Shown: positions 1 to 53,387 of the stretch, piece by piece
How positions within the stretch are numbered: position 1 is the stretch's first letter
Layout: every line of letters starts with the position of its first letter
DNA from: Spartobacteria bacterium
GTDB taxonomy: Bacteria; Verrucomicrobiota; Verrucomicrobiia; Chthoniobacterales; UBA6821
Assembly (NCBI GenBank): GCA_947466005.1
Contig: CANIBV010000003.1
Span: 1 to 53,387 of the forward strand
Length of the DNA: 53,387 nt
Direction: 5' to 3'
Notes under the pieces: model-generated
Databases searched by the model: none
Told to the model about the DNA's origin: nothing
What the model saw: the letters and a program-made list of their open reading frames with translations, nothing else
Position numbers and translations under genes: made by a program

Positions 1-156
1 AACAACGCCCAGCTTGCGACCGTTTCGACGGATGGTCATGGTGGCGCTGTCATCTTCACCGACCGCGCAGTCATCCACGTCCAGCCCAACCCCCTCGGCG
101 GCGTCTCCATGTTTAGCTCCGCGCCAGATCGCCCCGCCTGCAACGCCGAGCAGTAG
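1..156 (+). CDS. 3' end of an unidentified gene (5' partial)
   Basis: Reading frame 1 is open from the first base to a TAG at 154-156, giving 51 residues that end '...DRPACNAEQ'. Most third codon positions are G or C, which fits coding in this genome better than the frame-2 ORF offered in the track (14-214). No start codon is available early in this frame, so the gene begins outside the window. I do not recognise the family. The fragment is polar with short hydrophobic stretches ('GGAVIFTDRAVIHVQ') and has no membrane segment. Confidence 0.45.
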   Translation, partial: NNAQLATVSTDGHGGAVIFTDRAVIHVQPNPLGGVSMFSSAPDRPACNAEQ

Positions 157-251
157 GCGCGGAGTGGCTGTTAAGTGGGAAATCAGACCGAAGGTTTTAA
201 TCTGGAACTCATGAACTCATGAACCAAGGCGCTGGGAAGCGGTGCGGAAGA

Positions 252-304
252 CTGCCGAAGGCAGCCCCGAAGGGGTGGCACAGCTTCTCGGGAGAGAAGT
301 GCCA
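252..304 (+). other. Three adjacent hairpins in the leader of the next gene
   Basis: Three hairpins lie side by side: CTGCC-GAA-GGCAG (252-264), CCCC-GAA-GGGG (265-275), and a longer one pairing TGGCAC (276-281) with GTGCCA (299-304) that encloses TTCTC-GGGA-GAGAA, a stem capped by a GNRA-type tetraloop. They sit about 25 nt upstream of the ATG at 330, so they would lie in the 5' untranslated region of that gene. The preceding bases (GGGAA...GGTG) recall parts of a cobalamin riboswitch, but the full conserved core is not present and I do not call it one. Confidence 0.4.
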
Positions 305-329
305 TCAACCTGAAGAAGAAAAATTTACC

Positions 330-908
330 ATGAAGAGCATGCAGCAGATGGCCGAGAGGCTAGGGAGGTCGGCGGTGTGGATCAGCGGTGTGCAGAAGCG
401 GTTTAGTCTGCCTGTGCTGGAGAGCTATTCCGAGGGGTACGAAGCATTTCTCCGTAAGATCCTGCATCTGCGTGTGCTCGGCGTAAGCGAGGAGTCCCTC
501 CGAGAATTCTGGGCTGCGGAGCGGAAGCTGATCGAGGTGCTCCATCTGGATCCACAGAGCTCTCCAACCTGGATGGTCGATGCCTGCTCCGTAGCAGCCG
601 ATCCCGATCGTCGTCTCCTGCTCTCCAACATCGACCTCGGCTTTAATCTTCCGTCCACCTCTATCCAGATCGGCTTGAACTTTGCAGCCTCCTCCCCCGA
701 ACTCTTCGCAGGGAAGGAGATGGGCGAGGACGCCCTGAGACTGATCAGTGACTACCGCACCCGTCTTGCTGGGATACGTGTGTCCGTAGCTTCGGAATCC
801 AAAATCCTCCGCGATGCCCTCAAGTGGGAGAAGTCCCTCGGACTTACTCGGTTCCCTTTCGATGGGAAGTATACGTACCCAGAAGAAAAAATGCATCCCA
901 TGGACTGA
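330..908 (+). CDS. Hypothetical protein with MerR-like N-terminal helices
   Basis: The track ORF starts at 219, but its first 37 codons run through a short repeat and a hairpin cluster. I prefer the ATG at 330 (protein 'MKSMQQMAERLGRS...', 192 aa), preceded by a weak GAAGAAG purine stretch. Residues 1-70 ('MAERLGRSAVWISGVQKRF...YSEGYEAFLRKILHLRVLGVSEESLREFW') read like a degenerate winged-helix specificity domain followed by a helical segment as in MerR-type proteins. The rest is soluble and unrecognised. No catalytic motif is visible. It stands alone, 86 bp upstream of the methyltransferase on the same strand. The function is unknown; a regulatory role is only a guess from the N-terminus. 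Confidence 0.6.
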   Translation: MKSMQQMAERLGRSAVWISGVQKRFSLPVLESYSEGYEAFLRKILHLRVLGVSEESLREFWAAERKLIEVLHLDPQSSPTWMVDACSVAADPDRRLLLSNIDLGFNLPSTSIQIGLNFAASSPELFAGKEMGEDALRLISDYRTRLAGIRVSVASESKILRDALKWEKSLGLTRFPFDGKYTYPEEKMHPMD

Positions 909-994
909 TGCAAACGAAGGTTTCTAGGCTGTTCAATGAAAGAAGTTATGGCTGTGGCTTGCAGTTAATCGCATCTAATGTGAAATAATCCCTT

Positions 995-2029
995 ATGGCT
1001 TTTTCATCTGTGGAATTATGTGCGGGTGGTGGCGGCCAATCCTTAGGACTCGAGCTAGCTGGTTTTCACCATGAAGCAGTTGTGGAATATGAGTCACTAT
1101 TCTGCACAACTCTTAGAAAAAATCGCCCGCACTGGAATGTGCTGGAAATGGATATTCGTGAATTCACGGGGCAAAAATATTCAGGGGTTGATCTTTTAGC
1201 GGCAGGAGTACCCTGTCCCCCTTTCAGTACTGCAGGCAAACAACTTGGGGCAGACGATGACCGCGATATGTTTCCTGCGGCTTTAAGTCTGGTCTCCCAG
1301 ATAAAGCCTCGAGCAGTGCTTTTTGAAAATGTACAAGGGTTAGCGTCGGCAAAGTTTACGGATTACCGCAACAAGCTTATCCGAAAATTATCCGCATTGG
1401 GCTATCAGCCGGATTGGCGAGTGCTTCAAGCTTCCGAGTTCGGTGTTCCTCAACTCCGCCCGCGATTTATTTTAGTAGCACTACGGCCTTCAGATGCAGA
1501 GCACTTTGCGTGGCCTGTTTCATGGGGAGCTAAGCGTTTTGTTGGAGAATCACTTCTAGATTTGATGGCAGAAAACGGATGGGCCCACACAGAGACTTGG
1601 GCTGGAAGAGCCGCTCGTGTAGCGCCTACCCTTGTAGGCGGATCGAAAAAGCATGGCGGCCCAGATTTGGGTCCAACTCGAGCAAAGCGGCAATGGAGAG
1701 ATCTAGGAGTTGACGGAATGGGCATTGCTGATTCTGCGCCTGGTCCTGACAAGGATGCTGATCATTTGCCTCGGCTAACACTTCGCATGGCTGCTCGAAT
1801 CCAGAGTTTCCCTGACACATGGGAGTTTGCTGGAGGAAAAACCGCTCAATATAGGCAAATTGGGAACGCGTTTCCGCCTGCGGTAGCGAGAGTAGTTGGT
1901 GCTGCTATACGTTCGGCATTTGAGCGAAAGAAGTTCTTGTCTGGCCTCAAGTTTGAAAAAGCTGACCAGCTCCGCCTGATGGAGTCACCATCTAGCTCAA
2001 AGCCAAAAACTCGTAAAAAATCTGTATGA
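995..2029 (+). CDS. DNA (cytosine-5-)-methyltransferase of a type II R-M system
   Basis: This 344-aa protein carries the ordered C5-methyltransferase motifs. Motif I is 'ELCAGGGGQSLGLELAGF' (residues 7-24, SAM binding), motif IV 'GVPCPPFS' with catalytic Cys74, motif VI 'ENV' (111-113), motif VIII 'QLRPR' (153-157), a short target-recognition region around 190-250, motif IX near 'RLTLRMAARIQSFPDTW', and motif X 'QIGNAFPPAVARVVG'. It would methylate a cytosine in the site cut by the endonuclease encoded next, whose ATG overlaps this stop by 4 nt (ATGA). If the partner's NgoMIV relationship holds, the site is probably GCCGGC; that is inference. Base composition is visibly more AT-rich than flanking genes, which suggests horizontal acquisition. 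Confidence 0.95.
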   Translation: MAFSSVELCAGGGGQSLGLELAGFHHEAVVEYESLFCTTLRKNRPHWNVLEMDIREFTGQKYSGVDLLAAGVPCPPFSTAGKQLGADDDRDMFPAALSLVSQIKPRAVLFENVQGLASAKFTDYRNKLIRKLSALGYQPDWRVLQASEFGVPQLRPRFILVALRPSDAEHFAWPVSWGAKRFVGESLLDLMAENGWAHTETWAGRAARVAPTLVGGSKKHGGPDLGPTRAKRQWRDLGVDGMGIADSAPGPDKDADHLPRLTLRMAARIQSFPDTWEFAGGKTAQYRQIGNAFPPAVARVVGAAIRSAFERKKFLSGLKFEKADQLRLMESPSSSKPKTRKKSV

Positions 2030-2907
2030 CTCAAACTTCATTGATCTCTAAAGAAAGGGCGGCTTTTCACTCATTGCTGTTGGCGGGACCGCTCACAAGT
2101 GATTCCAAGGGGATTTTGAGTATCGCAGACAAAGGAAGTGCTATCAGTCGCGTTATTTCAACTGAGTTAGCGAAAAAATTGGGATCCCCACGAATTTCAA
2201 AAAAGGGCGGAGGGCAAACGGCGGGAGCTGCTTTTGAGAATATCGTTGCCCGATTTTTAAGAGCAACGTTTCTATCACTCAAGGATCTTAGGCCTGGCTC
2301 TTGGGAGGTTCTTGATACAAGTACCGGTGGAAAAGTTCAGATTGCTAACTTTACCCAGTATGAACATCTGCTTCGATTGAAAGAGAAAGCAGATGCGGAT
2401 CCCGATTTACGAGCCATTCTGGGTGGTGATTACCTAATTGCACCCGATGTAGTTGTTGTACGCACTTCAGAGCCCGACAAGATGATTAATAAATCTACGC
2501 GCGTTGTTGATATGAATACAGCACGACTGACACCCCTGCGTACTACTAACTCAAAAGGTGGAGAGGCACGTTTTCTTCATGCAAGCGTTTCATGCAAATG
2601 GACCCTTAGAAGTGATCGGGCTCAAAATGCCCGAAGTGAAGCGCTAAACCTTTTGAGAAATCGCAAAGGCCATGCTCCTCATGTTGTAGCCATAACTGCC
2701 GAACCCATGCCTTCACGAATTGCGAGTCTAGCACTCGGAACCAATGATCTTGATTGTGTCTATCATATCGCCCTGCCCGAGTTGATAGATGTGGTAAAGC
2801 AGTCGGTTAGTGACGAACGCTCTGGTCAACTCGAAATGCTAGAGATGCTTGTTTCTGGAAAGCGTCTACGCGATATTTCTGATCTTCCGCTGGACTTAGC
2901 TATATAG
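2026..2907 (+). CDS. NgoMIV-family type II restriction endonuclease
   Basis: This 293-aa protein has the Cfr10I/NgoMIV arrangement of active-site residues: Glu71 in 'AAFENIV', Asp141 in 'LIAPDVVVV', then 49 residues to Lys191 in 'SVSCKWTLRS', then 13 residues to Glu205 in 'ARSEA'. This is the PD-X(46-55)-K-X(13)-E pattern known for that group, and the positions nearly coincide with those recalled for NgoMIV (E70, D140, K187, E201). NgoMIV cuts GCCGGC as a tetramer, so the same or a related site is predicted. It is translationally coupled to the methyltransferase by an ATGA overlap. It is complete, with no sign of inactivation, and AT-rich like its partner. Confidence 0.9.
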   Translation: MTQTSLISKERAAFHSLLLAGPLTSDSKGILSIADKGSAISRVISTELAKKLGSPRISKKGGGQTAGAAFENIVARFLRATFLSLKDLRPGSWEVLDTSTGGKVQIANFTQYEHLLRLKEKADADPDLRAILGGDYLIAPDVVVVRTSEPDKMINKSTRVVDMNTARLTPLRTTNSKGGEARFLHASVSCKWTLRSDRAQNARSEALNLLRNRKGHAPHVVAITAEPMPSRIASLALGTNDLDCVYHIALPELIDVVKQSVSDERSGQLEMLEMLVSGKRLRDISDLPLDLAI

Positions 2908-2920
2908 CTTCTATTCTCCA

Positions 2921-3175
2921 ATGCAAACCTTCACGACCAAGGGGGCCACAGACCTTCTCTATGCCGATGATTTTCGAAGTAATGGATGCCCTGATGTCAG
3001 GGTCTTGCTAAATAAGTCTGGCAGCGTCGAGCTTGAGGCTCTTACTGAAGAAGTTGAATCCGCACTTGAGGAGTTGGAAATCGATATCGACTCCGATGTC
3101 ATCCCGGATGAGGTCATGACCGCCCTGATCGAGCACCTCAATACAGCACGTCAGCTCGACGTGCCTGTTGCTTAG
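2921..3175 (+). CDS. Small acidic protein downstream of the R-M pair
   Basis: This 84-aa ORF starts 13 nt after the endonuclease stop and is probably co-transcribed with it. It is rich in Asp and Glu, especially in the segment 'ELEALTEEVESALEELEIDIDSD', which is predicted to be largely helical. I do not recognise a family. It does not resemble a controller (C) protein, since no helix-turn-helix is visible. It converges with secA, whose stop lies 14 nt beyond. A role with the R-M system is inferred only from position. It could also be a standalone hypothetical. Confidence 0.55.
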   Translation: MQTFTTKGATDLLYADDFRSNGCPDVRVLLNKSGSVELEALTEEVESALEELEIDIDSDVIPDEVMTALIEHLNTARQLDVPVA

Positions 3176-3188
3176 AATAGCCTTCTCG

Positions 3189-6182
3189 CTACGCAGTGCG
3201 GCCGCAGCAGCTTTTGAACTTCTTCCCGGATCCACACGGGCAAGGATCATTTCTTCCAGCTGTCTTCTGCTGCCTCGGAGTCGGAGCCTTCTGCATGGCC
3301 CGCTCGAATCCCATGTCCGCATCGGAAAGCCCTGACGGTGGCAGGGCCGCGGGATTCGGCTGGCCGTCGATCATGGCGGGCTCGAGCAGGTCCCTCTGCA
3401 TGAGGTGGCGAGGCATGGAGGCGAGCAACTGCTCGAAGGCCTGGAGGTTGGTCGTGGAGCGGAAGAGGTTGTTCAGGACCTCGTTCTTGATGCTCTCCAT
3501 GAGCTCGACGAACATGGCGTAGGCCTCGGTCTTGTACTCAGTGAGCGGGTCCTTCTGGCCGTAAGCGCGGAGGTAGACGGCCTCGCGGAGGCCGTCCATG
3601 GCGTAGAGGTGCTCCTGCCAGAGGCGGTCGACGGCGTTCAGGATGACGTACTTCTCAAGTCCCGAGCGGGCGGCCTCGTCCTCGATGGCGGCCTTGCGGT
3701 CGTAGGCTTCGACCAATGTCTTTGCCAGCCACTCTCCGTTCGCCTCGATCTCGCGTGTCTCGAAGGCGCACTTCCCGGCGGTGAGGCCGACGGGGAAGGT
3801 GGAGTTCACCCACTGGAGGAGTCCGGTGACATCGGGCTCAGCATCACTGCTCTCGGTGGTGAGGAAGGCCTCGACCTTCTTCGGGACGACTTCGTTGATC
3901 ACCTCGTGGATGAGGACGCGGGGGTTCTCGGCGTCCATGACGTCGTTGCGGTAGCCGTAGACGACTTCGCGCTGCTGGTTCATGACGTCGTCGAACTCAA
4001 GTGTCCTGCGGCGCATGAGGTAGTTCCTCTGCTCGACGCGCTTCTGGGCGGTCTCCACGGAGCGGTTGAGCCAGGGGTGCTCGAGCTCTTCTCCCTCCTT
4101 CATGCCAAAGGTCTCCATGATCTTGGTCATGCGGTCGCTGGCGCCGAAGTTGCGCATGAGGTCGTCCTCGAAGCTGATGTAGAAGCGTGAGCGGCCGGGA
4201 TCTCCCTGACGGGCGCAGCGTCCGCGCAGCTGGCGGTCGATGCGGCGTGACTCGTGGCGCTCGGTGCCGAGCACGAAGAGTCCGCCGAGTTCGGAAACAC
4301 CCTCGCCCAGTTTGATGTCTGTACCACGGCCGGCCATGTTGGTGGAGATGGTGACGGCGCCGCGCAGTCCGGCGCGCGAGATGATCTCGGCCTCCTGCAT
4401 GTGGAACTTGGCGTTGAGAACGGTGTGGGGAATGTGCTCCCGCTTGAGCATGCGGCTGAGGACCTCGGAGGCCTCGACGCTGGCGGTGCCGACGAGGATC
4501 GGCTGGCCGCGTCCGTGGGAGGCCTTGATCTCGTCGATGGCGGCGGCCATCTTCTCGCGGCGCGTCTTGTAGATCCGGTCGTTCTCGTCGAGGCGCGCGA
4601 CGGGGCGGTTCGTCGGGATGACGTTCACCGCGAGTCCGTAGATGTCGTGGAACTCGTTGGCCTCGGTCTCGGCCGTTCCGGTCATGCCGGCGAGCTTCTC
4701 GTAGAGGCGGAAGTAGTTCTGGATGGTGATGGTGGCCATCGTCTGGGTCTCCCTGTCGATCTGCACTCCCTCCTTGGCCTCGACAGCCTGGTGGAGTCCG
4801 TCGCTCCAGCGGCGACCCGCCATCTTGCGGCCGGTGAAGGTGTCGACGATGACGACCTTGTTCTCCTCGACGACGTACTCGACGTCCTTCTCGTAGAGGC
4901 AGTAGGCCTTGAGCAACTGGGCGATGTTGTGCATCCGCTCGGCGGAGTGGTCGCAGTGCTGCTGGCGGGCGGTCTTCTCGGCGGTCTTCTCGGAGTCGCT
5001 CAGCGCGGCGTTCGTCTCGATGTCGGCAAACTCAGTGAGGAGATCGGGGAGGACGAAGGCGTTCGGGTCGTCGGGGTTGAGGAAGCTGCGCCCCAGCTCG
5101 GTGAGGTCGGCCTCCTGCTGCTTCTCCTCGATGGTGAAGTAGAGCTCTTCCTTGAGCGCGACGAGCGCGTCCTTGGAGGTGTCCTGGTAGAAGGAGAGCT
5201 CAGCCTTGTCGGTGAGGCGGCGGAGATCTGGATCCTCCATGGCGCGGAGCAGTCCCTTGTTGCGGGGCTGGCCGAGCTTGACCTTGAAGAGTGCCAGGCC
5301 GGCGGCCTCCTTCTGCCCCTTGGTGAGGAGTTCCTTGGCCTCGGCCACGAGGTTGTTGATCAGGGCGGTCTGCTTGCGGACGAGCTGCTCGACGAGCGGC
5401 TTGAAGCGGTCGTACTGGTGGGTCGAGATGGTGGCAGGACCGCTGATGATGAGCGGTGTGCGGGCCTCGTCGATCAGGATGGAGTCGACTTCGTCCACGA
5501 TGGCGTAGTAGTGGCCGCGCTGGACTTGCTGCTCGCGGCTGGTCGCCATGCCGTTGTCGCGGAGGTAGTCGAAGCCGAACTCGCTGTTAGTGCCGTAGGA
5601 GATGTCGCACTCGTACTGGGCGCGGCGCTCTTCGGGCGACTGGTCGTGCTGGAGGATGCCGGTGCTCATGCCGAGGAAGGCGTAGAGCTGGCCCATGCAC
5701 TCGGCGTCGCGGCGCGCAAGGTAGTCGTTCACGGTGACTAGGTGGACTCCGCGCCCGGTGAGGGCGTTCAGGTAGACGGGGAGGGTCGCGACGAGGGTCT
5801 TGCCCTCGCCCGTGGCCATCTCTGAGATGCTTCCCTTGTGGAGCACCATGCCGCCGATCAGCTGGACATCGAAGTGTACCATGTTCCAGGTGTACTCGTG
5901 GTCGCAGACCATGAACTGCATGCCGACCATGCGGCGGGCGGCGTTCTTCACGACGGCGAAGGCCTCGGGCAGGATCTCGTTCAGCCGTTTCTGCAGGAGG
6001 TCGGGATCCTGGATCAGGGAGAGCTCGGCTTTCCAGGCGGCCGTCTTGTCACGGAGGGCCTCGTCGGGAAGGGTCTGCAGGCCGGCTTCAATTTCGTTGA
6101 TCTTGGCGACGAGCGGGATCATCCGGCGCACTTCGCGCTGGTTCTTGGAGCCGATGATTTTTTTGAGAATCCAGGTAAACAT
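3189..6182 (-). CDS. secA: Preprotein translocase ATPase SecA
   Basis: SecA drives secretory proteins through SecYEG by ATP hydrolysis at the inner membrane. The 997-aa product has Walker A 'MATGEGKTL' (about 122-130), the DEAD-like 'VDEVDSILIDEARTPLIISG', the motor-2 signature 'TNMAGRGTDIKLGEG', and a C-terminal zinc motif 'NDPCPCGSGKKFKSCC' for SecB/ribosome contact. The track start (6212) uses a GTG; the ATG at 6182 ('MFTWILKKIIGSKN') matches usual SecA N-termini. The protein is about 100 residues longer than E. coli SecA because of extra sequence after the DEAD region ('LLTKGQKEAAGLALFKVKLGQ...'), as seen in Bacteroidetes/PVC-type SecAs. It converges with the R-M module. Confidence 0.97.
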   Translation of the reverse strand: MFTWILKKIIGSKNQREVRRMIPLVAKINEIEAGLQTLPDEALRDKTAAWKAELSLIQDPDLLQKRLNEILPEAFAVVKNAARRMVGMQFMVCDHEYTWNMVHFDVQLIGGMVLHKGSISEMATGEGKTLVATLPVYLNALTGRGVHLVTVNDYLARRDAECMGQLYAFLGMSTGILQHDQSPEERRAQYECDISYGTNSEFGFDYLRDNGMATSREQQVQRGHYYAIVDEVDSILIDEARTPLIISGPATISTHQYDRFKPLVEQLVRKQTALINNLVAEAKELLTKGQKEAAGLALFKVKLGQPRNKGLLRAMEDPDLRRLTDKAELSFYQDTSKDALVALKEELYFTIEEKQQEADLTELGRSFLNPDDPNAFVLPDLLTEFADIETNAALSDSEKTAEKTARQQHCDHSAERMHNIAQLLKAYCLYEKDVEYVVEENKVVIVDTFTGRKMAGRRWSDGLHQAVEAKEGVQIDRETQTMATITIQNYFRLYEKLAGMTGTAETEANEFHDIYGLAVNVIPTNRPVARLDENDRIYKTRREKMAAAIDEIKASHGRGQPILVGTASVEASEVLSRMLKREHIPHTVLNAKFHMQEAEIISRAGLRGAVTISTNMAGRGTDIKLGEGVSELGGLFVLGTERHESRRIDRQLRGRCARQGDPGRSRFYISFEDDLMRNFGASDRMTKIMETFGMKEGEELEHPWLNRSVETAQKRVEQRNYLMRRRTLEFDDVMNQQREVVYGYRNDVMDAENPRVLIHEVINEVVPKKVEAFLTTESSDAEPDVTGLLQWVNSTFPVGLTAGKCAFETREIEANGEWLAKTLVEAYDRKAAIEDEAARSGLEKYVILNAVDRLWQEHLYAMDGLREAVYLRAYGQKDPLTEYKTEAYAMFVELMESIKNEVLNNLFRSTTNLQAFEQLLASMPRHLMQRDLLEPAMIDGQPNPAALPPSGLSDADMGFERAMQKAPTPRQQKTAGRNDPCPCGSGKKFKSCCGRTA

Positions 6183-6262
6183 GAAAAAAGACCCTGTTTG
6201 GGGAAGGATCACTAAACCGCAAGGGGGCTACGGGGGCAAGAGAAGCCGAACAGATAAAATAT

Positions 6263-6282
6263 GGAACTCAGGAACTCAGGAA
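6263..6282. repeat. Octamer short repeat GGAACTCA, left arm of an inverted pair
   Basis: GGAACTCA is repeated 2.5 times. The reverse complement lies at 6381-6400 with one mismatch in 20, so the two arms could pair around a 98-nt spacer in the secA/tadA intergenic region. The 200-bp gap between the two genes holds nothing else I recognise. Confidence 0.7.
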
Positions 6283-6380
6283 TAATGCAGGCAAGGCGTG
6301 GAATTGGCTACGGAGCTTCGATAAAGCGTCTCGTTAATGAGCAATAAGTAAAACCACCTCATCGCTGCAGATCCTCTCTT

Positions 6381-6400
6381 TTCCTGAATTCCTGAGTTCC
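6381..6400. repeat. Octamer short repeat, right arm of the inverted pair
   Basis: TTCCTGAATTCCTGAGTTCC is the inverted partner of the array at 6263-6282 (19 of 20 positions complementary). It lies just downstream of tadA on the minus strand and could act in 3'-end formation, though there is no uridine tract. Confidence 0.7.
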
Positions 6401-6413
6401 AAATTAACACTCA

Positions 6414-6950
6414 TCAGCTTTCTGTATTTCCGCGGCGCTCTCCGAAGAAGGTTTTGAGAAGCTGCCCGCTCTCCTCACCCATCACTCCGCCGGTGATCTC
6501 GCAGCGGTGGCTGAGGCCCACCATCTGAAGGATATTGATGCTGCCTCCTGCGGCACCCCCCCTGGGATCGTGGCAGCCGAAGATGACCCGCCTGACCCGT
6601 GAGTTCACCAAGGCTCCCGCGCACATTGGGCAAGGCTCCTTGGTCACGTAGAGGTCGCACTCGTTGAGTCGCCAGTCGCCGATGGCATTCTCGGCCTGCG
6701 TAATGGCCAGCATCTCGGCATGAGCGGTGGCATCCTTGAGCGTCTCCACGAGATTGGAGGCCCGCGCGATGATCCGACCCCCCTTCACCACGACGGCTCC
6801 GATCGGAACCTCCTCGGCCTCGTATGCCTTCAAGGCCTGACGTAAGGCCTGCCCCATGAAATAGGCATCGCTCTGCAGGTCGATGATCGGGTCCTCTTCG
6901 GGCGGCTCCAGAGTCTCGTCTCGTAGAATGATTTCCATGGTGGTGAACAT
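6414..6950 (-). CDS. tadA: tRNA-specific adenosine-34 deaminase TadA
   Basis: TadA deaminates the wobble adenosine of tRNA-Arg(ACG) to inosine. The product contains the zinc deaminase signature 'TAHAEMLAI' (His and catalytic Glu) and 'EPCPMCAGAL' (two zinc Cys), with the TadA-typical 'NSRVRRVIFGCHDPRGGAAGS'. The track ORF starts at 7085 inside rpe. I choose the ATG at 6950 ('MFTTMEIILRDE', 178 aa), which has GAGGG 7 nt upstream and follows the rpe stop by 10 nt. The 25-30-residue acidic N-terminal extension before the deaminase fold is longer than in E. coli TadA. It forms an operon with rpe. Confidence 0.93.
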   Translation of the reverse strand: MFTTMEIILRDETLEPPEEDPIIDLQSDAYFMGQALRQALKAYEAEEVPIGAVVVKGGRIIARASNLVETLKDATAHAEMLAITQAENAIGDWRLNECDLYVTKEPCPMCAGALVNSRVRRVIFGCHDPRGGAAGGSINILQMVGLSHRCEITGGVMGEESGQLLKTFFGERRGNTES

Positions 6951-6960
6951 TCTTTGCCCT

Positions 6961-7623
6961 CTACTCGCGGAGGGCGCGGATCTCGGCGGCGCGGTCCGCT
7001 GCCTGGAAGACGGAGGTTCCGGCCACCATGATGTCGGCTCCCGCCTCGCGGCAGAGCTTGGCGGTCTCGACTGCGATCCCCCCATCGACCTCGATGAGGA
7101 AGCCGAGTCCCAGATCCGTGCGGAGACGGTCAGCTTCGCGTATTTTGCCGAGCATGTCCGTCATGAAGGGTTGTCCGCCGAAACCGGGCTCCACGGTCAT
7201 GATGAGAAGTATGTCAAAGCGCCCGAAGAGGGCGCGGGTCTGGTCCAGAGGAGTTCCGGGCTTGATGGAGAGGCCTGCTTTCTTCCCCGCCGCGCGGACG
7301 CGGTCGAGCGTGATCCCTGCGTCGTGGTTGGCTTCCAGGTGGGAGGTGACGGACGCCACTCCCTTCACCGCCATGAACTGCTCGATGTAGCGGTCGGGCC
7401 GCTGGATCATCAGGTGGATATCAAGCGGTATCGTCGTGTGGCGCGAGGCGGCCTCGCAGATTGGCGAACCGAAGGAAATGTTGGGCACGAAGTCGCCGTC
7501 CATCACGTCGCAGTGGATCCAGTCGGCTCCGGCGACCGTCACACTCGCCACCTCGTCGCCTAGGCAGGCGAAGTTGCTGGCAAGGATCGAGGGCGCGATG
7601 ATCGAGGGGCGCAGGGATGGCAT
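6961..7623 (-). CDS. rpe: Ribulose-phosphate 3-epimerase
   Basis: This enzyme interconverts ribulose-5-phosphate and xylulose-5-phosphate in the pentose phosphate pathway. The 220-aa TIM barrel begins 'IIAPSILASNFACLGDEV' and carries 'DWIHCDVMDGDFVPNISFG' (metal His and catalytic Asp), 'PLDIHLMIQRPDRYI', 'IMTVEPGFGGQPF' and 'IEVDGGIAVETA' with the second Asp, then 'AGTSVFQA'. Length and motifs are complete. It is the first gene of the rpe-tadA pair. Confidence 0.97.
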   Translation of the reverse strand: MPSLRPSIIAPSILASNFACLGDEVASVTVAGADWIHCDVMDGDFVPNISFGSPICEAASRHTTIPLDIHLMIQRPDRYIEQFMAVKGVASVTSHLEANHDAGITLDRVRAAGKKAGLSIKPGTPLDQTRALFGRFDILLIMTVEPGFGGQPFMTDMLGKIREADRLRTDLGLGFLIEVDGGIAVETAKLCREAGADIMVAGTSVFQAADRAAEIRALRE

Positions 7624-7669
7624 GATCTTTATTGTTTAGCGTGGTCGGTCGCTCAGGGAAAGGCTGGGG

Positions 7670-8440
7670 TCAGTGCGGTTTGGCGGCCGCTCTCTGCGGG
7701 AAGATCAGGATGCAGGCCCCTATGAACAGGAGCAGTGCCAGGGACGCCCCGTAACGGCTAAGCTCCAGGCCACCGTGATCGTGGGGCTTGTCCAGAAAGT
7801 CGCCGACTACTGCCCCCAAAGGCCGAGTCAGGATGAAGGCGGCCCAGAAGAGGAGCGTCCGGGAGATGGTTGTCTGCCAGTACGCAAGGGCGATTGCAGC
7901 CAGCAGGAGTCCGAACAGCATGGCGCTGCCGAGGTACCCGAACCCCGCCGCGTCGGCCGTCCAATCACCCAGCGCGGTGCCGAGGGTCTGGGAGAACATG
8001 ATCGTCACCCAGTAAAAGATCTCTGCCTTCGGCGTGCTGACCGTCCCGACGGAGACCGAGCCAAGTGTCCTGTGCCAGGTGAGGAGCGATGCGAGGAGCA
8101 GGGCCAGCAGCAAACAGCTCCCACCTGCGTATCCGATGCCGAGCGAGCGGGTCGAAAAATCCGCCAGTGTGGTGCCTGCGGTCGTCGTCGCAATGATGGT
8201 CGTCCAATAGAGGAGGGGATGAAATTTCCTTGCTGCAATCTGTGCCGCCACGGCGATCCCACACAGCGCCGCAAAAAGGATGGTGCCCAGGAGATACCCG
8301 AGGTTCATCGACATGGAAACCGAGTCGCCCGCCGTTTCGCCAAGCGTGGTCGCCGCCACCTTGATCACCCAGAAGAGCAGGGTGACTTCCGGAACCTTAG
8401 CGGGGAACCCCGGGCCGATGTCCTTACGTATCGCGGCCAT
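7670..8440 (-). CDS. COG4705-type polytopic membrane protein with fourfold internal repeat
   Basis: This 256-aa, highly hydrophobic protein resembles the uncharacterised COG4705 'membrane-anchored protein' family. Four related units are visible: 'PEVTLLFWVIKVAATTLGETAGD', 'HPLLYWTTIIATTTAGTTLADF', 'KAEIFYWVTIMFSQTLGTALGD' and 'SRTLLFWAAFILTRPLGAVVGDF'. Each has an aromatic/Trp followed by a T-x-LG-x(3)-(G/A)-D motif, so the protein looks like four repeats of a two-helix module with a conserved membrane-embedded Thr and Asp. The substrate or role is not known to me; transport is plausible from the buried acidic residues. It sits alone between lpd and rpe. Confidence 0.85.
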   Translation of the reverse strand: MAAIRKDIGPGFPAKVPEVTLLFWVIKVAATTLGETAGDSVSMSMNLGYLLGTILFAALCGIAVAAQIAARKFHPLLYWTTIIATTTAGTTLADFSTRSLGIGYAGGSCLLLALLLASLLTWHRTLGSVSVGTVSTPKAEIFYWVTIMFSQTLGTALGDWTADAAGFGYLGSAMLFGLLLAAIALAYWQTTISRTLLFWAAFILTRPLGAVVGDFLDKPHDHGGLELSRYGASLALLLFIGACILIFPQRAAAKPH

Positions 8441-8457
8441 CAGCCGTGTCCATGAAG

Positions 8458-9846
8458 TTAAATGTGGATGGCGTGGCCGAGCGCTGCCTCGGTCGCCTCG
8501 AACATCGATTCGCTGAGCGTGGGGTGCGCGTGGATTGTGGAAGCGATGTCGTCGTAGGTGGCCTCGAGCGTGATGGCGAGGCCCATCTCGGCGATCATCT
8601 CTGTGGCATCGGCCCCGATGATGTGCGCGCCGACGAGTTCGCCGTGCGGCTCGTTGAAGAGGAGCTTCACGAAGCCCTCGGTGTCGCCCACGGCCAGGGC
8701 TTTACCACTGGCCTGGAACGGGAACTTGCCGATCTTGAGCTTGAGGCCCTTTTCCTTCGCGGCGCGTTCGGTGAGTCCGACGCTGGCGACCTGGGGGTGG
8801 CAGTAGGTGCAGCCGGGGAAGGCGCGCTTGCGGGCGGGGGTGCGCTTGCCGAACATCCCCTCGACGGCCTGGACGGCCTCCCAACTGGCGACATGGGCAA
8901 GCCACGGCGGCCCAATAATGTCACCGGCTGCATAGACGCCCGGGATACTGGTCTCGTAGCGATCGCTGACGGCGATGTATCCGCGGTCGTCGAGTTTGAT
9001 CGGCGCAGCTCCCCCGGGAAGGAGCGGGGAAACGCCGATCGCCACGAGGGCGACATCGGCCGTGAGGGTTTCGTTGGCTCCGCCGGAGACTGTGATCTTC
9101 ACCCCGTCCTTGGTGGTCTCGGCCTTCTCTACCTTTGTGCCGGTGAGGAGGCGGATGCCCTGCTTGGAGAGGGACTTTTCCAGGGCAACCGAGACCTCGG
9201 TGTCCTCGACGGGAAGGATGTTGGGCATCATCTCGACGACGGTCACCTTGGTGCCGAAGGCGTTGAAGAAGTAGGCGAACTCAATGCCGATGGCCCCGGC
9301 TCCGATGACGATCAGTTCCTTGGGCTGCTTGGGCATAACGAGCGCGTGGCGGCTTCCGACGACGCTGGTGCCGTTGAATGCAAAGCCCGGCATCTCGCGG
9401 GTGACGACGCCGGTGGCGATGAGGATCTTGGCTGCCGAGAGGGTCTGCTCCTTGCCGTCCGCTCCCTTGACCTCGACGACACCCGCTTTCGGAACGCTGG
9501 CGTCCCCCTTGATGTAGTCGATCTTGTTTTTCTTGAGCAGGAACTCGATGCCACCCGCGAGCTTGTCTGCGACCTTGCGGGAGCGACCGATGACCTTGTC
9601 CCAGTCGTACTTGAGACCCGTGACCTCAAGTCCGAAATCGGCGGCGTGATGGCCGATGAGCGAGTAGAGCTCCGCGTTCTTGAGGAGTGCCTTGGTCGGA
9701 ATGCAGCCCCAGTTCAAGCACGTGCCGCCTGCGCGTTCTTTCTCTACGACGGCAACGCGCTTGCCGAGTTGAGAGGCGCGGATGGCGCCGACATAGCCGG
9801 CGGGGCCGCCGCCTATAACGATGAGGTCGTAGGGTGTCGTGGACAT
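8458..9846 (-). CDS. lpdA: Dihydrolipoamide dehydrogenase (E3)
   Basis: E3 reoxidises the dihydrolipoyl group of E2 in 2-oxoacid dehydrogenase complexes, passing electrons to FAD and then NAD+. The product has the N-terminal FAD motif 'DLIVIGGGPAGYVGA', the redox disulphide 'GGTCLNWGCIPTKALL' (Cys43/Cys48), the NAD motif 'ELIVIGAGAIGIEFAYFF', 'GVYAAGDI', and the C-terminal catalytic 'HAHPTLSE' His-Glu dyad. I move the start from 9918 to the ATG at 9846 ('MSTTPYDLIVIGGG', 462 aa), because the preceding 24 residues are not part of the fold. It probably serves the PDH genes at 49.8-53.4 kb. Confidence 0.95.
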   Translation of the reverse strand: MSTTPYDLIVIGGGPAGYVGAIRASQLGKRVAVVEKERAGGTCLNWGCIPTKALLKNAELYSLIGHHAADFGLEVTGLKYDWDKVIGRSRKVADKLAGGIEFLLKKNKIDYIKGDASVPKAGVVEVKGADGKEQTLSAAKILIATGVVTREMPGFAFNGTSVVGSRHALVMPKQPKELIVIGAGAIGIEFAYFFNAFGTKVTVVEMMPNILPVEDTEVSVALEKSLSKQGIRLLTGTKVEKAETTKDGVKITVSGGANETLTADVALVAIGVSPLLPGGAAPIKLDDRGYIAVSDRYETSIPGVYAAGDIIGPPWLAHVASWEAVQAVEGMFGKRTPARKRAFPGCTYCHPQVASVGLTERAAKEKGLKLKIGKFPFQASGKALAVGDTEGFVKLLFNEPHGELVGAHIIGADATEMIAEMGLAITLEATYDDIASTIHAHPTLSESMFEATEAALGHAIHI

Positions 9847-9973
9847 AAGTGGAAAGAGATTCTTTGCAGTCCGCTCCTGCGTCAAAAAGATTCTCTCGGT
9901 AACGCCATTTTGCGGCACCCGCCCTCCTGTACTTCTCGGGAGACTTTTTGAGCCGCTGCGTTATCGTGACCTG

Positions 9974-10309
9974 ATGGAGATCACCCTTTCTTTAGTTGGA
10001 AAAATTCCTGTCTTCCAACTCCATGGTCGCTTGGATGTCGCGACCAGTCCCTTGCTGGAGGAGCGTCTGCATCTTCTCGCGGGCGAGCAGAATAACCGCG
10101 TTGTCTTCGACTGCGCGGAGCTGACCTATGTCAGCAGTGCCGGACTCCGGGTCTTTCTTTCCGCTCTCCGACAACTTGGCGCGGCGGGTGGCGGCATTGC
10201 CTTCGCCTCGCTCCGTGAGCCTGTGCAACAACTCTTTCAACTCGCGGGACTCGAGGAGTTCTTCATCATCGAGCCCACGCCGGAGCTCGCCGCTGCCCGC
10301 TTGGTATAA
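9974..10309 (+). CDS. STAS-domain anti-sigma factor antagonist-like protein
   Basis: The track ORF begins at 9839, but homology-like sequence starts at the ATG at 9974 ('MEITLSLVGKIPVFQLHGRLDVATSPLLEERL', 111 aa). It is a single STAS domain with the conserved 'YVSSAGLRVFLSALRQL' loop, whose Ser is the phosphorylation site in SpoIIAA/RsbV-type antagonists. Such proteins normally bind a kinase/anti-sigma partner, but no RsbW-like kinase or sigma gene is adjacent. It is divergent from lpd across a 127-bp promoter region. Confidence 0.88.
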   Translation: MEITLSLVGKIPVFQLHGRLDVATSPLLEERLHLLAGEQNNRVVFDCAELTYVSSAGLRVFLSALRQLGAAGGGIAFASLREPVQQLFQLAGLEEFFIIEPTPELAAARLV

Positions 10310-10372
10310 TGGAATATACTGATAAGCGTCCGCACCCATGGGGTGCCGAGCGCCGTTTTACCTTCCACTCTC

Positions 10373-12238
10373 TCAGCGCCCGCTCTCCAACTTGCGCATC
10401 CAGACGGATAGGACGGAAATATCGGCCGGGGTGATGCCGCTAATCCTCGATGCCTGGCCCAGGGTGCCGGGAGAGTAATCGCGGAGCTTCTGCCTCGCCT
10501 CAAGCCTCATACTCGGAATGGCATCGTAGTCGATGCCGCTCGGAATGGTGTTTTCCTCCTGTTGCCGCTGGCGATCGATCTGATCCTGCTCCCGCCTAAG
10601 GTAGCCCTCGTATTTCAGGTCCGTCTCAACCAACCCCCATATCTCGGCGGGGTATTGGGCGAGCAGCTCGGTCGGGAGCTTGAGGGGCGTGTTCTCCGTG
10701 CGCTTCAACCACTGGTTCAACGGGATCCCATCCTGCTGAATACGGGTTGCTTCCTCATGAAGGGCCTTGAGCGCGGCCTTTTTCCCAAGGAAGGATGCCC
10801 GCCTGTGTTCACAAGCCATTCCTATATCTAAAGCCTTGTCAGTCAATCTTATATCACAATTATCTTGTCGTAATCGCAACCTGTATTCTGCGCGGCTGGT
10901 GAACATGCGATACGGCTCAGGGGTACCCCTTGTGACTAGGTCGTCGATCATGACACCGATGTAGGCCTCCTCCCTGCCCAGTACCAAGGGATCCTTCCCT
11001 TGAACTTTCTGAGCGGCGTTGATGCCGGCCATGAGCCCCTGCGCGGCGGCCTCTTCGTACCCGGAGGTTCCGTTGATCTGCCCGGCAAAGTAGAGCCCTT
11101 CGATACGCTTAGTTTCTAGGGTGGAGTGCAGTTGGTGTGGTGGGCAGTAGTCGTATTCCACCGCGTAGCCGGGACGGAGAATCTCCGCATTCTCCAGTGC
11201 TGGGATGGAGCGGATGAAGGCGTACTGAATGTCGTAGGGAAGACTAGTTGAGACACCATTCACGTAGATCTCGCCAGTATGACGGCCTTCGGGTTCCAGA
11301 AAAATCTGGTGGCGGGTCTTGTCCGCGAACTTCACCACCTTATCCTCGATGGAGGGGCAGTACCTTGGCCCGACCCCATCGATCACGCCTGCATAGAGGG
11401 GGGATTGGTGGAGGTTCGATCGAATGATCTCGTGGGTTTGCTCGGTCGTGTAAGTGATCCAGCACGGGATTTGTTCCACATGGAACATTCCTTCCTTAAA
11501 ATGGTTCAACGTATGAAGTTCGTCCTTGTCCCTTCCGATGCTCTCTGGGATGTGGGAAAAAAGTGGCGTCGGAGTATCTCCGTCTTGACGCTCACACTTG
11601 GTGAAGTCAATGGACTTGGCCAAGAGTCGGCAGGGGGTTCCCGTCTTAAATCGACCGACCTCGAATCCAAGCTCCTTCAAATGGTCGCTCAGTGTGGAGA
11701 TGGAATCGCCCATTCTTCCTCCGGCCTGGGTTTTTAATCCCACGTGGAGCAGGCCACGCATGAAGGTCCCCGTCGTAATGATGACGCTGCGGGCCGAGAA
11801 GCTGATACCGAGATTTGTTTCCGCCCCGGTGACCCGATCCTGCTTCACCAACAGATTGGTGATGTTGGCCTGCTTCAGCGAAAGATTAGGAAGGTTTTCC
11901 AGAAGAGCCTTGAGGCGGAATTGATAAGCCTTCTTGTCGCACTGTGCCCTGGGTGCTCGGACGCTTGGCCCCTTTGAAGCATTCAACATTCGAAACTGGA
12001 TTCCTGTGGCATCCGTATTCAGCCCCATAACTCCTCCGAGCGCATCAATCTCCCTCACCATATGACCCTTGGCAAGTCCCCCTATCGCCGGGTTACAAGA
12101 CATCTGAGCAATCGTGTCAGCATTCTGCGTAAGGAGAAGCGTTTTTGCTCCAAGTTTTGCCGCTGCATGGGCGGCTTCGACTCCGGCGTGTCCTGCTCCG
12201 ATCACCAACACATCGAACTGCTCAGGATAGATAAACAT
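10373..12238 (-). CDS. mnmG: tRNA uridine-5-carboxymethylaminomethyl modification enzyme MnmG (GidA)
   Basis: MnmG, with MnmE, installs cmnm5U34 in tRNAs using FAD and methylene-THF. The 621-aa protein shows '[21 protein letters not shown]', '[22 protein letters not shown]', 'GTPCRL', '[12 protein letters not shown]', '[16 protein letters not shown]' and a complete C-terminal helical domain. Residues around 236-256 ('[22 protein letters not shown]') form an insertion relative to E. coli MnmG, and 'MFHVEQ' (251-256) is encoded by a 16-bp parS-like palindrome. mnmG/gidA frequently lies beside bacterial replication origins, and here the upstream region has origin-like features. Confidence 0.97.
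11472..11487. promoter_or_regulatory. parS-like palindrome inside mnmG
   Basis: TGTTCCACATGGAACA has 7-bp arms, TGTTCCA/TGGAACA. It differs from the general ParB-binding parS consensus TGTTNCACGTGNAACA only at one of the two central bases. It is the exact reverse complement of the palindrome at 12256-12271. It is translated in frame as part of 'MFHVEQ' in MnmG. Confidence 0.55.
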
Positions 12239-12255
12239 GAATTTTTGTGTGCCTG

Positions 12256-12271
12256 TGTTCCATGTGGAACA
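12256..12271. promoter_or_regulatory. parS-like palindrome upstream of mnmG
   Basis: TGTTCCATGTGGAACA is identical, in inverted orientation, to the site at 11472-11487. A shorter relative, TGTTTCATGGAACA, lies at 12383-12396 and lacks two central bases. Placement beside mnmG and AT-rich DNA fits a centromere-like site for ParB. Confidence 0.55.
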
Positions 12272-12462
12272 TTTATATAAATATCTACCTATTAGGTAAT
12301 TATTATAAATTTATTCTTTTCTTTTCGTTCGTTGATGAATTGTGAGTGTTCTGTGAACCCTTGTGGGGAGATGGGATACTTTTGTTTCATGGAACATGTT
12401 TCCCGTCGGGGGCTACCAATGGCTCCATCCAGGTTCACACGGTTATTGGTTCTGTAGCTCTC

Positions 12463-12471
12463 TGTGGATAA
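12463..12471 (-). promoter_or_regulatory. DnaA box TTATCCACA
   Basis: TGTGGATAA on the plus strand is the perfect consensus DnaA box on the minus strand. It sits in the AT-rich intergenic region next to mnmG and is accompanied by two 8-of-9 matches within 100 bp. Confidence 0.6.
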
Positions 12472-12656
12472 GGGGATTAAATGGTCTTTGAACAGGTTCT
12501 TCACACTATTATTATTAAGAAGTACCTCTTTAAAAAAGAAATCTATCCATCATCCGTGTGAATATCTTCTTTGAGCCAAGTAGTGGGTTGAGATCAACAA
12601 GCTGGCACAAGAAATCTTTCAGCTGAGCCGGGAGTCGAGTTAGATTCTTAATCCTC

Positions 12657-13646
12657 ATGGGATCAGCATCGTTGAAAAAAGAACCAAAGGGAACAAAGAC
12701 GTTGTTTCTTTGGCTCTTCCTTGGATGCCTGTTTTTTTCCCTTCTCGTGCATCTCTGTTTTTTCATCAAGTCCCAAAGCTGGAGGGTCACAGGATTTTCA
12801 GCCACCAATTACGACACGATCGTACCCAGGACTTTCAGAATGAAGAGAGTGGAGATCGATCCCAAGGTACTGGCGGAAGAGGTGACGGAGACCGTTAAGA
12901 AAAGAGTTCCCCAATCAGTGGTTCTAGAGAAGGAACAGCCGGGAGACCAAAATATCCTTACAAAGGAAGCACCAGCACCTCTCCTTACAAAGCCTGCGGA
13001 TCTACTCCCTGAGGGAAGAGAAGGGTCAACGCAGGGCGGCTATCCCTTGGAACAGTTGCAGACATTAAATTCCCCTGCAGGAGAGTTGGCTAGTAAAGAG
13101 AGCGCGATCTTAATGCCAAAAGCTCGGGATACGGATCGCTCGCTCCCAGAGCCTGAAGGAATCAGTGCGGGGAAAGATGAACCACGAGCCGGGGAAGGAA
13201 ATGAAGAAGGAGTGAAAGCGATCTCTGGGGGGAACGGGAAATTCAGTAATCTGGACCAACTCCTTTCGGGAAACACCACGGTATCAGCTCAGACGGCCCC
13301 GATACTCATGCCCACGGATCTCCTCTTTGAGTATGACTCCGACAGCCTCAAGCCCGCAGCGGCTGAATCATTGACCAAACTCGGGGCACTGATCGAAAAG
13401 AATGCCCAGGCTAACTTTCGTATTGAAGGGCACACTGATTCTTATGGAAGTGACGAGTATAACAAGAGCCTCAGCCTTAGAAGGGCCGAAGCAGTCAAGG
13501 TATGGTTGCAGCAGCGGATGGGTATAGAAGCCGGTAGAATCACCACGGCGGGACTCGGAAAGAGCAGGCTGCTGGTTCCGGCCACGGGTACGGTGCAAGA
13601 GCAACAACTCAACCGCCGTGTGGAGATAGTGATCTCAACACACTAG
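12657..13646 (+). CDS. Membrane-anchored OmpA/Pal-domain protein
   Basis: The 329-aa protein has a short basic N-terminus, one membrane segment (about residues 15-37, 'LFLWLFLGCLFFSLLVHLCFFI'), a long polar Pro/Glu-rich linker, and a C-terminal OmpA-like peptidoglycan-binding domain (about 215-329) with 'LLFEYDSDSLKPAAAESL', 'RIEGHTDSYGSDEYNKSLSLRRAEAV' and 'NRRVEIVI'. The anchor is a transmembrane helix rather than a lipobox, so it would tether peptidoglycan from the inner membrane, somewhat as MotB or TonB-like proteins do. It is the first gene right of the candidate origin. No clear Shine-Dalgarno precedes the ATG. Confidence 0.88.
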   Translation: MGSASLKKEPKGTKTLFLWLFLGCLFFSLLVHLCFFIKSQSWRVTGFSATNYDTIVPRTFRMKRVEIDPKVLAEEVTETVKKRVPQSVVLEKEQPGDQNILTKEAPAPLLTKPADLLPEGREGSTQGGYPLEQLQTLNSPAGELASKESAILMPKARDTDRSLPEPEGISAGKDEPRAGEGNEEGVKAISGGNGKFSNLDQLLSGNTTVSAQTAPILMPTDLLFEYDSDSLKPAAAESLTKLGALIEKNAQANFRIEGHTDSYGSDEYNKSLSLRRAEAVKVWLQQRMGIEAGRITTAGLGKSRLLVPATGTVQEQQLNRRVEIVISTH

Positions 13647-13659
13647 AAGGGATTATTTC

Positions 13660-16413
13660 ATGGAGTCCATCATTCCGCATGCCGAGCACCGCGCAAGGAT
13701 CCAGCGCGAGGTGGGAGAAAAATTAGCCGCGGTGATGGACAGTCAATCAGCGCTGCCCACCCAGAAGCTGCAAACATTCCTTAAAAAAGAAGAGCTCCGG
13801 CTCAAGCTCTGGCATCGGGCAGGAGGAGGAGGGAAGGAAATAGCAGGGCGCCGCACGGAACTCGTCGATATCCTTTTCAGGGAAATTTTTCGTTTCACCA
13901 CGCGAATAGAGACCGGAGAGAAAGAGATTATGGGGTTCATGGTCAGTGCGTTTGGAGGCTATGGACGCCGGGAGATGAACCCCTTCAGCGATGTCGACAT
14001 CACGTTCTTTCATCGAGGGGCTCGACCCACAGAGGACATGGAGAAGGTCATCTCAGCATGCCTGAAGGCCCTTTGGGATCTTGGGTTCAAGGTGGGTCAC
14101 GCCACGCGTTCAATCAAGGGAGCGATCGAGCAGGCCAACAAAGACATGATGGCCAAGACAGCAATGCTCGAAAGCAGATGGCTGGCCGGCGACAAGAAGC
14201 TCTTCGATGATTTCCGGGAAAAATTCGAGGCCTCCTGTGTCCTTGGGAAGGAAAAGGATTACATCTCCTTCCGGCTGGAAAACCTGAAGGACTTGCGAGG
14301 ACGGTATGGAGAGAGCGTCTTCATGCAGGAACCGAACATCAAGTCGGGCTGCGGCGGGCTGCGCGATTATCAGAATCTGGTCTGGACAGGGATGTTCCAC
14401 TCGGGTGCCTACAGTATGAAGCGGCTCGTGGAGGAGAAAGTCTTGAGGGAAAAGGAACGGCGTTCGCTGGAGGAGGCCCACGACTTCCTGCTCAGGGTGA
14501 GAACGGAGATGCACTACCAGACTGGGCTGGCCTCGGAGCAATTGACCCTCCAACTCCAGGGAAAAGTCGCCACCGCTCTCGAGTACCCACAGAAAAACAT
14601 CCTCCGCCGCTGCGAGGCCTTCATGCGCGACTATTACCGGCATACGAGGGGGATCAACCTCATCACCACGCTTGCGCTGGGAAGGATCCGCGAACAGCGG
14701 GGGATGAAAGCAAACCTGCTTACAAAGCTGCTCGGGAGGGCGAGGGAAATTGAAGAAGAACTCGTGATCAGCAAAGGGGAGCTCTTCCCCAAATCGCGAA
14801 ACATCTTCAACAGGGATCCCACGCGCATGATGAAGGTCTTCCAGATCGCGCAGAAACGTGGGCTCAACTTGTCCGCGGAACTGGAGGATCTGATCAAGCG
14901 CAGGCTCAGGCTGGTAGACAGGACGTTCCAGTACAACAAGGAGAACAGGACCATCTTTCTCTCGATCCTCTCCAAAAAAGGGGAGGTGAGCCGCATCCTG
15001 CGGCTGATGCATGACCTCGGATTTCTAGGGAAATACCTTCCGGAATTCGAGCCGCTCACCTGCCTGGTGCAACACGAGTTTTTCCACCGATACACCGCCG
15101 ATGAGCACACCCTCCGATGCATCGACAAGATCGACGCGCTGCTTTTTTCCACCGAAAACAAGTTGGAGCGTTACGCCGAGATTTTCCGCCACTTCGAGGA
15201 CCCGGCGATGCTCTATCTCGCGATGCTCCTGCACGACACTGGCAAGGCGGCTAACACGCGGCACCACGAGGAGGCCAGCGCCCTCGCTGCCCAAAAAGTG
15301 GCGCGACGGCTGCAGCTTACCCCCCAGCGGCTCAAGCTGCTGGTCTCGCTAGTCGACTTCCACGGGGAGATGAGCGGCATGGCTCGGTCCCGCAACATTG
15401 AGGATCCAGCCACGGTTGAGGAGTTCGCCGAGATCATCCGCGACCCGGCCACGCTCGATGCCCTCATGGTGATCACGCTCGCCGACGGGATGGGGACAAG
15501 CGACGAGGGGTGGAGTGATTGGAAGGAACAAATGGTTTGGCAGCTCTACTGGCAGACACACGCTTACCTCACCGATAACGCAGGCTTTCGCAAAGAAAGG
15601 GAGCGCCGCCGGATCGAGATTCACAGGAACGTGTCGGAAATGCTTCCCTCCAACTACGCGGAGGAAATCGAGGTTCACTTTCAGGGTATGCCGGAACGCT
15701 ACCTGCAGTCCAAGGACGCAAAGGAAATTTGCACCCACCTCCGACTATTCCGAAGATTCTTTGAACAGGGTGTCTATCAGGACGGCCCGAACCTCGATCC
15801 TGCGATCGAGTGGATCGACCATCCCCAGGCGGGTCATGCCGAGGTTCTTGTCTGCGGGTGGGATAGGGAGCGCCTGCTGGAGAGGATCGCCGCCGCCTTC
15901 CTCGATGCCGGAATCAATGTGCTCGGTGCGGATGTCTACACGCGCAGCGACAAACTGGCCCTCGATATCTTCAAAGTGAGCAACCACCGCAATGAGCCGC
16001 TTCCAAGGGAACGCGAGCGCAAGCGATTTGAAATCAAGCTGAGGGAACTGCTAATAGCCCCGGGAAGTCGGCTTGTCCCGGAGCCGAAACCGAGACCCAC
16101 CCCCAGCACACTTGCCGAGGATGAGGAAGAGCTGCCGGTCTGGGTCGTGGTCAACAACAACGCCCACCCCAGCTGCACCATTCTGGAAGTGCAGGCGCCA
16201 GATCGGTTGGGACTGCTCTACCATCTCCTGAGCGCGATTTCGCACGGCGGCATCGCTATTGAGGCCGCGCGCATCGCCACCGAGCAGAAGGCCGCTTTGG
16301 ATGTCTTTTATCTTCGCAACAAAGAGGGTGGGAAGATTGTGGAGCGTAATGCCCTAATGAGACTCGAGCGGCGCCTGCGTGCCGCCTCGGCACGGACGGG
16401 TGAGCCACGATGA
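13660..16413 (+). CDS. glnD: Bifunctional [protein-PII] uridylyltransferase/uridylyl-removing enzyme GlnD
   Basis: GlnD senses glutamine and uridylylates or deuridylylates PII proteins. The 917-aa product has the nucleotidyltransferase motif 'GGYGRREMNPFSDVDI' (99-114), a helical GlnD-type domain, an HD hydrolase domain with 'DEHTLRCID' and 'LLHDTGKAANTRHHEEA' (about 485-535), and two C-terminal ACT domains (about 725-800 and 840-910). All catalytic residues I can check are present, so both activities are expected. No glnB is in the window. Its stop overlaps the ATG of the next gene by 4 nt. Confidence 0.96.
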   Translation: MESIIPHAEHRARIQREVGEKLAAVMDSQSALPTQKLQTFLKKEELRLKLWHRAGGGGKEIAGRRTELVDILFREIFRFTTRIETGEKEIMGFMVSAFGGYGRREMNPFSDVDITFFHRGARPTEDMEKVISACLKALWDLGFKVGHATRSIKGAIEQANKDMMAKTAMLESRWLAGDKKLFDDFREKFEASCVLGKEKDYISFRLENLKDLRGRYGESVFMQEPNIKSGCGGLRDYQNLVWTGMFHSGAYSMKRLVEEKVLREKERRSLEEAHDFLLRVRTEMHYQTGLASEQLTLQLQGKVATALEYPQKNILRRCEAFMRDYYRHTRGINLITTLALGRIREQRGMKANLLTKLLGRAREIEEELVISKGELFPKSRNIFNRDPTRMMKVFQIAQKRGLNLSAELEDLIKRRLRLVDRTFQYNKENRTIFLSILSKKGEVSRILRLMHDLGFLGKYLPEFEPLTCLVQHEFFHRYTADEHTLRCIDKIDALLFSTENKLERYAEIFRHFEDPAMLYLAMLLHDTGKAANTRHHEEASALAAQKVARRLQLTPQRLKLLVSLVDFHGEMSGMARSRNIEDPATVEEFAEIIRDPATLDALMVITLADGMGTSDEGWSDWKEQMVWQLYWQTHAYLTDNAGFRKERERRRIEIHRNVSEMLPSNYAEEIEVHFQGMPERYLQSKDAKEICTHLRLFRRFFEQGVYQDGPNLDPAIEWIDHPQAGHAEVLVCGWDRERLLERIAAAFLDAGINVLGADVYTRSDKLALDIFKVSNHRNEPLPRERERKRFEIKLRELLIAPGSRLVPEPKPRPTPSTLAEDEEELPVWVVVNNNAHPSCTILEVQAPDRLGLLYHLLSAISHGGIAIEAARIATEQKAALDVFYLRNKEGGKIVERNALMRLERRLRAASARTGEPR

Positions 16414-18989
16414 GCGTTACCGCCGGCATTGTAATCACCTGGAGGGGGTCGATTAGGCCGCTACTCAAGCAGCCGCGCTCCTCTCTACTGAGTATCTTGA
16501 GCGTCGGACTGGGAGTGGGCGTTTTCCTCTCCATCACCATTGCCAACCGGAGTGCCGTGGAAAGTTTCCACCAGGCATTTGCCATGGTCACCGGAAGGGC
16601 GGACTTGGAAATCAGGGGGCGTCTTCCCGAGATGTTGCTTCCTGCCGTCCAGGCATGTGCCGGGGTGGCCGCCGCAACCCCGTTGGTCGAGGGGATGGTC
16701 ACCCTGCCCGATTTTCCCGGGGAGTCGCTCCATGTAGTAGGGATTGATCCTTTCTCGGCCAGGGGACTTTTGGCCATGGAGCCCACCATGGGGGCGGAGG
16801 GGCAGGGAGATCTTGCGGAGTGGCTTTCTGCTCGAGACATTGTGGCGGTCACCCCCGATTTTCTCCAACGGCACGGGGTGAGGCTTGGGGATGTCGTCCG
16901 GCTCCAAGGTCCGGGAGCGCCACGGCGGCTGACGATACGATATCAGGTTAGCACCGATGATGCTGTTGCGGGAGTCGGTGGACGGGTGGCTGCGCTGGAT
17001 CTCGCCTCCGCACAAGAGTGGCTCGGACCGGAGGGAATGCTAACCGCCATCCTCATCAAGCTCCGCTCACCGGATGAAGAGGGGGTCGTCATCGAGCGCT
17101 TAAAGCAGTTATTGCCTTCCGACGCCACGATTTCCCCACCGGCCCGCCGCACGCACCAGGTCGATATTATGCTCAGCGCGTTCACGCTGAACCTGACAGC
17201 GCTGAGCCTCGTCTCCCTGATGGTGGGGATGTTCTTTGTCGGGAATACAGCAGCAGCAGCAGTCGTCAGACGCCGTGTTTCACTCGGGATCTTGCGCTCC
17301 GTGGGCACCGGTCGATCCATGATCCTCTGCATGGTGCTGGCGGAGGCAGCCCTCTGCGGATTGATAGGTTCGCTGATCGGGGTGCTGACGGCTCCGCTGC
17401 TTGCGGGCGTCTTGGCGGCACCGGTCGCACAAACCGTCACCGCGCTCTATCTACCGGTGGATACGCACGGCGGATGGCCCACGCTGGCGGAGGCGCTTGC
17501 GGGCATTGCCGCAGGCGTGGGGGCTGCACTGATCGCTGCATGGATTCCAGCAAGGCAAGCGGCGGGAGTCGACCCAACCCGCGTCCTCCACCCAGGAGCG
17601 GCGCCGGAGATTTTCCCCATACAGGCAGGGCGACTCGCCGCCTTCGGAGCAGGGATGCTACTGCTGGCGCTCTTCCTCTCCCTAACTTCACTTCACGGAG
17701 GTCCCGCACTACTGGGATTTGGTGCCGCCTTCTGTGTGCTGGCTGGGTTTTCGCTGGCGGTTCCGCTGGTGACGGTGACTGTGGCTTCAATCCTGCGGAA
17801 GGTCGTCTACACGCGTCATTTCTGCGGTGGCGCGATCGTCCGCATCGCGCTGGAACAGTCGATGAGATCCCTCCACCGCACAGTCCCCACAATTGCGGCG
17901 CTGGCGGCGGCCGTGGCCATGACGGTCGGCATCAGCGTGATGATCCATTCCTTCCGTGGAAGCGTTCTGGCATGGGCGGAACGCACGCTGCAGGCGGACC
18001 TTTTCATTGCTCCTGCGGCCAATGAACTCCTGGGCCTCGAGCACACGCTTCCGGAGAAAGCAGCGGCATGGTGGAGCAAACGCCCCGAGGTGAGGGATGT
18101 TGCGACGTTCCGCGAGGTGGAGGCGCGCTCGGTGGATGGCGATCAGGTGACGCTGGGGGTGGTTTCAGGAGCGGCCCGAGGGGAGGTCGATTTCCTCCAT
18201 GGTGAAACCAAGGCAAAAACCGAGGCGCTGGCGCGCGGAGAGGGAGTCGCCCTTTCCGAGAGCCTGGGGCGTCGGTTGCATCTCGGGTGCGGGGACAAAC
18301 TCCGCCTGGCGGGTCCGAACGGCCCGCTAACCTTGACGGTGCTCGACCTCTACCGCGACTACACTCGCGACCGCGGGATAGCGATGATTGGAGCCCCCTA
18401 TTTCCAACGCGTCTGGGGGATACAGGGAGTCCACTCGCTGGCGATCGCGTTCCGTGCAGGAACAAGCACCGCCACCATGGAGAGCGAGAGTTCCGCATTC
18501 TGCGAGGAATTCGGAGGGAAGGACGCCTTCATCTGCTACAGCAACCGCGCGCTGAAAGCCCGCATCCTGGAGATCTTCAATCAGACCTTTGCAGTGACGG
18601 CCGTGCTGCGAACCATCTCCATAGCTGTGGCAGTGGGGGGCGTGATGCTGACGCTGGGCATTCTGGTGATCGAACGCTCCCGTGACATCGGAGTACTGCG
18701 CTCGATGGGGGCCTCCACCGGGCAGATCGTCGGGGTAATGCTCGCCGAGGCTTCGCTGATCGGACTGATCGCCAGTTTGGTCGGGTTGGCGAGCGGTGCT
18801 GTGCTGGCATTGGTTCTGACATGGGTGATCAACAAAGCCTTCTTCGGTTGGAGTATCGATCTGGCCTACCCGTGGGGGGAACTGGCATTTTTACCTCTTT
18901 GGATGATTGCCGCGTCACTCGCTGCCGGGCTCCTTCCCTCCCTGAGGGCCGCCAAAATTTCACCTGCGGCCGCACTGAGAATGGAATAA
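16410..18989 (+). CDS. FtsX/MacB-type ABC transporter permease, double-domain
   Basis: The 859-aa membrane protein has an N-terminal helix ('SSLLSILSVGLGVGVFLSITIANRSAV'), a periplasmic MacB_PCD-like domain, three helices (about 255-395), further central helices, a second periplasmic domain (about 520-720), and a final three-helix FtsX unit containing 'RSRDIGVLRSMGASTGQIVGVMLAEASLIGL' with the coupling-helix signature. This DUF214/YbbP-like architecture is typical of permeases that work with a LolD/YbbA-class ATPase. None is adjacent; a LolD-like ATPase is encoded at 40.9-41.6 kb and is a possible partner. Translation is coupled to glnD by an ATGA overlap. Confidence 0.9.
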   Translation: MSVTAGIVITWRGSIRPLLKQPRSSLLSILSVGLGVGVFLSITIANRSAVESFHQAFAMVTGRADLEIRGRLPEMLLPAVQACAGVAAATPLVEGMVTLPDFPGESLHVVGIDPFSARGLLAMEPTMGAEGQGDLAEWLSARDIVAVTPDFLQRHGVRLGDVVRLQGPGAPRRLTIRYQVSTDDAVAGVGGRVAALDLASAQEWLGPEGMLTAILIKLRSPDEEGVVIERLKQLLPSDATISPPARRTHQVDIMLSAFTLNLTALSLVSLMVGMFFVGNTAAAAVVRRRVSLGILRSVGTGRSMILCMVLAEAALCGLIGSLIGVLTAPLLAGVLAAPVAQTVTALYLPVDTHGGWPTLAEALAGIAAGVGAALIAAWIPARQAAGVDPTRVLHPGAAPEIFPIQAGRLAAFGAGMLLLALFLSLTSLHGGPALLGFGAAFCVLAGFSLAVPLVTVTVASILRKVVYTRHFCGGAIVRIALEQSMRSLHRTVPTIAALAAAVAMTVGISVMIHSFRGSVLAWAERTLQADLFIAPAANELLGLEHTLPEKAAAWWSKRPEVRDVATFREVEARSVDGDQVTLGVVSGAARGEVDFLHGETKAKTEALARGEGVALSESLGRRLHLGCGDKLRLAGPNGPLTLTVLDLYRDYTRDRGIAMIGAPYFQRVWGIQGVHSLAIAFRAGTSTATMESESSAFCEEFGGKDAFICYSNRALKARILEIFNQTFAVTAVLRTISIAVAVGGVMLTLGILVIERSRDIGVLRSMGASTGQIVGVMLAEASLIGLIASLVGLASGAVLALVLTWVINKAFFGWSIDLAYPWGELAFLPLWMIAASLAAGLLPSLRAAKISPAAALRME

Positions 18990-19052
18990 TAGGAATTTTG
19001 TCTCCTTGAGAGGGGAAAATCCGAAAAGCGGGGGAAAAAACACAAAAAAACG

Positions 19053-19071
19053 CTCTTTTTTCAAAAAAGAG
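19053..19071. repeat. Perfect 9-bp inverted repeat CTCTTTTTT-c-AAAAAAGAG
   Basis: The arms CTCTTTTTT and AAAAAAGAG are perfectly complementary around a single C, between the permease stop (18989) and the next gene. It could be a weak terminator or a protein-binding palindrome. There is no GC clamp of the usual kind. Confidence 0.45.
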
Positions 19072-19132
19072 GTTGCACGAAGAGCCCAAAGCTATAAGGT
19101 TTCCTTATCGAAAGATTGTTCTGGGGGGAACA

Positions 19133-19173
19133 ACAGGCCGTCGTACCTTATGGTGCGGCGGCCTGTATCTTTT
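19133..19173 (+). terminator. Hairpin plus U-rich tail in the leader of the AsmA/TamB-like gene
   Basis: ACAGGCCGTCG (19133-19143) pairs with CGGCGGCCTGT (19156-19166), 10 of 11 Watson-Crick plus one G-U, around a 12-nt loop, followed by ATCTTTT. A possible promoter (TTGCAC, 16 bp, TAAGGT, about 19073-19100) lies upstream, so this may be an attenuator-like terminator about 100 bp before the ATG at 19274, or simply the terminator of the glnD-permease operon. Confidence 0.5.
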
Positions 19174-19273
19174 CAGGGTAAACACGGCCCGCTGATTTCA
19201 GGAGCGACAGCCAATTTAACGGGTCTTTCACGCGGAGTGCAGGCATACTCTGGCTCCACTGAATCAAGTTCCC

Positions 19274-22200
19274 ATGCCCTCCCGATCCGAAACTTCCGAA
19301 GAGCAAGAACACCCGCCGGCTTTATCCCGCACACGAACGGCTTGGACCGCCTTGGCACTCCTTGCAATCGTGATTGCAGGTGGGCTCTTTTTTAAACCGC
19401 TGGCTTGCAGCCTCCTGAAGTCCGGACTCACGGTGGCAAGTTGGTTGCACGGAGAGCAGCTGCGCATCGAGAAGCTTTCCCTTGGCGAGGATGGCGCGTT
19501 CCAGGCGCAGGAGGTGGAATGGCGCTACGGACCCAAAGAGCACCGGAGTTCGTGGAAAAGCGACTGGCTGGTTATTCGCCCAACGCCGCTTTGGAAACTG
19601 ATCCGACCCGGCAAGCATCAGCAGCGCGTGGTGATCCGCGAGATGTTGGCAGGAAAAACAAAACTTCTGCTGGACCGTCGTGGCTCAACCCCCGCGAGCC
19701 CGGGGAAAAATCCGGAGGGGATCTCGACAACGCCGCTCCCCCAACAGCTCCTCAGCTTCCTGCCGGCCTCCTGCACGGCAGGACCCATGGAAATGGTCGT
19801 GATCGGAGAGAGTTACCGGGCGGCGATCAACGGTTTATATGTGCGGCTTCCAGAGCGGTGGCCGGGGAAGATTACCTTCACGGAGGCAACGATCGACGTC
19901 GGGTCCTGGCAACATACGATACCGCGCGGTGGCATCGCCGCCCTGCTGGAGGGAAGCACCCTCTATCTCGGGGCGCTCGATCTTGGGAATGAGCTCGGCC
20001 TGAAGGAGCTCACTCTTACTCCAAGCAGGGAGGGTGTGGAATTCGGTGTGCGCGGAACGGTTGGCAAAGGTCTTTTGCGCGGGGCCGGGGTGATCGGCGC
20101 CGGAGGAAATGCCCCCAACCTCGAAGTAACGCTGGTTGGAGAAAGGCTGTCGCTTGGCGCCCTCGCGCCGCTCATGAGCGGCGCGCAGCGGGCTTCCGGC
20201 ACCATCAGTCAGGCAAGGCTTACCTTCCGGGGCGACACGGCGCGCCCCTTGGAGGCCGCAAGCTCGCTGCGAATCATCGCGCAAGATTTCCAATGGGAAG
20301 GCCGCGGATGGGAATCCCTCCGCCTCGCTGCCACGCTTACCGGCCGCAATCTGACGGTGACAGAACTCTATCTGCAGCAACACGACAACGAGTTGACGGC
20401 AAAAGGGCAAAGCAGGCTTCCGGGGGACTGGCGCGCCGCGTTAAGAGCGCCCTTCACCGCGAGCTTCAGTGCGCAACTTCAGGATGCCGGGGCCTTGGGC
20501 GCCCTTGGTGGACCGGAGTTTTCGCAACTAGGAGGAGGGCTCTCGTTGGATGGCGAGATCAGCGGGCGTGACAACAAGGCCGAGGGTTACTGCAACGTGA
20601 CGGGCAACGGACTACGGTTCCGTGAGCTCCCGGTGGATTGGATGCAGGGATGCCTTCTCTTTGAGGGAGAGACCACGCTGCTCAGCAACCTGGATGCCTG
20701 GAGCGGAACCGATCACCTATCCGTTAGCGGGACTGTCGCAAACCGTCGGCCACACGCCTACAAGGCCACGGCTGAAGTGGCCGTCCAGAACCTCACAAAG
20801 AGGCTTTCGCAGATCGGGGTGGTAACAGCGGAGTCGATGGGTGCAGGAGCCGTGAAGGGAACCTGGCAGGGGGAAGGGTCTGCTGAGTCGCACGCCGGAG
20901 CATTCCAAGTCGCGGTCAGTGAGTGGGTAAGCCCCCGGACCAAGGGAGGCATGTCGGGAAAATGTGAGGGCACCTACACCAAGGGGAGGCTCGATCTGAC
21001 GAAGGCGGAGTTGGTGCAAGACGATCTGAAGCTTGGGTTCAAACTTTCCGCTACGGAGAAAAAAATCGTGGCCGCGGAGATCGTCGCGGTGCGCGGGGAA
21101 AAAACAAAGCCCCTGGTCGAGGGGTCCTTTGCGCTACCGCTCAACGCTGCTGATTTCTGGCAGAGCGGATCCCTTTTCCGAACCTTGGGCATGTCGGAGC
21201 CCCTTGAAGCGAATCTGGCCCTGCATGGAATCAAGGCCGAGGAACTGACCAACCTGCTGGGTCAGCCCCATCAATTTGCCGGCACCCTTGACGGGACGTT
21301 GACCGCCGCCGGCACTTCGGAAAAGCCCGTGATTCACGGCGCCCTCCAAATCAGTAAGTTTAAAATGCTAGGTACCGCCACGACGCAAGAGCTGGCCCTC
21401 ACTTTCGACTCCGACAAGGGGCGCGCCACGGTGGAGTTGGTGGAACAACCAAAAGAAGCCGCACCCTTGCATCTCCGGGCGGAGATACCGTTCCAGTTCA
21501 CCAGCGACAAAGGAAGGCTCCTAACGGCGGATGGCGCTGGACCGATCATCGGGGAGGCCACCTTTCATCAAGCTCAGTTGGATGGATGGCTGAGCCTCAT
21601 GGGCATCAACGGCTGGCCGCTGCACCAAGAAACGATGGATGGCACGGTCACCCTGTCCGGCACCATCGACAAGCCTGTCCTGAAGGGAGCCATCACGCTG
21701 AAGGCGGGTGAGGCGGAACTCTTCGGAACACAAAAACTCCAGCAGCTAGTGGCACCCATCAGCCTGAATGGAAACACAGGGCGGCTGACAAATGGCACGG
21801 CCGCCTACGGCGGAAAGCCGCTGAGCGTCACCGGAACCGTTGATTGGAGTAGCGCGGAGGCAACACTCCAGATTCAGTTGGCCGGAGAAAACCTCCCACT
21901 AGAGATTGGAAACGGGGGTGGTAACAACGCCGGCACACGACTCGATTCCCTAGGGAATGCGGCTCTCACGCTCTCGGCCAAAGGCACCAACCATCCAACC
22001 CTCGGTGGGACGATCACCTTGAGCAAACTCTCCGGATACGTACGCCCGAAACTCACGCCCAGCTTTGCCCCTCCCGGTATCAGCCTCCATTCCATCCGGG
22101 CTGCCGGATCAGAGAACAACGCCGGCACTCCCAACTTGCAGCTCGATCTGGTGGTAAAAACGGCGGGTCCGCTGAACATATTTTCCTCACCCGTCAAATC

Positions 22201-22735
22201 GGCGGCGACAAATGCCCCCTCCGCAGCTCTTCCGCAGCTCTTCATGGATCTCCGACTGCAGGGGGCGGCTGAATCGCCACGCCTGGCTGGCACAGTCACA
22301 GCTACCAACTGGTCGGCACAACTCCCCTCCGGTCTCTTTATCATTCCAGAAGCAACTGTACGGCTGGAGGAGGGACGGGGACCCGGCATGCTCACGGCTA
22401 CGGCGTACGGCATCACGCGGCGCGGCCTGTGTGCACTTGCCATCACCGGATCACTTGCAGAGGCGGAGGTGATCTTCACGGGGCCGGTCAATGCGACGGC
22501 ACCGGACCTGCTCCTTGCCTTGGCAACGCCGGCCGGATCAGGAGTGGCACCCGCGCAGGGGATCGCCTGGAACCGTCAGGCGCAGCTCTTTCCTCTCCCC
22601 TCCGCGGGCTGGATGAGTTCACGCCTTGGCAATCAGGACCAAGGCTCGCTTGGTTTTTACGGTGCTCCCTGGGTCTGGCCATTGAACCTAGGTTCAGGAA
22701 ACGCGACCAAAGCGCCACAACAGGAAACAAACTAA
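19274..22735 (+). CDS. AsmA/TamB-like (DUF490/YdbH-type) giant envelope protein
   Basis: The 1153-aa product has a single N-terminal signal-anchor ('TAWTALALLAIVIAGGLFFKPLACSLL', about 21-48) followed by a long beta-rich periplasmic body built of repeated strands such as 'AASSLRIIAQDFQWEGRGWESLRLAATLTGRNLTVTELYLQQ' and 'GTLDGTLTAAGTSEKPVIHGALQISKF'. The latter pattern (G-T-[LI]-x-G-T-x-x-[AS]-G-T-x-x-x-P) is typical of AsmA-like phospholipid-transport bridges. The C-terminal part ('SPRLAGTVTATNWSAQLPSG...') continues the pattern. It probably acts in inner-to-outer-membrane lipid transfer; that is family inference. Its TAA overlaps the yicC ATG by one base. Confidence 0.82.
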   Translation: MPSRSETSEEQEHPPALSRTRTAWTALALLAIVIAGGLFFKPLACSLLKSGLTVASWLHGEQLRIEKLSLGEDGAFQAQEVEWRYGPKEHRSSWKSDWLVIRPTPLWKLIRPGKHQQRVVIREMLAGKTKLLLDRRGSTPASPGKNPEGISTTPLPQQLLSFLPASCTAGPMEMVVIGESYRAAINGLYVRLPERWPGKITFTEATIDVGSWQHTIPRGGIAALLEGSTLYLGALDLGNELGLKELTLTPSREGVEFGVRGTVGKGLLRGAGVIGAGGNAPNLEVTLVGERLSLGALAPLMSGAQRASGTISQARLTFRGDTARPLEAASSLRIIAQDFQWEGRGWESLRLAATLTGRNLTVTELYLQQHDNELTAKGQSRLPGDWRAALRAPFTASFSAQLQDAGALGALGGPEFSQLGGGLSLDGEISGRDNKAEGYCNVTGNGLRFRELPVDWMQGCLLFEGETTLLSNLDAWSGTDHLSVSGTVANRRPHAYKATAEVAVQNLTKRLSQIGVVTAESMGAGAVKGTWQGEGSAESHAGAFQVAVSEWVSPRTKGGMSGKCEGTYTKGRLDLTKAELVQDDLKLGFKLSATEKKIVAAEIVAVRGEKTKPLVEGSFALPLNAADFWQSGSLFRTLGMSEPLEANLALHGIKAEELTNLLGQPHQFAGTLDGTLTAAGTSEKPVIHGALQISKFKMLGTATTQELALTFDSDKGRATVELVEQPKEAAPLHLRAEIPFQFTSDKGRLLTADGAGPIIGEATFHQAQLDGWLSLMGINGWPLHQETMDGTVTLSGTIDKPVLKGAITLKAGEAELFGTQKLQQLVAPISLNGNTGRLTNGTAAYGGKPLSVTGTVDWSSAEATLQIQLAGENLPLEIGNGGGNNAGTRLDSLGNAALTLSAKGTNHPTLGGTITLSKLSGYVRPKLTPSFAPPGISLHSIRAAGSENNAGTPNLQLDLVVKTAGPLNIFSSPVKSAATNAPSAALPQLFMDLRLQGAAESPRLAGTVTATNWSAQLPSGLFIIPEATVRLEEGRGPGMLTATAYGITRRGLCALAITGSLAEAEVIFTGPVNATAPDLLLALATPAGSGVAPAQGIAWNRQAQLFPLPSAGWMSSRLGNQDQGSLGFYGAPWVWPLNLGSGNATKAPQQETN

Positions 22736-23616
22736 TGGAAAGCATGACTGGACATGGTCGGGGAAACTCCGCCACCAACGGGTGGCGGTTCACGGTGGAG
22801 TGCGGCTCCGTCAACCGCAAGGGAATCGAGGTAGCCATTGCGTTGCCCAAGACGCTCTCCTCCCTTGAACCCAAAGTCAGGGAAGAGGTTCAGCAGAAGG
22901 TTACCCGCGGTCGCGTCAACCTCACCATCACGCTGGAAAGCCCCGCCGCCTCCGCAGGGACGCAGAGTGTGGTGGATCGCCCGGCCGCCCGAAGAGTCCT
23001 TGAGGATTTGCAGGAACTGCGTGCCGAGCTGGCCCTTCCCGGGGAGATCTCACTCGAGCTGTTGCTCCGCTCCCCGGGAGTGCTGAAAAACCCAGCCGAG
23101 GAAATTCCCGTCGCCGAGGAGCTTTGGCCGGCTTTGCAGGCCGCCCTTGTGCAGGCGCTGGATCGCATGAGTGCGATGCGGCGGAAGGAGGGCGGACATC
23201 TGGTTGCCGACCTGCTGAAGCGCGTGAAGCTGCTGGAGACTGCAGTCAAATCCGTGAGGGCGCGCGTGCCATCCGTGCTTCGCCAGCGCCGCGATCACCT
23301 CAAGACTCGCCTGGAAGAGTTAGGTGTGCCATTGCCAGCCAATGATCCCGCCCTTGCCCGGGAGCTCGCCTTCATGGCAGAGCGGAGCGATATCACCGAA
23401 GAGCTCACCCGTCTTGAGAGCCATTTCGTACAGTTCCGGGAGGCCCTTGCGGGCACGGAGCCCGCGGGCCGCACGCTTGACTATCTCGCGCAGGAAATGT
23501 TTCGCGAGATCAACACACTCGGCAACAAGGCGGCGGATGCAGCCATCTCACGACGGGTCGTGCAATCCAAAGCGGAGCTTGATAGGATCCGCGAACAAGT
23601 CGCAAACCTTGAGTAA
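22735..23616 (+). CDS. yicC: YicC-family endoribonuclease
   Basis: The track ORF begins at 22429 inside the previous gene. The real start is the ATG at 22735 ('MESMTGHGRGNSATNGWRFTVECGSVNRKG', 293 aa), in a TAATG overlap with the upstream stop. YicC proteins carry an N-terminal 'SMTGFG' motif, seen here as 'SMTGHG', and a C-terminal DUF1732 domain, seen in 'DYLAQEMFREINTLGNKAADAAISRRVVQSKAELDRIREQVANLE'. Recent work on YicC/YloC describes it as an RNase affecting small RNAs. The yicC-gmk-coaC order is a widely conserved cluster, here without rpoZ. Confidence 0.95.
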   Translation: MESMTGHGRGNSATNGWRFTVECGSVNRKGIEVAIALPKTLSSLEPKVREEVQQKVTRGRVNLTITLESPAASAGTQSVVDRPAARRVLEDLQELRAELALPGEISLELLLRSPGVLKNPAEEIPVAEELWPALQAALVQALDRMSAMRRKEGGHLVADLLKRVKLLETAVKSVRARVPSVLRQRRDHLKTRLEELGVPLPANDPALARELAFMAERSDITEELTRLESHFVQFREALAGTEPAGRTLDYLAQEMFREINTLGNKAADAAISRRVVQSKAELDRIREQVANLE

Positions 23617-24253
23617 TCCATCCCTAGAATTCCGCCGTACAGGCATCCTCTTCGTGATTTCCGCCCCCTCGGGCGCGGGAAAGACAACGCTCTGCACCGC
23701 GCTCAGGCAGAAACCCGATTTCGTCTGGTCGGTCTCCTGCACCACGCGTGCGCCGCGCACCGGCGAGATCGACGGCGAGGATTACCATTTTCTCTCCCAG
23801 GACGATTTTAACCATCACTTGGAAGGAGAGGAATTTCTCGAGCACGCAGAAGTGCACGGCAACCGCTACGGGACGCTCAAGGAACCCGTCTTGGAGAACC
23901 TGCGTAACGGCATCGATGTCCTGCTGGATATTGACACCCACGGCGCGTCCAATATCCGCGCCTGTGGCGACCCGATGATCCTGCAGGCATTAGCCGATGT
24001 ATTCATCGTGCCGCCCGATCTCGAGGAGCTCCGCCGCCGGCTCATGCGTCGCGGGACCGAGACACAGGAACAGGTGGAGATCCGCTTGAAGAATGCAGAG
24101 CTCGAGATGGAGTGCTGGAGGGACTACCGCTACACGATCATCAGCGGCTCCATGGAGGAGAACATCGAGAAGTTCCGGGCCGTCATGCGCGCCGAGCGAT
24201 ACCTCAGTCACCGGATGACCGCCGTGGAGTCCTCAGCGAAAGCAACCGGGTAA
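23609..24253 (+). CDS. gmk: Guanylate kinase
   Basis: Gmk phosphorylates GMP to GDP. The product has P-loop 'FVISAPSGAGKTTL', the GMP-binding 'SCTTRAPRTGEIDGEDYHFLS', 'EFLEHAEVHGNRYGTLKEPV', and the lid 'RRLMRRGTETQEQVEIRL'. The track start at 23324 lies well inside yicC. No ATG precedes the P-loop, so I choose the TTG at 23609 ('LSNPSLEFRRTGILFVISAP', 214 aa). It overlaps the end of yicC by 8 nt and implies translational coupling; a TTG start would keep expression modest. Confidence 0.93.
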   Translation: MSNPSLEFRRTGILFVISAPSGAGKTTLCTALRQKPDFVWSVSCTTRAPRTGEIDGEDYHFLSQDDFNHHLEGEEFLEHAEVHGNRYGTLKEPVLENLRNGIDVLLDIDTHGASNIRACGDPMILQALADVFIVPPDLEELRRRLMRRGTETQEQVEIRLKNAELEMECWRDYRYTIISGSMEENIEKFRAVMRAERYLSHRMTAVESSAKATG

Positions 24254-24274
24254 TCGAGAAATCCGGAGAAAGCC

Positions 24275-24847
24275 ATGAGCGACGCAACACCCATAGCACC
24301 CACAGGACGCACCATCGTGCTGGGCGTCACCGGATCGATCGCAGCGTACAAATCCGCAGAGATCGCGAGTCAGCTTCGCAAGCTGGGGCATGAGGTCTTT
24401 GTGGTGATGACGCGCCGCGCCACGGAATTCATCACGCCGCTCACGCTCGGCACGCTCTCCCGCAACCCCGTGCTCTGCGATCTCTCCGAGGAATCGCAGG
24501 GCGCGTGGAAGCCCGGTCATATCGAATTGGCGGATCGCGCGGACCTTCTACTCATCGCGCCCGCGAGCGCCAACACGATCGCGCGACTCGCGTGCGGTCT
24601 TGCGGATGATGCGCTCGGCGCGGTCGCACTCGCAACTAGAGCGACGCTGCTCATTGCCCCCGCGATGAACGGAAAAATGTGGGAGCATTCCGCGACGCGT
24701 GAAAACGCAGAGCGGCTCCGTGCTCGCGGAGCCGCATTCGTCGGGCCCGCAGAGGGGATGCTTGCGTGTGGTTACGAGGGGACAGGGCGACTCGCGGAGG
24801 TCGACGAGATCATCGCGCGCGCGCAGCAGTTACTCGCGGCTCGGTGA
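24275..24847 (+). CDS. coaC: Phosphopantothenoylcysteine decarboxylase (CoaC-type flavoprotein)
   Basis: This 190-aa flavoprotein of the HFCD family starts with the FMN motif 'IVLGVTGSIAAYKSAEIASQL' and contains 'IAPASANTIARLACGLADD', 'LLIAPAMNGKMWEH' (the catalytic PxMNxxMW-type motif) and 'GPAEGMLACGYEGTGRL' with the catalytic Cys. It makes 4'-phosphopantetheine in CoA synthesis. Only the decarboxylase half is encoded; the CoaB synthetase half that is usually fused C-terminally is absent and must be elsewhere. It follows gmk by 21 nt. Confidence 0.93.
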   Translation: MSDATPIAPTGRTIVLGVTGSIAAYKSAEIASQLRKLGHEVFVVMTRRATEFITPLTLGTLSRNPVLCDLSEESQGAWKPGHIELADRADLLLIAPASANTIARLACGLADDALGAVALATRATLLIAPAMNGKMWEHSATRENAERLRARGAAFVGPAEGMLACGYEGTGRLAEVDEIIARAQQLLAAR

Positions 24848-24885
24848 GCGCGCGAAAAAAGAAGAAGAAAAATTTATAAAATCCG

Positions 24886-24937
24886 TTGACGCAGCGCGAT
24901 CAACAACTTATTCACATTCACCAGTGAGTTATTCACA
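24886..24937 (+). promoter_or_regulatory. Promoter with overlapping direct repeat TTATTCACA
   Basis: TTGACG (24886-24891), a 17-bp spacer and TATTCA (24909-24914) form a good sigma-70-type promoter for the H1-like gene. A 9-mer TTATTCACA, which matches the relaxed DnaA-box consensus TTWTNCACA, covers the -10 (24908-24916). It recurs 21 bp downstream (24929-24937) in the same orientation, two helical turns away. A related TTTTCACA follows at 24941-24948. Binding of DnaA or another factor here would compete with RNA polymerase; this is inference. Confidence 0.5.
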
Positions 24938-24969
24938 TTGTTTTCACACTCGCCGCCCATGCGGTAAAA

Positions 24970-24978
24970 AGGAGGTGG
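24970..24978 (+). promoter_or_regulatory. Strong Shine-Dalgarno of the H1-like gene
   Basis: AAGGAGGTG is nearly full anti-Shine-Dalgarno complement, placed about 6 nt before the ATG at 24985. Most other genes in the window have weak sites, so this gene is probably very highly translated. Confidence 0.8.
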
Positions 24979-24984
24979 ATTGAA

Positions 24985-25185
24985 ATGCCCATTAAGAAAA
25001 AAGCTGCAAAGAAAGCTCCCGCCAAGAAAGTCGTCAAGAAGGCTCCTGCCAAGAAAGTCGTCAAGAAGGCTGTAGCAAAGAAGGCCCCCGCCAAGAAAGT
25101 GGTGAAGAAGGCCGCTGCGAAGAAAGTCGTCAAGAAGGCTCCTGCAAAGAAAGCCGTCAAGAAGGCCGTCGCAAAGAAGAAATAA
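24985..25185 (+). CDS. Histone H1-like lysine-rich DNA-binding protein
   Basis: The 66-aa protein is almost entirely Lys, Ala, Pro and Val, in repeats of 'KAPAKKVVKK' and 'AVAKKAPAKK', ending 'KKAVAKKK'. It resembles the tail of eukaryotic H1, Chlamydia HctB and AlgP/AlgR3-type proteins and is expected to bind DNA non-specifically and compact the nucleoid. There is no globular domain. It has a strong promoter, a near-consensus Shine-Dalgarno and a strong terminator, so it forms an isolated, highly expressed unit. The DNA itself is a chain of near-identical 15-30 bp repeats, so copy number may vary between strains. Confidence 0.9.
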   Translation: MPIKKKAAKKAPAKKVVKKAPAKKVVKKAVAKKAPAKKVVKKAAAKKVVKKAPAKKAVKKAVAKKK

Positions 25186-25229
25186 GTATCCCTCCCGCCG
25201 GAACACACGTTCGGCGACGAGCTAATAAC

Positions 25230-25267
25230 TTGGGGGAAGCGCCACAAACGCTTCCCCCAATTTTTTT
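25230..25267 (+). terminator. Rho-independent terminator of the H1-like gene
   Basis: TTGGGGGAAGCG (25230-25241) and CGCTTCCCCCAA (25249-25260) form a perfect 12-bp stem with a 7-nt loop, followed immediately by seven T residues. Confidence 0.95.
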
Positions 25268-25316
25268 GTACTGGAGCACTCAAGCGGGGGCGGAGAAACG
25301 GTCCGAAGAAAAACAT

Positions 25317-25336
25317 GGAACTCAAGAACTCAGGAA
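25317..25336. repeat. Octamer short repeat GGAACTCA, single array
   Basis: GGAACTCAAGAACTCAGGAA is another copy of the octamer family. About 47 bp on (25383-25402, CTTCAAGTTTCAGGTTTCAT) is a copy of the unrelated heptamer family TTTCAGG. Both lie in the 240-bp gap between the H1-like gene and the IMPase gene. Confidence 0.65.
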
Positions 25337-25432
25337 ATGAAGGGAGGGGGCGGTTGTTACTCAGGGTAGGGATTCCTTCAGGCTTCAAGTTTCAGGTTTC
25401 ATCCCTCCTCTTACTCCGCTACTGAATTGCTG

Positions 25433-26188
25433 ATGGAAGATTTACTACTCACCACCGCCCGTGATGCGGCGCTTGCCGCGGGGGGGATGATCCGGGGTCA
25501 TTTTGAGAGCGAGTTGAATGTCGATGCCGCTGAAGCGCACGACATCAAGCTCGAGCTCGACCGCCGGTCCCAAGCGCTGATCGAAGCGCTGATGCTCGGC
25601 GTCTTTCCCGACCATGCCATCTATGGTGAGGAGGGGATCCGCGGCGATCAAGGAGCGGCCGACCAGTGGATCATCGACCCGATCGACGGCACCGTGAATT
25701 TTTTCTACGGCATTCCGCATTTTGCGGTCTCCATCGCGCATCGTCACAACGGGTCCCTCACGACAGGAGTGATCTACCAGCCAATGACCGATGAACTCTG
25801 GGTCGCATCACGCGCCACCGGTCGCGTCACACTGAATGGACGCCCGATCCGTGTAAGCAGCCGCACCAAGCTCTCCGACGCGATCGTCGCCGTGGGCGTC
25901 TCGAAGACCGAGGCCTCCATCGAGAAGGGCCTCCCGGTTCTCGGGAAGATGATGCGCACCGCACGCAAGACCCGTATGATGGGAAGCGCTGCACTCGACA
26001 TTGCCTATGTAGCAAGCGGCCGCCTCGATGCCTACATCGAGAGTCAGATCAGTCTCTGGGACATTGCGGCAGGAATGCTCATGGTGGAACTCGCGGGCGG
26101 CAAAGTTGACCTGAAGCCCCACGATACGGCCGCCGATAAATATTCCGTCGTCGCCTCCAGCGGAGCCATCCCCTTCACCCACCTTTAA
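25433..26188 (+). CDS. Inositol-1-monophosphatase family protein
   Basis: The 251-aa Mg2+-dependent phosphatase has the family motifs 'AIYGEEGI', 'WIIDPIDGTVNFFYGIPHFAVSIA', and 'SLWDIAAGMLMVELAGG', which supply all metal ligands. Members hydrolyse inositol monophosphate, fructose-1,6-bisphosphate, NADP or 3'-phosphoadenylate; which applies here cannot be told from sequence alone. The track start is a TTG two codons upstream (25427). I prefer the ATG at 25433 ('MEDLLLTTARDAALAAGG'). No Shine-Dalgarno is evident. It is followed 11 nt later by ispF. Confidence 0.93.
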   Translation: MEDLLLTTARDAALAAGGMIRGHFESELNVDAAEAHDIKLELDRRSQALIEALMLGVFPDHAIYGEEGIRGDQGAADQWIIDPIDGTVNFFYGIPHFAVSIAHRHNGSLTTGVIYQPMTDELWVASRATGRVTLNGRPIRVSSRTKLSDAIVAVGVSKTEASIEKGLPVLGKMMRTARKTRMMGSAALDIAYVASGRLDAYIESQISLWDIAAGMLMVELAGGKVDLKPHDTAADKYSVVASSGAIPFTHL

Positions 26189-26199
26189 GAAGATTCCTG

Positions 26200-26694
26200 A
26201 TGATGATCATGCGCAGTGGCATCGGGTACGACGTGCATCGCCTTGAGCCGAACAGGCCGCTGGTTCTCGGCGGGGTCCAACTCGAACATCCCCAAGGGCT
26301 TGGGCTTGCCGGCCACTCCGATGCAGATGTGCTGTGTCACGCCATCGCTGACGCGATCCTGGGTGCTGCAGGCCTCCAGGATATCGGCCACTATTTTCCG
26401 AACACCGATCCCTCCCTTCGCGGCATCTCCAGCCTCGAGATTCTGCGCCGAGTGGCGGGTATACTTTCTGAAGCTGGGGCGCGGATCATCAACGTCGACT
26501 CCACGGTTGTCGCCGAGGAACCGCGCATCGGACCTTTCGTCCAGGAGATGAGGGAGCACATTGCATCCTCCTTGGGCCTCGACTCGTCACGCATCGGGGT
26601 CAAGGCCACGACCAACGAGTGCCTCGGATTCCTCGGGCGCGGGGAAGGGATAGCGGCACTCGCCACGGCCATGGTGGAGACACCCGCCGAGTAG
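26200..26694 (+). CDS. ispF: 2-C-methyl-D-erythritol 2,4-cyclodiphosphate synthase
   Basis: IspF cyclises CDP-ME 2-phosphate in the MEP isoprenoid pathway. The 164-aa product shows 'GIGYDVHRLEPNRPLVLGGV' with the zinc-binding D-x-H, 'GHSDADVLCHAIADAILGAAGLQDIGHYFPNTDP' and 'KATTNECLGFLGRGEGIAALA'. Two ATGs (26200 and 26209, 'MMIMRSGIGYD') are possible; the second gives a more usual length. It lies between the IMPase gene and cysS, with a 3-nt gap to cysS. Confidence 0.97.
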   Translation: MMIMRSGIGYDVHRLEPNRPLVLGGVQLEHPQGLGLAGHSDADVLCHAIADAILGAAGLQDIGHYFPNTDPSLRGISSLEILRRVAGILSEAGARIINVDSTVVAEEPRIGPFVQEMREHIASSLGLDSSRIGVKATTNECLGFLGRGEGIAALATAMVETPAE

Positions 26695-26697
26695 AGG

Positions 26698-28128
26698 ATG
26701 AAGAGGATAGAGAGGATGCCGATCCCCCGTTGCTATAACACGCTCACGAGATCGCTCGAGGCCATCCAACCTCGGGTCGGCGAGGGCCAGAAACTCTCCC
26801 TCTACACCTGTGGCCCGACAGTTTACGCGCACGCCCATATTGGAAACTTCCGCGCCTACGTCTTCGAGGATCTCCTCCAGCGTCATCTTCAGGAAAGGGG
26901 CTTTATTGTCCGGCGCGTGATGAACCTCACCGATGTGGACGACAAAACCATCCGAGGCGCCCATGCGGCCGGAATAGCCCTGTCCGACTACACCCGCCCC
27001 TTCAAGGAGGCCTTTTTCCAGGATTCCAAGGAGCTGCGCCTCCTTCCTGCGGAAGCCTATCCCGCAGCAACCGATCCCGAGCAGATCGTCCGGATGATTT
27101 CGATGATCGGCACGCTGATGGATCGGGGCCACGCCTATCAGGCCGAGGATGGGTCCGTGTACTTCCGCATCGCCTCCTTTCCCGAGTATGGAAAGCTCGC
27201 CCATGTGGATCTTGAAGGTCAGCGGCCGGGCCAGCGGGTTGCCAGCGACGAGTACGACAAGGAAGCCGTCGCCGACTTTGCCCTCTGGAAGGCATGGGTC
27301 GCTGAAGATGGAGCCGTTGGTTGGGAGAGCCCGTGGGGAAAGGGTCGTCCCGGCTGGCACATCGAGTGCAGCGCCATGGCGACAGGGATGCTCGGCGAGG
27401 CCATCGACATCCATTGCGGCGGCGTGGACAACATTTTTCCCCACCACGAGGCCGAGATTGCCCAGTGCGAGTGTGCCCGCCACGGGCAGGAGCCGTTCGT
27501 CCGCTACTGGATGCACTGCGCCCACCTCATGGTCGAGGGCTCGAAGATGGCGAAGTCGGCAGGGAACTTCTTCACGCTACGCGATCTGCTTGAGAAGGGA
27601 TGGACCGGCCGCGAGGTGCGTTACGCCCTCCTAGCGGTCCACTACCGGGGCGCGCTGAATTTTACCATGGAGGGACTCGCTGCTGCACGCACAGCCCTGG
27701 CGCGACTCGATGCCTGGCGCGAGCGCCTGGCAGAAACCGCTGGTTCGGAAACCGCCACCGTGGCGCCTGATGCTGCGACGGAGGGATTCTTCACGGCTCT
27801 TGATGACGACTTGAATATCTCAAGCGCCCTCGCCGTCCTCTTCGAGACCCTCCGCGAGAGCAATCGCAGAATGGATGAAAAAAAACTGACTCCACCGCAG
27901 GCTCGAGGCCTTCTTCAGTGGCTCGCGCGGGTGGACGGAGTTCTGGCTCTCGAGCCCGATGCCAGCGCAGCGGTGATTTCAGCCGAGGTGGAGGAGCTGG
28001 TGGACGCACGCGCCGCCGCCCGCGAGGCCAAGGAGTGGAAGAAGAGCGATGCGATCCGCGATCAGATCGCCGCGCTAGGCTGGACCGTAAAAGATACAAA
28101 GGACGGACAGAAAATATTGAGGAGCTGA
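26698..28128 (+). CDS. cysS: Cysteinyl-tRNA synthetase
   Basis: The class I synthetase of 476 aa carries zinc Cys in 'YTCGPTVY', HIGH motif 'AHAHIGNFRAY', 'HIECSAMATGMLGEAIDIHCGGVDNIFPHHEAEIAQCE', and a KMSKS motif present as 'KMAKSAGNF'. The C-terminal helical DALR-type domain is present. The start may instead be the ATG at 26716 ('MPIPRCYNTLTR'). ispF-cysS adjacency is common in bacteria. It is complete. Confidence 0.97.
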   Translation: MKRIERMPIPRCYNTLTRSLEAIQPRVGEGQKLSLYTCGPTVYAHAHIGNFRAYVFEDLLQRHLQERGFIVRRVMNLTDVDDKTIRGAHAAGIALSDYTRPFKEAFFQDSKELRLLPAEAYPAATDPEQIVRMISMIGTLMDRGHAYQAEDGSVYFRIASFPEYGKLAHVDLEGQRPGQRVASDEYDKEAVADFALWKAWVAEDGAVGWESPWGKGRPGWHIECSAMATGMLGEAIDIHCGGVDNIFPHHEAEIAQCECARHGQEPFVRYWMHCAHLMVEGSKMAKSAGNFFTLRDLLEKGWTGREVRYALLAVHYRGALNFTMEGLAAARTALARLDAWRERLAETAGSETATVAPDAATEGFFTALDDDLNISSALAVLFETLRESNRRMDEKKLTPPQARGLLQWLARVDGVLALEPDASAAVISAEVEELVDARAAAREAKEWKKSDAIRDQIAALGWTVKDTKDGQKILRS

Positions 28129-28140
28129 AGAGATTAATAT

Positions 28141-28230
28141 GGAACTCATGAACTCAGGAAAAAGAAGAAGCAAAAACCTCTTCCTGGTGAATTTCTTCGC
28201 ATATTGCCCCTTCTTGAGTTCCTGAGTTCC
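28141..28230. repeat. Inverted pair of octamer short repeats
   Basis: GGAACTCATGAACTCAGGAA (28141-28160) and TTCTTGAGTTCCTGAGTTCC (28211-28230) are arms of an inverted pair around a 50-nt purine-rich spacer, filling most of the cysS/beta-helix intergenic gap. It belongs to the same family as 6263-6400. Confidence 0.7.
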
Positions 28231-28263
28231 ATATTTGTTTCTTTCCATTAATCTTCTCTGCAG

Positions 28264-28950
28264 ATGTTCTCCCCCGATTCCCTACTTGATCTCGACCGCA
28301 CTGAGCACAGCGTCATTTTTGAAAATGTCACTTATGCCTGGGAGGCGATCGCAAAGATCTCGACCTATCTCCAGTTCCGACTGAAGCCAGGGATCTACGG
28401 CAAGCTCATCGGCAAGCCCTTCATCAGCGGGGCCGTCTACATAGGACCCGGCACGGTGATCGAGCACGGCGCGATGATCAAGGGGCCTGCGTGGATCGGC
28501 GAGGGATGCCAGATCCGTAACGGCGCCTACATCCGAGAGAACGTCGTGGTGGGCAACGGCGTGGTGCTCGGCAACTCCTGCGAGTTCAAGAACTGCCTCA
28601 TCTTCGACGAGGCGCAGATCCCCCACTTCAACTACGTCGGCGACTCCATCCTCGGCCACAAGGCACACCTCGGCGCCGGTGCCATCCTCTCCAATGTCCG
28701 CCTCGACCATCACCCGGTTTCAGTCGCCGCACCCGAGGGCCCCATCAATACGGGTCTCAAGAAATTCGGGGCCATCGTCGGCGACCGTGCCCAGATCGGC
28801 TGCAACGCGGTGTTGAGTCCTGGTTCGATCATCGGCCGCGACACGATTCTTTATCCCAACACATCCTGGCGGGGGGTTCTGCCGAGCAATTCGATTGGGA
28901 AGCAGGTGCCGCAGACGCTGAAAGTTATCCCCCGCCAGCCTCGCGATTGA
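28264..28950 (+). CDS. Left-handed beta-helix (GlmU C-terminal-like) transferase
   Basis: The 228-aa protein has hexapeptide repeats from about residue 55 onward ('ISGAVYIGPGTVIEHGAMIKGPAWIGEGCQIRNGAYIRENVVVGNGVVLGNSCEFKNCLIFDEAQIPHFNYVGDSILGHKAHLGAGAILSNVRLD') closely resembling the acetyltransferase half of GlmU or glucose-1-phosphate thymidylyltransferase-like beta-helices. There is no N-terminal pyrophosphorylase domain; instead about 45 residues of unknown fold precede the helix. It probably acylates a nucleotide sugar or acts as a regulatory sugar-binding helix. The substrate is unknown. Confidence 0.82.
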   Translation: MFSPDSLLDLDRTEHSVIFENVTYAWEAIAKISTYLQFRLKPGIYGKLIGKPFISGAVYIGPGTVIEHGAMIKGPAWIGEGCQIRNGAYIRENVVVGNGVVLGNSCEFKNCLIFDEAQIPHFNYVGDSILGHKAHLGAGAILSNVRLDHHPVSVAAPEGPINTGLKKFGAIVGDRAQIGCNAVLSPGSIIGRDTILYPNTSWRGVLPSNSIGKQVPQTLKVIPRQPRD

Positions 28951-28953
28951 GGG

Positions 28954-29053
28954 TAGCTTGCGCTTTTAGCGCGGGGCGTTGTTGCTGCTCGGTCGGCGTA
29001 GGACTACTACGCCTTCCCTCTCGCGCCTAGCCCCGCATCTAAAATCCCTGCGC
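28954..29053 (-). repeat. Dispersed hairpin element, copy A
   Basis: Read on the minus strand it is GGCGCAGGGATTTTAGATGCGGGGC...GCCCCGCGCTAAAAGCGCAAGC. The ends pair (CGGGGC/GCCCCG and TTTTAG/CTAAAA, plus-strand arms 28964-28977 and 29030-29044) to enclose an inner 7-bp stem GGCGTAG/CTACGCC (29001-28995 with 29013-29007). The first about 65 bases align with copy B at 49499-49560, where the inner stem has a different sequence but the same pairing. It lies just downstream of the beta-helix gene and could act as a 3'-end hairpin. Confidence 0.6.
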
Positions 29054-29083
29054 CTTTGGAGCAAAGACACGTAACGCAGAAGG

Positions 29084-29359
29084 CTAACGAAGTTGCGCTC
29101 CGCATCGCGCGCACGCCTTCGGATAAAATGTGGGAACATCTTGGTCTTCTTCTGGATCGCCGTTGCAGTAAGGGCAGCGATACTGACGGGTCGATACCCA
29201 GCCGAGCGGAAGGGCGCCAACGATGAATGCAGTCATATAGAAACCCGACATTGCGTGGATCCCAATGATTGCAGCTAGTATCAGCAAGGCAGGGATAACG
29301 ATACCTAGCCAAAGAGCGATGCGCCGGCGACGTTTGAATTGCGCGAATGGAGTCGCCAT
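29084..29359 (-). CDS. Small membrane protein with C-terminal zinc ribbon
   Basis: The 91-aa protein has a basic start ('FAQFKRRRRIALW'), two membrane segments (about 15-33 and 38-55) and a C-terminal 'YRCPYCNGDPEEDQDVPTFYPKACARCGAQL' with two CxxC pairs, a likely zinc ribbon. I do not know the family. It follows folA by 12 nt and is probably co-transcribed as the last gene of the thyA-folA group. A protein of similar design (membrane helix plus zinc ribbon) is encoded at 34545-34784. Confidence 0.72.
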   Translation of the reverse strand: MATPFAQFKRRRRIALWLGIVIPALLILAAIIGIHAMSGFYMTAFIVGALPLGWVSTRQYRCPYCNGDPEEDQDVPTFYPKACARCGAQLR

Positions 29360-29371
29360 TTTACTAGTATA

Positions 29372-29830
29372 TTACGAAACACGTTGATACTTCCACACGG
29401 AGAAGTCATTGGTTTCCAGAACTTTAGTGCCTGTATCGAATTGTGATTCAAATTCGGGGAAACGGGTATCGCCGTCGATCGATCGGGGGACTTTGGTGAC
29501 GTAGAGTTCTTGGACTCTGGGGAGGAGGAGCCGGTAGATCTCCTCGCCGCCGATCACGAAGAGGTCTCTGCCGTCCGTCGGCTCACGGAGTTCTTCAAGG
29601 GAGCGGATGACGGTGACTCCGGAAGTGTCAGGCATGGTGCGGGAGAGGACGATATTTTCCCGACCGGGGAGTGGCTTGCCGATGGACTCGTAAGTCTTCC
29701 GGCCCATGAGGATCGCATGGCCCATGGTGGTCGCCTTGAAGAATTTGAAATCCTCGGGAAGATGCCACGGGATCGTGCCGGCATTCCCGATGACTCTATT
29801 CTCCGCCATGGCGACGATGGCTTTTATCAT
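29372..29830 (-). CDS. folA: Dihydrofolate reductase
   Basis: DHFR regenerates tetrahydrofolate after the ThyA reaction. The product shows 'MIKAIVAMAENRVIGNAGTIPWHLPEDFKFFKATTMGHAILMGRKTYESIGKPLPGRENIVLSR' and 'FVIGGEEIYRLLLP', with the catalytic acidic residue in 'PEDF'. The track start (29968) adds 46 residues ('...PAEAQRRREGSRENLL...LCASAGHQ') that are the translation of the octamer repeat pair at 29859-29944. The true start is the ATG at 29830 (152 aa), a normal DHFR length. It lies downstream of thyA. Confidence 0.95.
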   Translation of the reverse strand: MIKAIVAMAENRVIGNAGTIPWHLPEDFKFFKATTMGHAILMGRKTYESIGKPLPGRENIVLSRTMPDTSGVTVIRSLEELREPTDGRDLFVIGGEEIYRLLLPRVQELYVTKVPRSIDGDTRFPEFESQFDTGTKVLETNDFSVWKYQRVS

Positions 29831-29858
29831 TTGCAGGAAAAGCTTGGCTGATTGATGT

Positions 29859-29944
29859 CCCGCAGAGGCGCAGAGGCGCGGAGGAATGAAATAAATAAGA
29901 AGATTTTCTCGGGACCCTTCTCTGCGCCTCTGCGCCTCTGCGGG
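29859..29944. repeat. Inverted pair of octamer repeats GCAGAGGC between thyA and folA
   Basis: CCCGCAGAGGCGCAGAGGCGCGGAG (29859-29883) and TCTGCGCCTCTGCGCCTCTGCGGG (29921-29944) are near-perfect inverted copies around a 37-nt AT-rich spacer. The pair would form a stable long hairpin in the thyA-folA transcript. A related pair with the same 'GAGGAATGAA' beginning of the spacer is at 51114-51188. Confidence 0.8.
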
Positions 29945-29957
29945 ATAACTCTCATCT

Positions 29958-30752
29958 TCAAATAGCAATCGGGGCCTTGATCGCAGGGTGGGGGTCGTAG
30001 CCTTCGAGGGTGAAGTCTTCGTAGCGGAAATCCTCCAGCTTGGTTATCGCGGGATTGAGAATCATCCGTGGGAGCGGACGCGGTTCGCGCGCGAGCTGTT
30101 CATGGGCCTGGTTGAGGTGGTTCACGTAGAGGTGAAGGTCACCGAAGGTGTGGATGAATTCCTTGGCCTTCAGTCCGCAGACCTGCGCGATCATCATGGT
30201 GAGAAGGGCGTACGAGGCGATGTTGAAGGGGACTCCCAGAAAAAGATCCGCGCTGCGCTGGTAGAGCTGGCAGCTGAGTTCGCCGTTGGCGACATAGAAC
30301 TGGACGAGAGCATGGCAGGGAGCGAGGGCCATCTTGTCGATCTCTCCGGGATTCCAGGCGCTGACGATGTGGCGGCGGCTGTCCGGGTTCTTTTTCAGAT
30401 CCTCGATCACGCGCGCGATCTGGTCGATGGTACCACCTTCAGGCGTTCGCCACCGTCGCCACTGCGCGCCATAGACCGGGCCGAGATCACCGTTCGCATC
30501 AGCCCACTCATCCCAGATGGTGACTCCATGCTCCTTGAGGTAGCTGATGTTTGTGTCACCTTTGAGGAACCATAGGAGCTCGTGAATGATGGATCGGAGG
30601 TGCAGCTTCTTGGTCGTGAGGAGGGGGAATCCGTTGGTCAGGTCGAAGCGTTCCTGAGCTCCGAAGACGGAGAGCGTTCCCGTGCCGGTGCGATCGTCTT
30701 TCCGTGAGCCGTGGTCAAGGACGAGAGTGAGAAGGCGCAGGTAGGGTGTCAT
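29958..30752 (-). CDS. thyA: Thymidylate synthase
   Basis: ThyA methylates dUMP to dTMP with methylene-THF. The 264-aa protein is the same length as E. coli ThyA and carries '[19 protein letters not shown]', '[11 protein letters not shown]', '[22 protein letters not shown]', '[12 protein letters not shown]', catalytic Cys in '[12 protein letters not shown]', '[22 protein letters not shown]' and 'HLYVNHLNQ'. It heads the thyA-folA-zinc ribbon group; hisI is upstream on the same strand, separated by a 75-bp gap with an imperfect ATGAAG-type short repeat (30761-30795). Confidence 0.98.
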
Positions 30753-30827
30753 CGGAGAAGGAAAGGATGAATTATGAAGTTTGAAAGATGAAGGGAGAGG
30801 CAGTGAAGCAACATCCGATGAAAAACC

Positions 30828-31214
30828 TTAAGCTTTGTAGACGCTGTCGGGACTGAAAAGCGGCTCTTCCTGGGGAGGAAGATCGTTCCCCTGCCCGTCG
30901 AGCTCGACATAGAAGCAGCTGGCGAAACCGGTGTGGCAGGCGCCGCCGTGCTGTTCGACTTCAAAGAGCAGGGTGTCGCGGTCGCAATCGACGAACCAAC
31001 GCAGGATCTTCTGGGTGTGGCCGCTCGATTCACCTTTCTTCCAGAGCTTCTTCCGCGAGCGGCTCCAGTAGTGCATGTAACCTGATGCCACGGAGTGATG
31101 GAGGGAATCCTCGTTCATCCAGGCCATCATCAGCACCCGGCCGCCGGACTCGGAGCTCTCCTGCACAATGGCAGGAATGAGGCCGCGATCATCATATTTC
31201 AGGTTCAACTGCAT
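30828..31214 (-). CDS. hisI: Phosphoribosyl-AMP cyclohydrolase
   Basis: HisI opens the adenine ring of PR-AMP in histidine biosynthesis. The product shows 'GRVLMMAWMNEDSLHHSVASGYMHYWSRSRKKLWKKGESSGHTQKI' and 'DCDRDTLLFEVEQHGGACHTGFASCFY' with the metal-binding Asp cluster and Cys residues. The track ORF starts at 31262; the ATG at 31214 ('MQLNLKYDDRGL', 128 aa) gives the usual length. No HisE domain is fused and no other his gene is nearby. It is divergent from the Roadblock-like gene. Confidence 0.95.
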   Translation of the reverse strand: MQLNLKYDDRGLIPAIVQESSESGGRVLMMAWMNEDSLHHSVASGYMHYWSRSRKKLWKKGESSGHTQKILRWFVDCDRDTLLFEVEQHGGACHTGFASCFYVELDGQGNDLPPQEEPLFSPDSVYKA

Positions 31215-31282
31215 CCTGTCATTTCGGAGGCGATGGGGTTTCTGCGCAAGAAGATTCTCCATTGCGGAGGTCGCCGCTATTC

Positions 31283-31288
31283 TGGAGG
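31283..31288 (+). promoter_or_regulatory. Shine-Dalgarno that decides a GTG start
   Basis: GGAGGA sits 8 nt upstream of GTG at 31297. This is far better than any site near the track start at 31168, which overlaps hisI. Confidence 0.7.
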
Positions 31289-31296
31289 ATCAAGCA

Positions 31297-32574
31297 GTGG
31301 CAGCCACCTCCCTCAACGAACCCCGATACCGCTACCAGGAGGTTGCGCCGGAGCACCTGACCGTGCTTGTTTCGGAGTTGCTGGAGAAGCTGCCGGCTGA
31401 ATTCCGCAGAGAGGGAGAGACGCGGGATGGCAGCATCGACCTCCCCTGTCGCGACCTGCTCGCCGGGAATACCCCCCGCCTTTCGCTCGGGCAGTTGAAT
31501 CAACTTCTGCCCGATCTGGTCGTCATTCCCGAGGGAATGGATGACAGTCATCGGCTCAGGCTGCCAGCCGGCTGGGTCGCGCGTCATTATCGTCTCGTCA
31601 CCAAGCGTGAGGAGATTCCCCAAGAGAGGGTGGAGTGGGTAGAAAAGGGGAAAGAGGCGCAAAAAGCCGCCGCCCTATCGTCATCTGATAACCTGACAAG
31701 AGCGGAATTCAAGGGCCCAGGGAGCGAGAAGCCAGCGATCATCGAAGCAGAGGTGGCAACCATCCAGCCCTCTTCCACTGGAGAGTCCCCGACCCCCGTG
31801 AACACGGAGGAGAGGAAGACTTTGCAGGATATCCCATCCTCACCGACGATCATCGAGGCAGAGCTTTCCAGGGAGACTTATCCCTCCAAAGCCTCTCCCA
31901 AGCGCAGCCTCTTTGCTTCTCTGCCGATGTTCCGCCGCCATCAGCCGGAGGCGGCTGTCCAGCAACAATACACCCCCCCCCCCTCCACTCCCGTAGAGAA
32001 AGAGAATGGGGAGCCTTTGAAGTCTCCAAAGGCTCTGGAGCATGCAGAGCCATCAATCGCGCCAGAACAGGCCGATGACGCTTCAGCACTCACGCTGGAA
32101 TCGCTCTGGAAACTGGATCCCGAGGATCAACTTGCCGACCCCTCTGCTCTGCAGGCGCTCTTCATGACGGAGGAAAAGCTCACGCTGGACCGCGTCATCG
32201 AGATGGCCGGTCAGTTCCCGGGTCTCCGGGCCTGCGTCCTCGCGCATGGAGAGCATGTCGTCTGTGCCTCGCAGACACCAACGGGCATGGATCTGCAGAC
32301 CCTCAGCGGTCAGGCGATGACAATGCTCGCCCAGATCCGCGAATCCTCCTCGAACATGGGGCTGGGCGCCGTGCCGGCCATCACCCTGCACGCCGAACAA
32401 GGCACGCTCAGCTTCCTCCACAATGAGGAGCTGTGCCTGCTCGTGTTGCATGCCGACCGAGGCTTTGTCCCAGGGGTTCGTGAGCGCCTGCAGGAAATGC
32501 TCGGGCATCTGGCGACCGCGCGCCCTGCACTGCTTGGCAGAGCGGAGGGTGGAAACCTGAGACCTGAGACCTGA
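31297..32574 (+). CDS. Roadblock/LC7-like protein with long disordered linker
   Basis: I start this 425-aa protein at GTG 31297 ('VAATSLNEPRYRYQEVAPEHL'). An N-terminal module (about 1-120, 'HLTVLVSELLEKLPAEFR...IDLPCRDLLAGNTPRLSLGQLNQLLPDLVV') is followed by a Pro/Ser/Glu-rich linker (about 125-300) and a C-terminal alpha/beta domain (about 305-415, 'LFMTEEKLTLDRVIEMAGQFPGLRACVLAHGEHVVCASQ...MLAQIRESSSNMGLGAVPAITLHAEQGTLSFLHNEELCLLVLH') that reads as a Roadblock/LC7 fold. Such domains often work with small GTPases or envelope machines. The linker contains an 11-C homopolymer (31973-31983). The last residues ('NLRPET') are encoded by a heptamer repeat. It precedes exbB-exbD-tonB. Confidence 0.78.
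   Translation: MAATSLNEPRYRYQEVAPEHLTVLVSELLEKLPAEFRREGETRDGSIDLPCRDLLAGNTPRLSLGQLNQLLPDLVVIPEGMDDSHRLRLPAGWVARHYRLVTKREEIPQERVEWVEKGKEAQKAAALSSSDNLTRAEFKGPGSEKPAIIEAEVATIQPSSTGESPTPVNTEERKTLQDIPSSPTIIEAELSRETYPSKASPKRSLFASLPMFRRHQPEAAVQQQYTPPPSTPVEKENGEPLKSPKALEHAEPSIAPEQADDASALTLESLWKLDPEDQLADPSALQALFMTEEKLTLDRVIEMAGQFPGLRACVLAHGEHVVCASQTPTGMDLQTLSGQAMTMLAQIRESSSNMGLGAVPAITLHAEQGTLSFLHNEELCLLVLHADRGFVPGVRERLQEMLGHLATARPALLGRAEGGNLRPET
31973..31983 (+). repeat. Homopolymeric tract of eleven C
   Basis: The run encodes 'TPPPS' in the linker of the Roadblock-like protein. It is the longest homopolymer I noticed in the window. Gain or loss of one base would shift the frame before the Roadblock domain, so it could act as a slippage switch. 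A sequencing artefact in length is possible. Confidence 0.8.
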
Positions 32575-32645
32575 AATAGGGACGAGAATACCTGGGAATG
32601 ACGAGACAATCCCTTTCAGGTTTCAAGTTTCAGCTTTCAGCTTTT
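32553..32645. repeat. Inverted pair of heptamer repeats (CCTGAAA / TTTCAGG)
   Basis: AAACCTGAGACCTGAGACCTGAAA (32553-32576) overlaps the stop of the Roadblock-like gene, and CTTTCAGGTTTCAAGTTTCAGCTTTCAGC (32613-32641) is its inverted counterpart, followed by seven T. The pair could form a hairpin that ends with a T-run, so it may act as a terminator before exbB. Confidence 0.7.
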
Positions 32646-32668
32646 TTTGTCCGATCTAGGCTTCTTCC

Positions 32669-33292
32669 ATGCTTGAACTTTTGCAAAAAGGCGGTCCCCT
32701 CATGTGGATCATCCTGCTCTGCAGCGTGGTGGCGCTCGGGGTTTTCCTAGAACGGCTGCTCTATCTCCACAAGGCATCGATTCGGGTTGGGGAGCTCCTT
32801 GGAGGGCTTGCGCTCCTGATTCGCAATCACCGCCTAGATGAGGCGCTCGGGGAATGCTCCGCAAGCACCGGCCCGGTCTCCCGTGTTCTGCAGGCCGCGC
32901 TCCTGCGTGCCAAAGCGGATCGTGGCGTGCTGCAGTCGATCACGTCGGATGCGGCCCTGCTGGAGATCCCGAAGCTGGAGCGCAATCTCCCAATTCTGTC
33001 CACCCTCGCCTACGTGACACCGCTCGTTGGCTTGCTGGGCACAGTCCTCGGCCTGCTGGATGCCTTTCTCATTCTCTCAGCCCATGGCGGGTATGCCACC
33101 GCCGCAGAACTCTCCCGGGGTGTTTACGAGAGCCTGCTGGATGCCGCCGCCGGACTTGGAGTGGCGATCCCCGCCTACGTTGGCCACAGCTACCTGACCT
33201 CACGCGTGAATGATATCATTCACGACATGGAGCGCGCCGCGATCGAGATAGTGAACCTGCTTCTGGATCACCGGGACGGCCCCGCTTCCTAA
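32669..33292 (+). CDS. exbB: ExbB/TolQ/MotA-type proton channel protein
   Basis: The 207-aa protein has a first membrane helix after a short N-terminus ('GGPLMWIILLCSVVALGVFLERLLYL'), a cytoplasmic helical domain, and two further helices with the family signature 'LSTLAYVTPLVGLLGTVLGLLDAF' and 'ESLLDAAAGLGVAIPAYVGHSYL'. It would form the pentameric stator channel that energises a TonB-type partner. The stop and the exbD ATG share one base (TAATG), so the two are translationally coupled. Confidence 0.92.
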   Translation: MLELLQKGGPLMWIILLCSVVALGVFLERLLYLHKASIRVGELLGGLALLIRNHRLDEALGECSASTGPVSRVLQAALLRAKADRGVLQSITSDAALLEIPKLERNLPILSTLAYVTPLVGLLGTVLGLLDAFLILSAHGGYATAAELSRGVYESLLDAAAGLGVAIPAYVGHSYLTSRVNDIIHDMERAAIEIVNLLLDHRDGPAS

Positions 33293-33693
33293 TGAGGCTT
33301 CCCCGCTGCAAGGGGGCCGGAGAGCCCTTCCTCCTGATGGCGCCAGCGCTCAGCACCCTGTTGAGTCTGGGGTTCTTTCTCCTCTTGGGCGGATATTTTC
33401 TGTTGCAGCCCGGGGTGTCGGTCAAGGTGCCCGACTCACCATTCCTGCTTCTTCCGCAGCATGACCCGCAGGTGGTGAGCGTCACGGGCGCCCCGCTCCC
33501 GCAGATCTATTATGATCACGCCGTGATCACGCCGGCCGAGTTGGAGAAGGCGCTTCGCAAGGCCCGCAAAACCGGAAGCCTCATCATCAAGGCCGATAGG
33601 TTGGTTCCCTACGATCTGCTTCTTCAGATCATGACGATTGGTGTGCGGTGCGGCTTCACGGTCGTCTTGGCCACGGGTACGGGGGCGTCCTAA
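33292..33693 (+). CDS. exbD: ExbD/TolR-like protein lacking the membrane aspartate
   Basis: The 133-aa protein has one N-terminal membrane helix ('FLLMAPALSTLLSLGFFLLLGGYFLLQPGVSVKVP') and a periplasmic ExbD fold ending 'SLIIKADRLVPYDLLLQIMTIGVRCGFTVVLAT'. In ExbD, TolR and MotB a conserved Asp near the start of the helix (as in 'PLIDVVFLLL') carries protons. Here the equivalent stretch is 'PALSTLLSLG', with Ser or Thr and no acidic residue in the helix. Whether this channel is proton-driven is therefore uncertain. It lies between exbB and a TonB-like gene. Confidence 0.85.
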   Translation: MRLPRCKGAGEPFLLMAPALSTLLSLGFFLLLGGYFLLQPGVSVKVPDSPFLLLPQHDPQVVSVTGAPLPQIYYDHAVITPAELEKALRKARKTGSLIIKADRLVPYDLLLQIMTIGVRCGFTVVLATGTGAS

Positions 33694-33720
33694 CGCAGGC
33701 ACTCTTTTGTAGCGACGCCC

Positions 33721-34548
33721 ATGTCCCCGCAGTTACCGCATCTGCCGAGGGTTCCCCACTCTCCCCGCGAGCTGGGAGAGCTGGTACAGCTCCTCTTCGA
33801 GTGGCCGATCAAGCAGGCCCCGCGGCTGGCTCTCCCCTTCTTCATGCTGCTGGCAGCTATCATGCAGGCCACCGTGATCATTCTCTTTTCGATCGCCTAT
33901 AAAGTGCCGTCGGAGAAATTACCGGCACCCCCGCAGGTGTATTTCCTCCCCGCAGACTCGGCGGCTGCAAGACAGCTGGCCCCTTGGCTGGAGGCCAATG
34001 ACCCAGCCGTCTTTTCGCCCCTGCATGCTGCACGTGATGCCTTCCCCTCCCCGCCGCCGCTGAAGTACAGGCCCAGTTACGAGGATCCTGCGCCGCCGCT
34101 CCGGCCGCTCCCGGCGCCGACCCCTGAGGCCGTGGAGCTCCCGACGATCCCGACCATCGGAGGGTTGCGCCGGCAACAGATGAGTGAGCCGCAGGCAACG
34201 AATACGCCCACCCCGTCTCCGGTCTCCGCAGTAAGAACGATCGTGCGCTGGCAGGATGAGCTGGCAGACCGCATTCCTCAGGCAACACCACCGGGGTTGG
34301 ACACGCCAATGGCCCTAACCTCGGGGGTGCAGCCCCTCCTCTATCAAGTCGCAGTCAGCCCCGAAGGGCTCCCAACCCATTGCGTGCTAATCGACTCATC
34401 CGGGGATCCCGAAAGCGATGAAGCAGCCCGAGTCTGGATCCTAACCCAGCGCTTCCAGCCTGCGGCGAGCAGCTCGTGGGGCCGAGTGCTCATTCTCTGG
34501 GGTGCTGGGGCCTGTGCCAAGTCGACCAATCCCGCCACAACCCAATGA
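33721..34548 (+). CDS. TonB-like energy transducer
   Basis: The 275-aa protein has an unusually long cytoplasmic N-terminus (about 40 residues), one membrane helix ('LALPFFMLLAAIMQATVIILFSIAY', about 40-64), a Pro-rich periplasmic spacer ('PSPPPLKYRPSYEDPAPPLRPLPAPTPE'), and a C-terminal region ('LLYQVAVSPEGLPTHCVLIDSSGDPESDEAARVWILTQRFQPAASSSWGRVLILW') that matches the TonB C-terminal pattern. It would couple ExbB/ExbD to outer-membrane receptors, but no TonB-dependent receptor is in the window. It ends in an ATGA overlap with the next gene. Confidence 0.82.
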   Translation: MSPQLPHLPRVPHSPRELGELVQLLFEWPIKQAPRLALPFFMLLAAIMQATVIILFSIAYKVPSEKLPAPPQVYFLPADSAAARQLAPWLEANDPAVFSPLHAARDAFPSPPPLKYRPSYEDPAPPLRPLPAPTPEAVELPTIPTIGGLRRQQMSEPQATNTPTPSPVSAVRTIVRWQDELADRIPQATPPGLDTPMALTSGVQPLLYQVAVSPEGLPTHCVLIDSSGDPESDEAARVWILTQRFQPAASSSWGRVLILWGAGACAKSTNPATTQ

Positions 34549-34784
34549 TCCCCATTACCCTTTCCTGGTTTGTTTGCCTCTACCTGGCGGTTTTTCTCGC
34601 CGCTATTTTGATCCTTTGGATTGGCTATGAAATAATCCGCAAGCGCAAAGCCAATGAGACCACTCGAAACCGTGTTTTCTGTAGAATTTGCGGGTCAAGA
34701 TACACCGAAACATCCACGGACGAGCTGCTGATTTGTCCCTCCTGTGGCAGCCTGAATGAACGCTCCGCCGAGGAGGGGTTCTAA
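34545..34784 (+). CDS. Small membrane protein with zinc ribbon
   Basis: I start at ATG 34545 ('MIPITLSWFVCLYLAVFLAAILILWIGYEIIRKRK', 79 aa) rather than the track's 34476, because this ATG overlaps the TonB-like stop (ATGA). One membrane helix is followed by a basic stretch and 'VFCRICGSRYTETSTDELLICPSCGSLNE', a two-CxxC zinc ribbon facing the cytoplasm by the positive-inside rule. The family is unknown. Co-translation with the TonB-like gene suggests a role in that system. Confidence 0.75.
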   Translation: MIPITLSWFVCLYLAVFLAAILILWIGYEIIRKRKANETTRNRVFCRICGSRYTETSTDELLICPSCGSLNERSAEEGF

Positions 34785-35345
34785 GCTTGGGGCCAACACT
34801 CGACCTCGCCAGAGAAGATTTTATATGGGGCTCAGGGGAGGCGGCTTGGTTTGCCTCGCCAAACGCTGATGACAGCCCGCGCGTCGTTTTTCCGTTCCTG
34901 AGGTTCCTATTACTCACCGGACCCCGGAGAGCTGCCAGTCGAGGCCACCATCTTACGCCAACGCATCACTTTCATCTTCGGAGTTCGGGTTTAAACCATT
35001 CTCGGCGCGGCTCATTGGAGGCCTGGAGGGCGGAAACGCTCAAACCGCTGCACCCGCAGGACGACAGTTGTGAATAACTTGTGTGTATCCCTGCGGATGT
35101 TGGTTCCCAAGCTCTGTGGAACAGCGCTCATTCCAAAGAGCGGCACCCCACTTCTTACTAGAGAGAAGAGGCTTTTTTGCGTGGAACATACTCTGAACAA
35201 GGGCCGATGCGGCCTGTTCAGGTGACGATTCCGTAACATCCGATGCAATCTGGCGATACGGCCGGTAGGGACGATTTTGCCAGTGATCGAAGGCCTGTGA
35301 ATAAGTGTCTCTGGCTGCGATAAAAACGGTGCGGGCCGTATGGAA
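34785..35345. other. Gene-free stretch with two DnaA-box-like 9-mers
   Basis: No convincing gene is seen in 561 bp; the track ORF at 34787 has no family resemblance and poor composition. TTATTCACA occurs on the minus strand at 35069-35077 and 35296-35304. TGTGGAACA (near 35114-35122) and CGTGGAACA (near 35180-35188) match the right half of the parS-like palindrome at 12256. It separates the TonB operon from the convergent yggU gene. Function unknown. Confidence 0.45.
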
Positions 35346-35612
35346 TTATGGAAGCAAGAGGGCGACGACCTGCTCGCGCGTCAGGCCGTCAATCTCCAGG
35401 AGCTTTTTGCGTGAGGTGTCCCCCTGAAGTAGGCGAACCGAGCGCTTGGGGAGGCCGAGAGTTTCTGCAAGGAAGCTGCAGAGTTCTTCGTTGGCTTTGC
35501 CCTCAAGGGCCGGGGCATGAACCTTTACTTTCAGTGCCTCCCCCAGCCACCCGATCACCTGAGTCCGGGGCGCATTCGGCACCGCCTTGATCTCAAGACG
35601 GCATGAGGTCAT
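35346..35612 (-). CDS. YggU/DUF167 family protein
   Basis: The 88-aa protein shows the DUF167 pattern 'LEIKAVPNAPRTQVIGWLGEALKVKVHAPALEGKANEELCSFLAETLGLPKRSVRLLQGDTSRKKLLEIDGL' over its full length. Members are small alpha/beta proteins of unknown biochemical role. It starts 19 nt after the stop of the upstream glycosyltransferase and is probably co-transcribed with it. Confidence 0.93.
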   Translation of the reverse strand: MTSCRLEIKAVPNAPRTQVIGWLGEALKVKVHAPALEGKANEELCSFLAETLGLPKRSVRLLQGDTSRKKLLEIDGLTREQVVALLLP

Positions 35613-35631
35613 GGAAAGGGCGTCATGAAGT

Positions 35632-36675
35632 TCAGGAGAGTGAGTTCAGCGTCAGCTCCTGTAATTGAGAAAAGGCACGCATGACCTCTTGGACTGAAAT
35701 GGACGCCACCTCCTTAGAGGGTGGCTGAATCACCACGTGAGGGACACCCCATGGGTGCCATTCCGCAACATGACTTGGCCCAAAGAAACACAGGATCGGC
35801 TTTCCAAGAGCAGCCGCCACATGCATAGCCCCTCCGTCACTGCAGATCACTTGATCGGGGAGTGCCATCGCTGCAATCAGCTGGGTGATATTCTTAGTGG
35901 GGCAGGGGAAGACAGGGAGACCCTTGAGTTGAGCAAGAATTCGAGTTGCCTTCCCATCATCGCCCGGATGCATGGCGCTGAATTCTGATCCGGGTGACCA
36001 AAAGAGGAGAAGCTGGAGTGACGAGCTGTTGATTAGCTCCTTGGCAAGAGCAACAAAGGATTCCACGGGCCAGCGCTGCTTCGGCATGCGCGCGCTGATA
36101 TGGATGGCGCAGGAGGGCTTGGAGGGATCCCAACCAAGCGCGCAAAGGCGGGATTTCTCTTGAGAGAGAAGATCTGCATCTGGGAAGAGCCAGGTCTGGG
36201 CCATGGAATGCTCGACTCCCAGCAAGGAGCCAAGCCTGGCCATCTTGGAAACCTCGTGCTCATCCATTCCGCCATGATGCAGAGCCATCCGATCGGGTTG
36301 ACGATGATCTGGTTGGCCGGGCTCTCGAAAGCCGATCATTTCCCTGCCGCCAAGAGTTCGGGCATAACGCCACCCCCCATTGGCCAGAATGATATGGTCA
36401 AAGCATCTCTTGCGAAGAGTCCGAACCAGCCGCCAACGATTCCAAAGAGCAGCCAGACGTCCGTGGCCATGACTTTTCTGATGACGTTTGAGGAAGATAA
36501 AGACCTCGTCGACATCGGGATTTCCACGCAAAACCTCCGCATTGTAGCTGCTAGCCAACACGGCAATCACGGCGCGCGGATATTTTCTTCTCAAGCCGTG
36601 GAGCAGGGGTGTCGTGCAGATAAGATCGCCAATATTATCCCTGCGAATGACAAGAATCTGGAGGGGGCGTGTCAC
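35632..36675 (-). CDS. Glycosyltransferase family 9 (heptosyltransferase-like), copy 1
   Basis: The 347-aa GT-B protein begins 'ILVIRRDNIGDLICTTPLLHGLRRKYP', the ADP-heptose:LPS heptosyltransferase signature, and has C-terminal 'VICSDGGAMHVAAALGKPILCFFGPSHVAEWHPWG' for nucleotide-sugar binding. It probably adds a heptose or related sugar to lipopolysaccharide core. A clearly related paralogue is at 43895-44932. It follows mpl on the same strand. Confidence 0.9.
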   Translation of the reverse strand: MTRPLQILVIRRDNIGDLICTTPLLHGLRRKYPRAVIAVLASSYNAEVLRGNPDVDEVFIFLKRHQKSHGHGRLAALWNRWRLVRTLRKRCFDHIILANGGWRYARTLGGREMIGFREPGQPDHRQPDRMALHHGGMDEHEVSKMARLGSLLGVEHSMAQTWLFPDADLLSQEKSRLCALGWDPSKPSCAIHISARMPKQRWPVESFVALAKELINSSSLQLLLFWSPGSEFSAMHPGDDGKATRILAQLKGLPVFPCPTKNITQLIAAMALPDQVICSDGGAMHVAAALGKPILCFFGPSHVAEWHPWGVPHVVIQPPSKEVASISVQEVMRAFSQLQELTLNSLS

Positions 36676-36741
36676 GGTGAGACGTGGCGTAGAAGAAATC
36701 AGCTCAGGCGCACTAACACTCTAAAAAGGCAGGGGCGCATC

Positions 36742-38151
36742 TTAGGCCAGGTTCTGCAGACCGAGGAGAAGCTTCTCGTGCAGTCCGTCGAAGGCCCCGT
36801 TGCTCAGGACGACGATCACGTCGCCCTTCTGAAGTTGGGGGCGGAGCATTTCGACGATCTTGTCAGCCGAAGGTTCCTGGAAGGCCGACTTGCCGGCCTT
36901 GATGAGATCCGCCACGAGGAGATCTGCATCGAGGCGATCTTCGGGTTTCAGATCGGCTGCGCGGTTCACCGCGCCGATCACCACGCCGTGCGAAGCGGCA
37001 AAGGCCGGAGGGAGATCATGCTGAAAGACGGCTCGGCGCGTGGTGTTCGAGCGCGGCTCGAAGAGGGCCCAGATCCTGGAGCCGGCATAGCGCTGGGAGA
37101 GCCCCTCCAGTGTCTGGCGGATGGCTGTGGGATGGTGGCCGAAGTCATCGATGATCGTGATGCCGCTCACGACACCGCGTACCTCCTGGCGACGTTTGAT
37201 GCCCTCGAATTTCAAGAGGGCCTCGCGGATTGTCTTGGTGGGAACGCCGTAGAAATGGGCGGCAGAGACAGCCATGGCGGCGTTGCGCAGATTATGCTCC
37301 CCGATCATCGGAAGCTCGAATTTCTCACCGAAGAGCTCAAACCCGCAGTTCCCGTCCTTCTGCCAAGGATGAAGGATTCTGTTCGCGGCATTCTCGGAAA
37401 AACCGACCTCGACAATCGGAGCCTGACAGTTTTGCGAGACATCGATGCAGTTCTGATCATCCCCGTTGATGAGCACCATCCCCTCGGTGGGGACGACATT
37501 AAGCAGGCGGCGGAAGCTCAGCTTGATCTCGTCGAGATCCTTGAAGATGTCTGCGTGGTCGAACTCAATGTTGTTCACCACCACGAGCTCGGGAAGGTAG
37601 TGGAGGAACTTGGAGCGCTTGTCGAAGAAGGCCGTGTCGTACTCGTCGCCCTCGATCACGAAATGACGAGAAGTCGCCGCATCGCGAAGACAGGCACCCT
37701 GACCGAGGTTGGCGGGCAGGCCTCCGATCAGGTAAGAGGGATTGAGACCCGCATATTCGAGGATCCAAGCCGTTATGGACGTCGTGGTGGTCTTCCCGTG
37801 GGTGCCGGAGACGACGATATTATGACGGCCGTGCAGGAAATGAGCACGAAGTACCTCGGGGAGGGAGGCGTAGTTCAACTTGCGGTTGAGGACCGCCTCC
37901 ACCTCGGGATTTCCGCGGGAGATGGCATTGCCGACGACGATGAGAGCATCCTCTGCAGGCAGGTTATCGGGACGGAAACCGGAGAAGACCTCAATGCCCC
38001 GGGAGGCGAGGAAGTCAGTCATGGGAGGGTAGGCCTGATTATCCGATCCGGACACGAACCATCCCTGCCGCTTCATCGCGGCGGCCACGGCTCCCATGGC
38101 CGTCCCGCAGATGCCGAGGAAGTGGACGCGGCGGCCGGGGGATTCACTCAC
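36742..38151 (-). CDS. mpl: UDP-N-acetylmuramate:L-alanyl-gamma-D-glutamyl-meso-diaminopimelate ligase
   Basis: Mpl recycles murein tripeptide onto UDP-MurNAc. The 469-aa Mur ligase begins 'RRVHFLGICGTAMGAVAAAMKRQGW', has P-loop 'IVVSGTHGKTTTTSITAWIL', 'EGDEYDTAFFDKRSKFLHYLPELVVVNNIEFDHADIF', 'GEHNLRNAAMAVSAAHFYG' and 'IIDDFGHHPTAIRQTLEGL'. The 'GICGTAMG' start and 'DEYDTAFFDKRSKF' segment distinguish Mpl from MurC. It suggests mDAP-type peptidoglycan and cell-wall recycling. Confidence 0.94.
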   Translation of the reverse strand: MSESPGRRVHFLGICGTAMGAVAAAMKRQGWFVSGSDNQAYPPMTDFLASRGIEVFSGFRPDNLPAEDALIVVGNAISRGNPEVEAVLNRKLNYASLPEVLRAHFLHGRHNIVVSGTHGKTTTTSITAWILEYAGLNPSYLIGGLPANLGQGACLRDAATSRHFVIEGDEYDTAFFDKRSKFLHYLPELVVVNNIEFDHADIFKDLDEIKLSFRRLLNVVPTEGMVLINGDDQNCIDVSQNCQAPIVEVGFSENAANRILHPWQKDGNCGFELFGEKFELPMIGEHNLRNAAMAVSAAHFYGVPTKTIREALLKFEGIKRRQEVRGVVSGITIIDDFGHHPTAIRQTLEGLSQRYAGSRIWALFEPRSNTTRRAVFQHDLPPAFAASHGVVIGAVNRAADLKPEDRLDADLLVADLIKAGKSAFQEPSADKIVEMLRPQLQKGDVIVVLSNGAFDGLHEKLLLGLQNLA

Positions 38152-38229
38152 AGGGATGAAGGGGATAAACGGGATGGTTGAAAGAAGCCTGATAGAATAG
38201 AGGAACCAGGGCCCTGCCTTTCTTCAAGG

Positions 38230-39375
38230 CTAGTACACATCCTTGCGGTAGCGTTTCGAAGTTTTAAGCTCCGCGACGTAAGCGGCCGCCTCTTCGGGAG
38301 ACTTGCCCCCTGCCGTCTCAACGACCTTGTGAAGTGCGGCATCCACATCCTTGGCCATGCGCGAGGCATCACCGCAGACGTAGAAACACGCGCCCTGCTC
38401 GAGCCACTCGAAGAGCTCCTGGGCGGCTTCCAGCATGCGGTGCTGGACATAGATCTTGTCGGCCTGATCACGCGAGAAGGCGGTGTCGAGACGGTGCAGA
38501 ACGCCCTCGGCCTGCCAGGCCTCGAGTTCGTCTCGGTAGAGGAAGTCCGTTGCGGACTTCTGATCCCCGAAGAAGAGCCAGTTCTTGCCGGTGGCCCCAG
38601 TGGCTTTACGTTCCTGAAGGAATGCCATGAAAGGAGCAATGCCGGTGCCAGGCCCGACCATGATGACCGGGGTGGAGAGCTCCTCGGGAACCCTGAAGTG
38701 CTTGGCCGTGTGGACAAAGACGGGAACATCCGCGTCATCGGCGCGGTCGGCGAGGAAGGTCGAGCAGACACCCTCGCGCTTGCGGCCATGACTCTCGTAG
38801 CGTACTGCAGCCACAGTGAGGTGGACGGCATCGGGGTGGGCTTTTTGTGACGAGGCGATTGAGTAGAGGCGCGGCTGGAGCTTGCGGAGCAGCTTGACGA
38901 ACTCTTCCGGAGTGAACCGTGCCGCAGGATGATCCAGCAGCGGATCGATCACCTCGCGGCCAGAGACATAGGCATCCAGCTCAGCTTTCCCCTCCGGGGT
39001 GACCATAGGAGTGAAGTGGGCGGCGGTCGGATCTTTCTCGGCGATCGCGGCGAGAAGCTTTTTGTCCTTCTCGGTGATCACATAGCTGCGGGTGAGGGCT
39101 TCACGGATCGACAACGGATTGCCATTCGGGTCGGTCACCGGCTCGTCTCCACTGAAGCCGAGAACCCCGAGCATTTCCTCAACGAGGGCCGGATTATTCG
39201 TTGGGAAAACCCCGAGAGAATCCCCCACTTCGTACGCAAGACCGGAGCCGACGAGGTCGATCTCGAAGTGGCGCGTGTCTTTGGCAGAGCCTGCGCCCGT
39301 GAGACTGCGGTTGGTGCTCAGCTTGGCAGGGAAAGGGTTTTTACGGGAATAAAGGGCAGCGGGATCAGCGGACAT
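38230..39375 (-). CDS. CysJ/CPR-type NADPH-flavin reductase without flavodoxin domain
   Basis: The 381-aa protein matches the FAD/NADPH half of sulfite reductase alpha subunit: 'FEIDLVGSGLAYEVGDSLGVFPTNN', 'RLYSIASS' (FAD), 'GVCSTFLAD', 'PVIMVGPGTGIAPFMAFLQER', 'WLFFGDQKSATDFLYRDELEAW', and the terminal 'DVY' of the family. The N-terminal FMN flavodoxin domain of CysJ is absent, so electrons must pass directly or through a separate carrier. No sulfite reductase hemoprotein gene is beside it. It lies downstream of trxB. Confidence 0.9.
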   Translation of the reverse strand: MSADPAALYSRKNPFPAKLSTNRSLTGAGSAKDTRHFEIDLVGSGLAYEVGDSLGVFPTNNPALVEEMLGVLGFSGDEPVTDPNGNPLSIREALTRSYVITEKDKKLLAAIAEKDPTAAHFTPMVTPEGKAELDAYVSGREVIDPLLDHPAARFTPEEFVKLLRKLQPRLYSIASSQKAHPDAVHLTVAAVRYESHGRKREGVCSTFLADRADDADVPVFVHTAKHFRVPEELSTPVIMVGPGTGIAPFMAFLQERKATGATGKNWLFFGDQKSATDFLYRDELEAWQAEGVLHRLDTAFSRDQADKIYVQHRMLEAAQELFEWLEQGACFYVCGDASRMAKDVDAALHKVVETAGGKSPEEAAAYVAELKTSKRYRKDVY

Positions 39376-39444
39376 GTCGTTAAAAATTAAAAGGGATGGC
39401 GATTCGGTTCAAGTATTCGTGAAGCAAAGGGCGGACCAAGAACT

Positions 39445-40374
39445 CTATTCCAGCCCAGCCAGCCAACGTTCTGCATCGATGGCGGCAGCGCAGCCCATCC
39501 CGGCAGCCGTAATGGCCTGGCGGTAGACGGAATCCGCGCAGTCTCCGGCGGCAAAAACACCCGGAACATTTGTCCTGCTTCCCTCACCGAGGGTGAGGTA
39601 CCCCGCCTCGCTCATGGAAAGCTGCCCCTGGAAGATCTGAGTGTTGGGTGTGTGGCCTACCGCCACGAAGACGCCGGCGCAGTCGATTGATCCCGTCTCG
39701 CCGGTCAGCGTGTTCTTGATCCGAACGCCGGTCACGCGGTCCTGCGCCACATCGAGCACCTCTTCGACCACCGAGTTCCAGACAGGGGTGATCTTTGGGT
39801 TGGCGAGCGTGCGCTCCGCCATGATCTTGGACGCCCTGAGCGAATCGCGGCGGTGAATGAGATACACCTGGGAGGCGAAGCGGGTGAGGTAGCTGGCCTC
39901 TTCGCAGGCGGAGTCGCCTCCGCCGACCACCACGAGCGGTTTGTTGCGGAAGACTGGAAGAGCCCCGTCGCAGGTCGCGCAGTAGGTGACGCCCTTGTTT
40001 TCGAGTTCATGTTCTCCGTGGACTCCGAGGTGGCGGTGTCCGGCACCGACAGCGACGATGACGCTCCGGGTCTCGATGATCTTGCCGTCGACGGTCAGCT
40101 TCAGTGGCGATGAGGAAAAGTCGACCGAGTCCACGCGGCTCAGATACTGGATGCGGGTGCCGAAGCGGACAGCTTGCTCCTGCATCTCGGTCATCAGATC
40201 GGTCCCCTCGATGCCGTTACGGAAGCCGGGAAAGTTTTCGACACTTGAGGTGGTCGTGAGGAGGCCGCCGGGCTGCTGGCCGGTGATTAGGAGGGGGTTG
40301 AGATTGGCGCGCGAGGTGTAGATTGCGGCGGTCCATCCGGCGCATCCGGATCCGATGATGACGACTTGTTCCAT
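39445..40374 (-). CDS. trxB: Thioredoxin reductase
   Basis: The 309-aa flavoprotein has FAD motif '[27 protein letters not shown]', redox pair '[10 protein letters not shown]', NADPH motif '[39 protein letters not shown]' and '[34 protein letters not shown]'. It reduces thioredoxin with NADPH. Note '[10 protein letters not shown]', with Cys and Trp where GxGPAGLTAA is usual. The upstream gap carries a heptamer repeat array. Confidence 0.96.
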
Positions 40375-40386
40375 CCGCAGATGTTA

Positions 40387-40418
40387 AAACCTGAAACCTG
40401 AAACCTGAAACCTGAAAA
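40387..40418. repeat. Heptamer short repeat AACCTGA, four to five copies
   Basis: AAACCTGAAACCTGAAACCTGAAACCTGAAAA lies between the thioesterase stop and the trxB start. Two related arrays are near: 40862-40877 (GACCTGAAACCTGAAG) and the inverted type TTTCAGC at 41635-41667. Confidence 0.8.
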
Positions 40419-40431
40419 TACGATTTCTCTT

Positions 40432-40845
40432 CTAAATCTCAGGAGCAAAGGGGATGGGCCAACCCGTGGGGAGTCTGAGGGGGCGGCCCTCAGGCATTTT
40501 TACAAAGGCGAGGGCCTGTTGACAGGTGATAAGCAGCGCTCCATCCCGCGGGCGCCTGATCTCGAAGTGGCACCAGAAGCGAGCGGGCGTGGCCTCACCC
40601 AGTCGGCCATGGACCTCAAGCTCGTCGCCGAGAACGGCAGGGCGCTTGTAGTCGATCTCCGTGCGCACAACCACGGGAAAGACAGAAGTGCGCGCCATGC
40701 GGGTCCAGTCCAATCCGAGCTGCACGGCGAGTAGTGTGCGCGCCGTCTCGATGAAGCGCAGGTAGGCGATATTGTGGACGACGCCACCCGCATCCGTGTC
40801 GAAAAACATCACCTGAACGGGAGTGACGATGGATAAAGCAGTCAT
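40432..40845 (-). CDS. Hot-dog fold acyl-CoA thioesterase (YbgC-like)
   Basis: The track ORF (41082) runs through the ABC gene. Homology-like sequence begins at the ATG at 40845 ('MTALSIVTPVQVMFFDTDAGGVVHNIAYLRFIETARTLLAVQLGLDW', 137 aa). The 'FFDTDAGGVVHNIAYLRF' motif with the catalytic Asp is the 4HBT/YbgC signature. The substrate is unknown; YbgC members often sit beside tol-pal genes, which is not the case here. It is followed by trxB. Confidence 0.9.
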   Translation of the reverse strand: MTALSIVTPVQVMFFDTDAGGVVHNIAYLRFIETARTLLAVQLGLDWTRMARTSVFPVVVRTEIDYKRPAVLGDELEVHGRLGEATPARFWCHFEIRRPRDGALLITCQQALAFVKMPEGRPLRLPTGWPIPFAPEI

Positions 40846-40882
40846 GGAAGGATGAAAGTTGAGACCTGAAACCTGAAGAGAA

Positions 40883-41560
40883 TTACGCCGTTTGATGAAG
40901 ATGACCTTCCTTGAGGTAAAGCTGGCGGTCGCCGAGGGCCGCCAGGGCGGGGTCGTGGGTGACGGCGACAAAGGTTCGGCTATCCTGGCGGGTGAGCTCC
41001 AGCAGGAGATCGATGATCCCTGCGCCAGTGGCGGCATCCAAGTTTCCGGTAGGTTCGTCGGCGAAGAGGATGCTCGGGTCATTAACCAGCGCGCGTGCTA
41101 TGGCCACCCGCTGTTGCTCGCCGCCACTCAACTGCGAGGGAAGGTGATCAAGGCGCTCGGAGAGGCCCACCCTGCCCAGCAGGGTGCGGGCCTTGGCCTC
41201 ATTTTTCTTGCCGTCCAGCATCGCCGGGAGCATCACATTCTCAAGGGCTGTCAGTTCGGGAAGTAAGAAATAGGACTGAAAGACAAAACCCATCCGGCGG
41301 TTGCGCAGAAGGGCTTGCTGATCACTACCCAGCTTGAAGATCTGCTCTCCCTCAAACTCTATCGTCCCTTCACGCGGATGCTCGAGGCCGGCCAGGATAT
41401 AGAGCAGGGTGGATTTGCCGGCGCCCGAAGGGCCGCGCAGAAAGAGCACCTCGCCGCGGACCACATCCAGATCCACGCCCTGGAGCACCTTCAGGTGAGT
41501 GCCGGCCAGATCATAGGTCTGGTGGAGGCCCCGGGCACGGAGATGGATGGAAGAGGTCAT
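40883..41560 (-). CDS. LolD/MacB-class ABC transporter ATP-binding protein
   Basis: The 225-aa ATPase has Walker A 'FLRGPSGAGKSTLLYILAGLEHP', Q-loop 'VFQSYFLLPELTALENVMLP', signature 'LSGGEQQRVAIARALVNDPSILFADEPTGNLD' and switch 'AVTHDP'. The sequence groups with LolD/FtsE/MacB ATPases that serve FtsX-type permeases. No permease is adjacent; the double-domain FtsX-type permease at 16410-18989 is a candidate partner, as is one outside the window. Confidence 0.94.
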   Translation of the reverse strand: MTSSIHLRARGLHQTYDLAGTHLKVLQGVDLDVVRGEVLFLRGPSGAGKSTLLYILAGLEHPREGTIEFEGEQIFKLGSDQQALLRNRRMGFVFQSYFLLPELTALENVMLPAMLDGKKNEAKARTLLGRVGLSERLDHLPSQLSGGEQQRVAIARALVNDPSILFADEPTGNLDAATGAGIIDLLLELTRQDSRTFVAVTHDPALAALGDRQLYLKEGHLHQTA

Positions 41561-41632
41561 GGGAACAAAAATATGAAGGATGAGGGGTCAATGATGAAAG
41601 AGCAAAGGACATCCGCGAGCTCTGTGCCTGGC

Positions 41633-41667
41633 AGTTTCAGCTTTCAGCTTTCAGCGTTTCAGCTTTC
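41633..41667. repeat. Heptamer short repeat TTTCAGC, four copies
   Basis: AGTTTCAGCTTTCAGCTTTCAGCGTTTCAGCTTTC ends 10 nt before the ATG of the next gene and so would lie in its leader. It has the opposite orientation to the CCTGAAA arrays at 40387 and 40862. Confidence 0.8.
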
Positions 41668-41676
41668 TCTCTCCTC

Positions 41677-42597
41677 ATGGCCAACATCCATATTGCCCGC
41701 AACCATCAGTCCCTTGGGTCCTTCAGCGAGGAGGATGTTCGCGAGGGGATCCGCACCGGCCGTTTCTCATCCAGCGATCTCGCGTGGCGCGAGGGAATGG
41801 CGGAGTGGAGACCGCTCGGCGACATGGCTCCGCAATGGGGAATGGAGCTGCCGCCGCCTTCCCTAGATGCAGACGAGCTGCCGACGGCGGGGGAGATGGA
41901 GATTCTCGGTGAGGGCGGCAAGCCGGCTTGGGAAGAGCGCGAGCAGATTGGGTTTTTCCCCGCGATCACCCGGACGGTGAGTGCCGTGCTCTTGAGGCCC
42001 ACCCAGACCTTTGCCTCCTTGAAGCAAACCGGCGGCCTCGCCAACCCGCTCCTCTATTTTGTGCTGGTCAGCAGCGTCATGTTCGCTGTCTCGGCCCTCT
42101 ACCAAATGGCGGCCACGTCGCTGAATCCAGCACTTTTTGCAGCAAAGCTGCCCCATGGCTCGGGCACTGCCTTCTCAGTCGCGCTGCTGGGCTCAATCCT
42201 AATCTCGCCGGCGCTCTATGTTTTGAGCGCCTTCATCTCTTCGGGAATCACCCATCTCTGCCTCAAGCTTCTGGGCGGAGCAAACAAGCCGTTTGAAACA
42301 ACCTTCCGCGTGATCTGTTACGCCCAGGCCAGCGCCGCCGTTCTGAATCTTCTGCCGGTCTGCGGGAGCCTGATCGGTATCATCTGGGGAGCCTACTGCA
42401 TCATCATTGGGTTGAAGGAGGCGCAGGGCATCACAGGTTGGAAGGCGACCTTGGCCATCACCCTTCCCGGGCTCCTCTGCTGCGGGTTGCTGCTCCTTCT
42501 CGGAACAGCGGCAGGACTCGGAATCGCCGAGTTAAGCAAAGAGTTTGGAGGAATGCCGCATCTTCCCCAGCTGCCCAATCTCCCTCAGGCACCCTGA
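41677..42597 (+). CDS. GYF_2/YIP1-domain membrane protein
   Basis: The 306-aa protein starts with a GYF_2-like domain (about 1-55, 'IHIARNHQSLGSFSEEDVREGIRTGRFSSSDLAWREGMAEWRPLGDM'), a common adaptor at the cytoplasmic face, then about 40 polar residues, an amphipathic segment 'FFPAITRTVSAVLLRPTQTFASLKQTGGL', and about five membrane helices (about 125-285) of the YIP1 type. Function is unknown; the family is frequent in Verrucomicrobia and Planctomycetes. It is followed by a DUF2752 gene. Confidence 0.88.
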   Translation: MANIHIARNHQSLGSFSEEDVREGIRTGRFSSSDLAWREGMAEWRPLGDMAPQWGMELPPPSLDADELPTAGEMEILGEGGKPAWEEREQIGFFPAITRTVSAVLLRPTQTFASLKQTGGLANPLLYFVLVSSVMFAVSALYQMAATSLNPALFAAKLPHGSGTAFSVALLGSILISPALYVLSAFISSGITHLCLKLLGGANKPFETTFRVICYAQASAAVLNLLPVCGSLIGIIWGAYCIIIGLKEAQGITGWKATLAITLPGLLCCGLLLLLGTAAGLGIAELSKEFGGMPHLPQLPNLPQAP

Positions 42598-42641
42598 TCT
42601 GTCCCTAGGTGTGGAACCGCTGATTTAATCCTTAGAACTCG

Positions 42642-43067
42642 GTGAGCATTTTTGGCCTCCATTGGCGGCCACTCATTCCGGGAGAAAGGGATCCCGAGTT
42701 GATCTGGGGATCCGTTTTGGCAGCCAGTGGGCTGATCGTGCTGGGCTGGCTGGATCTCGGGCTGCCCACGCCGCTCTGCCCTCTTCATGCCCTGACCGGC
42801 ATCCCATGTCCCACGTGCGGCATGACAAGAGGGCTTGGCTGCCTGCTCCAAGGACAGATCGAGGAAGCGCTCCTCTTTAATCCCCTGATGGTGGTGGCGC
42901 TCCTCAGCGCGTTGCTCTATCTCCTCTACGCTGGAGTGGTTGTCATCGGTCGGCGACCGCGCCTTCGCTGGGAGCCACTCTCTCGGACGGCCGCGATCTG
43001 TGTCAGGATTGGAGTGGTGCTGCTGATTGCCGTAAACTGGATCTATCTGATGTGTGCCAAGATCTAA
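42642..43067 (+). CDS. DUF2752 membrane protein
   Basis: The 141-aa protein (GTG start at 42642) has the DUF2752 hallmark 'LCPLHALTGIPCPTCGMTRGLGCLLQGQIEEALLFNPLMVVALLSALLYLLY', with three conserved Cys near a membrane helix and two further helices. The role is unknown; it commonly follows GYF/YIP1-type genes. It converges with the WalJ-like gene. Confidence 0.85.
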   Translation: MSIFGLHWRPLIPGERDPELIWGSVLAASGLIVLGWLDLGLPTPLCPLHALTGIPCPTCGMTRGLGCLLQGQIEEALLFNPLMVVALLSALLYLLYAGVVVIGRRPRLRWEPLSRTAAICVRIGVVLLIAVNWIYLMCAKI

Positions 43068-43087
43068 GAGAGCAAGTGCCTGTTGCC

Positions 43088-43861
43088 CTAACAAAGACGA
43101 ATGCTTGGGCTGATGACGTCCGGACCGACGCAGAAAAGACTGATGGCGCTCGCCCCGAGTGATCTGTTCATCGCCCCGAGAGCAAGCTCCTCGCTGTTGC
43201 AGTCGCGACTGAGGTGACCGAGGAGGATATGACCCAGCCCATCGTGGCGGATCTGCGTGACGGCTTCCGCGGCGGCCGCATTGGAGAGGTGGCCGTGGCG
43301 CGACTGGATGCGCTGCTTGATGGACCAGGGGCGCTTGGTGTCCTGCTGGAGGAGCGCCTCGTCGTAGTTGGCCTCAATCAGCAGACCGTCCACGTCGCGC
43401 ATCGACTCGGTGACCAGCGTGGTGGCATGACCGAGATCGGTCAGAAAGCCGAAGGAGTTTCCCCCGGAGCGAATCACGAAGCCGACCGGCTCGACGGCAT
43501 CGTGAGGAATAAGAAAGGATCTGACGGAAGTATCCTCGAGGGTGAACTCCGCTCCGCTTTCAAAAATCTTCCACCCGGCGAAGTCGGTCACCTTCTCGCG
43601 GAGGACGGTCGCAGTCTGCCTGTTGCAGAAGATCGGGGTGGCATGCTTCTTCGACCACTGCGTCAGTCCCTTGGTGTGGTCCCCGTGTTCATGGGTTACG
43701 AGGATCGCGCAGAGATCACGCGGTTCGACGCCACAGGTGGCGAGGCGAAGGGTCAGTTCTTTGGTGCTCAGGCCCGCATCGACGAGGAAGCAAGCCGTCT
43801 CGGTCCTTACCAGGGCGGCGTTACCGCTGCTGCCACTGGCAAGGATGGTGATCTCTAGCAT
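43088..43861 (-). CDS. MBL-fold metallo-hydrolase (YycJ/WalJ-like)
   Basis: The 257-aa protein shows 'ITILASGSSGNAALVRTETACFLVDAGLSTKELTLRL', metal motif 'LVTHEHGDHTKGL', 'SFLIPHDAVEPVGFVIRSGGNSFGFLTDLGHATTLV', 'LLIEANYDEALL', 'SRHGHLSNAAAAE' and 'ILLGHLSRDCN'. These are characteristic of the YycJ/WalJ exonuclease-like group, placed in DNA metabolism in Firmicutes. It follows the second GT9 gene by 33 nt. Confidence 0.92.
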   Translation of the reverse strand: MLEITILASGSSGNAALVRTETACFLVDAGLSTKELTLRLATCGVEPRDLCAILVTHEHGDHTKGLTQWSKKHATPIFCNRQTATVLREKVTDFAGWKIFESGAEFTLEDTSVRSFLIPHDAVEPVGFVIRSGGNSFGFLTDLGHATTLVTESMRDVDGLLIEANYDEALLQQDTKRPWSIKQRIQSRHGHLSNAAAAEAVTQIRHDGLGHILLGHLSRDCNSEELALGAMNRSLGASAISLFCVGPDVISPSIRLC

Positions 43862-43894
43862 GGGGAGAGTGGATGCAGCCTTTCTTTCAGGCGC

Positions 43895-44932
43895 CTAGGG
43901 TTGGGCGGTCCGGGTGAGAGTGAGGAAAGCGGCGGCCACTTCCTCCACGGTGATATCTGCAACCTCTCTGCTTGGCTTGTGAAGGGTGACATGGGGCACT
44001 TTCCAAGGCCCCCAGTGCTCCGGATCCGAGTCGCCGAAGAGAGTGACCATCGGCTTGCCCAGCGCGGCCGCGAGATGCATGGTGCCCCCGTCGCTGCAGA
44101 TGATGGTATCGGGGAGGGAGAGAGTGGCGATAAGTTCCTCAAGCCGATGAGTTGGAACGGGGTAAACTGGCAGACCCACAGTGGCCTTGAGGACTTCCGC
44201 AGCCTTCGCATCATCGCCGGGGTGCAGGGGATTATCTGCGGAACCCGGTGACCAGAGGAGCAGAAACTTTGCGTCCAGTTCCGCATGGAGCCGCCGCGCC
44301 AAGGCCGCAAAGTTTTCGACCGACCAGCGCTGGGAGGGCTTCCTTGCGCTCAGATGCAGGGCGATGAGCGGACCCTTGATCTGACGCTTGAGAGACGGCT
44401 GTGGAGCATTCCATTCGACCGGGAAGCCCCTCCTGATGTCGGAGGCCAGATGCACGTCCGGAGCGAGGCGCGTGGAGGGGGTCTGGAATTGAAGGCCCAT
44501 CCGAACAAGCTGGTGACAGCACTGCTCGACATGGTGGGGGCGACCTGCGGCATCTTCATTATCCCGGACGAGCACATGCTTGGCGCCGATCATTTTGGCA
44601 AAGCGCAGGGAGCTGCGCTGCGGCCCACCCGGCAGGAGAATCCAGTCGAAGCGCTGGTGTCGAAGTTTCCAGATCGTGACGAGGCGATCCCAGAGGATGC
44701 CGATCCTGCTTTCGCCGGGCTCAAGATGCTTTGCCTTGGTATAGGAGAAGAGGGCGTCGATATCGGGATTTCCCGCTAGCACGGCCATGTTGTAGCGCGT
44801 CACCAGAGCCGCAATATAGGCTCCCGGCAACTGTTCCCGCAGGGCACGAATCAGCGGAGTCGTGCAGACAAGGTCGCCGATATTATCCCGTCGGATGACG
44901 AGGATGCGGGGGGATTTGGCCGTTGATTCCAC
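43895..44932 (-). CDS. Glycosyltransferase family 9 (heptosyltransferase-like), copy 2
   Basis: The 345-aa GT-B protein begins 'PRILVIRRDNIGDLVCTTPLIRALREQLPGAYIAALVTRYNMAVLAGNPDID' and has 'IICSDGGTMHLAAALGKPMVTLFGDSDPEHWGPWKVPHVTLHKPSREVADITVEEV'. It aligns along its whole length with the copy at 35632-36675, including 'SARKPSQRW', 'LLLWSPGS' and the 'HPGDDAKA' segment, so the two are paralogues, probably adding successive sugars to the LPS core. Confidence 0.9.
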   Translation of the reverse strand: MESTAKSPRILVIRRDNIGDLVCTTPLIRALREQLPGAYIAALVTRYNMAVLAGNPDIDALFSYTKAKHLEPGESRIGILWDRLVTIWKLRHQRFDWILLPGGPQRSSLRFAKMIGAKHVLVRDNEDAAGRPHHVEQCCHQLVRMGLQFQTPSTRLAPDVHLASDIRRGFPVEWNAPQPSLKRQIKGPLIALHLSARKPSQRWSVENFAALARRLHAELDAKFLLLWSPGSADNPLHPGDDAKAAEVLKATVGLPVYPVPTHRLEELIATLSLPDTIICSDGGTMHLAAALGKPMVTLFGDSDPEHWGPWKVPHVTLHKPSREVADITVEEVAAAFLTLTRTAQP

Positions 44933-45005
44933 AGTGTTTGTTTCCTGGAGTGCTGGAGGAGTGAACGTGGTGATTTGTGGAATCCAGAAGCTGAGATCAG
45001 GAACA

Positions 45006-45081
45006 TGGTGCGCCCGGCAGGAATCGAACCTGCTACCAAGGGTTTAGAAAACCCCTGCTCTATCCGATGAGCTACGGGCGC
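45006..45081 (-). tRNA. tRNA-Arg (anticodon TCT)
   Basis: On the minus strand the cloverleaf is acceptor GCGCCCG/CGGGCGC, D arm GCTC-ATCGGATA-GAGC, anticodon arm GGGGT-TTTCTAA-ACCCT with anticodon TCT, five-base variable loop TGGTA, and T arm GCAGG-TTCGATT-CCTGC. A CCA end is encoded. All stems pair, with one G-U in the anticodon stem. It reads AGA/AGG codons. Confidence 0.97.
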
Positions 45082-45128
45082 AAAGCGTTGACTATCAGTG
45101 TAGAAATGGACTCCCGAAAGGCTGGGGC

Positions 45129-45403
45129 GTGACTCTGTGCAAGGGATTGTGCAAGGGGCCTGTCGTGAAGGGTGCTGAAAGCATGGAGAGGATGGCTTCC
45201 AAGAATCATGCGGGGCAGTTTATCGCAGCCCGTGATTATCGCAACCGTCGAGTGAAGGGGATTCAGGAGAGAAACAGGCGATTCTACGCTGTGCCGTGGA
45301 GGGTGAAAGAGGATGGCAGCAAAGGGGCCAGACGCCTTTCTTTTCGCTCATCGATGAGAACAAAGACCATCTCAGAGAGGAAGCCGCTAAGGAATCGCAT
45401 TGA
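45129..45403 (+). pseudogene. Tyrosine-recombinase (integrase) N-terminal remnant, frameshifted
   Basis: In the track frame, 'ARDYRNRRVKGIQERNRRFYAVPWRVKEDGSKGARR' resembles the arm-binding N-terminus of verrucomicrobial-type integrases ('RxxGIxxRNxxFYAxLW'). The similarity then continues in another frame from 45335 as 'PFFSLIDENKDHLREEAAKESH', ending at TGA 45401-45403, recalling the 'FPLxDExGxxxxxxxEAKEA' that follows in intact integrases. The core-binding and catalytic domains are missing. It begins 48 bp from the 5' end of tRNA-Arg. The family assignment is from memory of such proteins and needs a search. Confidence 0.5.
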
Positions 45404-45449
45404 GGCCGTTGCGGGAAGCCACAACTATCCGCCCCGCCCTCATATGCCC

Positions 45450-46469
45450 TTACGCGATGCAGCAGGCACCGTCGTGATATCCTGCCTGCAAATGCTGGGC
45501 GTAATCGGCGCCCCCCCGCGCCTCGATTGAAGCGATGAACTTGTTCCTCTGCTCGACAGTCATCGGGTTGGCGACCAATGCGGCAGCGACAGCCTGCTGG
45601 GCAAAGGCCATGGAATCGATGCCGATGCATTGGGTGGTGACCTCAGGATAACTAAGCGCATAATTGATGACGTCGTTGATGGTGACCAGCCCATGCAGAT
45701 TCGCCCGCTTGCTTCCGCCGAAGCCCTTCATGCCGATAGCAGCTATCCCTTTCTCCTTCATTAGGGGCAGCACAATGTTGTCAAAGTCCTTTGCTTGGAG
45801 CGTGTTGCCTAGAACGGAAACAGGAAGGAGTGAAGCGTCCCACTGGTAACCGCTCTCGATCATCCTGACATGGGCCTTGGGGCTGGAGTGACCGGTGAAG
45901 CCGACATAGCGTACCAAGCCCTTGCGCTTGGCCTCGTCAAAGGCTTCCAGGATCCCATCCTTGCCGAGATGGAAATCAACGTCTGCGTCCTGGATCTCGT
46001 GGATCATCCACAGATCAATGTAGTCGGTCTTGAGCCTTTTCAGCTGGGCCTGAAGCATCTGCAGTGCCTTCTCCTTGTCGGTGCCGGTGAAAGGGATTTC
46101 GTATTTCTTGGCGTGATGGATACAGGCCTTCGTCATGATGAAGGCTTTCTCCCGCCAGCCTCCGGCAAGAGCCTGCCCCATCCACTCCTCCGCCCGCCCG
46201 TTGTGGTACTCCCAGGCGTTGTCGAAGAAATTGACCCCTTGATCGATCGCGTAATGGGCAATATTTGTCGCTTCCTGAACGGTAGGAGCAAGTGCCAGTG
46301 TGTGTCCTCCGAACCCGATGCAGCTGAGTGTCTCCTGATGGCGGCCGAAGACGCGCCTAGGAACCGTCCCTGTCGGAATGGTGGCAGCAGCGGCGGAGGG
46401 AACTCGAAGGGCTTGGGCGGCAGGTAGGAGACCCAGCATACCCAGAAAGGAGCGTCGTGTGAGGGACAT
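45450..46469 (-). CDS. Aldo/keto reductase with Tat signal
   Basis: The 339-aa protein starts with a twin-arginine signal ('MSLTRRSFLGMLGLLPAAQALRVPSAAAA'), so the folded enzyme is probably exported to the periplasm. The AKR tetrad is visible: Asp and Tyr in 'FFDNAWEYHNGRAEEWMGQAL', Lys in 'IMTKACIHH', His in 'LWMIHEIQD'. 'GLVRYVGFTGHSSPKAHVRMI' also fits. The substrate is unknown. A 12-codon mini-ORF with a perfect Shine-Dalgarno lies 68 bp upstream. Confidence 0.93.
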   Translation of the reverse strand: MSLTRRSFLGMLGLLPAAQALRVPSAAAATIPTGTVPRRVFGRHQETLSCIGFGGHTLALAPTVQEATNIAHYAIDQGVNFFDNAWEYHNGRAEEWMGQALAGGWREKAFIMTKACIHHAKKYEIPFTGTDKEKALQMLQAQLKRLKTDYIDLWMIHEIQDADVDFHLGKDGILEAFDEAKRKGLVRYVGFTGHSSPKAHVRMIESGYQWDASLLPVSVLGNTLQAKDFDNIVLPLMKEKGIAAIGMKGFGGSKRANLHGLVTINDVINYALSYPEVTTQCIGIDSMAFAQQAVAAALVANPMTVEQRNKFIASIEARGGADYAQHLQAGYHDGACCIA

Positions 46470-46536
46470 AACGAATGACGAATGAGTGATGAAGGGAAAG
46501 TTCGCTGAAAAGTCTTTTGAATTCTCGGATCAAGAA

Positions 46537-46575
46537 TCACCAGACACGAGTAAATAGCTCATCTTTATTGGCCAT
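46537..46575 (-). CDS. Possible 12-aa peptide ORF (MANKDELFTRVW)
   Basis: On the minus strand GAGGAGGT (46588-46581) stands 5 nt before an ATG that opens a 12-codon frame, 'MANKDELFTRVW', ending in TGA. The site is among the best Shine-Dalgarno sequences in the window. It falls 22 nt after the GT2 stop and upstream of the aldo/keto reductase. It may be a leader peptide, a small protein, or the relic of a longer gene. Confidence 0.35.
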   Translation of the reverse strand: MANKDELFTRVW

Positions 46576-46597
46576 TTCATACCTCCTCATACATTCT

Positions 46598-47389
46598 TTA
46601 GGATACCTCTTTCTCATATTTCCGGCTGTATCGCACGAAGACGGAGAAGGAGGTTGCGTAGGCGATCCAGAACCCGGGAAATCCATCCAGAAAGCCGAGT
46701 CGCAGGAAGTAGGCGCGGACGAAGCGCCAGAGCGGGCGCAGGAGATTGGCAGAGAGAGACCAACTCTTACCCTGGAGATTCTGACGCTCGACAAACTCAT
46801 CGGCAAAGGGGCCGATCTTGTCGAGATAGCTCTGGATGGTCGGGTAGGAATCGTGATGCAGATCGCCGCGCAGGTGTTTCACAGCACCCTCCACGAGAAC
46901 GGTGTCATGAGCGGCATTTCCACCCATGCGAGCCTTCTCCCGACGGACAAGTCGCAGTTTGGCATCGGGATACCAGTCGCCGTGGGTGATCCAGCGTCCG
47001 AGGAAGCAGACCTTTCGGTTAAAGCGGCACCCATTGAACCACTCCACATCGCCGCTCCGAAAGAATTTCAAGATGGAGGCTTGGAGTTTCTCGGAGAGTT
47101 CCTCATCGCAGTCCAGCAGGAGCACCCAAGGCTGTGTGCAGTGGTCGATGGCGACCTGTTTTTGCGCCGAATGTCCGAGCCATGGTTGAGAGATGATCCG
47201 TGCTCCGGCCGCTTCCGCAAGCGCAACGGTTCCGTCAGTCGATCCGCTGTCCACCACGACGATCTCGCGAACAAGGCCTCGGGCGCTGGCGAGGCATTTT
47301 CCAATCCGGGATTGCTCGTTGAAGGAGGTGACCGCCAGCGATACAGGAGGAATGTCCAAGGCAGGAGGTGGGGATGAGGGGGTGTTCAT
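46598..47389 (-). CDS. Glycosyltransferase family 2 (WaaE/KdtX-like)
   Basis: The 263-aa GT-A protein has 'VSLAVTSFNEQSRIGKCLASARGLVREIVVVDSGSTDGTVALAEAAGARII' and 'WVLLLDCDEELSEKL' with the metal-binding DxD, followed by 'KVCFLGRWITHGDWYPDAKLRLVRREKARMGG...VEGAVKHLRGDLHHDSY', typical of the LPS core beta-1,4-glucosyltransferase WaaE group. The C-terminus carries a hydrophobic segment. It overlaps mazG by 4 nt. Confidence 0.92.
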   Translation of the reverse strand: MNTPSSPPPALDIPPVSLAVTSFNEQSRIGKCLASARGLVREIVVVDSGSTDGTVALAEAAGARIISQPWLGHSAQKQVAIDHCTQPWVLLLDCDEELSEKLQASILKFFRSGDVEWFNGCRFNRKVCFLGRWITHGDWYPDAKLRLVRREKARMGGNAAHDTVLVEGAVKHLRGDLHHDSYPTIQSYLDKIGPFADEFVERQNLQGKSWSLSANLLRPLWRFVRAYFLRLGFLDGFPGFWIAYATSFSVFVRYSRKYEKEVS

Positions 47390-48207
47390 GACTGCTTCCC
47401 TTCGGCCTTTCCCTCTTGCTTTGCCTGATCCCAGAGCGTGTTCATTTCGGCGAGGGTCAGATCCGCGAAGGATTTTTCAGAGGGGGCGGCGGATTCCATG
47501 AAGGCAAAGCGTTTCATGAACTTGTCGGTTGCCGATTGCAGCGCTGACTCCGAATCAATGGAGAGCGCCCGCGAGAGATTGACGACGGCAAAGAGAAGGT
47601 CGCCCACCTCTTCGGTAAGTCGTTCCTGCGTGCCCGGTTTTCCGATGTCACCGAGTTCGGCTTCCACTTCCGCGATTTCCTCCCGGATCTTCTCCACGAC
47701 ATCCGCCGGCCGTTCCCAGTCGAATCTTACCTTGGCTGCCTTTTTTTGGATTTTCTGAGCACGTACCAATCCCGGAAAAGCTCTGGCCACCCCGTCCAGC
47801 AGGGAGGTTGGAGTGTTCTCTTCCACTCCCTTGGCGGCCCGCTCGGCTCGCTTGATCTCTTCCCACTGGGCCAAGACAGCCTCGCTGCTGTCGGCCGATG
47901 AACCGGCAAAGACATGGGGGTGGCGGCGGATAAGTTTTTCCGAGGCAGTGGTGGCGATGGCATCGAGCGTGAAGCTGTTCTGCTCGGAGGCGATTTCGGC
48001 CTGCATGAGGATGTTAATGAGGAGGTCGCCCAACTCCTCCTGAAGATCGGAGGTGTGTTCCCGCTCGATGGCATCGACAACTTCATAGGCCTCCTCCACG
48101 AGAGAGGGGCGAAGCGAGGAGGCTGTCTGCTCCCGATCCCAAGGGCAGCCGCCGGGAGCCCTCAGGCGCGCGATGATCCCCCGGAGTTGATCGACGCTTT
48201 GGCTCAT
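47386..48207 (-). CDS. mazG: Nucleoside triphosphate pyrophosphohydrolase MazG
   Basis: The 273-aa protein contains two MazG helical domains: 'LRAPGGCPWDREQTASSLRPSLVEEAYEVVDAIE...LQEELGDLLINILMQAEIASEQ' and, C-terminally, 'REEIAEVEAELGD...LTEEVGDLLFAVVNLSRAL', each with the ExxE...ExxD metal motif. It hydrolyses (d)NTPs to monophosphates and pyrophosphate, a house-cleaning role. It is the middle gene of a rhomboid-like, mazG, GT2 operon. Confidence 0.95.
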   Translation of the reverse strand: MSQSVDQLRGIIARLRAPGGCPWDREQTASSLRPSLVEEAYEVVDAIEREHTSDLQEELGDLLINILMQAEIASEQNSFTLDAIATTASEKLIRRHPHVFAGSSADSSEAVLAQWEEIKRAERAAKGVEENTPTSLLDGVARAFPGLVRAQKIQKKAAKVRFDWERPADVVEKIREEIAEVEAELGDIGKPGTQERLTEEVGDLLFAVVNLSRALSIDSESALQSATDKFMKRFAFMESAAPSEKSFADLTLAEMNTLWDQAKQEGKAEGKQS

Positions 48208-48227
48208 GTGAAAATAAAGGGGGGCTT

Positions 48228-49142
48228 CTAGCTCGATGATCCCCCACTCCGCTGCAGGATCGCCTGGCGGGCCTGCTCCAGGGAGGAACGCTCCGCCTCA
48301 CTCAGGCTATTGATTCCATGATGGCTGATCTTTTCCAGCAAGCGGTCCATCTCCACCTCCGGGTCCACAAAGGGAACGGATGGCCTCTTGGAATTCTTCC
48401 CCTCCGATGCATCGGACTTTGCCTTCGCCCTTGCCGCCGCCGCGATCCCTCCGGACATCGCTGAGAATCGGGGGGTGCGCTTTCCCAAGCCCGGAAGAGA
48501 CCAGCGGAAGGCGAGGCCGAACATCGGCTCCTCAAATCCCGCACGACGCATCAGGTGGACCGCCAGAACGCAGGAGGAGATCAGGACAAGGACCCTAGGT
48601 GGTTGATGGTCGGCAAGCAGTTGAAGCGAGGAGATGGCAAGCAGTCCCACGAAGACCCAGCGGGCAGCCATGCCAAAAAAGAACTGGGCGCCCGGATGCA
48701 TTGCGACAAAGGCCGCAAAGACAGCGAAATTCACCTCTTGGGCACCGGTCAGGGTCTGGGAAATTCCGGCATAGCCGAAGGCTTGGAGAAGCAGAGGTCC
48801 CAGTAAGATGAGTCCAGTGTAGAGAATGGCAAAGCGCTTCCATCCCAGGCCGTTCTCCACCTCCTTGCCAAAGTAGTAGAGCATCACCATCTCGAAGAGG
48901 AACCAGACCGAAGGACCGGCCACGAAGGCATAGGTGACAAGGCGCCAGACCTGGCCATGAGCCACCGCGGCGCTGCTGTAAGCAAGGGAATCAAGCAACG
49001 CGCCGTGACCGGATGCAAGCAAAAGGGTTGCGGTCACCATCGCTCCACTGTGCAGGGCAACCAGCAGGGTGATCAGGCGGATGGGGAATTCCCCAAGATG
49101 AAAAAGGGGTTCTTCCTCCCCGGCGCGAAAGACTGCAGACAT
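48228..49142 (-). CDS. Rhomboid-fold membrane protein lacking the catalytic serine
   Basis: I start at the ATG at 49142 ('MSAVFRAGEEEPLFHLGEFPIRLITLL', 304 aa) instead of 49325. The protein has about six hydrophobic segments with rhomboid-like features: 'HGQVWRLVTYAFVAG' for the usual WRLxTxxFxH, and 'FEMVMLYYFGKEVENGLGWKRFAILYTG'. Where GxSG occurs in active rhomboids, this has 'LTGAQEVNFAVFAAFVAMHPGAQ', without Ser, so it is probably a pseudoprotease. The C-terminal 'DPEVEMDRLLEKISHHGINSLSEAERSSLEQARQAI' is a small helical domain often found on such proteins. Confidence 0.8.
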   Translation of the reverse strand: MSAVFRAGEEEPLFHLGEFPIRLITLLVALHSGAMVTATLLLASGHGALLDSLAYSSAAVAHGQVWRLVTYAFVAGPSVWFLFEMVMLYYFGKEVENGLGWKRFAILYTGLILLGPLLLQAFGYAGISQTLTGAQEVNFAVFAAFVAMHPGAQFFFGMAARWVFVGLLAISSLQLLADHQPPRVLVLISSCVLAVHLMRRAGFEEPMFGLAFRWSLPGLGKRTPRFSAMSGGIAAAARAKAKSDASEGKNSKRPSVPFVDPEVEMDRLLEKISHHGINSLSEAERSSLEQARQAILQRSGGSSS

Positions 49143-49266
49143 CCCGTCATGATAGGGGGCACTGGAAAAATCGCAATGCGCCTGTGCGCCTGTGATCTCC
49201 TGCGATACGGAAATGAGGCGCGTGCCTCCAGCCCCAAGCCGCTGTGCCCTATTCTTACTGAATACC

Positions 49267-49431
49267 ATGCAGGCCCGGGATATCACCCACCCTTCCGATC
49301 GCCTCATCTCGGCGATGGAATGCATCTACTCGCACAAGATGACGGCGACTTCGGGAGGGAACCTCTCGAGCCTCGACGAGGAAGGCTCCAGCTGGATCAC
49401 GCAGTCCATGATCGCACGGCAGGAGGAATGA
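49267..49431 (+). pseudogene. Class II aldolase/adducin N-terminal fragment
   Basis: 'HPSDRLISAMECIYSHKMTATSGGNLSSLDEEGSSWIT' matches the N-terminus of class II aldolases, where 'TSGGNLS.R...WIT' forms the substrate loop. The frame ends about 16 codons later, far short of the 200-plus residues of a functional enzyme, and I find no continuation in the other frames before the repeat element starting near 49494. It is a gene remnant. Confidence 0.6.
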
Positions 49432-49756
49432 CTGGCCGGCTCTTATCGAGTCACCAGGGAAGCCGTGGCTGCGTGGCCCGCCTCACGCCGCCCTAATAGG
49501 CGCAGAGATTTTAGAGGCAGAGCAAGGCGTGAGAACGAAGCCGTATCGATGAATACGGCGAGTGAATACCGGGCCGTGGGAACGGCCGGGATAGCCTTCA
49601 CGAAGTATAGCCCGCAAGGGCGCTACTCACGGGCGTGAGAGCGGCAACAGCAAAAACGCGCGGCACAAAACACCTTCAACGGGCGGGAGTAGGTTGAATC
49701 GCCGAAGGCTACCGAAAGGGCGAGCAGCGTGGGCACGCCCGAGTTCAATTCCAAGC
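49432..49756. repeat. Hairpin-rich region with dispersed element, copy B
   Basis: No gene is seen. From 49499, GGCGCAGAGATTTTAGAGGCAGAGCAAGGCG... aligns with copy A at 28954-29053. Its inner stem is GCCGTAT-cgatga-ATACGGC (49540-49559). Further perfect hairpins follow: GGCCGT-ggga-ACGGCC (49572-49587), GCCC-gcaa-GGGC (49610-49621), CTCAC-gggc-GTGAG (49626-49639) and GCGT-gggc-ACGC (near 49728-49739). The region lies between the aldolase remnant and the end of pdhC. It may be a structured RNA, a mobile repeat, or both. Confidence 0.55.
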
Positions 49757-51058
49757 CTACAAAAGCAATAGAGCAGGGGACTCGAGCAGCTTGCGAAGGG
49801 CGGACATATACTCCGCTGCCACCGCCCCATCCACCACCCGATGGTCGCCGCTGAGAGTAATGCTCATCCTGTGGCCGATCTCGATCTCGTCACGGCTATT
49901 CACGACGGGCTTCTTGACGATGGCTCCGACGGCCAGGATCGCGGCCTGGGGAGGATTCACGATGGCGCAGAACTGCTCGATGCCATAAGAGCCGAGGTTG
50001 GAGACGGTGATGGTGCCTCCGGCATATTCGTCGGGCTTGAGCTTCTTGTCACGGGCGCGGGTCGCGAGATCCTTCACTGCGGCGCTGATTTCCTTGAGAG
50101 AAAGCTTCTGGGCGTCGCGGATAACGGGGGTGACAAGGCCATCCTCGACGGCGATCGCCACGGAGAGATTTACACTGCCGTACTCGATGATGGCGTCACC
50201 GGCGAAGGCGGCGTTGACCTTCGGTTTCTGCATGGCGGCGCGGGCCACGGCAGAGAGGGCGATATCGTTGAAGGTGATCTTGCCGCCACTGGCCTCAATG
50301 TATTCCTTGCGGAAGGCCATCATCGGTGCGGCGTCGATCTCAATGGAGAGATAGAAGTGCGGAATCTGGGTCTTGCTTGCCAGCAGTCGCTCGGCAATGA
50401 CGCGGCGCATACCGGAAAGAGGAACGCGGGTCTCGGGCATCCCGGCGATCGGGGTCGGGAGGATGGCGGCGACGGGTGAGGCACCCATCACGGGCGCGTT
50501 TGCGCCCCCTCCTACTGGAGCGTTCTCGACGTCAAAAGCAATGATGCGACCACCGGGGCCTGTGCCCTTGACGGCATCGAGTCGGACGCCGCGGGCATCG
50601 GCGATCTTGCGGGCAAGTGGTGAAGACTTGACCCTAATTCCGGCATTGATGTTACCGCCGGAAGCAGCTCCTCCTCCACCAGAGCGGAGAGCGGCGGCAC
50701 GAGCCCGGGGAGTGAGAGGACGGCCGGAAGAGATAGCGGGACGGAAGGTCGGGCCTTCAGCTGCAGCCGCAGCAGGAGCGGTGGGAGCAGGTGAGGCTTT
50801 CGGTTTGTCACCGGCTTTCTCCCCATCCTTCAGGACAAGGGCCAGCGCGGCGCCTACTAGGACCTTACCACCTTCTGGAACGAAAATATCGGCGAGCGTG
50901 CCCTCCTCAAAGGACTCCATCTCCATAGTTGCCTTGTCGGTCTCGACCTCTGCCAGAATGTCGCCTACTTCGATCTTGTCCCCCTTCTTCTTGTGCCAGC
51001 GCAGGAGGGTGCCCTCCGTCATGGTGTCGCTCAACTTGGGCATCGTGATCTCTGGCAT
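49757..51058 (-). CDS. pdhC: Pyruvate dehydrogenase E2, dihydrolipoamide acetyltransferase
   Basis: The 433-aa product has one N-terminal lipoyl domain with lipoylated Lys42 in 'EVETDKATMEMESF', an Ala/Pro-rich linker, a peripheral subunit-binding domain ('VKSSPLARKIADARGVRLDAVKGTGPGGRIIAFDV'), a second linker, and the catalytic domain ending 'MSITLSGDHRVVDGAVAAEYMSALRKLLESPALLLL' with the His and Asp of the active site. It forms the complex core with E1 alpha/beta encoded upstream and E3 (lpd at 8.5 kb). Confidence 0.96.
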   Translation of the reverse strand: MPEITMPKLSDTMTEGTLLRWHKKKGDKIEVGDILAEVETDKATMEMESFEEGTLADIFVPEGGKVLVGAALALVLKDGEKAGDKPKASPAPTAPAAAAAEGPTFRPAISSGRPLTPRARAAALRSGGGGAASGGNINAGIRVKSSPLARKIADARGVRLDAVKGTGPGGRIIAFDVENAPVGGGANAPVMGASPVAAILPTPIAGMPETRVPLSGMRRVIAERLLASKTQIPHFYLSIEIDAAPMMAFRKEYIEASGGKITFNDIALSAVARAAMQKPKVNAAFAGDAIIEYGSVNLSVAIAVEDGLVTPVIRDAQKLSLKEISAAVKDLATRARDKKLKPDEYAGGTITVSNLGSYGIEQFCAIVNPPQAAILAVGAIVKKPVVNSRDEIEIGHRMSITLSGDHRVVDGAVAAEYMSALRKLLESPALLLL

Positions 51059-51113
51059 GGTCGTAGGAAGTGTGTTATGGGCTAAAAGTTTCGAGAATCG
51101 CCGGGGAAATTTT

Positions 51114-51188
51114 CCCGCAGAGGCGCAGAGGCGCAGAGGAATGAAGTTGAAGTTATTTTCCTCCTCCGCGACTCCGCGACTCCGCGTG
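51114..51188. repeat. Inverted pair of octamer repeats between pdhB and pdhC
   Basis: CCCGCAGAGGCGCAGAGGCGCAGAGG (51114-51139) and CTCCTCCGCGACTCCGCGACTCCGCGTG (51161-51188) are arms of an imperfect inverted pair around a 21-nt spacer. The left arm and the start of the spacer (AATGAA) match the pair at 29859. It lies inside the presumed pdh transcript. Confidence 0.75.
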
Positions 51189-51230
51189 AGAACATGCAGT
51201 CTTGGAAGGCAATGCGGTTCATGGAATGTA

Positions 51231-52205
51231 TCAAAAAGAGGAGAGGACCTTGGCTACGACGGCATGGGCGTCGGGAAGCTGAAGCTTCTCGAGCGGCATG
51301 CTGTAGATGGCCGGAGCATCGAGAGCCGTGACTCGTAGGACTGGTGCATCCAGATCGTCGAAGGCGTGCTCGGCAAGGAGGGCCGCGATCTGCGCGCTGA
51401 CGCCGCAGAAGGGCTTGTTCTCGTCGACTAGGACGGCGCGGTGAGTCTTGGCTACGGAATTGAGGATGGTCTCTTCGTCCAGCGGACGGATGGAGCGCAG
51501 GTCGACGACCTCGGCTTCGATGCCATGTTCTGTCGCTAGGATCTCGGCGGCGGCAAGGCAGGTGAGGACGGCGCGGCCATGGGCGATGAGGGAGACATCA
51601 AGCCCCTCGCGCTTCACTTCGGCAACGCCGAGCGGGATGGTGTAGGAACCGTCCGGAACCTCGCCGAGGTCACCGTAGAGAAGGGTGTTCTCCATGAAGC
51701 AGACGGTGTCATTATCACGGATGGAAGCAATCATGAGGCCCTTCGCATCGTAGGGAGTGGCAGGACAGACGACCTTCAGGCCGGGGGTGTTCGCCAGGAA
51801 GTTCTCCGGGGTGTGGGAGTGGGTCGCACCGACATTCGTGCCGCCGTTGGCAGGACCACGGATGACCATCGGTACATTGATGAGTCCGCCCGACATGTAG
51901 CGGATGCAGCCGGCGTTATTGATGATCTGGTCGAAGCCGACATACGCAAAGCTCCAGAACATGAGCTCAACCACCGGACGCAGGCCCATCATGGCGGCTC
52001 CGACGCCTAGACCGAGGAAAGCGGCTTCGCTGATCGGCGTGTCGATGACGCGCTTGGAGCCGAAACGCTTCCAGAGACCCTCGGTGACCTTGTAGGCGCC
52101 GTTGTACTGGGCGACTTCCTCACCCATGAGGAAGACGTTCTCGTCGCGGGTGAGCTCCTCGGCGAACGCGTCGTTGAGAGCCTGGCGGTAAGTGATGAGA
52201 GGCAT
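51231..52205 (-). CDS. pdhB: Pyruvate dehydrogenase E1 component, beta subunit
   Basis: The 324-aa protein shows 'ITYRQALNDAFAEELTRDENVFLMGEEVAQYNGAYKVTEGLWKRFGSKRVIDTPISEAAFLGLGVGAAMMGLRPVVELMFWSF', 'GATHSHTPENFLANTPGLKVVCPATPYDAKGLMIASIRD' and 'EVVDLRSIRPLDEETI', all characteristic of the transketolase-like E1 beta that pairs with the E1 alpha gene upstream. It is complete. Confidence 0.97.
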   Translation of the reverse strand: MPLITYRQALNDAFAEELTRDENVFLMGEEVAQYNGAYKVTEGLWKRFGSKRVIDTPISEAAFLGLGVGAAMMGLRPVVELMFWSFAYVGFDQIINNAGCIRYMSGGLINVPMVIRGPANGGTNVGATHSHTPENFLANTPGLKVVCPATPYDAKGLMIASIRDNDTVCFMENTLLYGDLGEVPDGSYTIPLGVAEVKREGLDVSLIAHGRAVLTCLAAAEILATEHGIEAEVVDLRSIRPLDEETILNSVAKTHRAVLVDENKPFCGVSAQIAALLAEHAFDDLDAPVLRVTALDAPAIYSMPLEKLQLPDAHAVVAKVLSSF

Positions 52206-52216
52206 GCGGGAAGGTG

Positions 52217-52248
52217 TTTAGCGGTTTAGGCTGTAGGCTATTAGGCTA
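52217..52248. repeat. Octamer-type short repeat TTAGGCTG/TAGGCTAT
   Basis: GCGGTTTAGGCTGTAGGCTATTAGGCTAG, in the 106-bp gap between pdhA and pdhB, contains three imperfect copies of TAGGCTAT. It is a further motif family of the same style as the other short repeats. Confidence 0.6.
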
Positions 52249-52311
52249 GAGAATGCCGCTTCGCGGTGCAGATCGAGGGAACCAGATGAAAAAAAGGCGT
52301 TCATGGCAGAC

Positions 52312-53373
52312 TTATTCGCTGAAGAAGTGACGGCCGGTCTGGCCGGCCTTGGTCTTGTGATCCACCTCGTGGTAGATATCCTCAAAGATGCTCTCCTCGG
52401 AGGGCCATGGGCTGGCGATACCAAACTCAGCCGCGGCAGCAGCTTCAGCCTTAACCTCGGCGTCGATTTTCTCGATCCCGGCCTGAGTGATCACCTTCTC
52501 GCTGAGAAGCTGGTTCTGCCAGAGAGTGATCGGGTCGTGCTCCATCTTGTAGAGATCGATTTCTTCGGGGGTGCGATACTTCTTGGTATTCGCATCAGCC
52601 ACGGAGTGGCCGTAGTAGCGGTAGGTAGAGACCTCAAGAACCATCGGCTTGGACTCGATGCGGGCACGCTCCATGGCGGCCCCGAGGCCGGCGCGCAGTT
52701 CGTAGAGGTTGAATCCCCCGCAGAGGGCCCAATCGACATCAAAGCCCTCGGCCCGCGAGGCAAGGGAGTGCCGGAGCGCAGAGGAGCGCTCAAGGCTGGT
52801 GCCCATGGAGTAGCCGTTGTTCTCGATGACATAGACGATCGGGAGATCCCAGAGAGCAGCGATATTCAGACACTCGCTGTAGACACCCTGGTTGACAGCA
52901 CCATCACCGAGGAAGGCCACGGCACAGCCTTTGACTCCTTTGTACTTGAGAGCGAAGGCCAGGCCGAGGCCAAGCGGGGTCTGGCCGGCGACGATGCCGT
53001 GGCCGCCCCAATAATGCTTGTCGGGAGCGAAGAAGTGCATCGACCCACCCTTGCCCTTGGAGCAGCCGGTTCCCTTTCCGAAGAGCTCGGCCATGCATTC
53101 GTTCATGCCCATGCCGACCGCCAGAGCGTGGCCGTGGTCGCGATAGGCGGTAATGATCTCGTCGTTACCATTCATCAAGGAAGCGGTGCCAACCGCAACC
53201 GACTCCTGGCCAATATAAAGGTGAAGGAAGCCTCCCATGATGCCCTGATTGTAGTATTTCAGAGCCTGCTGCTCAAAGCGGCGGATGCGGAGCATCTCGC
53301 GGAGGAAGTGGATCTTCTCGGCAGGCTTCAGAGAGGAGTTGAAGGGCGACTTGGAGAAATCGGAGGAAGTCAC
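52312..53373 (-). CDS. pdhA: Pyruvate dehydrogenase E1 component, alpha subunit
   Basis: The 353-aa protein shows 'MLRIRRFEQQALKYYNQGIMGGFLHLYIGQESVAVG', 'YRDHGHALAVGMGMNECMAELFGKGTGCSKGKGGSMH', and the thiamine-diphosphate motif 'CAVAFLGDGAVNQGVYSECLNIAALWDLPIVYVIENNGYSMG', then 'YRYYGHSVAD'. It decarboxylates pyruvate and acetylates E2. The GTG at 53373 ('VTSSDFSKSPFNSSLKPAEKIHF') is the first start in view and lies 14 nt from the window edge; the true start could lie beyond it. Confidence 0.96.
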   Translation of the reverse strand: MTSSDFSKSPFNSSLKPAEKIHFLREMLRIRRFEQQALKYYNQGIMGGFLHLYIGQESVAVGTASLMNGNDEIITAYRDHGHALAVGMGMNECMAELFGKGTGCSKGKGGSMHFFAPDKHYWGGHGIVAGQTPLGLGLAFALKYKGVKGCAVAFLGDGAVNQGVYSECLNIAALWDLPIVYVIENNGYSMGTSLERSSALRHSLASRAEGFDVDWALCGGFNLYELRAGLGAAMERARIESKPMVLEVSTYRYYGHSVADANTKKYRTPEEIDLYKMEHDPITLWQNQLLSEKVITQAGIEKIDAEVKAEAAAAAEFGIASPWPSEESIFEDIYHEVDHKTKAGQTGRHFFSE

Positions 53374-53387
53374 CTTGGGTGGGGCAG

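What the first reader, a model, noticed from the sequence alone, without database searches (positions are those of the whole stretch)
12239..12656. Candidate replication origin beside mnmG
The stretch combines an AT-rich block in GC-rich DNA, a perfect DnaA box, two 8-of-9 boxes, and a parS-like palindrome. Genes to the left are mostly leftward and genes to the right rightward for about 16 kb, as expected for leading-strand bias from an origin here. mnmG/gidA adjacency to oriC is known in many bacteria.
Basis: partly seen in the sequence, partly recalled or inferred. Interest (0 to 1): 0.72.

Follow-up and report, generated by a model that had tools for sequence, protein, structure and literature searches.

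The report
Verrucomicrobial chromosome replication origin beside mnmG
The short AT-rich gap next to the gene mnmG is very probably where this lake bacterium starts copying its chromosome: the same arrangement of initiator-binding sites, close to the DNA handle used to pull chromosome copies apart, recurs across the bacterial phylum Verrucomicrobiota, usually far from the dnaA gene that is often taken to mark the origin.

Summary
The window is a contig of a Spartobacteria/Chthoniobacterales (Verrucomicrobiota) MAG. The 418-bp mnmG–ompA-like gap (39% GC against 59%) contains a parS-like site and a cluster of DnaA-type boxes. In 13 congeners most footprints sit at near-constant positions: parS, a 14-mer TGTTYCATGRAACA, boxes at about -145(-), -66(+), 0(+), +60(-), and a trinucleotide run after the 0 box (DnaA-trio-like).

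A 51-nt core profile, searched over 3.9 Mb, hits only within about 10 kb of mnmG or parS at E<=1, never at dnaA. In one Terrimicrobiaceae genome whose parS pair lies ~440 kb from mnmG, the core lies 6 kb from parS. In two complete genomes sampled GC skew switches sign in an interval containing mnmG/parS, not at dnaA.

A second parS is encoded inside mnmG (MFHVEQ codons, held at GC3 0.21-0.88) across most of the order.

Not shown: initiation itself, DnaA or ParB binding, or a skew switch in this window. It is an ordinary kind of object (bacterial oriC plus centromere) with a phylum-specific layout.

The parts
10373..12238 (-). mnmG (gidA), tRNA uridine-5-carboxymethylaminomethyl synthesis enzyme; carries an internal parS
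   Evidence: TIGR00136, 798 bits
11472..11487 (.). parS site 1, inside the mnmG coding sequence (codons of MFHVEQ)
   Evidence: conserved in 28 of 30 mnmG loci of the order; codon constraint
12239..12656 (.). intergenic region proposed as oriC
   Evidence: 39% GC, densest T[TC]CACA cluster of the window; footprints
12256..12271 (.). parS site 2, TGTTCCATGTGGAACA
   Evidence: present at this place in all genus members examined
12272..12325 (.). AT-rich block next to parS; AT-rich in all congeners, sequence not conserved
12352..12360 (-). DnaA-type box (GGGTTCACA), offset -145 from the core box
12383..12396 (.). 14-mer TGTTTCATGGAACA, a parS-like palindrome with a shortened centre; conserved in the genus and recognisable in the sister genus; binder unknown
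12431..12439 (+). DnaA-type box (AGGTTCACA), offset -66
12463..12471 (-). exact DnaA box TTATCCACA; not conserved in most relatives
12497..12505 (+). core DnaA-type box TTCTTCACA
   Evidence: core profile hit 12493-12539, the only one in the window
12506..12517 (+). trinucleotide run CTA TTA TTA TTA (complement 3'-GAT AAT AAT AAT), DnaA-trio-like
   Evidence: rule in PMC8287927
12557..12565 (-). DnaA-type box ATATTCACA, offset +60
12657..13646 (+). OmpA-like protein gene, first rightward gene; borders the gap

Best explanation
The gap 12239-12656 is the chromosomal replication origin (oriC) of this Verrucomicrobiota bacterium, flanked by its centromere. DnaA, made from a gene elsewhere (another contig), binds four oriented boxes at about -145(-), -66(+), 0(+) and +60(-). 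From the box at 12497-12505 a DnaA filament runs onto the adjacent trinucleotides (12506-12517) and opens the duplex for helicase loading; forks then leave in both directions. ParB binds the two parS sites, one in the gap and one written into the mnmG coding sequence 784 bp away, so that ParA moves the new origins apart soon after initiation. Shown here: the sequence elements, their conservation and spacing, their linkage to mnmG/parS rather than to dnaA, and the skew switch in relatives. Inferred: protein binding, unwinding, initiation and segregation.
For: Box enrichment. Footprints in 13 congeners, with a related core in the sister genus. Box-to-trinucleotide distance conserved. Core profile over 3.9 Mb (2.25 Mb of it outside mnmG/parS loci): all hits within ~10 kb of mnmG or parS, none at dnaA; profiles from the genus alone and from other families alone find each other. 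Spacing -145/-66/0/+60 shared with other families. In G038, where parS is ~440 kb from mnmG, the core is 6 kb from parS. GC skew switches in the interval holding mnmG/parS in G069 and G143, with dnaA inside a negative block; near mnmG in G029. No box cluster at dnaA in the genus. Literature: ori from parS plus skew with agreeing coverage in a strain set that includes Akkermansia muciniphila, not always at dnaA (PMC10197239).
Against: No skew switch in this window and none clean within 10 kb of mnmG when averaged over relatives. Skew resolution is ~110 kb (G069) and ~280 kb (G143). The core profile found nothing in the mnmG gaps of several families (e.g. no hit in G029). Trinucleotide phase 2 scores almost as high as phase 0. 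M. infernorum was assigned an origin next to dnaA (PMC2474590). No binding or initiation data.
Confidence: 0.87

Rival explanations
1. Only the centromere is here: the region is a parS/ParB-loading locus and the true initiation site lies some kb to tens of kb away. The TTCACA boxes would be secondary DnaA sites (titration or timing control).
For: parS can lie kilobases from oriC in other bacteria (general knowledge). Skew resolution in relatives is coarse. In other families the core is 3-9 kb from mnmG.
Against: The core with box+trinucleotide and four-box spacing is in this very gap in the whole genus and is the only profile hit in the window. It stays near parS when parS is elsewhere in G038.
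Confidence: 0.08
2. The gap is a divergent promoter/regulatory region for mnmG and the OmpA-like gene, and the TGTGAA/TTCACA elements are sites of a CRP/FNR-type regulator; the real origin is elsewhere.
For: The genes diverge; TGTGA/TCACA words resemble CRP half-sites (general knowledge).
Against: The boxes are single sites at -145, -66, 0, +60, not TGTGA-N6-TCACA palindromes. The module is found between or near different genes in other families and follows parS, not mnmG. The fuller boxes vary as T[TC]NT[TC]CACA, which fits DnaA boxes.
Confidence: 0.04
3. The origin is at dnaA, as often assumed, and the mnmG features are coincidence of AT-richness and protein conservation.
For: DnaA boxes are short and degenerate; several complete genomes start their numbering at dnaA; M. 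infernorum claim (PMC2474590).
Against: Skew sign does not change at dnaA in G069 and G143. No box cluster or core at dnaA. parS codons in mnmG are TTC 37/37, GTG 36/37, GAA 37/37, CAA 34/37 against 40-53% use in the same genes, while Terrimicrobiaceae-type genes read FHARQ and the like without parS (sequences are related, so counts are not independent).
Confidence: 0.01

Closest known systems
Bacillus subtilis oriC unwinding region and the bacterial basal unwinding system (DnaA-box + DnaA-trios; PMC6669920, PMC8287927)
   Same: DnaA-type box followed directly by trinucleotides whose complement reads 3'-GAT AAT AAT AAT, within the 0-16 bp rule
   Different: Core boxes are TTNTTCACA rather than TTATCCACA, spacer is 0-3 bp, no adjacent tandem box; unwinding not tested; dnaA is not adjacent
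Escherichia coli oriC (gidA-oriC-mioC; general knowledge)
   Same: Origin in the gap upstream of mnmG/gidA and away from dnaA
   Different: E. coli has no ParABS/parS system; box arrangement differs
Chromosomal ParABS centromere (parS TGTTTCACGTGAAACA, Livny et al. 2007 as cited in PMC10197239)
   Same: 16-bp palindrome near the origin, parB present in the genome
   Different: Centre and flanks read TGTTCCAYRTGGAACA; usually one or two sites per genome; one is encoded inside mnmG; parB is on another contig
Origins of gut bacteria including Akkermansia muciniphila YL44 (PMC10197239)
   Same: Same phylum; origin assigned by parS cluster plus GC skew, coverage agreeing; the authors warn that ori does not always coincide with dnaA
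   Different: No sequence anatomy in the passages read; in Akkermansia-like genomes parS lies in a different part of mnmG

Membership tests
DnaA-dependent bacterial oriC | Cluster of DnaA boxes above chance | tested here: met
   TTCACA 4 against 0.13 expected; densest T[TC]CACA cluster in the window; conserved positions. Boxes are variants, mostly 7-8 of 9 to TTATNCACA.
DnaA-dependent bacterial oriC | AT-rich unwinding region | tested here: met
   39% GC against 59%; AT-rich block in all congeners
DnaA-dependent bacterial oriC | Lies at the GC-skew sign change, in relatives | tested here: met
   G069 and G143 sampled skew, G029; coarse resolution
DnaA-dependent bacterial oriC | Lies at the GC-skew sign change, in this genome | tested here: inconclusive
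   No switch in the 53-kb window; MAG too fragmented (139 contigs)
DnaA-dependent bacterial oriC | dnaA gene present in the genome | tested here: met
   C7:9841-11208
DnaA-dependent bacterial oriC | Initiation occurs here / DnaA binds | not testable with these tools
   Needs coverage, binding or plasmid assays
Basal unwinding system (DnaA-box + DnaA-trios) | Box, 0-16 bp spacer, at least three NAN trinucleotides on the complementary strand | tested here: met
   TTCTTCACA followed by CTA TTA TTA TTA (rule). Several congeners have only two uninterrupted triplets.
Basal unwinding system (DnaA-box + DnaA-trios) | DnaA-dependent strand opening | not testable with these tools
   Needs purified DnaA
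ParABS centromere (parS) | 16-bp palindrome close to the canonical parS | tested here: met
   3 mismatches to TGTTTCACGTGAAACA, 1 to TGTTCCACGTGGAACA; conserved in the order and seen in 164 of 241 phylum genomes
ParABS centromere (parS) | Chromosomal ParB in the genome | tested here: met
   C13:6133-6669, TIGR00180 196 bits
ParABS centromere (parS) | ParB binds the site | not testable with these tools
   Needs ChIP or gel shift

The most novel reading that the evidence does not exclude
Verrucomicrobiota share one ancestral origin-centromere module of a layout not described elsewhere: four TTNTTCACA-type boxes at -145/-66/0/+60 with a trinucleotide run. Many families outside the own genus also carry one or two GTGGAAC half-parS words between the boxes (at -43/-21), so that ParB may act on origin opening itself. 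It is paired with parS sites recorded inside the mnmG coding sequence, and origin and parS move together when the chromosome rearranges, independent of dnaA.
Probability: 0.35. Interest if true: 0.7.

Novelty: new member of a known kind. Interest (0 to 1): 0.52.

Why it matters
It gives a sequence-level origin for a phylum (including Akkermansia-like genomes) in which several complete genomes begin their numbering at dnaA although the sampled skew switch lies elsewhere. That affects growth-rate estimates from peak-to-trough coverage, chromosome maps and any replicating-plasmid work in Verrucomicrobiota. The parS written into mnmG codons is a clear case of a centromere under selection inside a protein gene, and the Terrimicrobiaceae, which lack it there and carry parS and the origin core together elsewhere, are a natural experiment on what must stay linked.

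Tried and rejected
Xiphinematobacter-like G028: no DnaA match, no ParB match and no parS; its skew has more than one switch (~61 kb and ~450 kb) with mnmG at 124 kb; judged uninformative. Averaging skew within 10 kb of mnmG over ~50 loci: dominated by gene content, no clean switch. First guess of the G038 contig number was wrong. Perfect TTATCCACA as the key element: rejected, not conserved. parS in mnmG as mere protein conservation: rejected by codon use and by Terrimicrobiaceae. First idea that the sister genus had no origin there: rejected for several members, whose gap keeps a TTATTCAC + TTATTATTA-type core. Papers on Verrucomicrobia parS/oriC: nothing specific found among open papers; Livny et al. 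2007 is not held. DoriC entries could not be consulted.

Full report
What the window is. The window is contig C3 of a 1.55-Mb, 139-contig, 77%-complete MAG. Its MnmG is 82-85% identical to that of uncultured Spartobacteria/Chthoniobacterales, Verrucomicrobiota. The stretch 12239-12656 is the gap between mnmG (10373-12238, -) and an OmpA-like gene (12657, +). dnaA and parB are on other contigs.

Observation. The AT-rich gap (39% against 59% GC), the unique exact TTATCCACA (12463, -) and the parS-like palindrome (12256-12271) are real. The two '8-of-9' boxes exist against TTATNCACA (12497 +, 12557 -) but not against TTATCCACA. TTCACA is present four times where 0.13 is expected, and T[TC]CACA is densest here in the whole window. 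A second parS-like site lies inside mnmG at 11472-11487; the two are the only such sites in the window and the only exact matches to TGTTCCAYRTGGAACA in the genome as held. Gene directions are as stated, but there is no GC-skew sign change here.

Conservation in the genus. Aligning 13 congeneric gaps gives footprints in otherwise poorly alignable DNA: parS, a 14-mer TGTTYCATGRAACA (12383-12396 here), TTCACA boxes at near-constant positions, and a TTCACA-TTATTATTA core. The exact TTATCCACA is not among them. In the sister genus the gap keeps a TTATTCAC + TTATTATTA-type core and a recognisable 14-mer, but not the intergenic parS. After the core box, 50 of 80 triplets are NTN in phase 0 over 16 sequences, and the window reads CTA TTA TTA TTA, complement 3'-GAT AAT AAT AAT. 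This meets the published box-spacer-trio rule (PMC8287927). Phase 2 scores almost as high (47), because the triplets are mostly TTA, so the register claim rests mainly on the unchanged distance from the box.

Conservation in the phylum. A 51-nt profile of the core was searched over 3.9 Mb held here, of which 2.25 Mb are neither mnmG nor parS loci. All 48 hits at E<=1 lie within ~10 kb of mnmG or parS; none is at a dnaA locus. Much of the searched DNA was fetched because it surrounds mnmG, so the 2.25 Mb is the relevant control. Profiles built from the own genus only, or from other families only, recover each other. Boxes around many of the hits repeat the spacing -145(-), -66(+), 0(+), +60(-), and in many families outside the genus one or two GTGGAAC-type words sit at -43 and -21. 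In other families the module is about 3-9 kb from mnmG, on either side.

Natural experiment. Terrimicrobiaceae-like genomes lack parS at mnmG; in G038 the only parS pair is at 908.0-909.1 kb of a contig whose mnmG is at about 466 kb. The core profile hits at 901.9 kb, 6 kb from parS, with boxes at -65, 0, +60. Skew near mnmG shows no clear switch within a mostly negative arm, and it changes near 912 kb, though noisily. The origin core went with parS, not with mnmG.

Position of the origin in complete genomes. Twenty 20-kb samples each: G069 (Akkermansia-like, 2,650,075 bp) turns from - to + between about 954 and 1066 kb, with mnmG at 969.6 kb and parS at 971.2 and 976.5 kb; G143 (5,957,605 bp, the size I recall for Opitutus terrae PB90-1) turns between 931 and 1208 kb, with mnmG and parS at 1085 kb. 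dnaA is at base 31 and 50, inside a negative block in both. G029 of the same order changes near 60 kb, with mnmG at 62.6 kb and dnaA at 553 kb. In a 12-strain gut set that includes A. muciniphila YL44, ori was assigned from parS and GC skew, read coverage agreed, and ori did not always match dnaA (PMC10197239). Against a universal rule, M. infernorum was assigned an origin 250 nt upstream of dnaA (PMC2474590); in the single-contig genomes of what I take to be its genus (G086, G116, G195) mnmG lies several tens of kb from dnaA, so the two may not conflict.

parS inside mnmG. The internal site codes for MFHVEQ in a loop 17 residues longer than in the best-matching solved MnmG (3cp2, 3ces) and 11 longer than in chain 2zxh, just before the conserved PCW. 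Of 30 mnmG loci from the order, 28 keep a site within two mismatches there; the two without are G027 and G037, both of one family (f7). In 37 distinct genes with FHVEQ the codons TTC, GTG, GAA, CAA are used 37, 36, 37 and 34 times, against 40-53% in the same genes, at GC3 from 0.21 to 0.88; Terrimicrobiaceae-type genes read FHARQ, FHTRQ and the like without parS. Further families carry two or three sites in a larger insertion at the same loop (G125, G134, G171), and Akkermansia-like genomes carry the site near the 3' end of mnmG. This is selection on DNA, not only on protein.

Mechanism. Shown: elements, conservation, spacing, linkage. Inferred: DnaA binds the boxes, extends from 12497-12505 over the trinucleotides and opens the DNA; ParB loads on the two parS sites and the new origins are moved apart. 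The roles of the 14-mer and of the GTGGAAC words are open.

Verdict. A DnaA-type oriC with adjacent parS at 12239-12656: probability 0.87. A known kind of object, but with a conserved layout for the phylum that I did not find described in the papers I could search.

Noticed in passing
window 219-2907: A Dcm-like cytosine methyltransferase (995-2029) with two flanking ORFs of no NCBIfam family, in DNA of lower GC (46-56%) than most of the window; possibly an acquired restriction-modification module.
   Followed up: no
window 12383-12396: 14-mer TGTTTCATGGAACA, like parS with two central bases missing, conserved in the genus and recognisable in the sister genus; its binder is unknown.
   Followed up: partly
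G125, G134, G171 (L235, L240): Two or three parS sites lie within an extra insertion in the mnmG coding sequence at profile positions ~226-233.
   Followed up: partly
G066, G069, G078, G157 (L248-L251): In Akkermansia-like genomes parS lies near the 3' end of mnmG and a second, one-mismatch site about 5 kb away, so parS seems to have entered mnmG at more than one place.
   Followed up: partly
G028 (L027, L157-L176), G101: Xiphinematobacter-like 0.9-Mb genomes give no DnaA match and no parS match (G028 also no ParB match); mnmG of G028 still reads FHVKQ with a degenerate parS-like relic.
   Followed up: partly
L137:11595-11838: Six TTATYCACA boxes within 240 bp in an AT-rich stretch about 4 kb past the mnmG end, a strong origin candidate in that contig.
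   Followed up: no

Follow-up and report, generated by a model that had tools for sequence, protein, structure and literature searches.

The repeated 9-mer upstream of the gene for a lysine-rich, H1-like protein is, in our reading, a DnaA operator at which DnaA would cover both the -10 element and the start region and so repress this gene; from comparison of sequences, we put the probability of this reading at roughly two in three. The window, that is, the whole stretch of 53,387 nucleotides analysed here, is part of a 1.55 Mb draft genome that is 77% complete. The original prediction described a same-orientation repeat of TTATTCACA with copies 21 bp apart, and both copies were confirmed on the + strand at 24908-24916 and 24929-24937, with a start-to-start spacing of 21 bp. 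The repeat is real and larger than described, as a third box, GTTTTCACA, was missed; it occupies 24940-24948 and begins 2 bp past box 2. Boxes 1 and 2 match the consensus TTWTNCACA exactly and box 3 has one mismatch. The count of TTATNCACA in the window is 5, against a shuffled mean of 0.38, and 5 was never reached in the shuffles. The features of the locus are as follows.

24886..24891, + strand: -35 element TTGACG of the H1-like promoter (sequence; mean identity 0.99 in 32 promoters)
24908..24916, + strand: candidate DnaA box 1, TTATTCACA, over the -10 element (mean identity 0.99)
24909..24914, + strand: -10 element TATTCA, within box 1, 17 bp past the -35 element
24921..24923, + strand: predicted transcription start in the conserved CAGTGA, placed by its distance from the -10 element
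24929..24937, + strand: candidate DnaA box 2, TTATTCACA, in the start region and 5' leader (mean identity 0.99)
24940..24948, + strand: candidate DnaA box 3, GTTTTCACA, forming a tandem double DnaA box with box 2
24953..24964, + strand: leader hairpin CCGC-CCAT-GCGG, with covarying pairs (C-G to U-A, C-G to A-U)
24970..24975, + strand: Shine-Dalgarno sequence AGGAGG (sequence; conserved)
24985..25185, + strand: H1-like lysine-rich protein of 66 aa with (A/P/V)KK repeats
25230..25260, + strand: intrinsic terminator of the H1-like gene

The first copy had been said to cover the -10 element of a good promoter. The overlap with the -10-like TATTCA held, whereas "good" was too strong, as a strict sigma-70 consensus scan called no promoter at the H1-like gene because the -10 element lacks the final T. 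Across the order the -10 position reads TAnnnn, mostly TATTCA and also TAGTCA, TACCAA or TAACCA. TTGACG and its spacing are very probably the core promoter of the gene, because both are kept across families, and the CAGTGA between boxes 1 and 2 probably contains the transcription start; GTGAG also occurs in family f8, which has no boxes. Lysine makes up 30 of the 66 residues of the protein, which had no match in Pfam and matched the NCBIfam histone H1-like models weakly and far below the cut-off, the protein of a relative scoring stronger. It resembles the Hc1/Hc2/BpH1 type and is not filed as a member, as it falls below the curated family cut-off. The gene is flanked by coaBC-like and suhB-like genes. 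Since its pairs covary, the leader hairpin is an RNA element distinct from the boxes; across the order, such a CCGC-N4-GCGG hairpin directly precedes the unusually strong Shine-Dalgarno sequence of the H1-like gene (24953-24975 in the window).

The upstream DNA of the H1-like gene was matched in all 16 genomes of the genus, 15 of which carry the exact TTATTCACA pair while the sixteenth has one mismatch, and the pair is far beyond chance. In the genus alignment, TTGACG, the two 9-mers, CAGTGA, box 3 and the Shine-Dalgarno sequence are invariant, and the sequence between them varies. With up to one mismatch allowed, the pair was found in 38 of 213 genomes, and the adjoining gene was nearly always H1-like in families f1, f7, f11, f12 and f13. 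A search with a promoter profile found the H1-like promoter in 153 of 210 genomes of the order Chthoniobacterales (Verrucomicrobiota), its order-wide parts being TTGAC(G/A), a -10 element starting with TA, the hairpin and the strong Shine-Dalgarno sequence. A global scan for the N12 pair gave at least 80 loci, among which were at least 14 H1-like promoters, all from Verrucomicrobiota. Boxes 1 and 2 are kept in four families (f1 with genus g1, f7, f11 and f13), and the promoter in f12 has boxes 2 and 3. The distance from box 1 to box 2 is 20, 21 or 22 across the order, and boxes 2 and 3 are separated by 2 bp in 42 of 45 promoters; of the other three, two have a gap of 3 bp and one a gap of 1 bp. 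In 32 promoters, mean identity was 0.99 for box 1, 0.99 for box 2 and 0.90 for box 3, and 0.52 for both the -35/-10 spacer and the gap between boxes 2 and 3. The search for the 9-mer upstream of H1-like genes in relatives, which had been proposed as a check, thus found strong conservation across families and not the lack of it that was named as refuting.

The same comparison sets a limit on the role of the boxes. They are absent from the H1-like promoter in f2, f4, f5, f8, f9 and genus g2, and because of these losses, control of the H1-like gene by the boxes is not universal; since families without boxes exist, the link would also not be essential to the gene. In f4, f5 and f9 a double box is retained at dnaA though the boxes have gone from the H1-like promoter. 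In f9, this promoter has another conserved inverted repeat (ACGAATGTTCGT) and a CGAAT repeat (L410-L413, L442), which are perhaps a replacement operator.

The box-less lineages also bear on the idea that the conservation reflects a core promoter plus a stem at the 5' end of the mRNA (GUGA...UCAC), and not a protein site. Box 1 does overlap the -10 element, and the AGTGA before box 2 can pair with TCAC in box 2; in L075 and L416 the resulting stem is 6 bp long. However, box 2 is kept in L060 and L061 despite the lost GTGA half, boxes 1 and 3 lie outside the stem, and the families without boxes retain the -35 element, the TA-starting -10 element, the hairpin and the Shine-Dalgarno sequence and differ in sequence where the boxes would stand, so we give this explanation only a very slight chance. 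Both copies are one and the same 9-mer, yet just one overlaps the -10 element.

The reason why we favour DnaA as the binding protein is, in the first place, the tandem spacing. Boxes 2 and 3 stand in tandem at 2 or 3 bp in 44 of 45 promoters, and the in vivo binding of DnaA in E. coli is chiefly to double boxes with a gap of 2 or 3 bp (PMC11317965). The double DnaA boxes of E. coli (polA, purH, nrdA, mioC and dnaA; PMC11317965) are likewise same-strand tandem 9-mers 2-3 bp apart, and they resemble the H1-like site in combining one perfect with one degenerate box at a promoter. The H1-like site differs from them in its target, an H1-like packing protein, which is absent from the 16 ChIP regions of that study (PMC11317965), and in the third box on the -10 element about 21 bp upstream. 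In the H1-type order, TTATTCACA-NN-nTnTTCACA, the motif occurs at 74 places in 65 genomes, with none in the controls, and 46 of these places are H1-like promoters according to a manual comparison with the promoter-profile coordinates. Among unselected TTATTCACA sites in four genomes, a second box stood at gap 2 in nine sites (about five loci once orthologues collapse), compared with 0-2 sites at each other gap.

The second reason is the presence of the double box at dnaA itself. The form TNTTCACA-NN-TTATTCACA was found in 96 of 210 genomes of the order, and in none with the reversed control; of the 50 double-box loci inspected, which are the basis of this tally, dnaA is the downstream gene in 43 and ksgA in 3, and the remaining 4 lie elsewhere. 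As in dnaA autoregulation, the same double box precedes dnaA in five families, f4, f5, f9, f11 and f12 (L447-L471, L475-L487, L489-L491, L493, L494), where some 200-300 bp separate it from the start downstream, whereas the H1 site lies over the promoter core. The genus of the window departs from this pattern, as no such box was found upstream of its dnaA, and we therefore rejected autoregulation of dnaA through a double box in this genus. Upstream of ksgA, at about 60-90 bp and on the opposite strand, a conserved TTATTCACA and, 2 bp away, a degenerate second box were seen in several families (L164, L170:1913, L189:2355, L200:2302, L446, L488, L495).

In domain IV of DnaA, R399, D433 and H434 are kept, the contact residue T435 is G in the order, and P423 is I in the genome of the window; these positions follow the E. 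coli numbering. Because of the change at T435, the site specificity of DnaA could differ from that in E. coli. This substitution, the absence of a box at the genus' own dnaA and the sharing of the site with ksgA and a few other genes would suit another transcription factor whose site resembles a DnaA box. Nevertheless, the same double box precedes dnaA in most of the loci inspected, the tandem spacing of 2-3 bp is the DnaA rule, and TTATTCACA is also part of a probable oriC located close to a skew minimum; we thus consider another factor unlikely and DnaA the favoured candidate. The original prediction of control by DnaA, or by another factor that binds this 9-mer, is accordingly supported at the level of sequence by the conservation, the 2-bp tandem spacing, the double box at dnaA and the probable oriC.

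The probable oriC just mentioned belongs to family f11. On contig C2 of genome G107, the cumulative skew is lowest at about 65-75 kb, with a second dip at about 105-110 kb, and a cluster near the skew minimum holds TTCTTCACA twice, TTATTCACA and a parS-like site. In this cluster (L151:14840-15100, at about 75 kb), the tandem TTCTTCACA copies are accompanied by the parS-like site and by TTATTCACA, after which come CGCTT and (AAG)n repeats, and we regard it as the probable oriC of f11. The H1 locus itself was rejected as oriC, since the box cluster, the parS-like site and the skew minimum of G107 lie elsewhere on the contig. In the window, an AT-rich intergenic region upstream of gidA/mnmG (12239-12656), aligned in 16 genomes of the genus, carries a parS-like GTTCCATGTGGAAC (12257), TTATCCACA (12463) and conserved TTCACA boxes beside AATAATAA. 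This region is a probable replication origin because of its AT-richness, parS and conserved TTCACA boxes only; the GC skew in the genus showed no switch there. As an order-wide origin marker, gidA was rejected because it fails in f11.

The distance to the origin is relevant to the idea that the boxes serve to store or reactivate DnaA, as datA or DARS do, and came to lie at the promoter by chance, H1 expression being beside the point. In the window, the H1-like promoter is 12.4 kb from the probable origin and this distance is kept in the genus, and datA and DARS of E. coli are double DnaA boxes. However, the position of the boxes relative to the -35 element, the -10 element and the start is fixed in four families while their chromosomal position shifts, the distance from gidA to H1 being 12.5 kb in the genus and 160-176 kb in G107 and G109, and we hold a mere reservoir to be quite improbable.

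For the operator reading, we propose that a DnaA dimer, probably of ATP-DnaA, would occupy boxes 2 and 3 and that further DnaA would bind box 1, 20-22 bp or about two helical turns upstream, where its occupancy would hide the -10 element and block RNA polymerase. Production of the H1-like protein would thus fall mostly into the time after initiation, when active DnaA is scarce and newly made DNA has to be packed, and its supply would be held down before initiation. Judged from position, the effect of DnaA would most likely be repression, and DnaA may instead have an activating role at this promoter. The sites, their spacing and their conservation, and the fact that they are identical to the dnaA-linked site, are established by comparison of DNA. 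Box 1 has no partner at 2 bp, which counts against the operator reading. We lean towards the view that DnaA directly times the supply of the H1-like chromatin protein in several families of Verrucomicrobiota, and that this link would have been gained or lost by lineage.

In eukaryotes, histone supply is coupled to S phase. The open literature searched yielded no bacterial case in which the initiator acts directly on a gene for a chromatin protein, and no paper in which DnaA controls a gene for a histone-like or nucleoid protein. Both double DnaA boxes and the role of DnaA as a transcription factor are already established; what appears to be new is the kind of target, namely an H1-like gene, together with the conserved operator layout among freshwater and soil bacteria of an uncultured order. 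Because the H1-like promoter bears the same paired sites as the upstream region of dnaA, these bacteria probably coordinate their supply of the putative packing protein with the timing of DNA replication. If this is true, initiation and nucleoid compaction would run off one switch, and if DnaA controls the gene, the lineages that lost the boxes would be natural controls; the uncultured order would also gain a usable definition of the DnaA site.

Within the same superphylum, control of an H1-like gene has been studied in Chlamydia, where hctA encodes the histone H1-like Hc1 and late genes are repressed by Euo. The Euo motif TTAAAAACAAATTTT is unrelated to the boxes of the H1-like promoter, and Euo was therefore rejected as the regulator here; it is confined to Chlamydiae and did not shift the hctA promoter of Waddlia (PMC4989314).

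Elsewhere in the window, about 550 bp at 34787-35335 contain no convincing gene; TTATTCACA occurs there twice on the - strand (35069, 35296), at a distance of 227 bp. A structured RNA at 34.8-35.3 kb was rejected, as Rfam and tmRNA searches gave no match. A similar pair, 225 bp apart, is present in genome G004, and the region could serve as a reservoir for DnaA or encode an unknown RNA.
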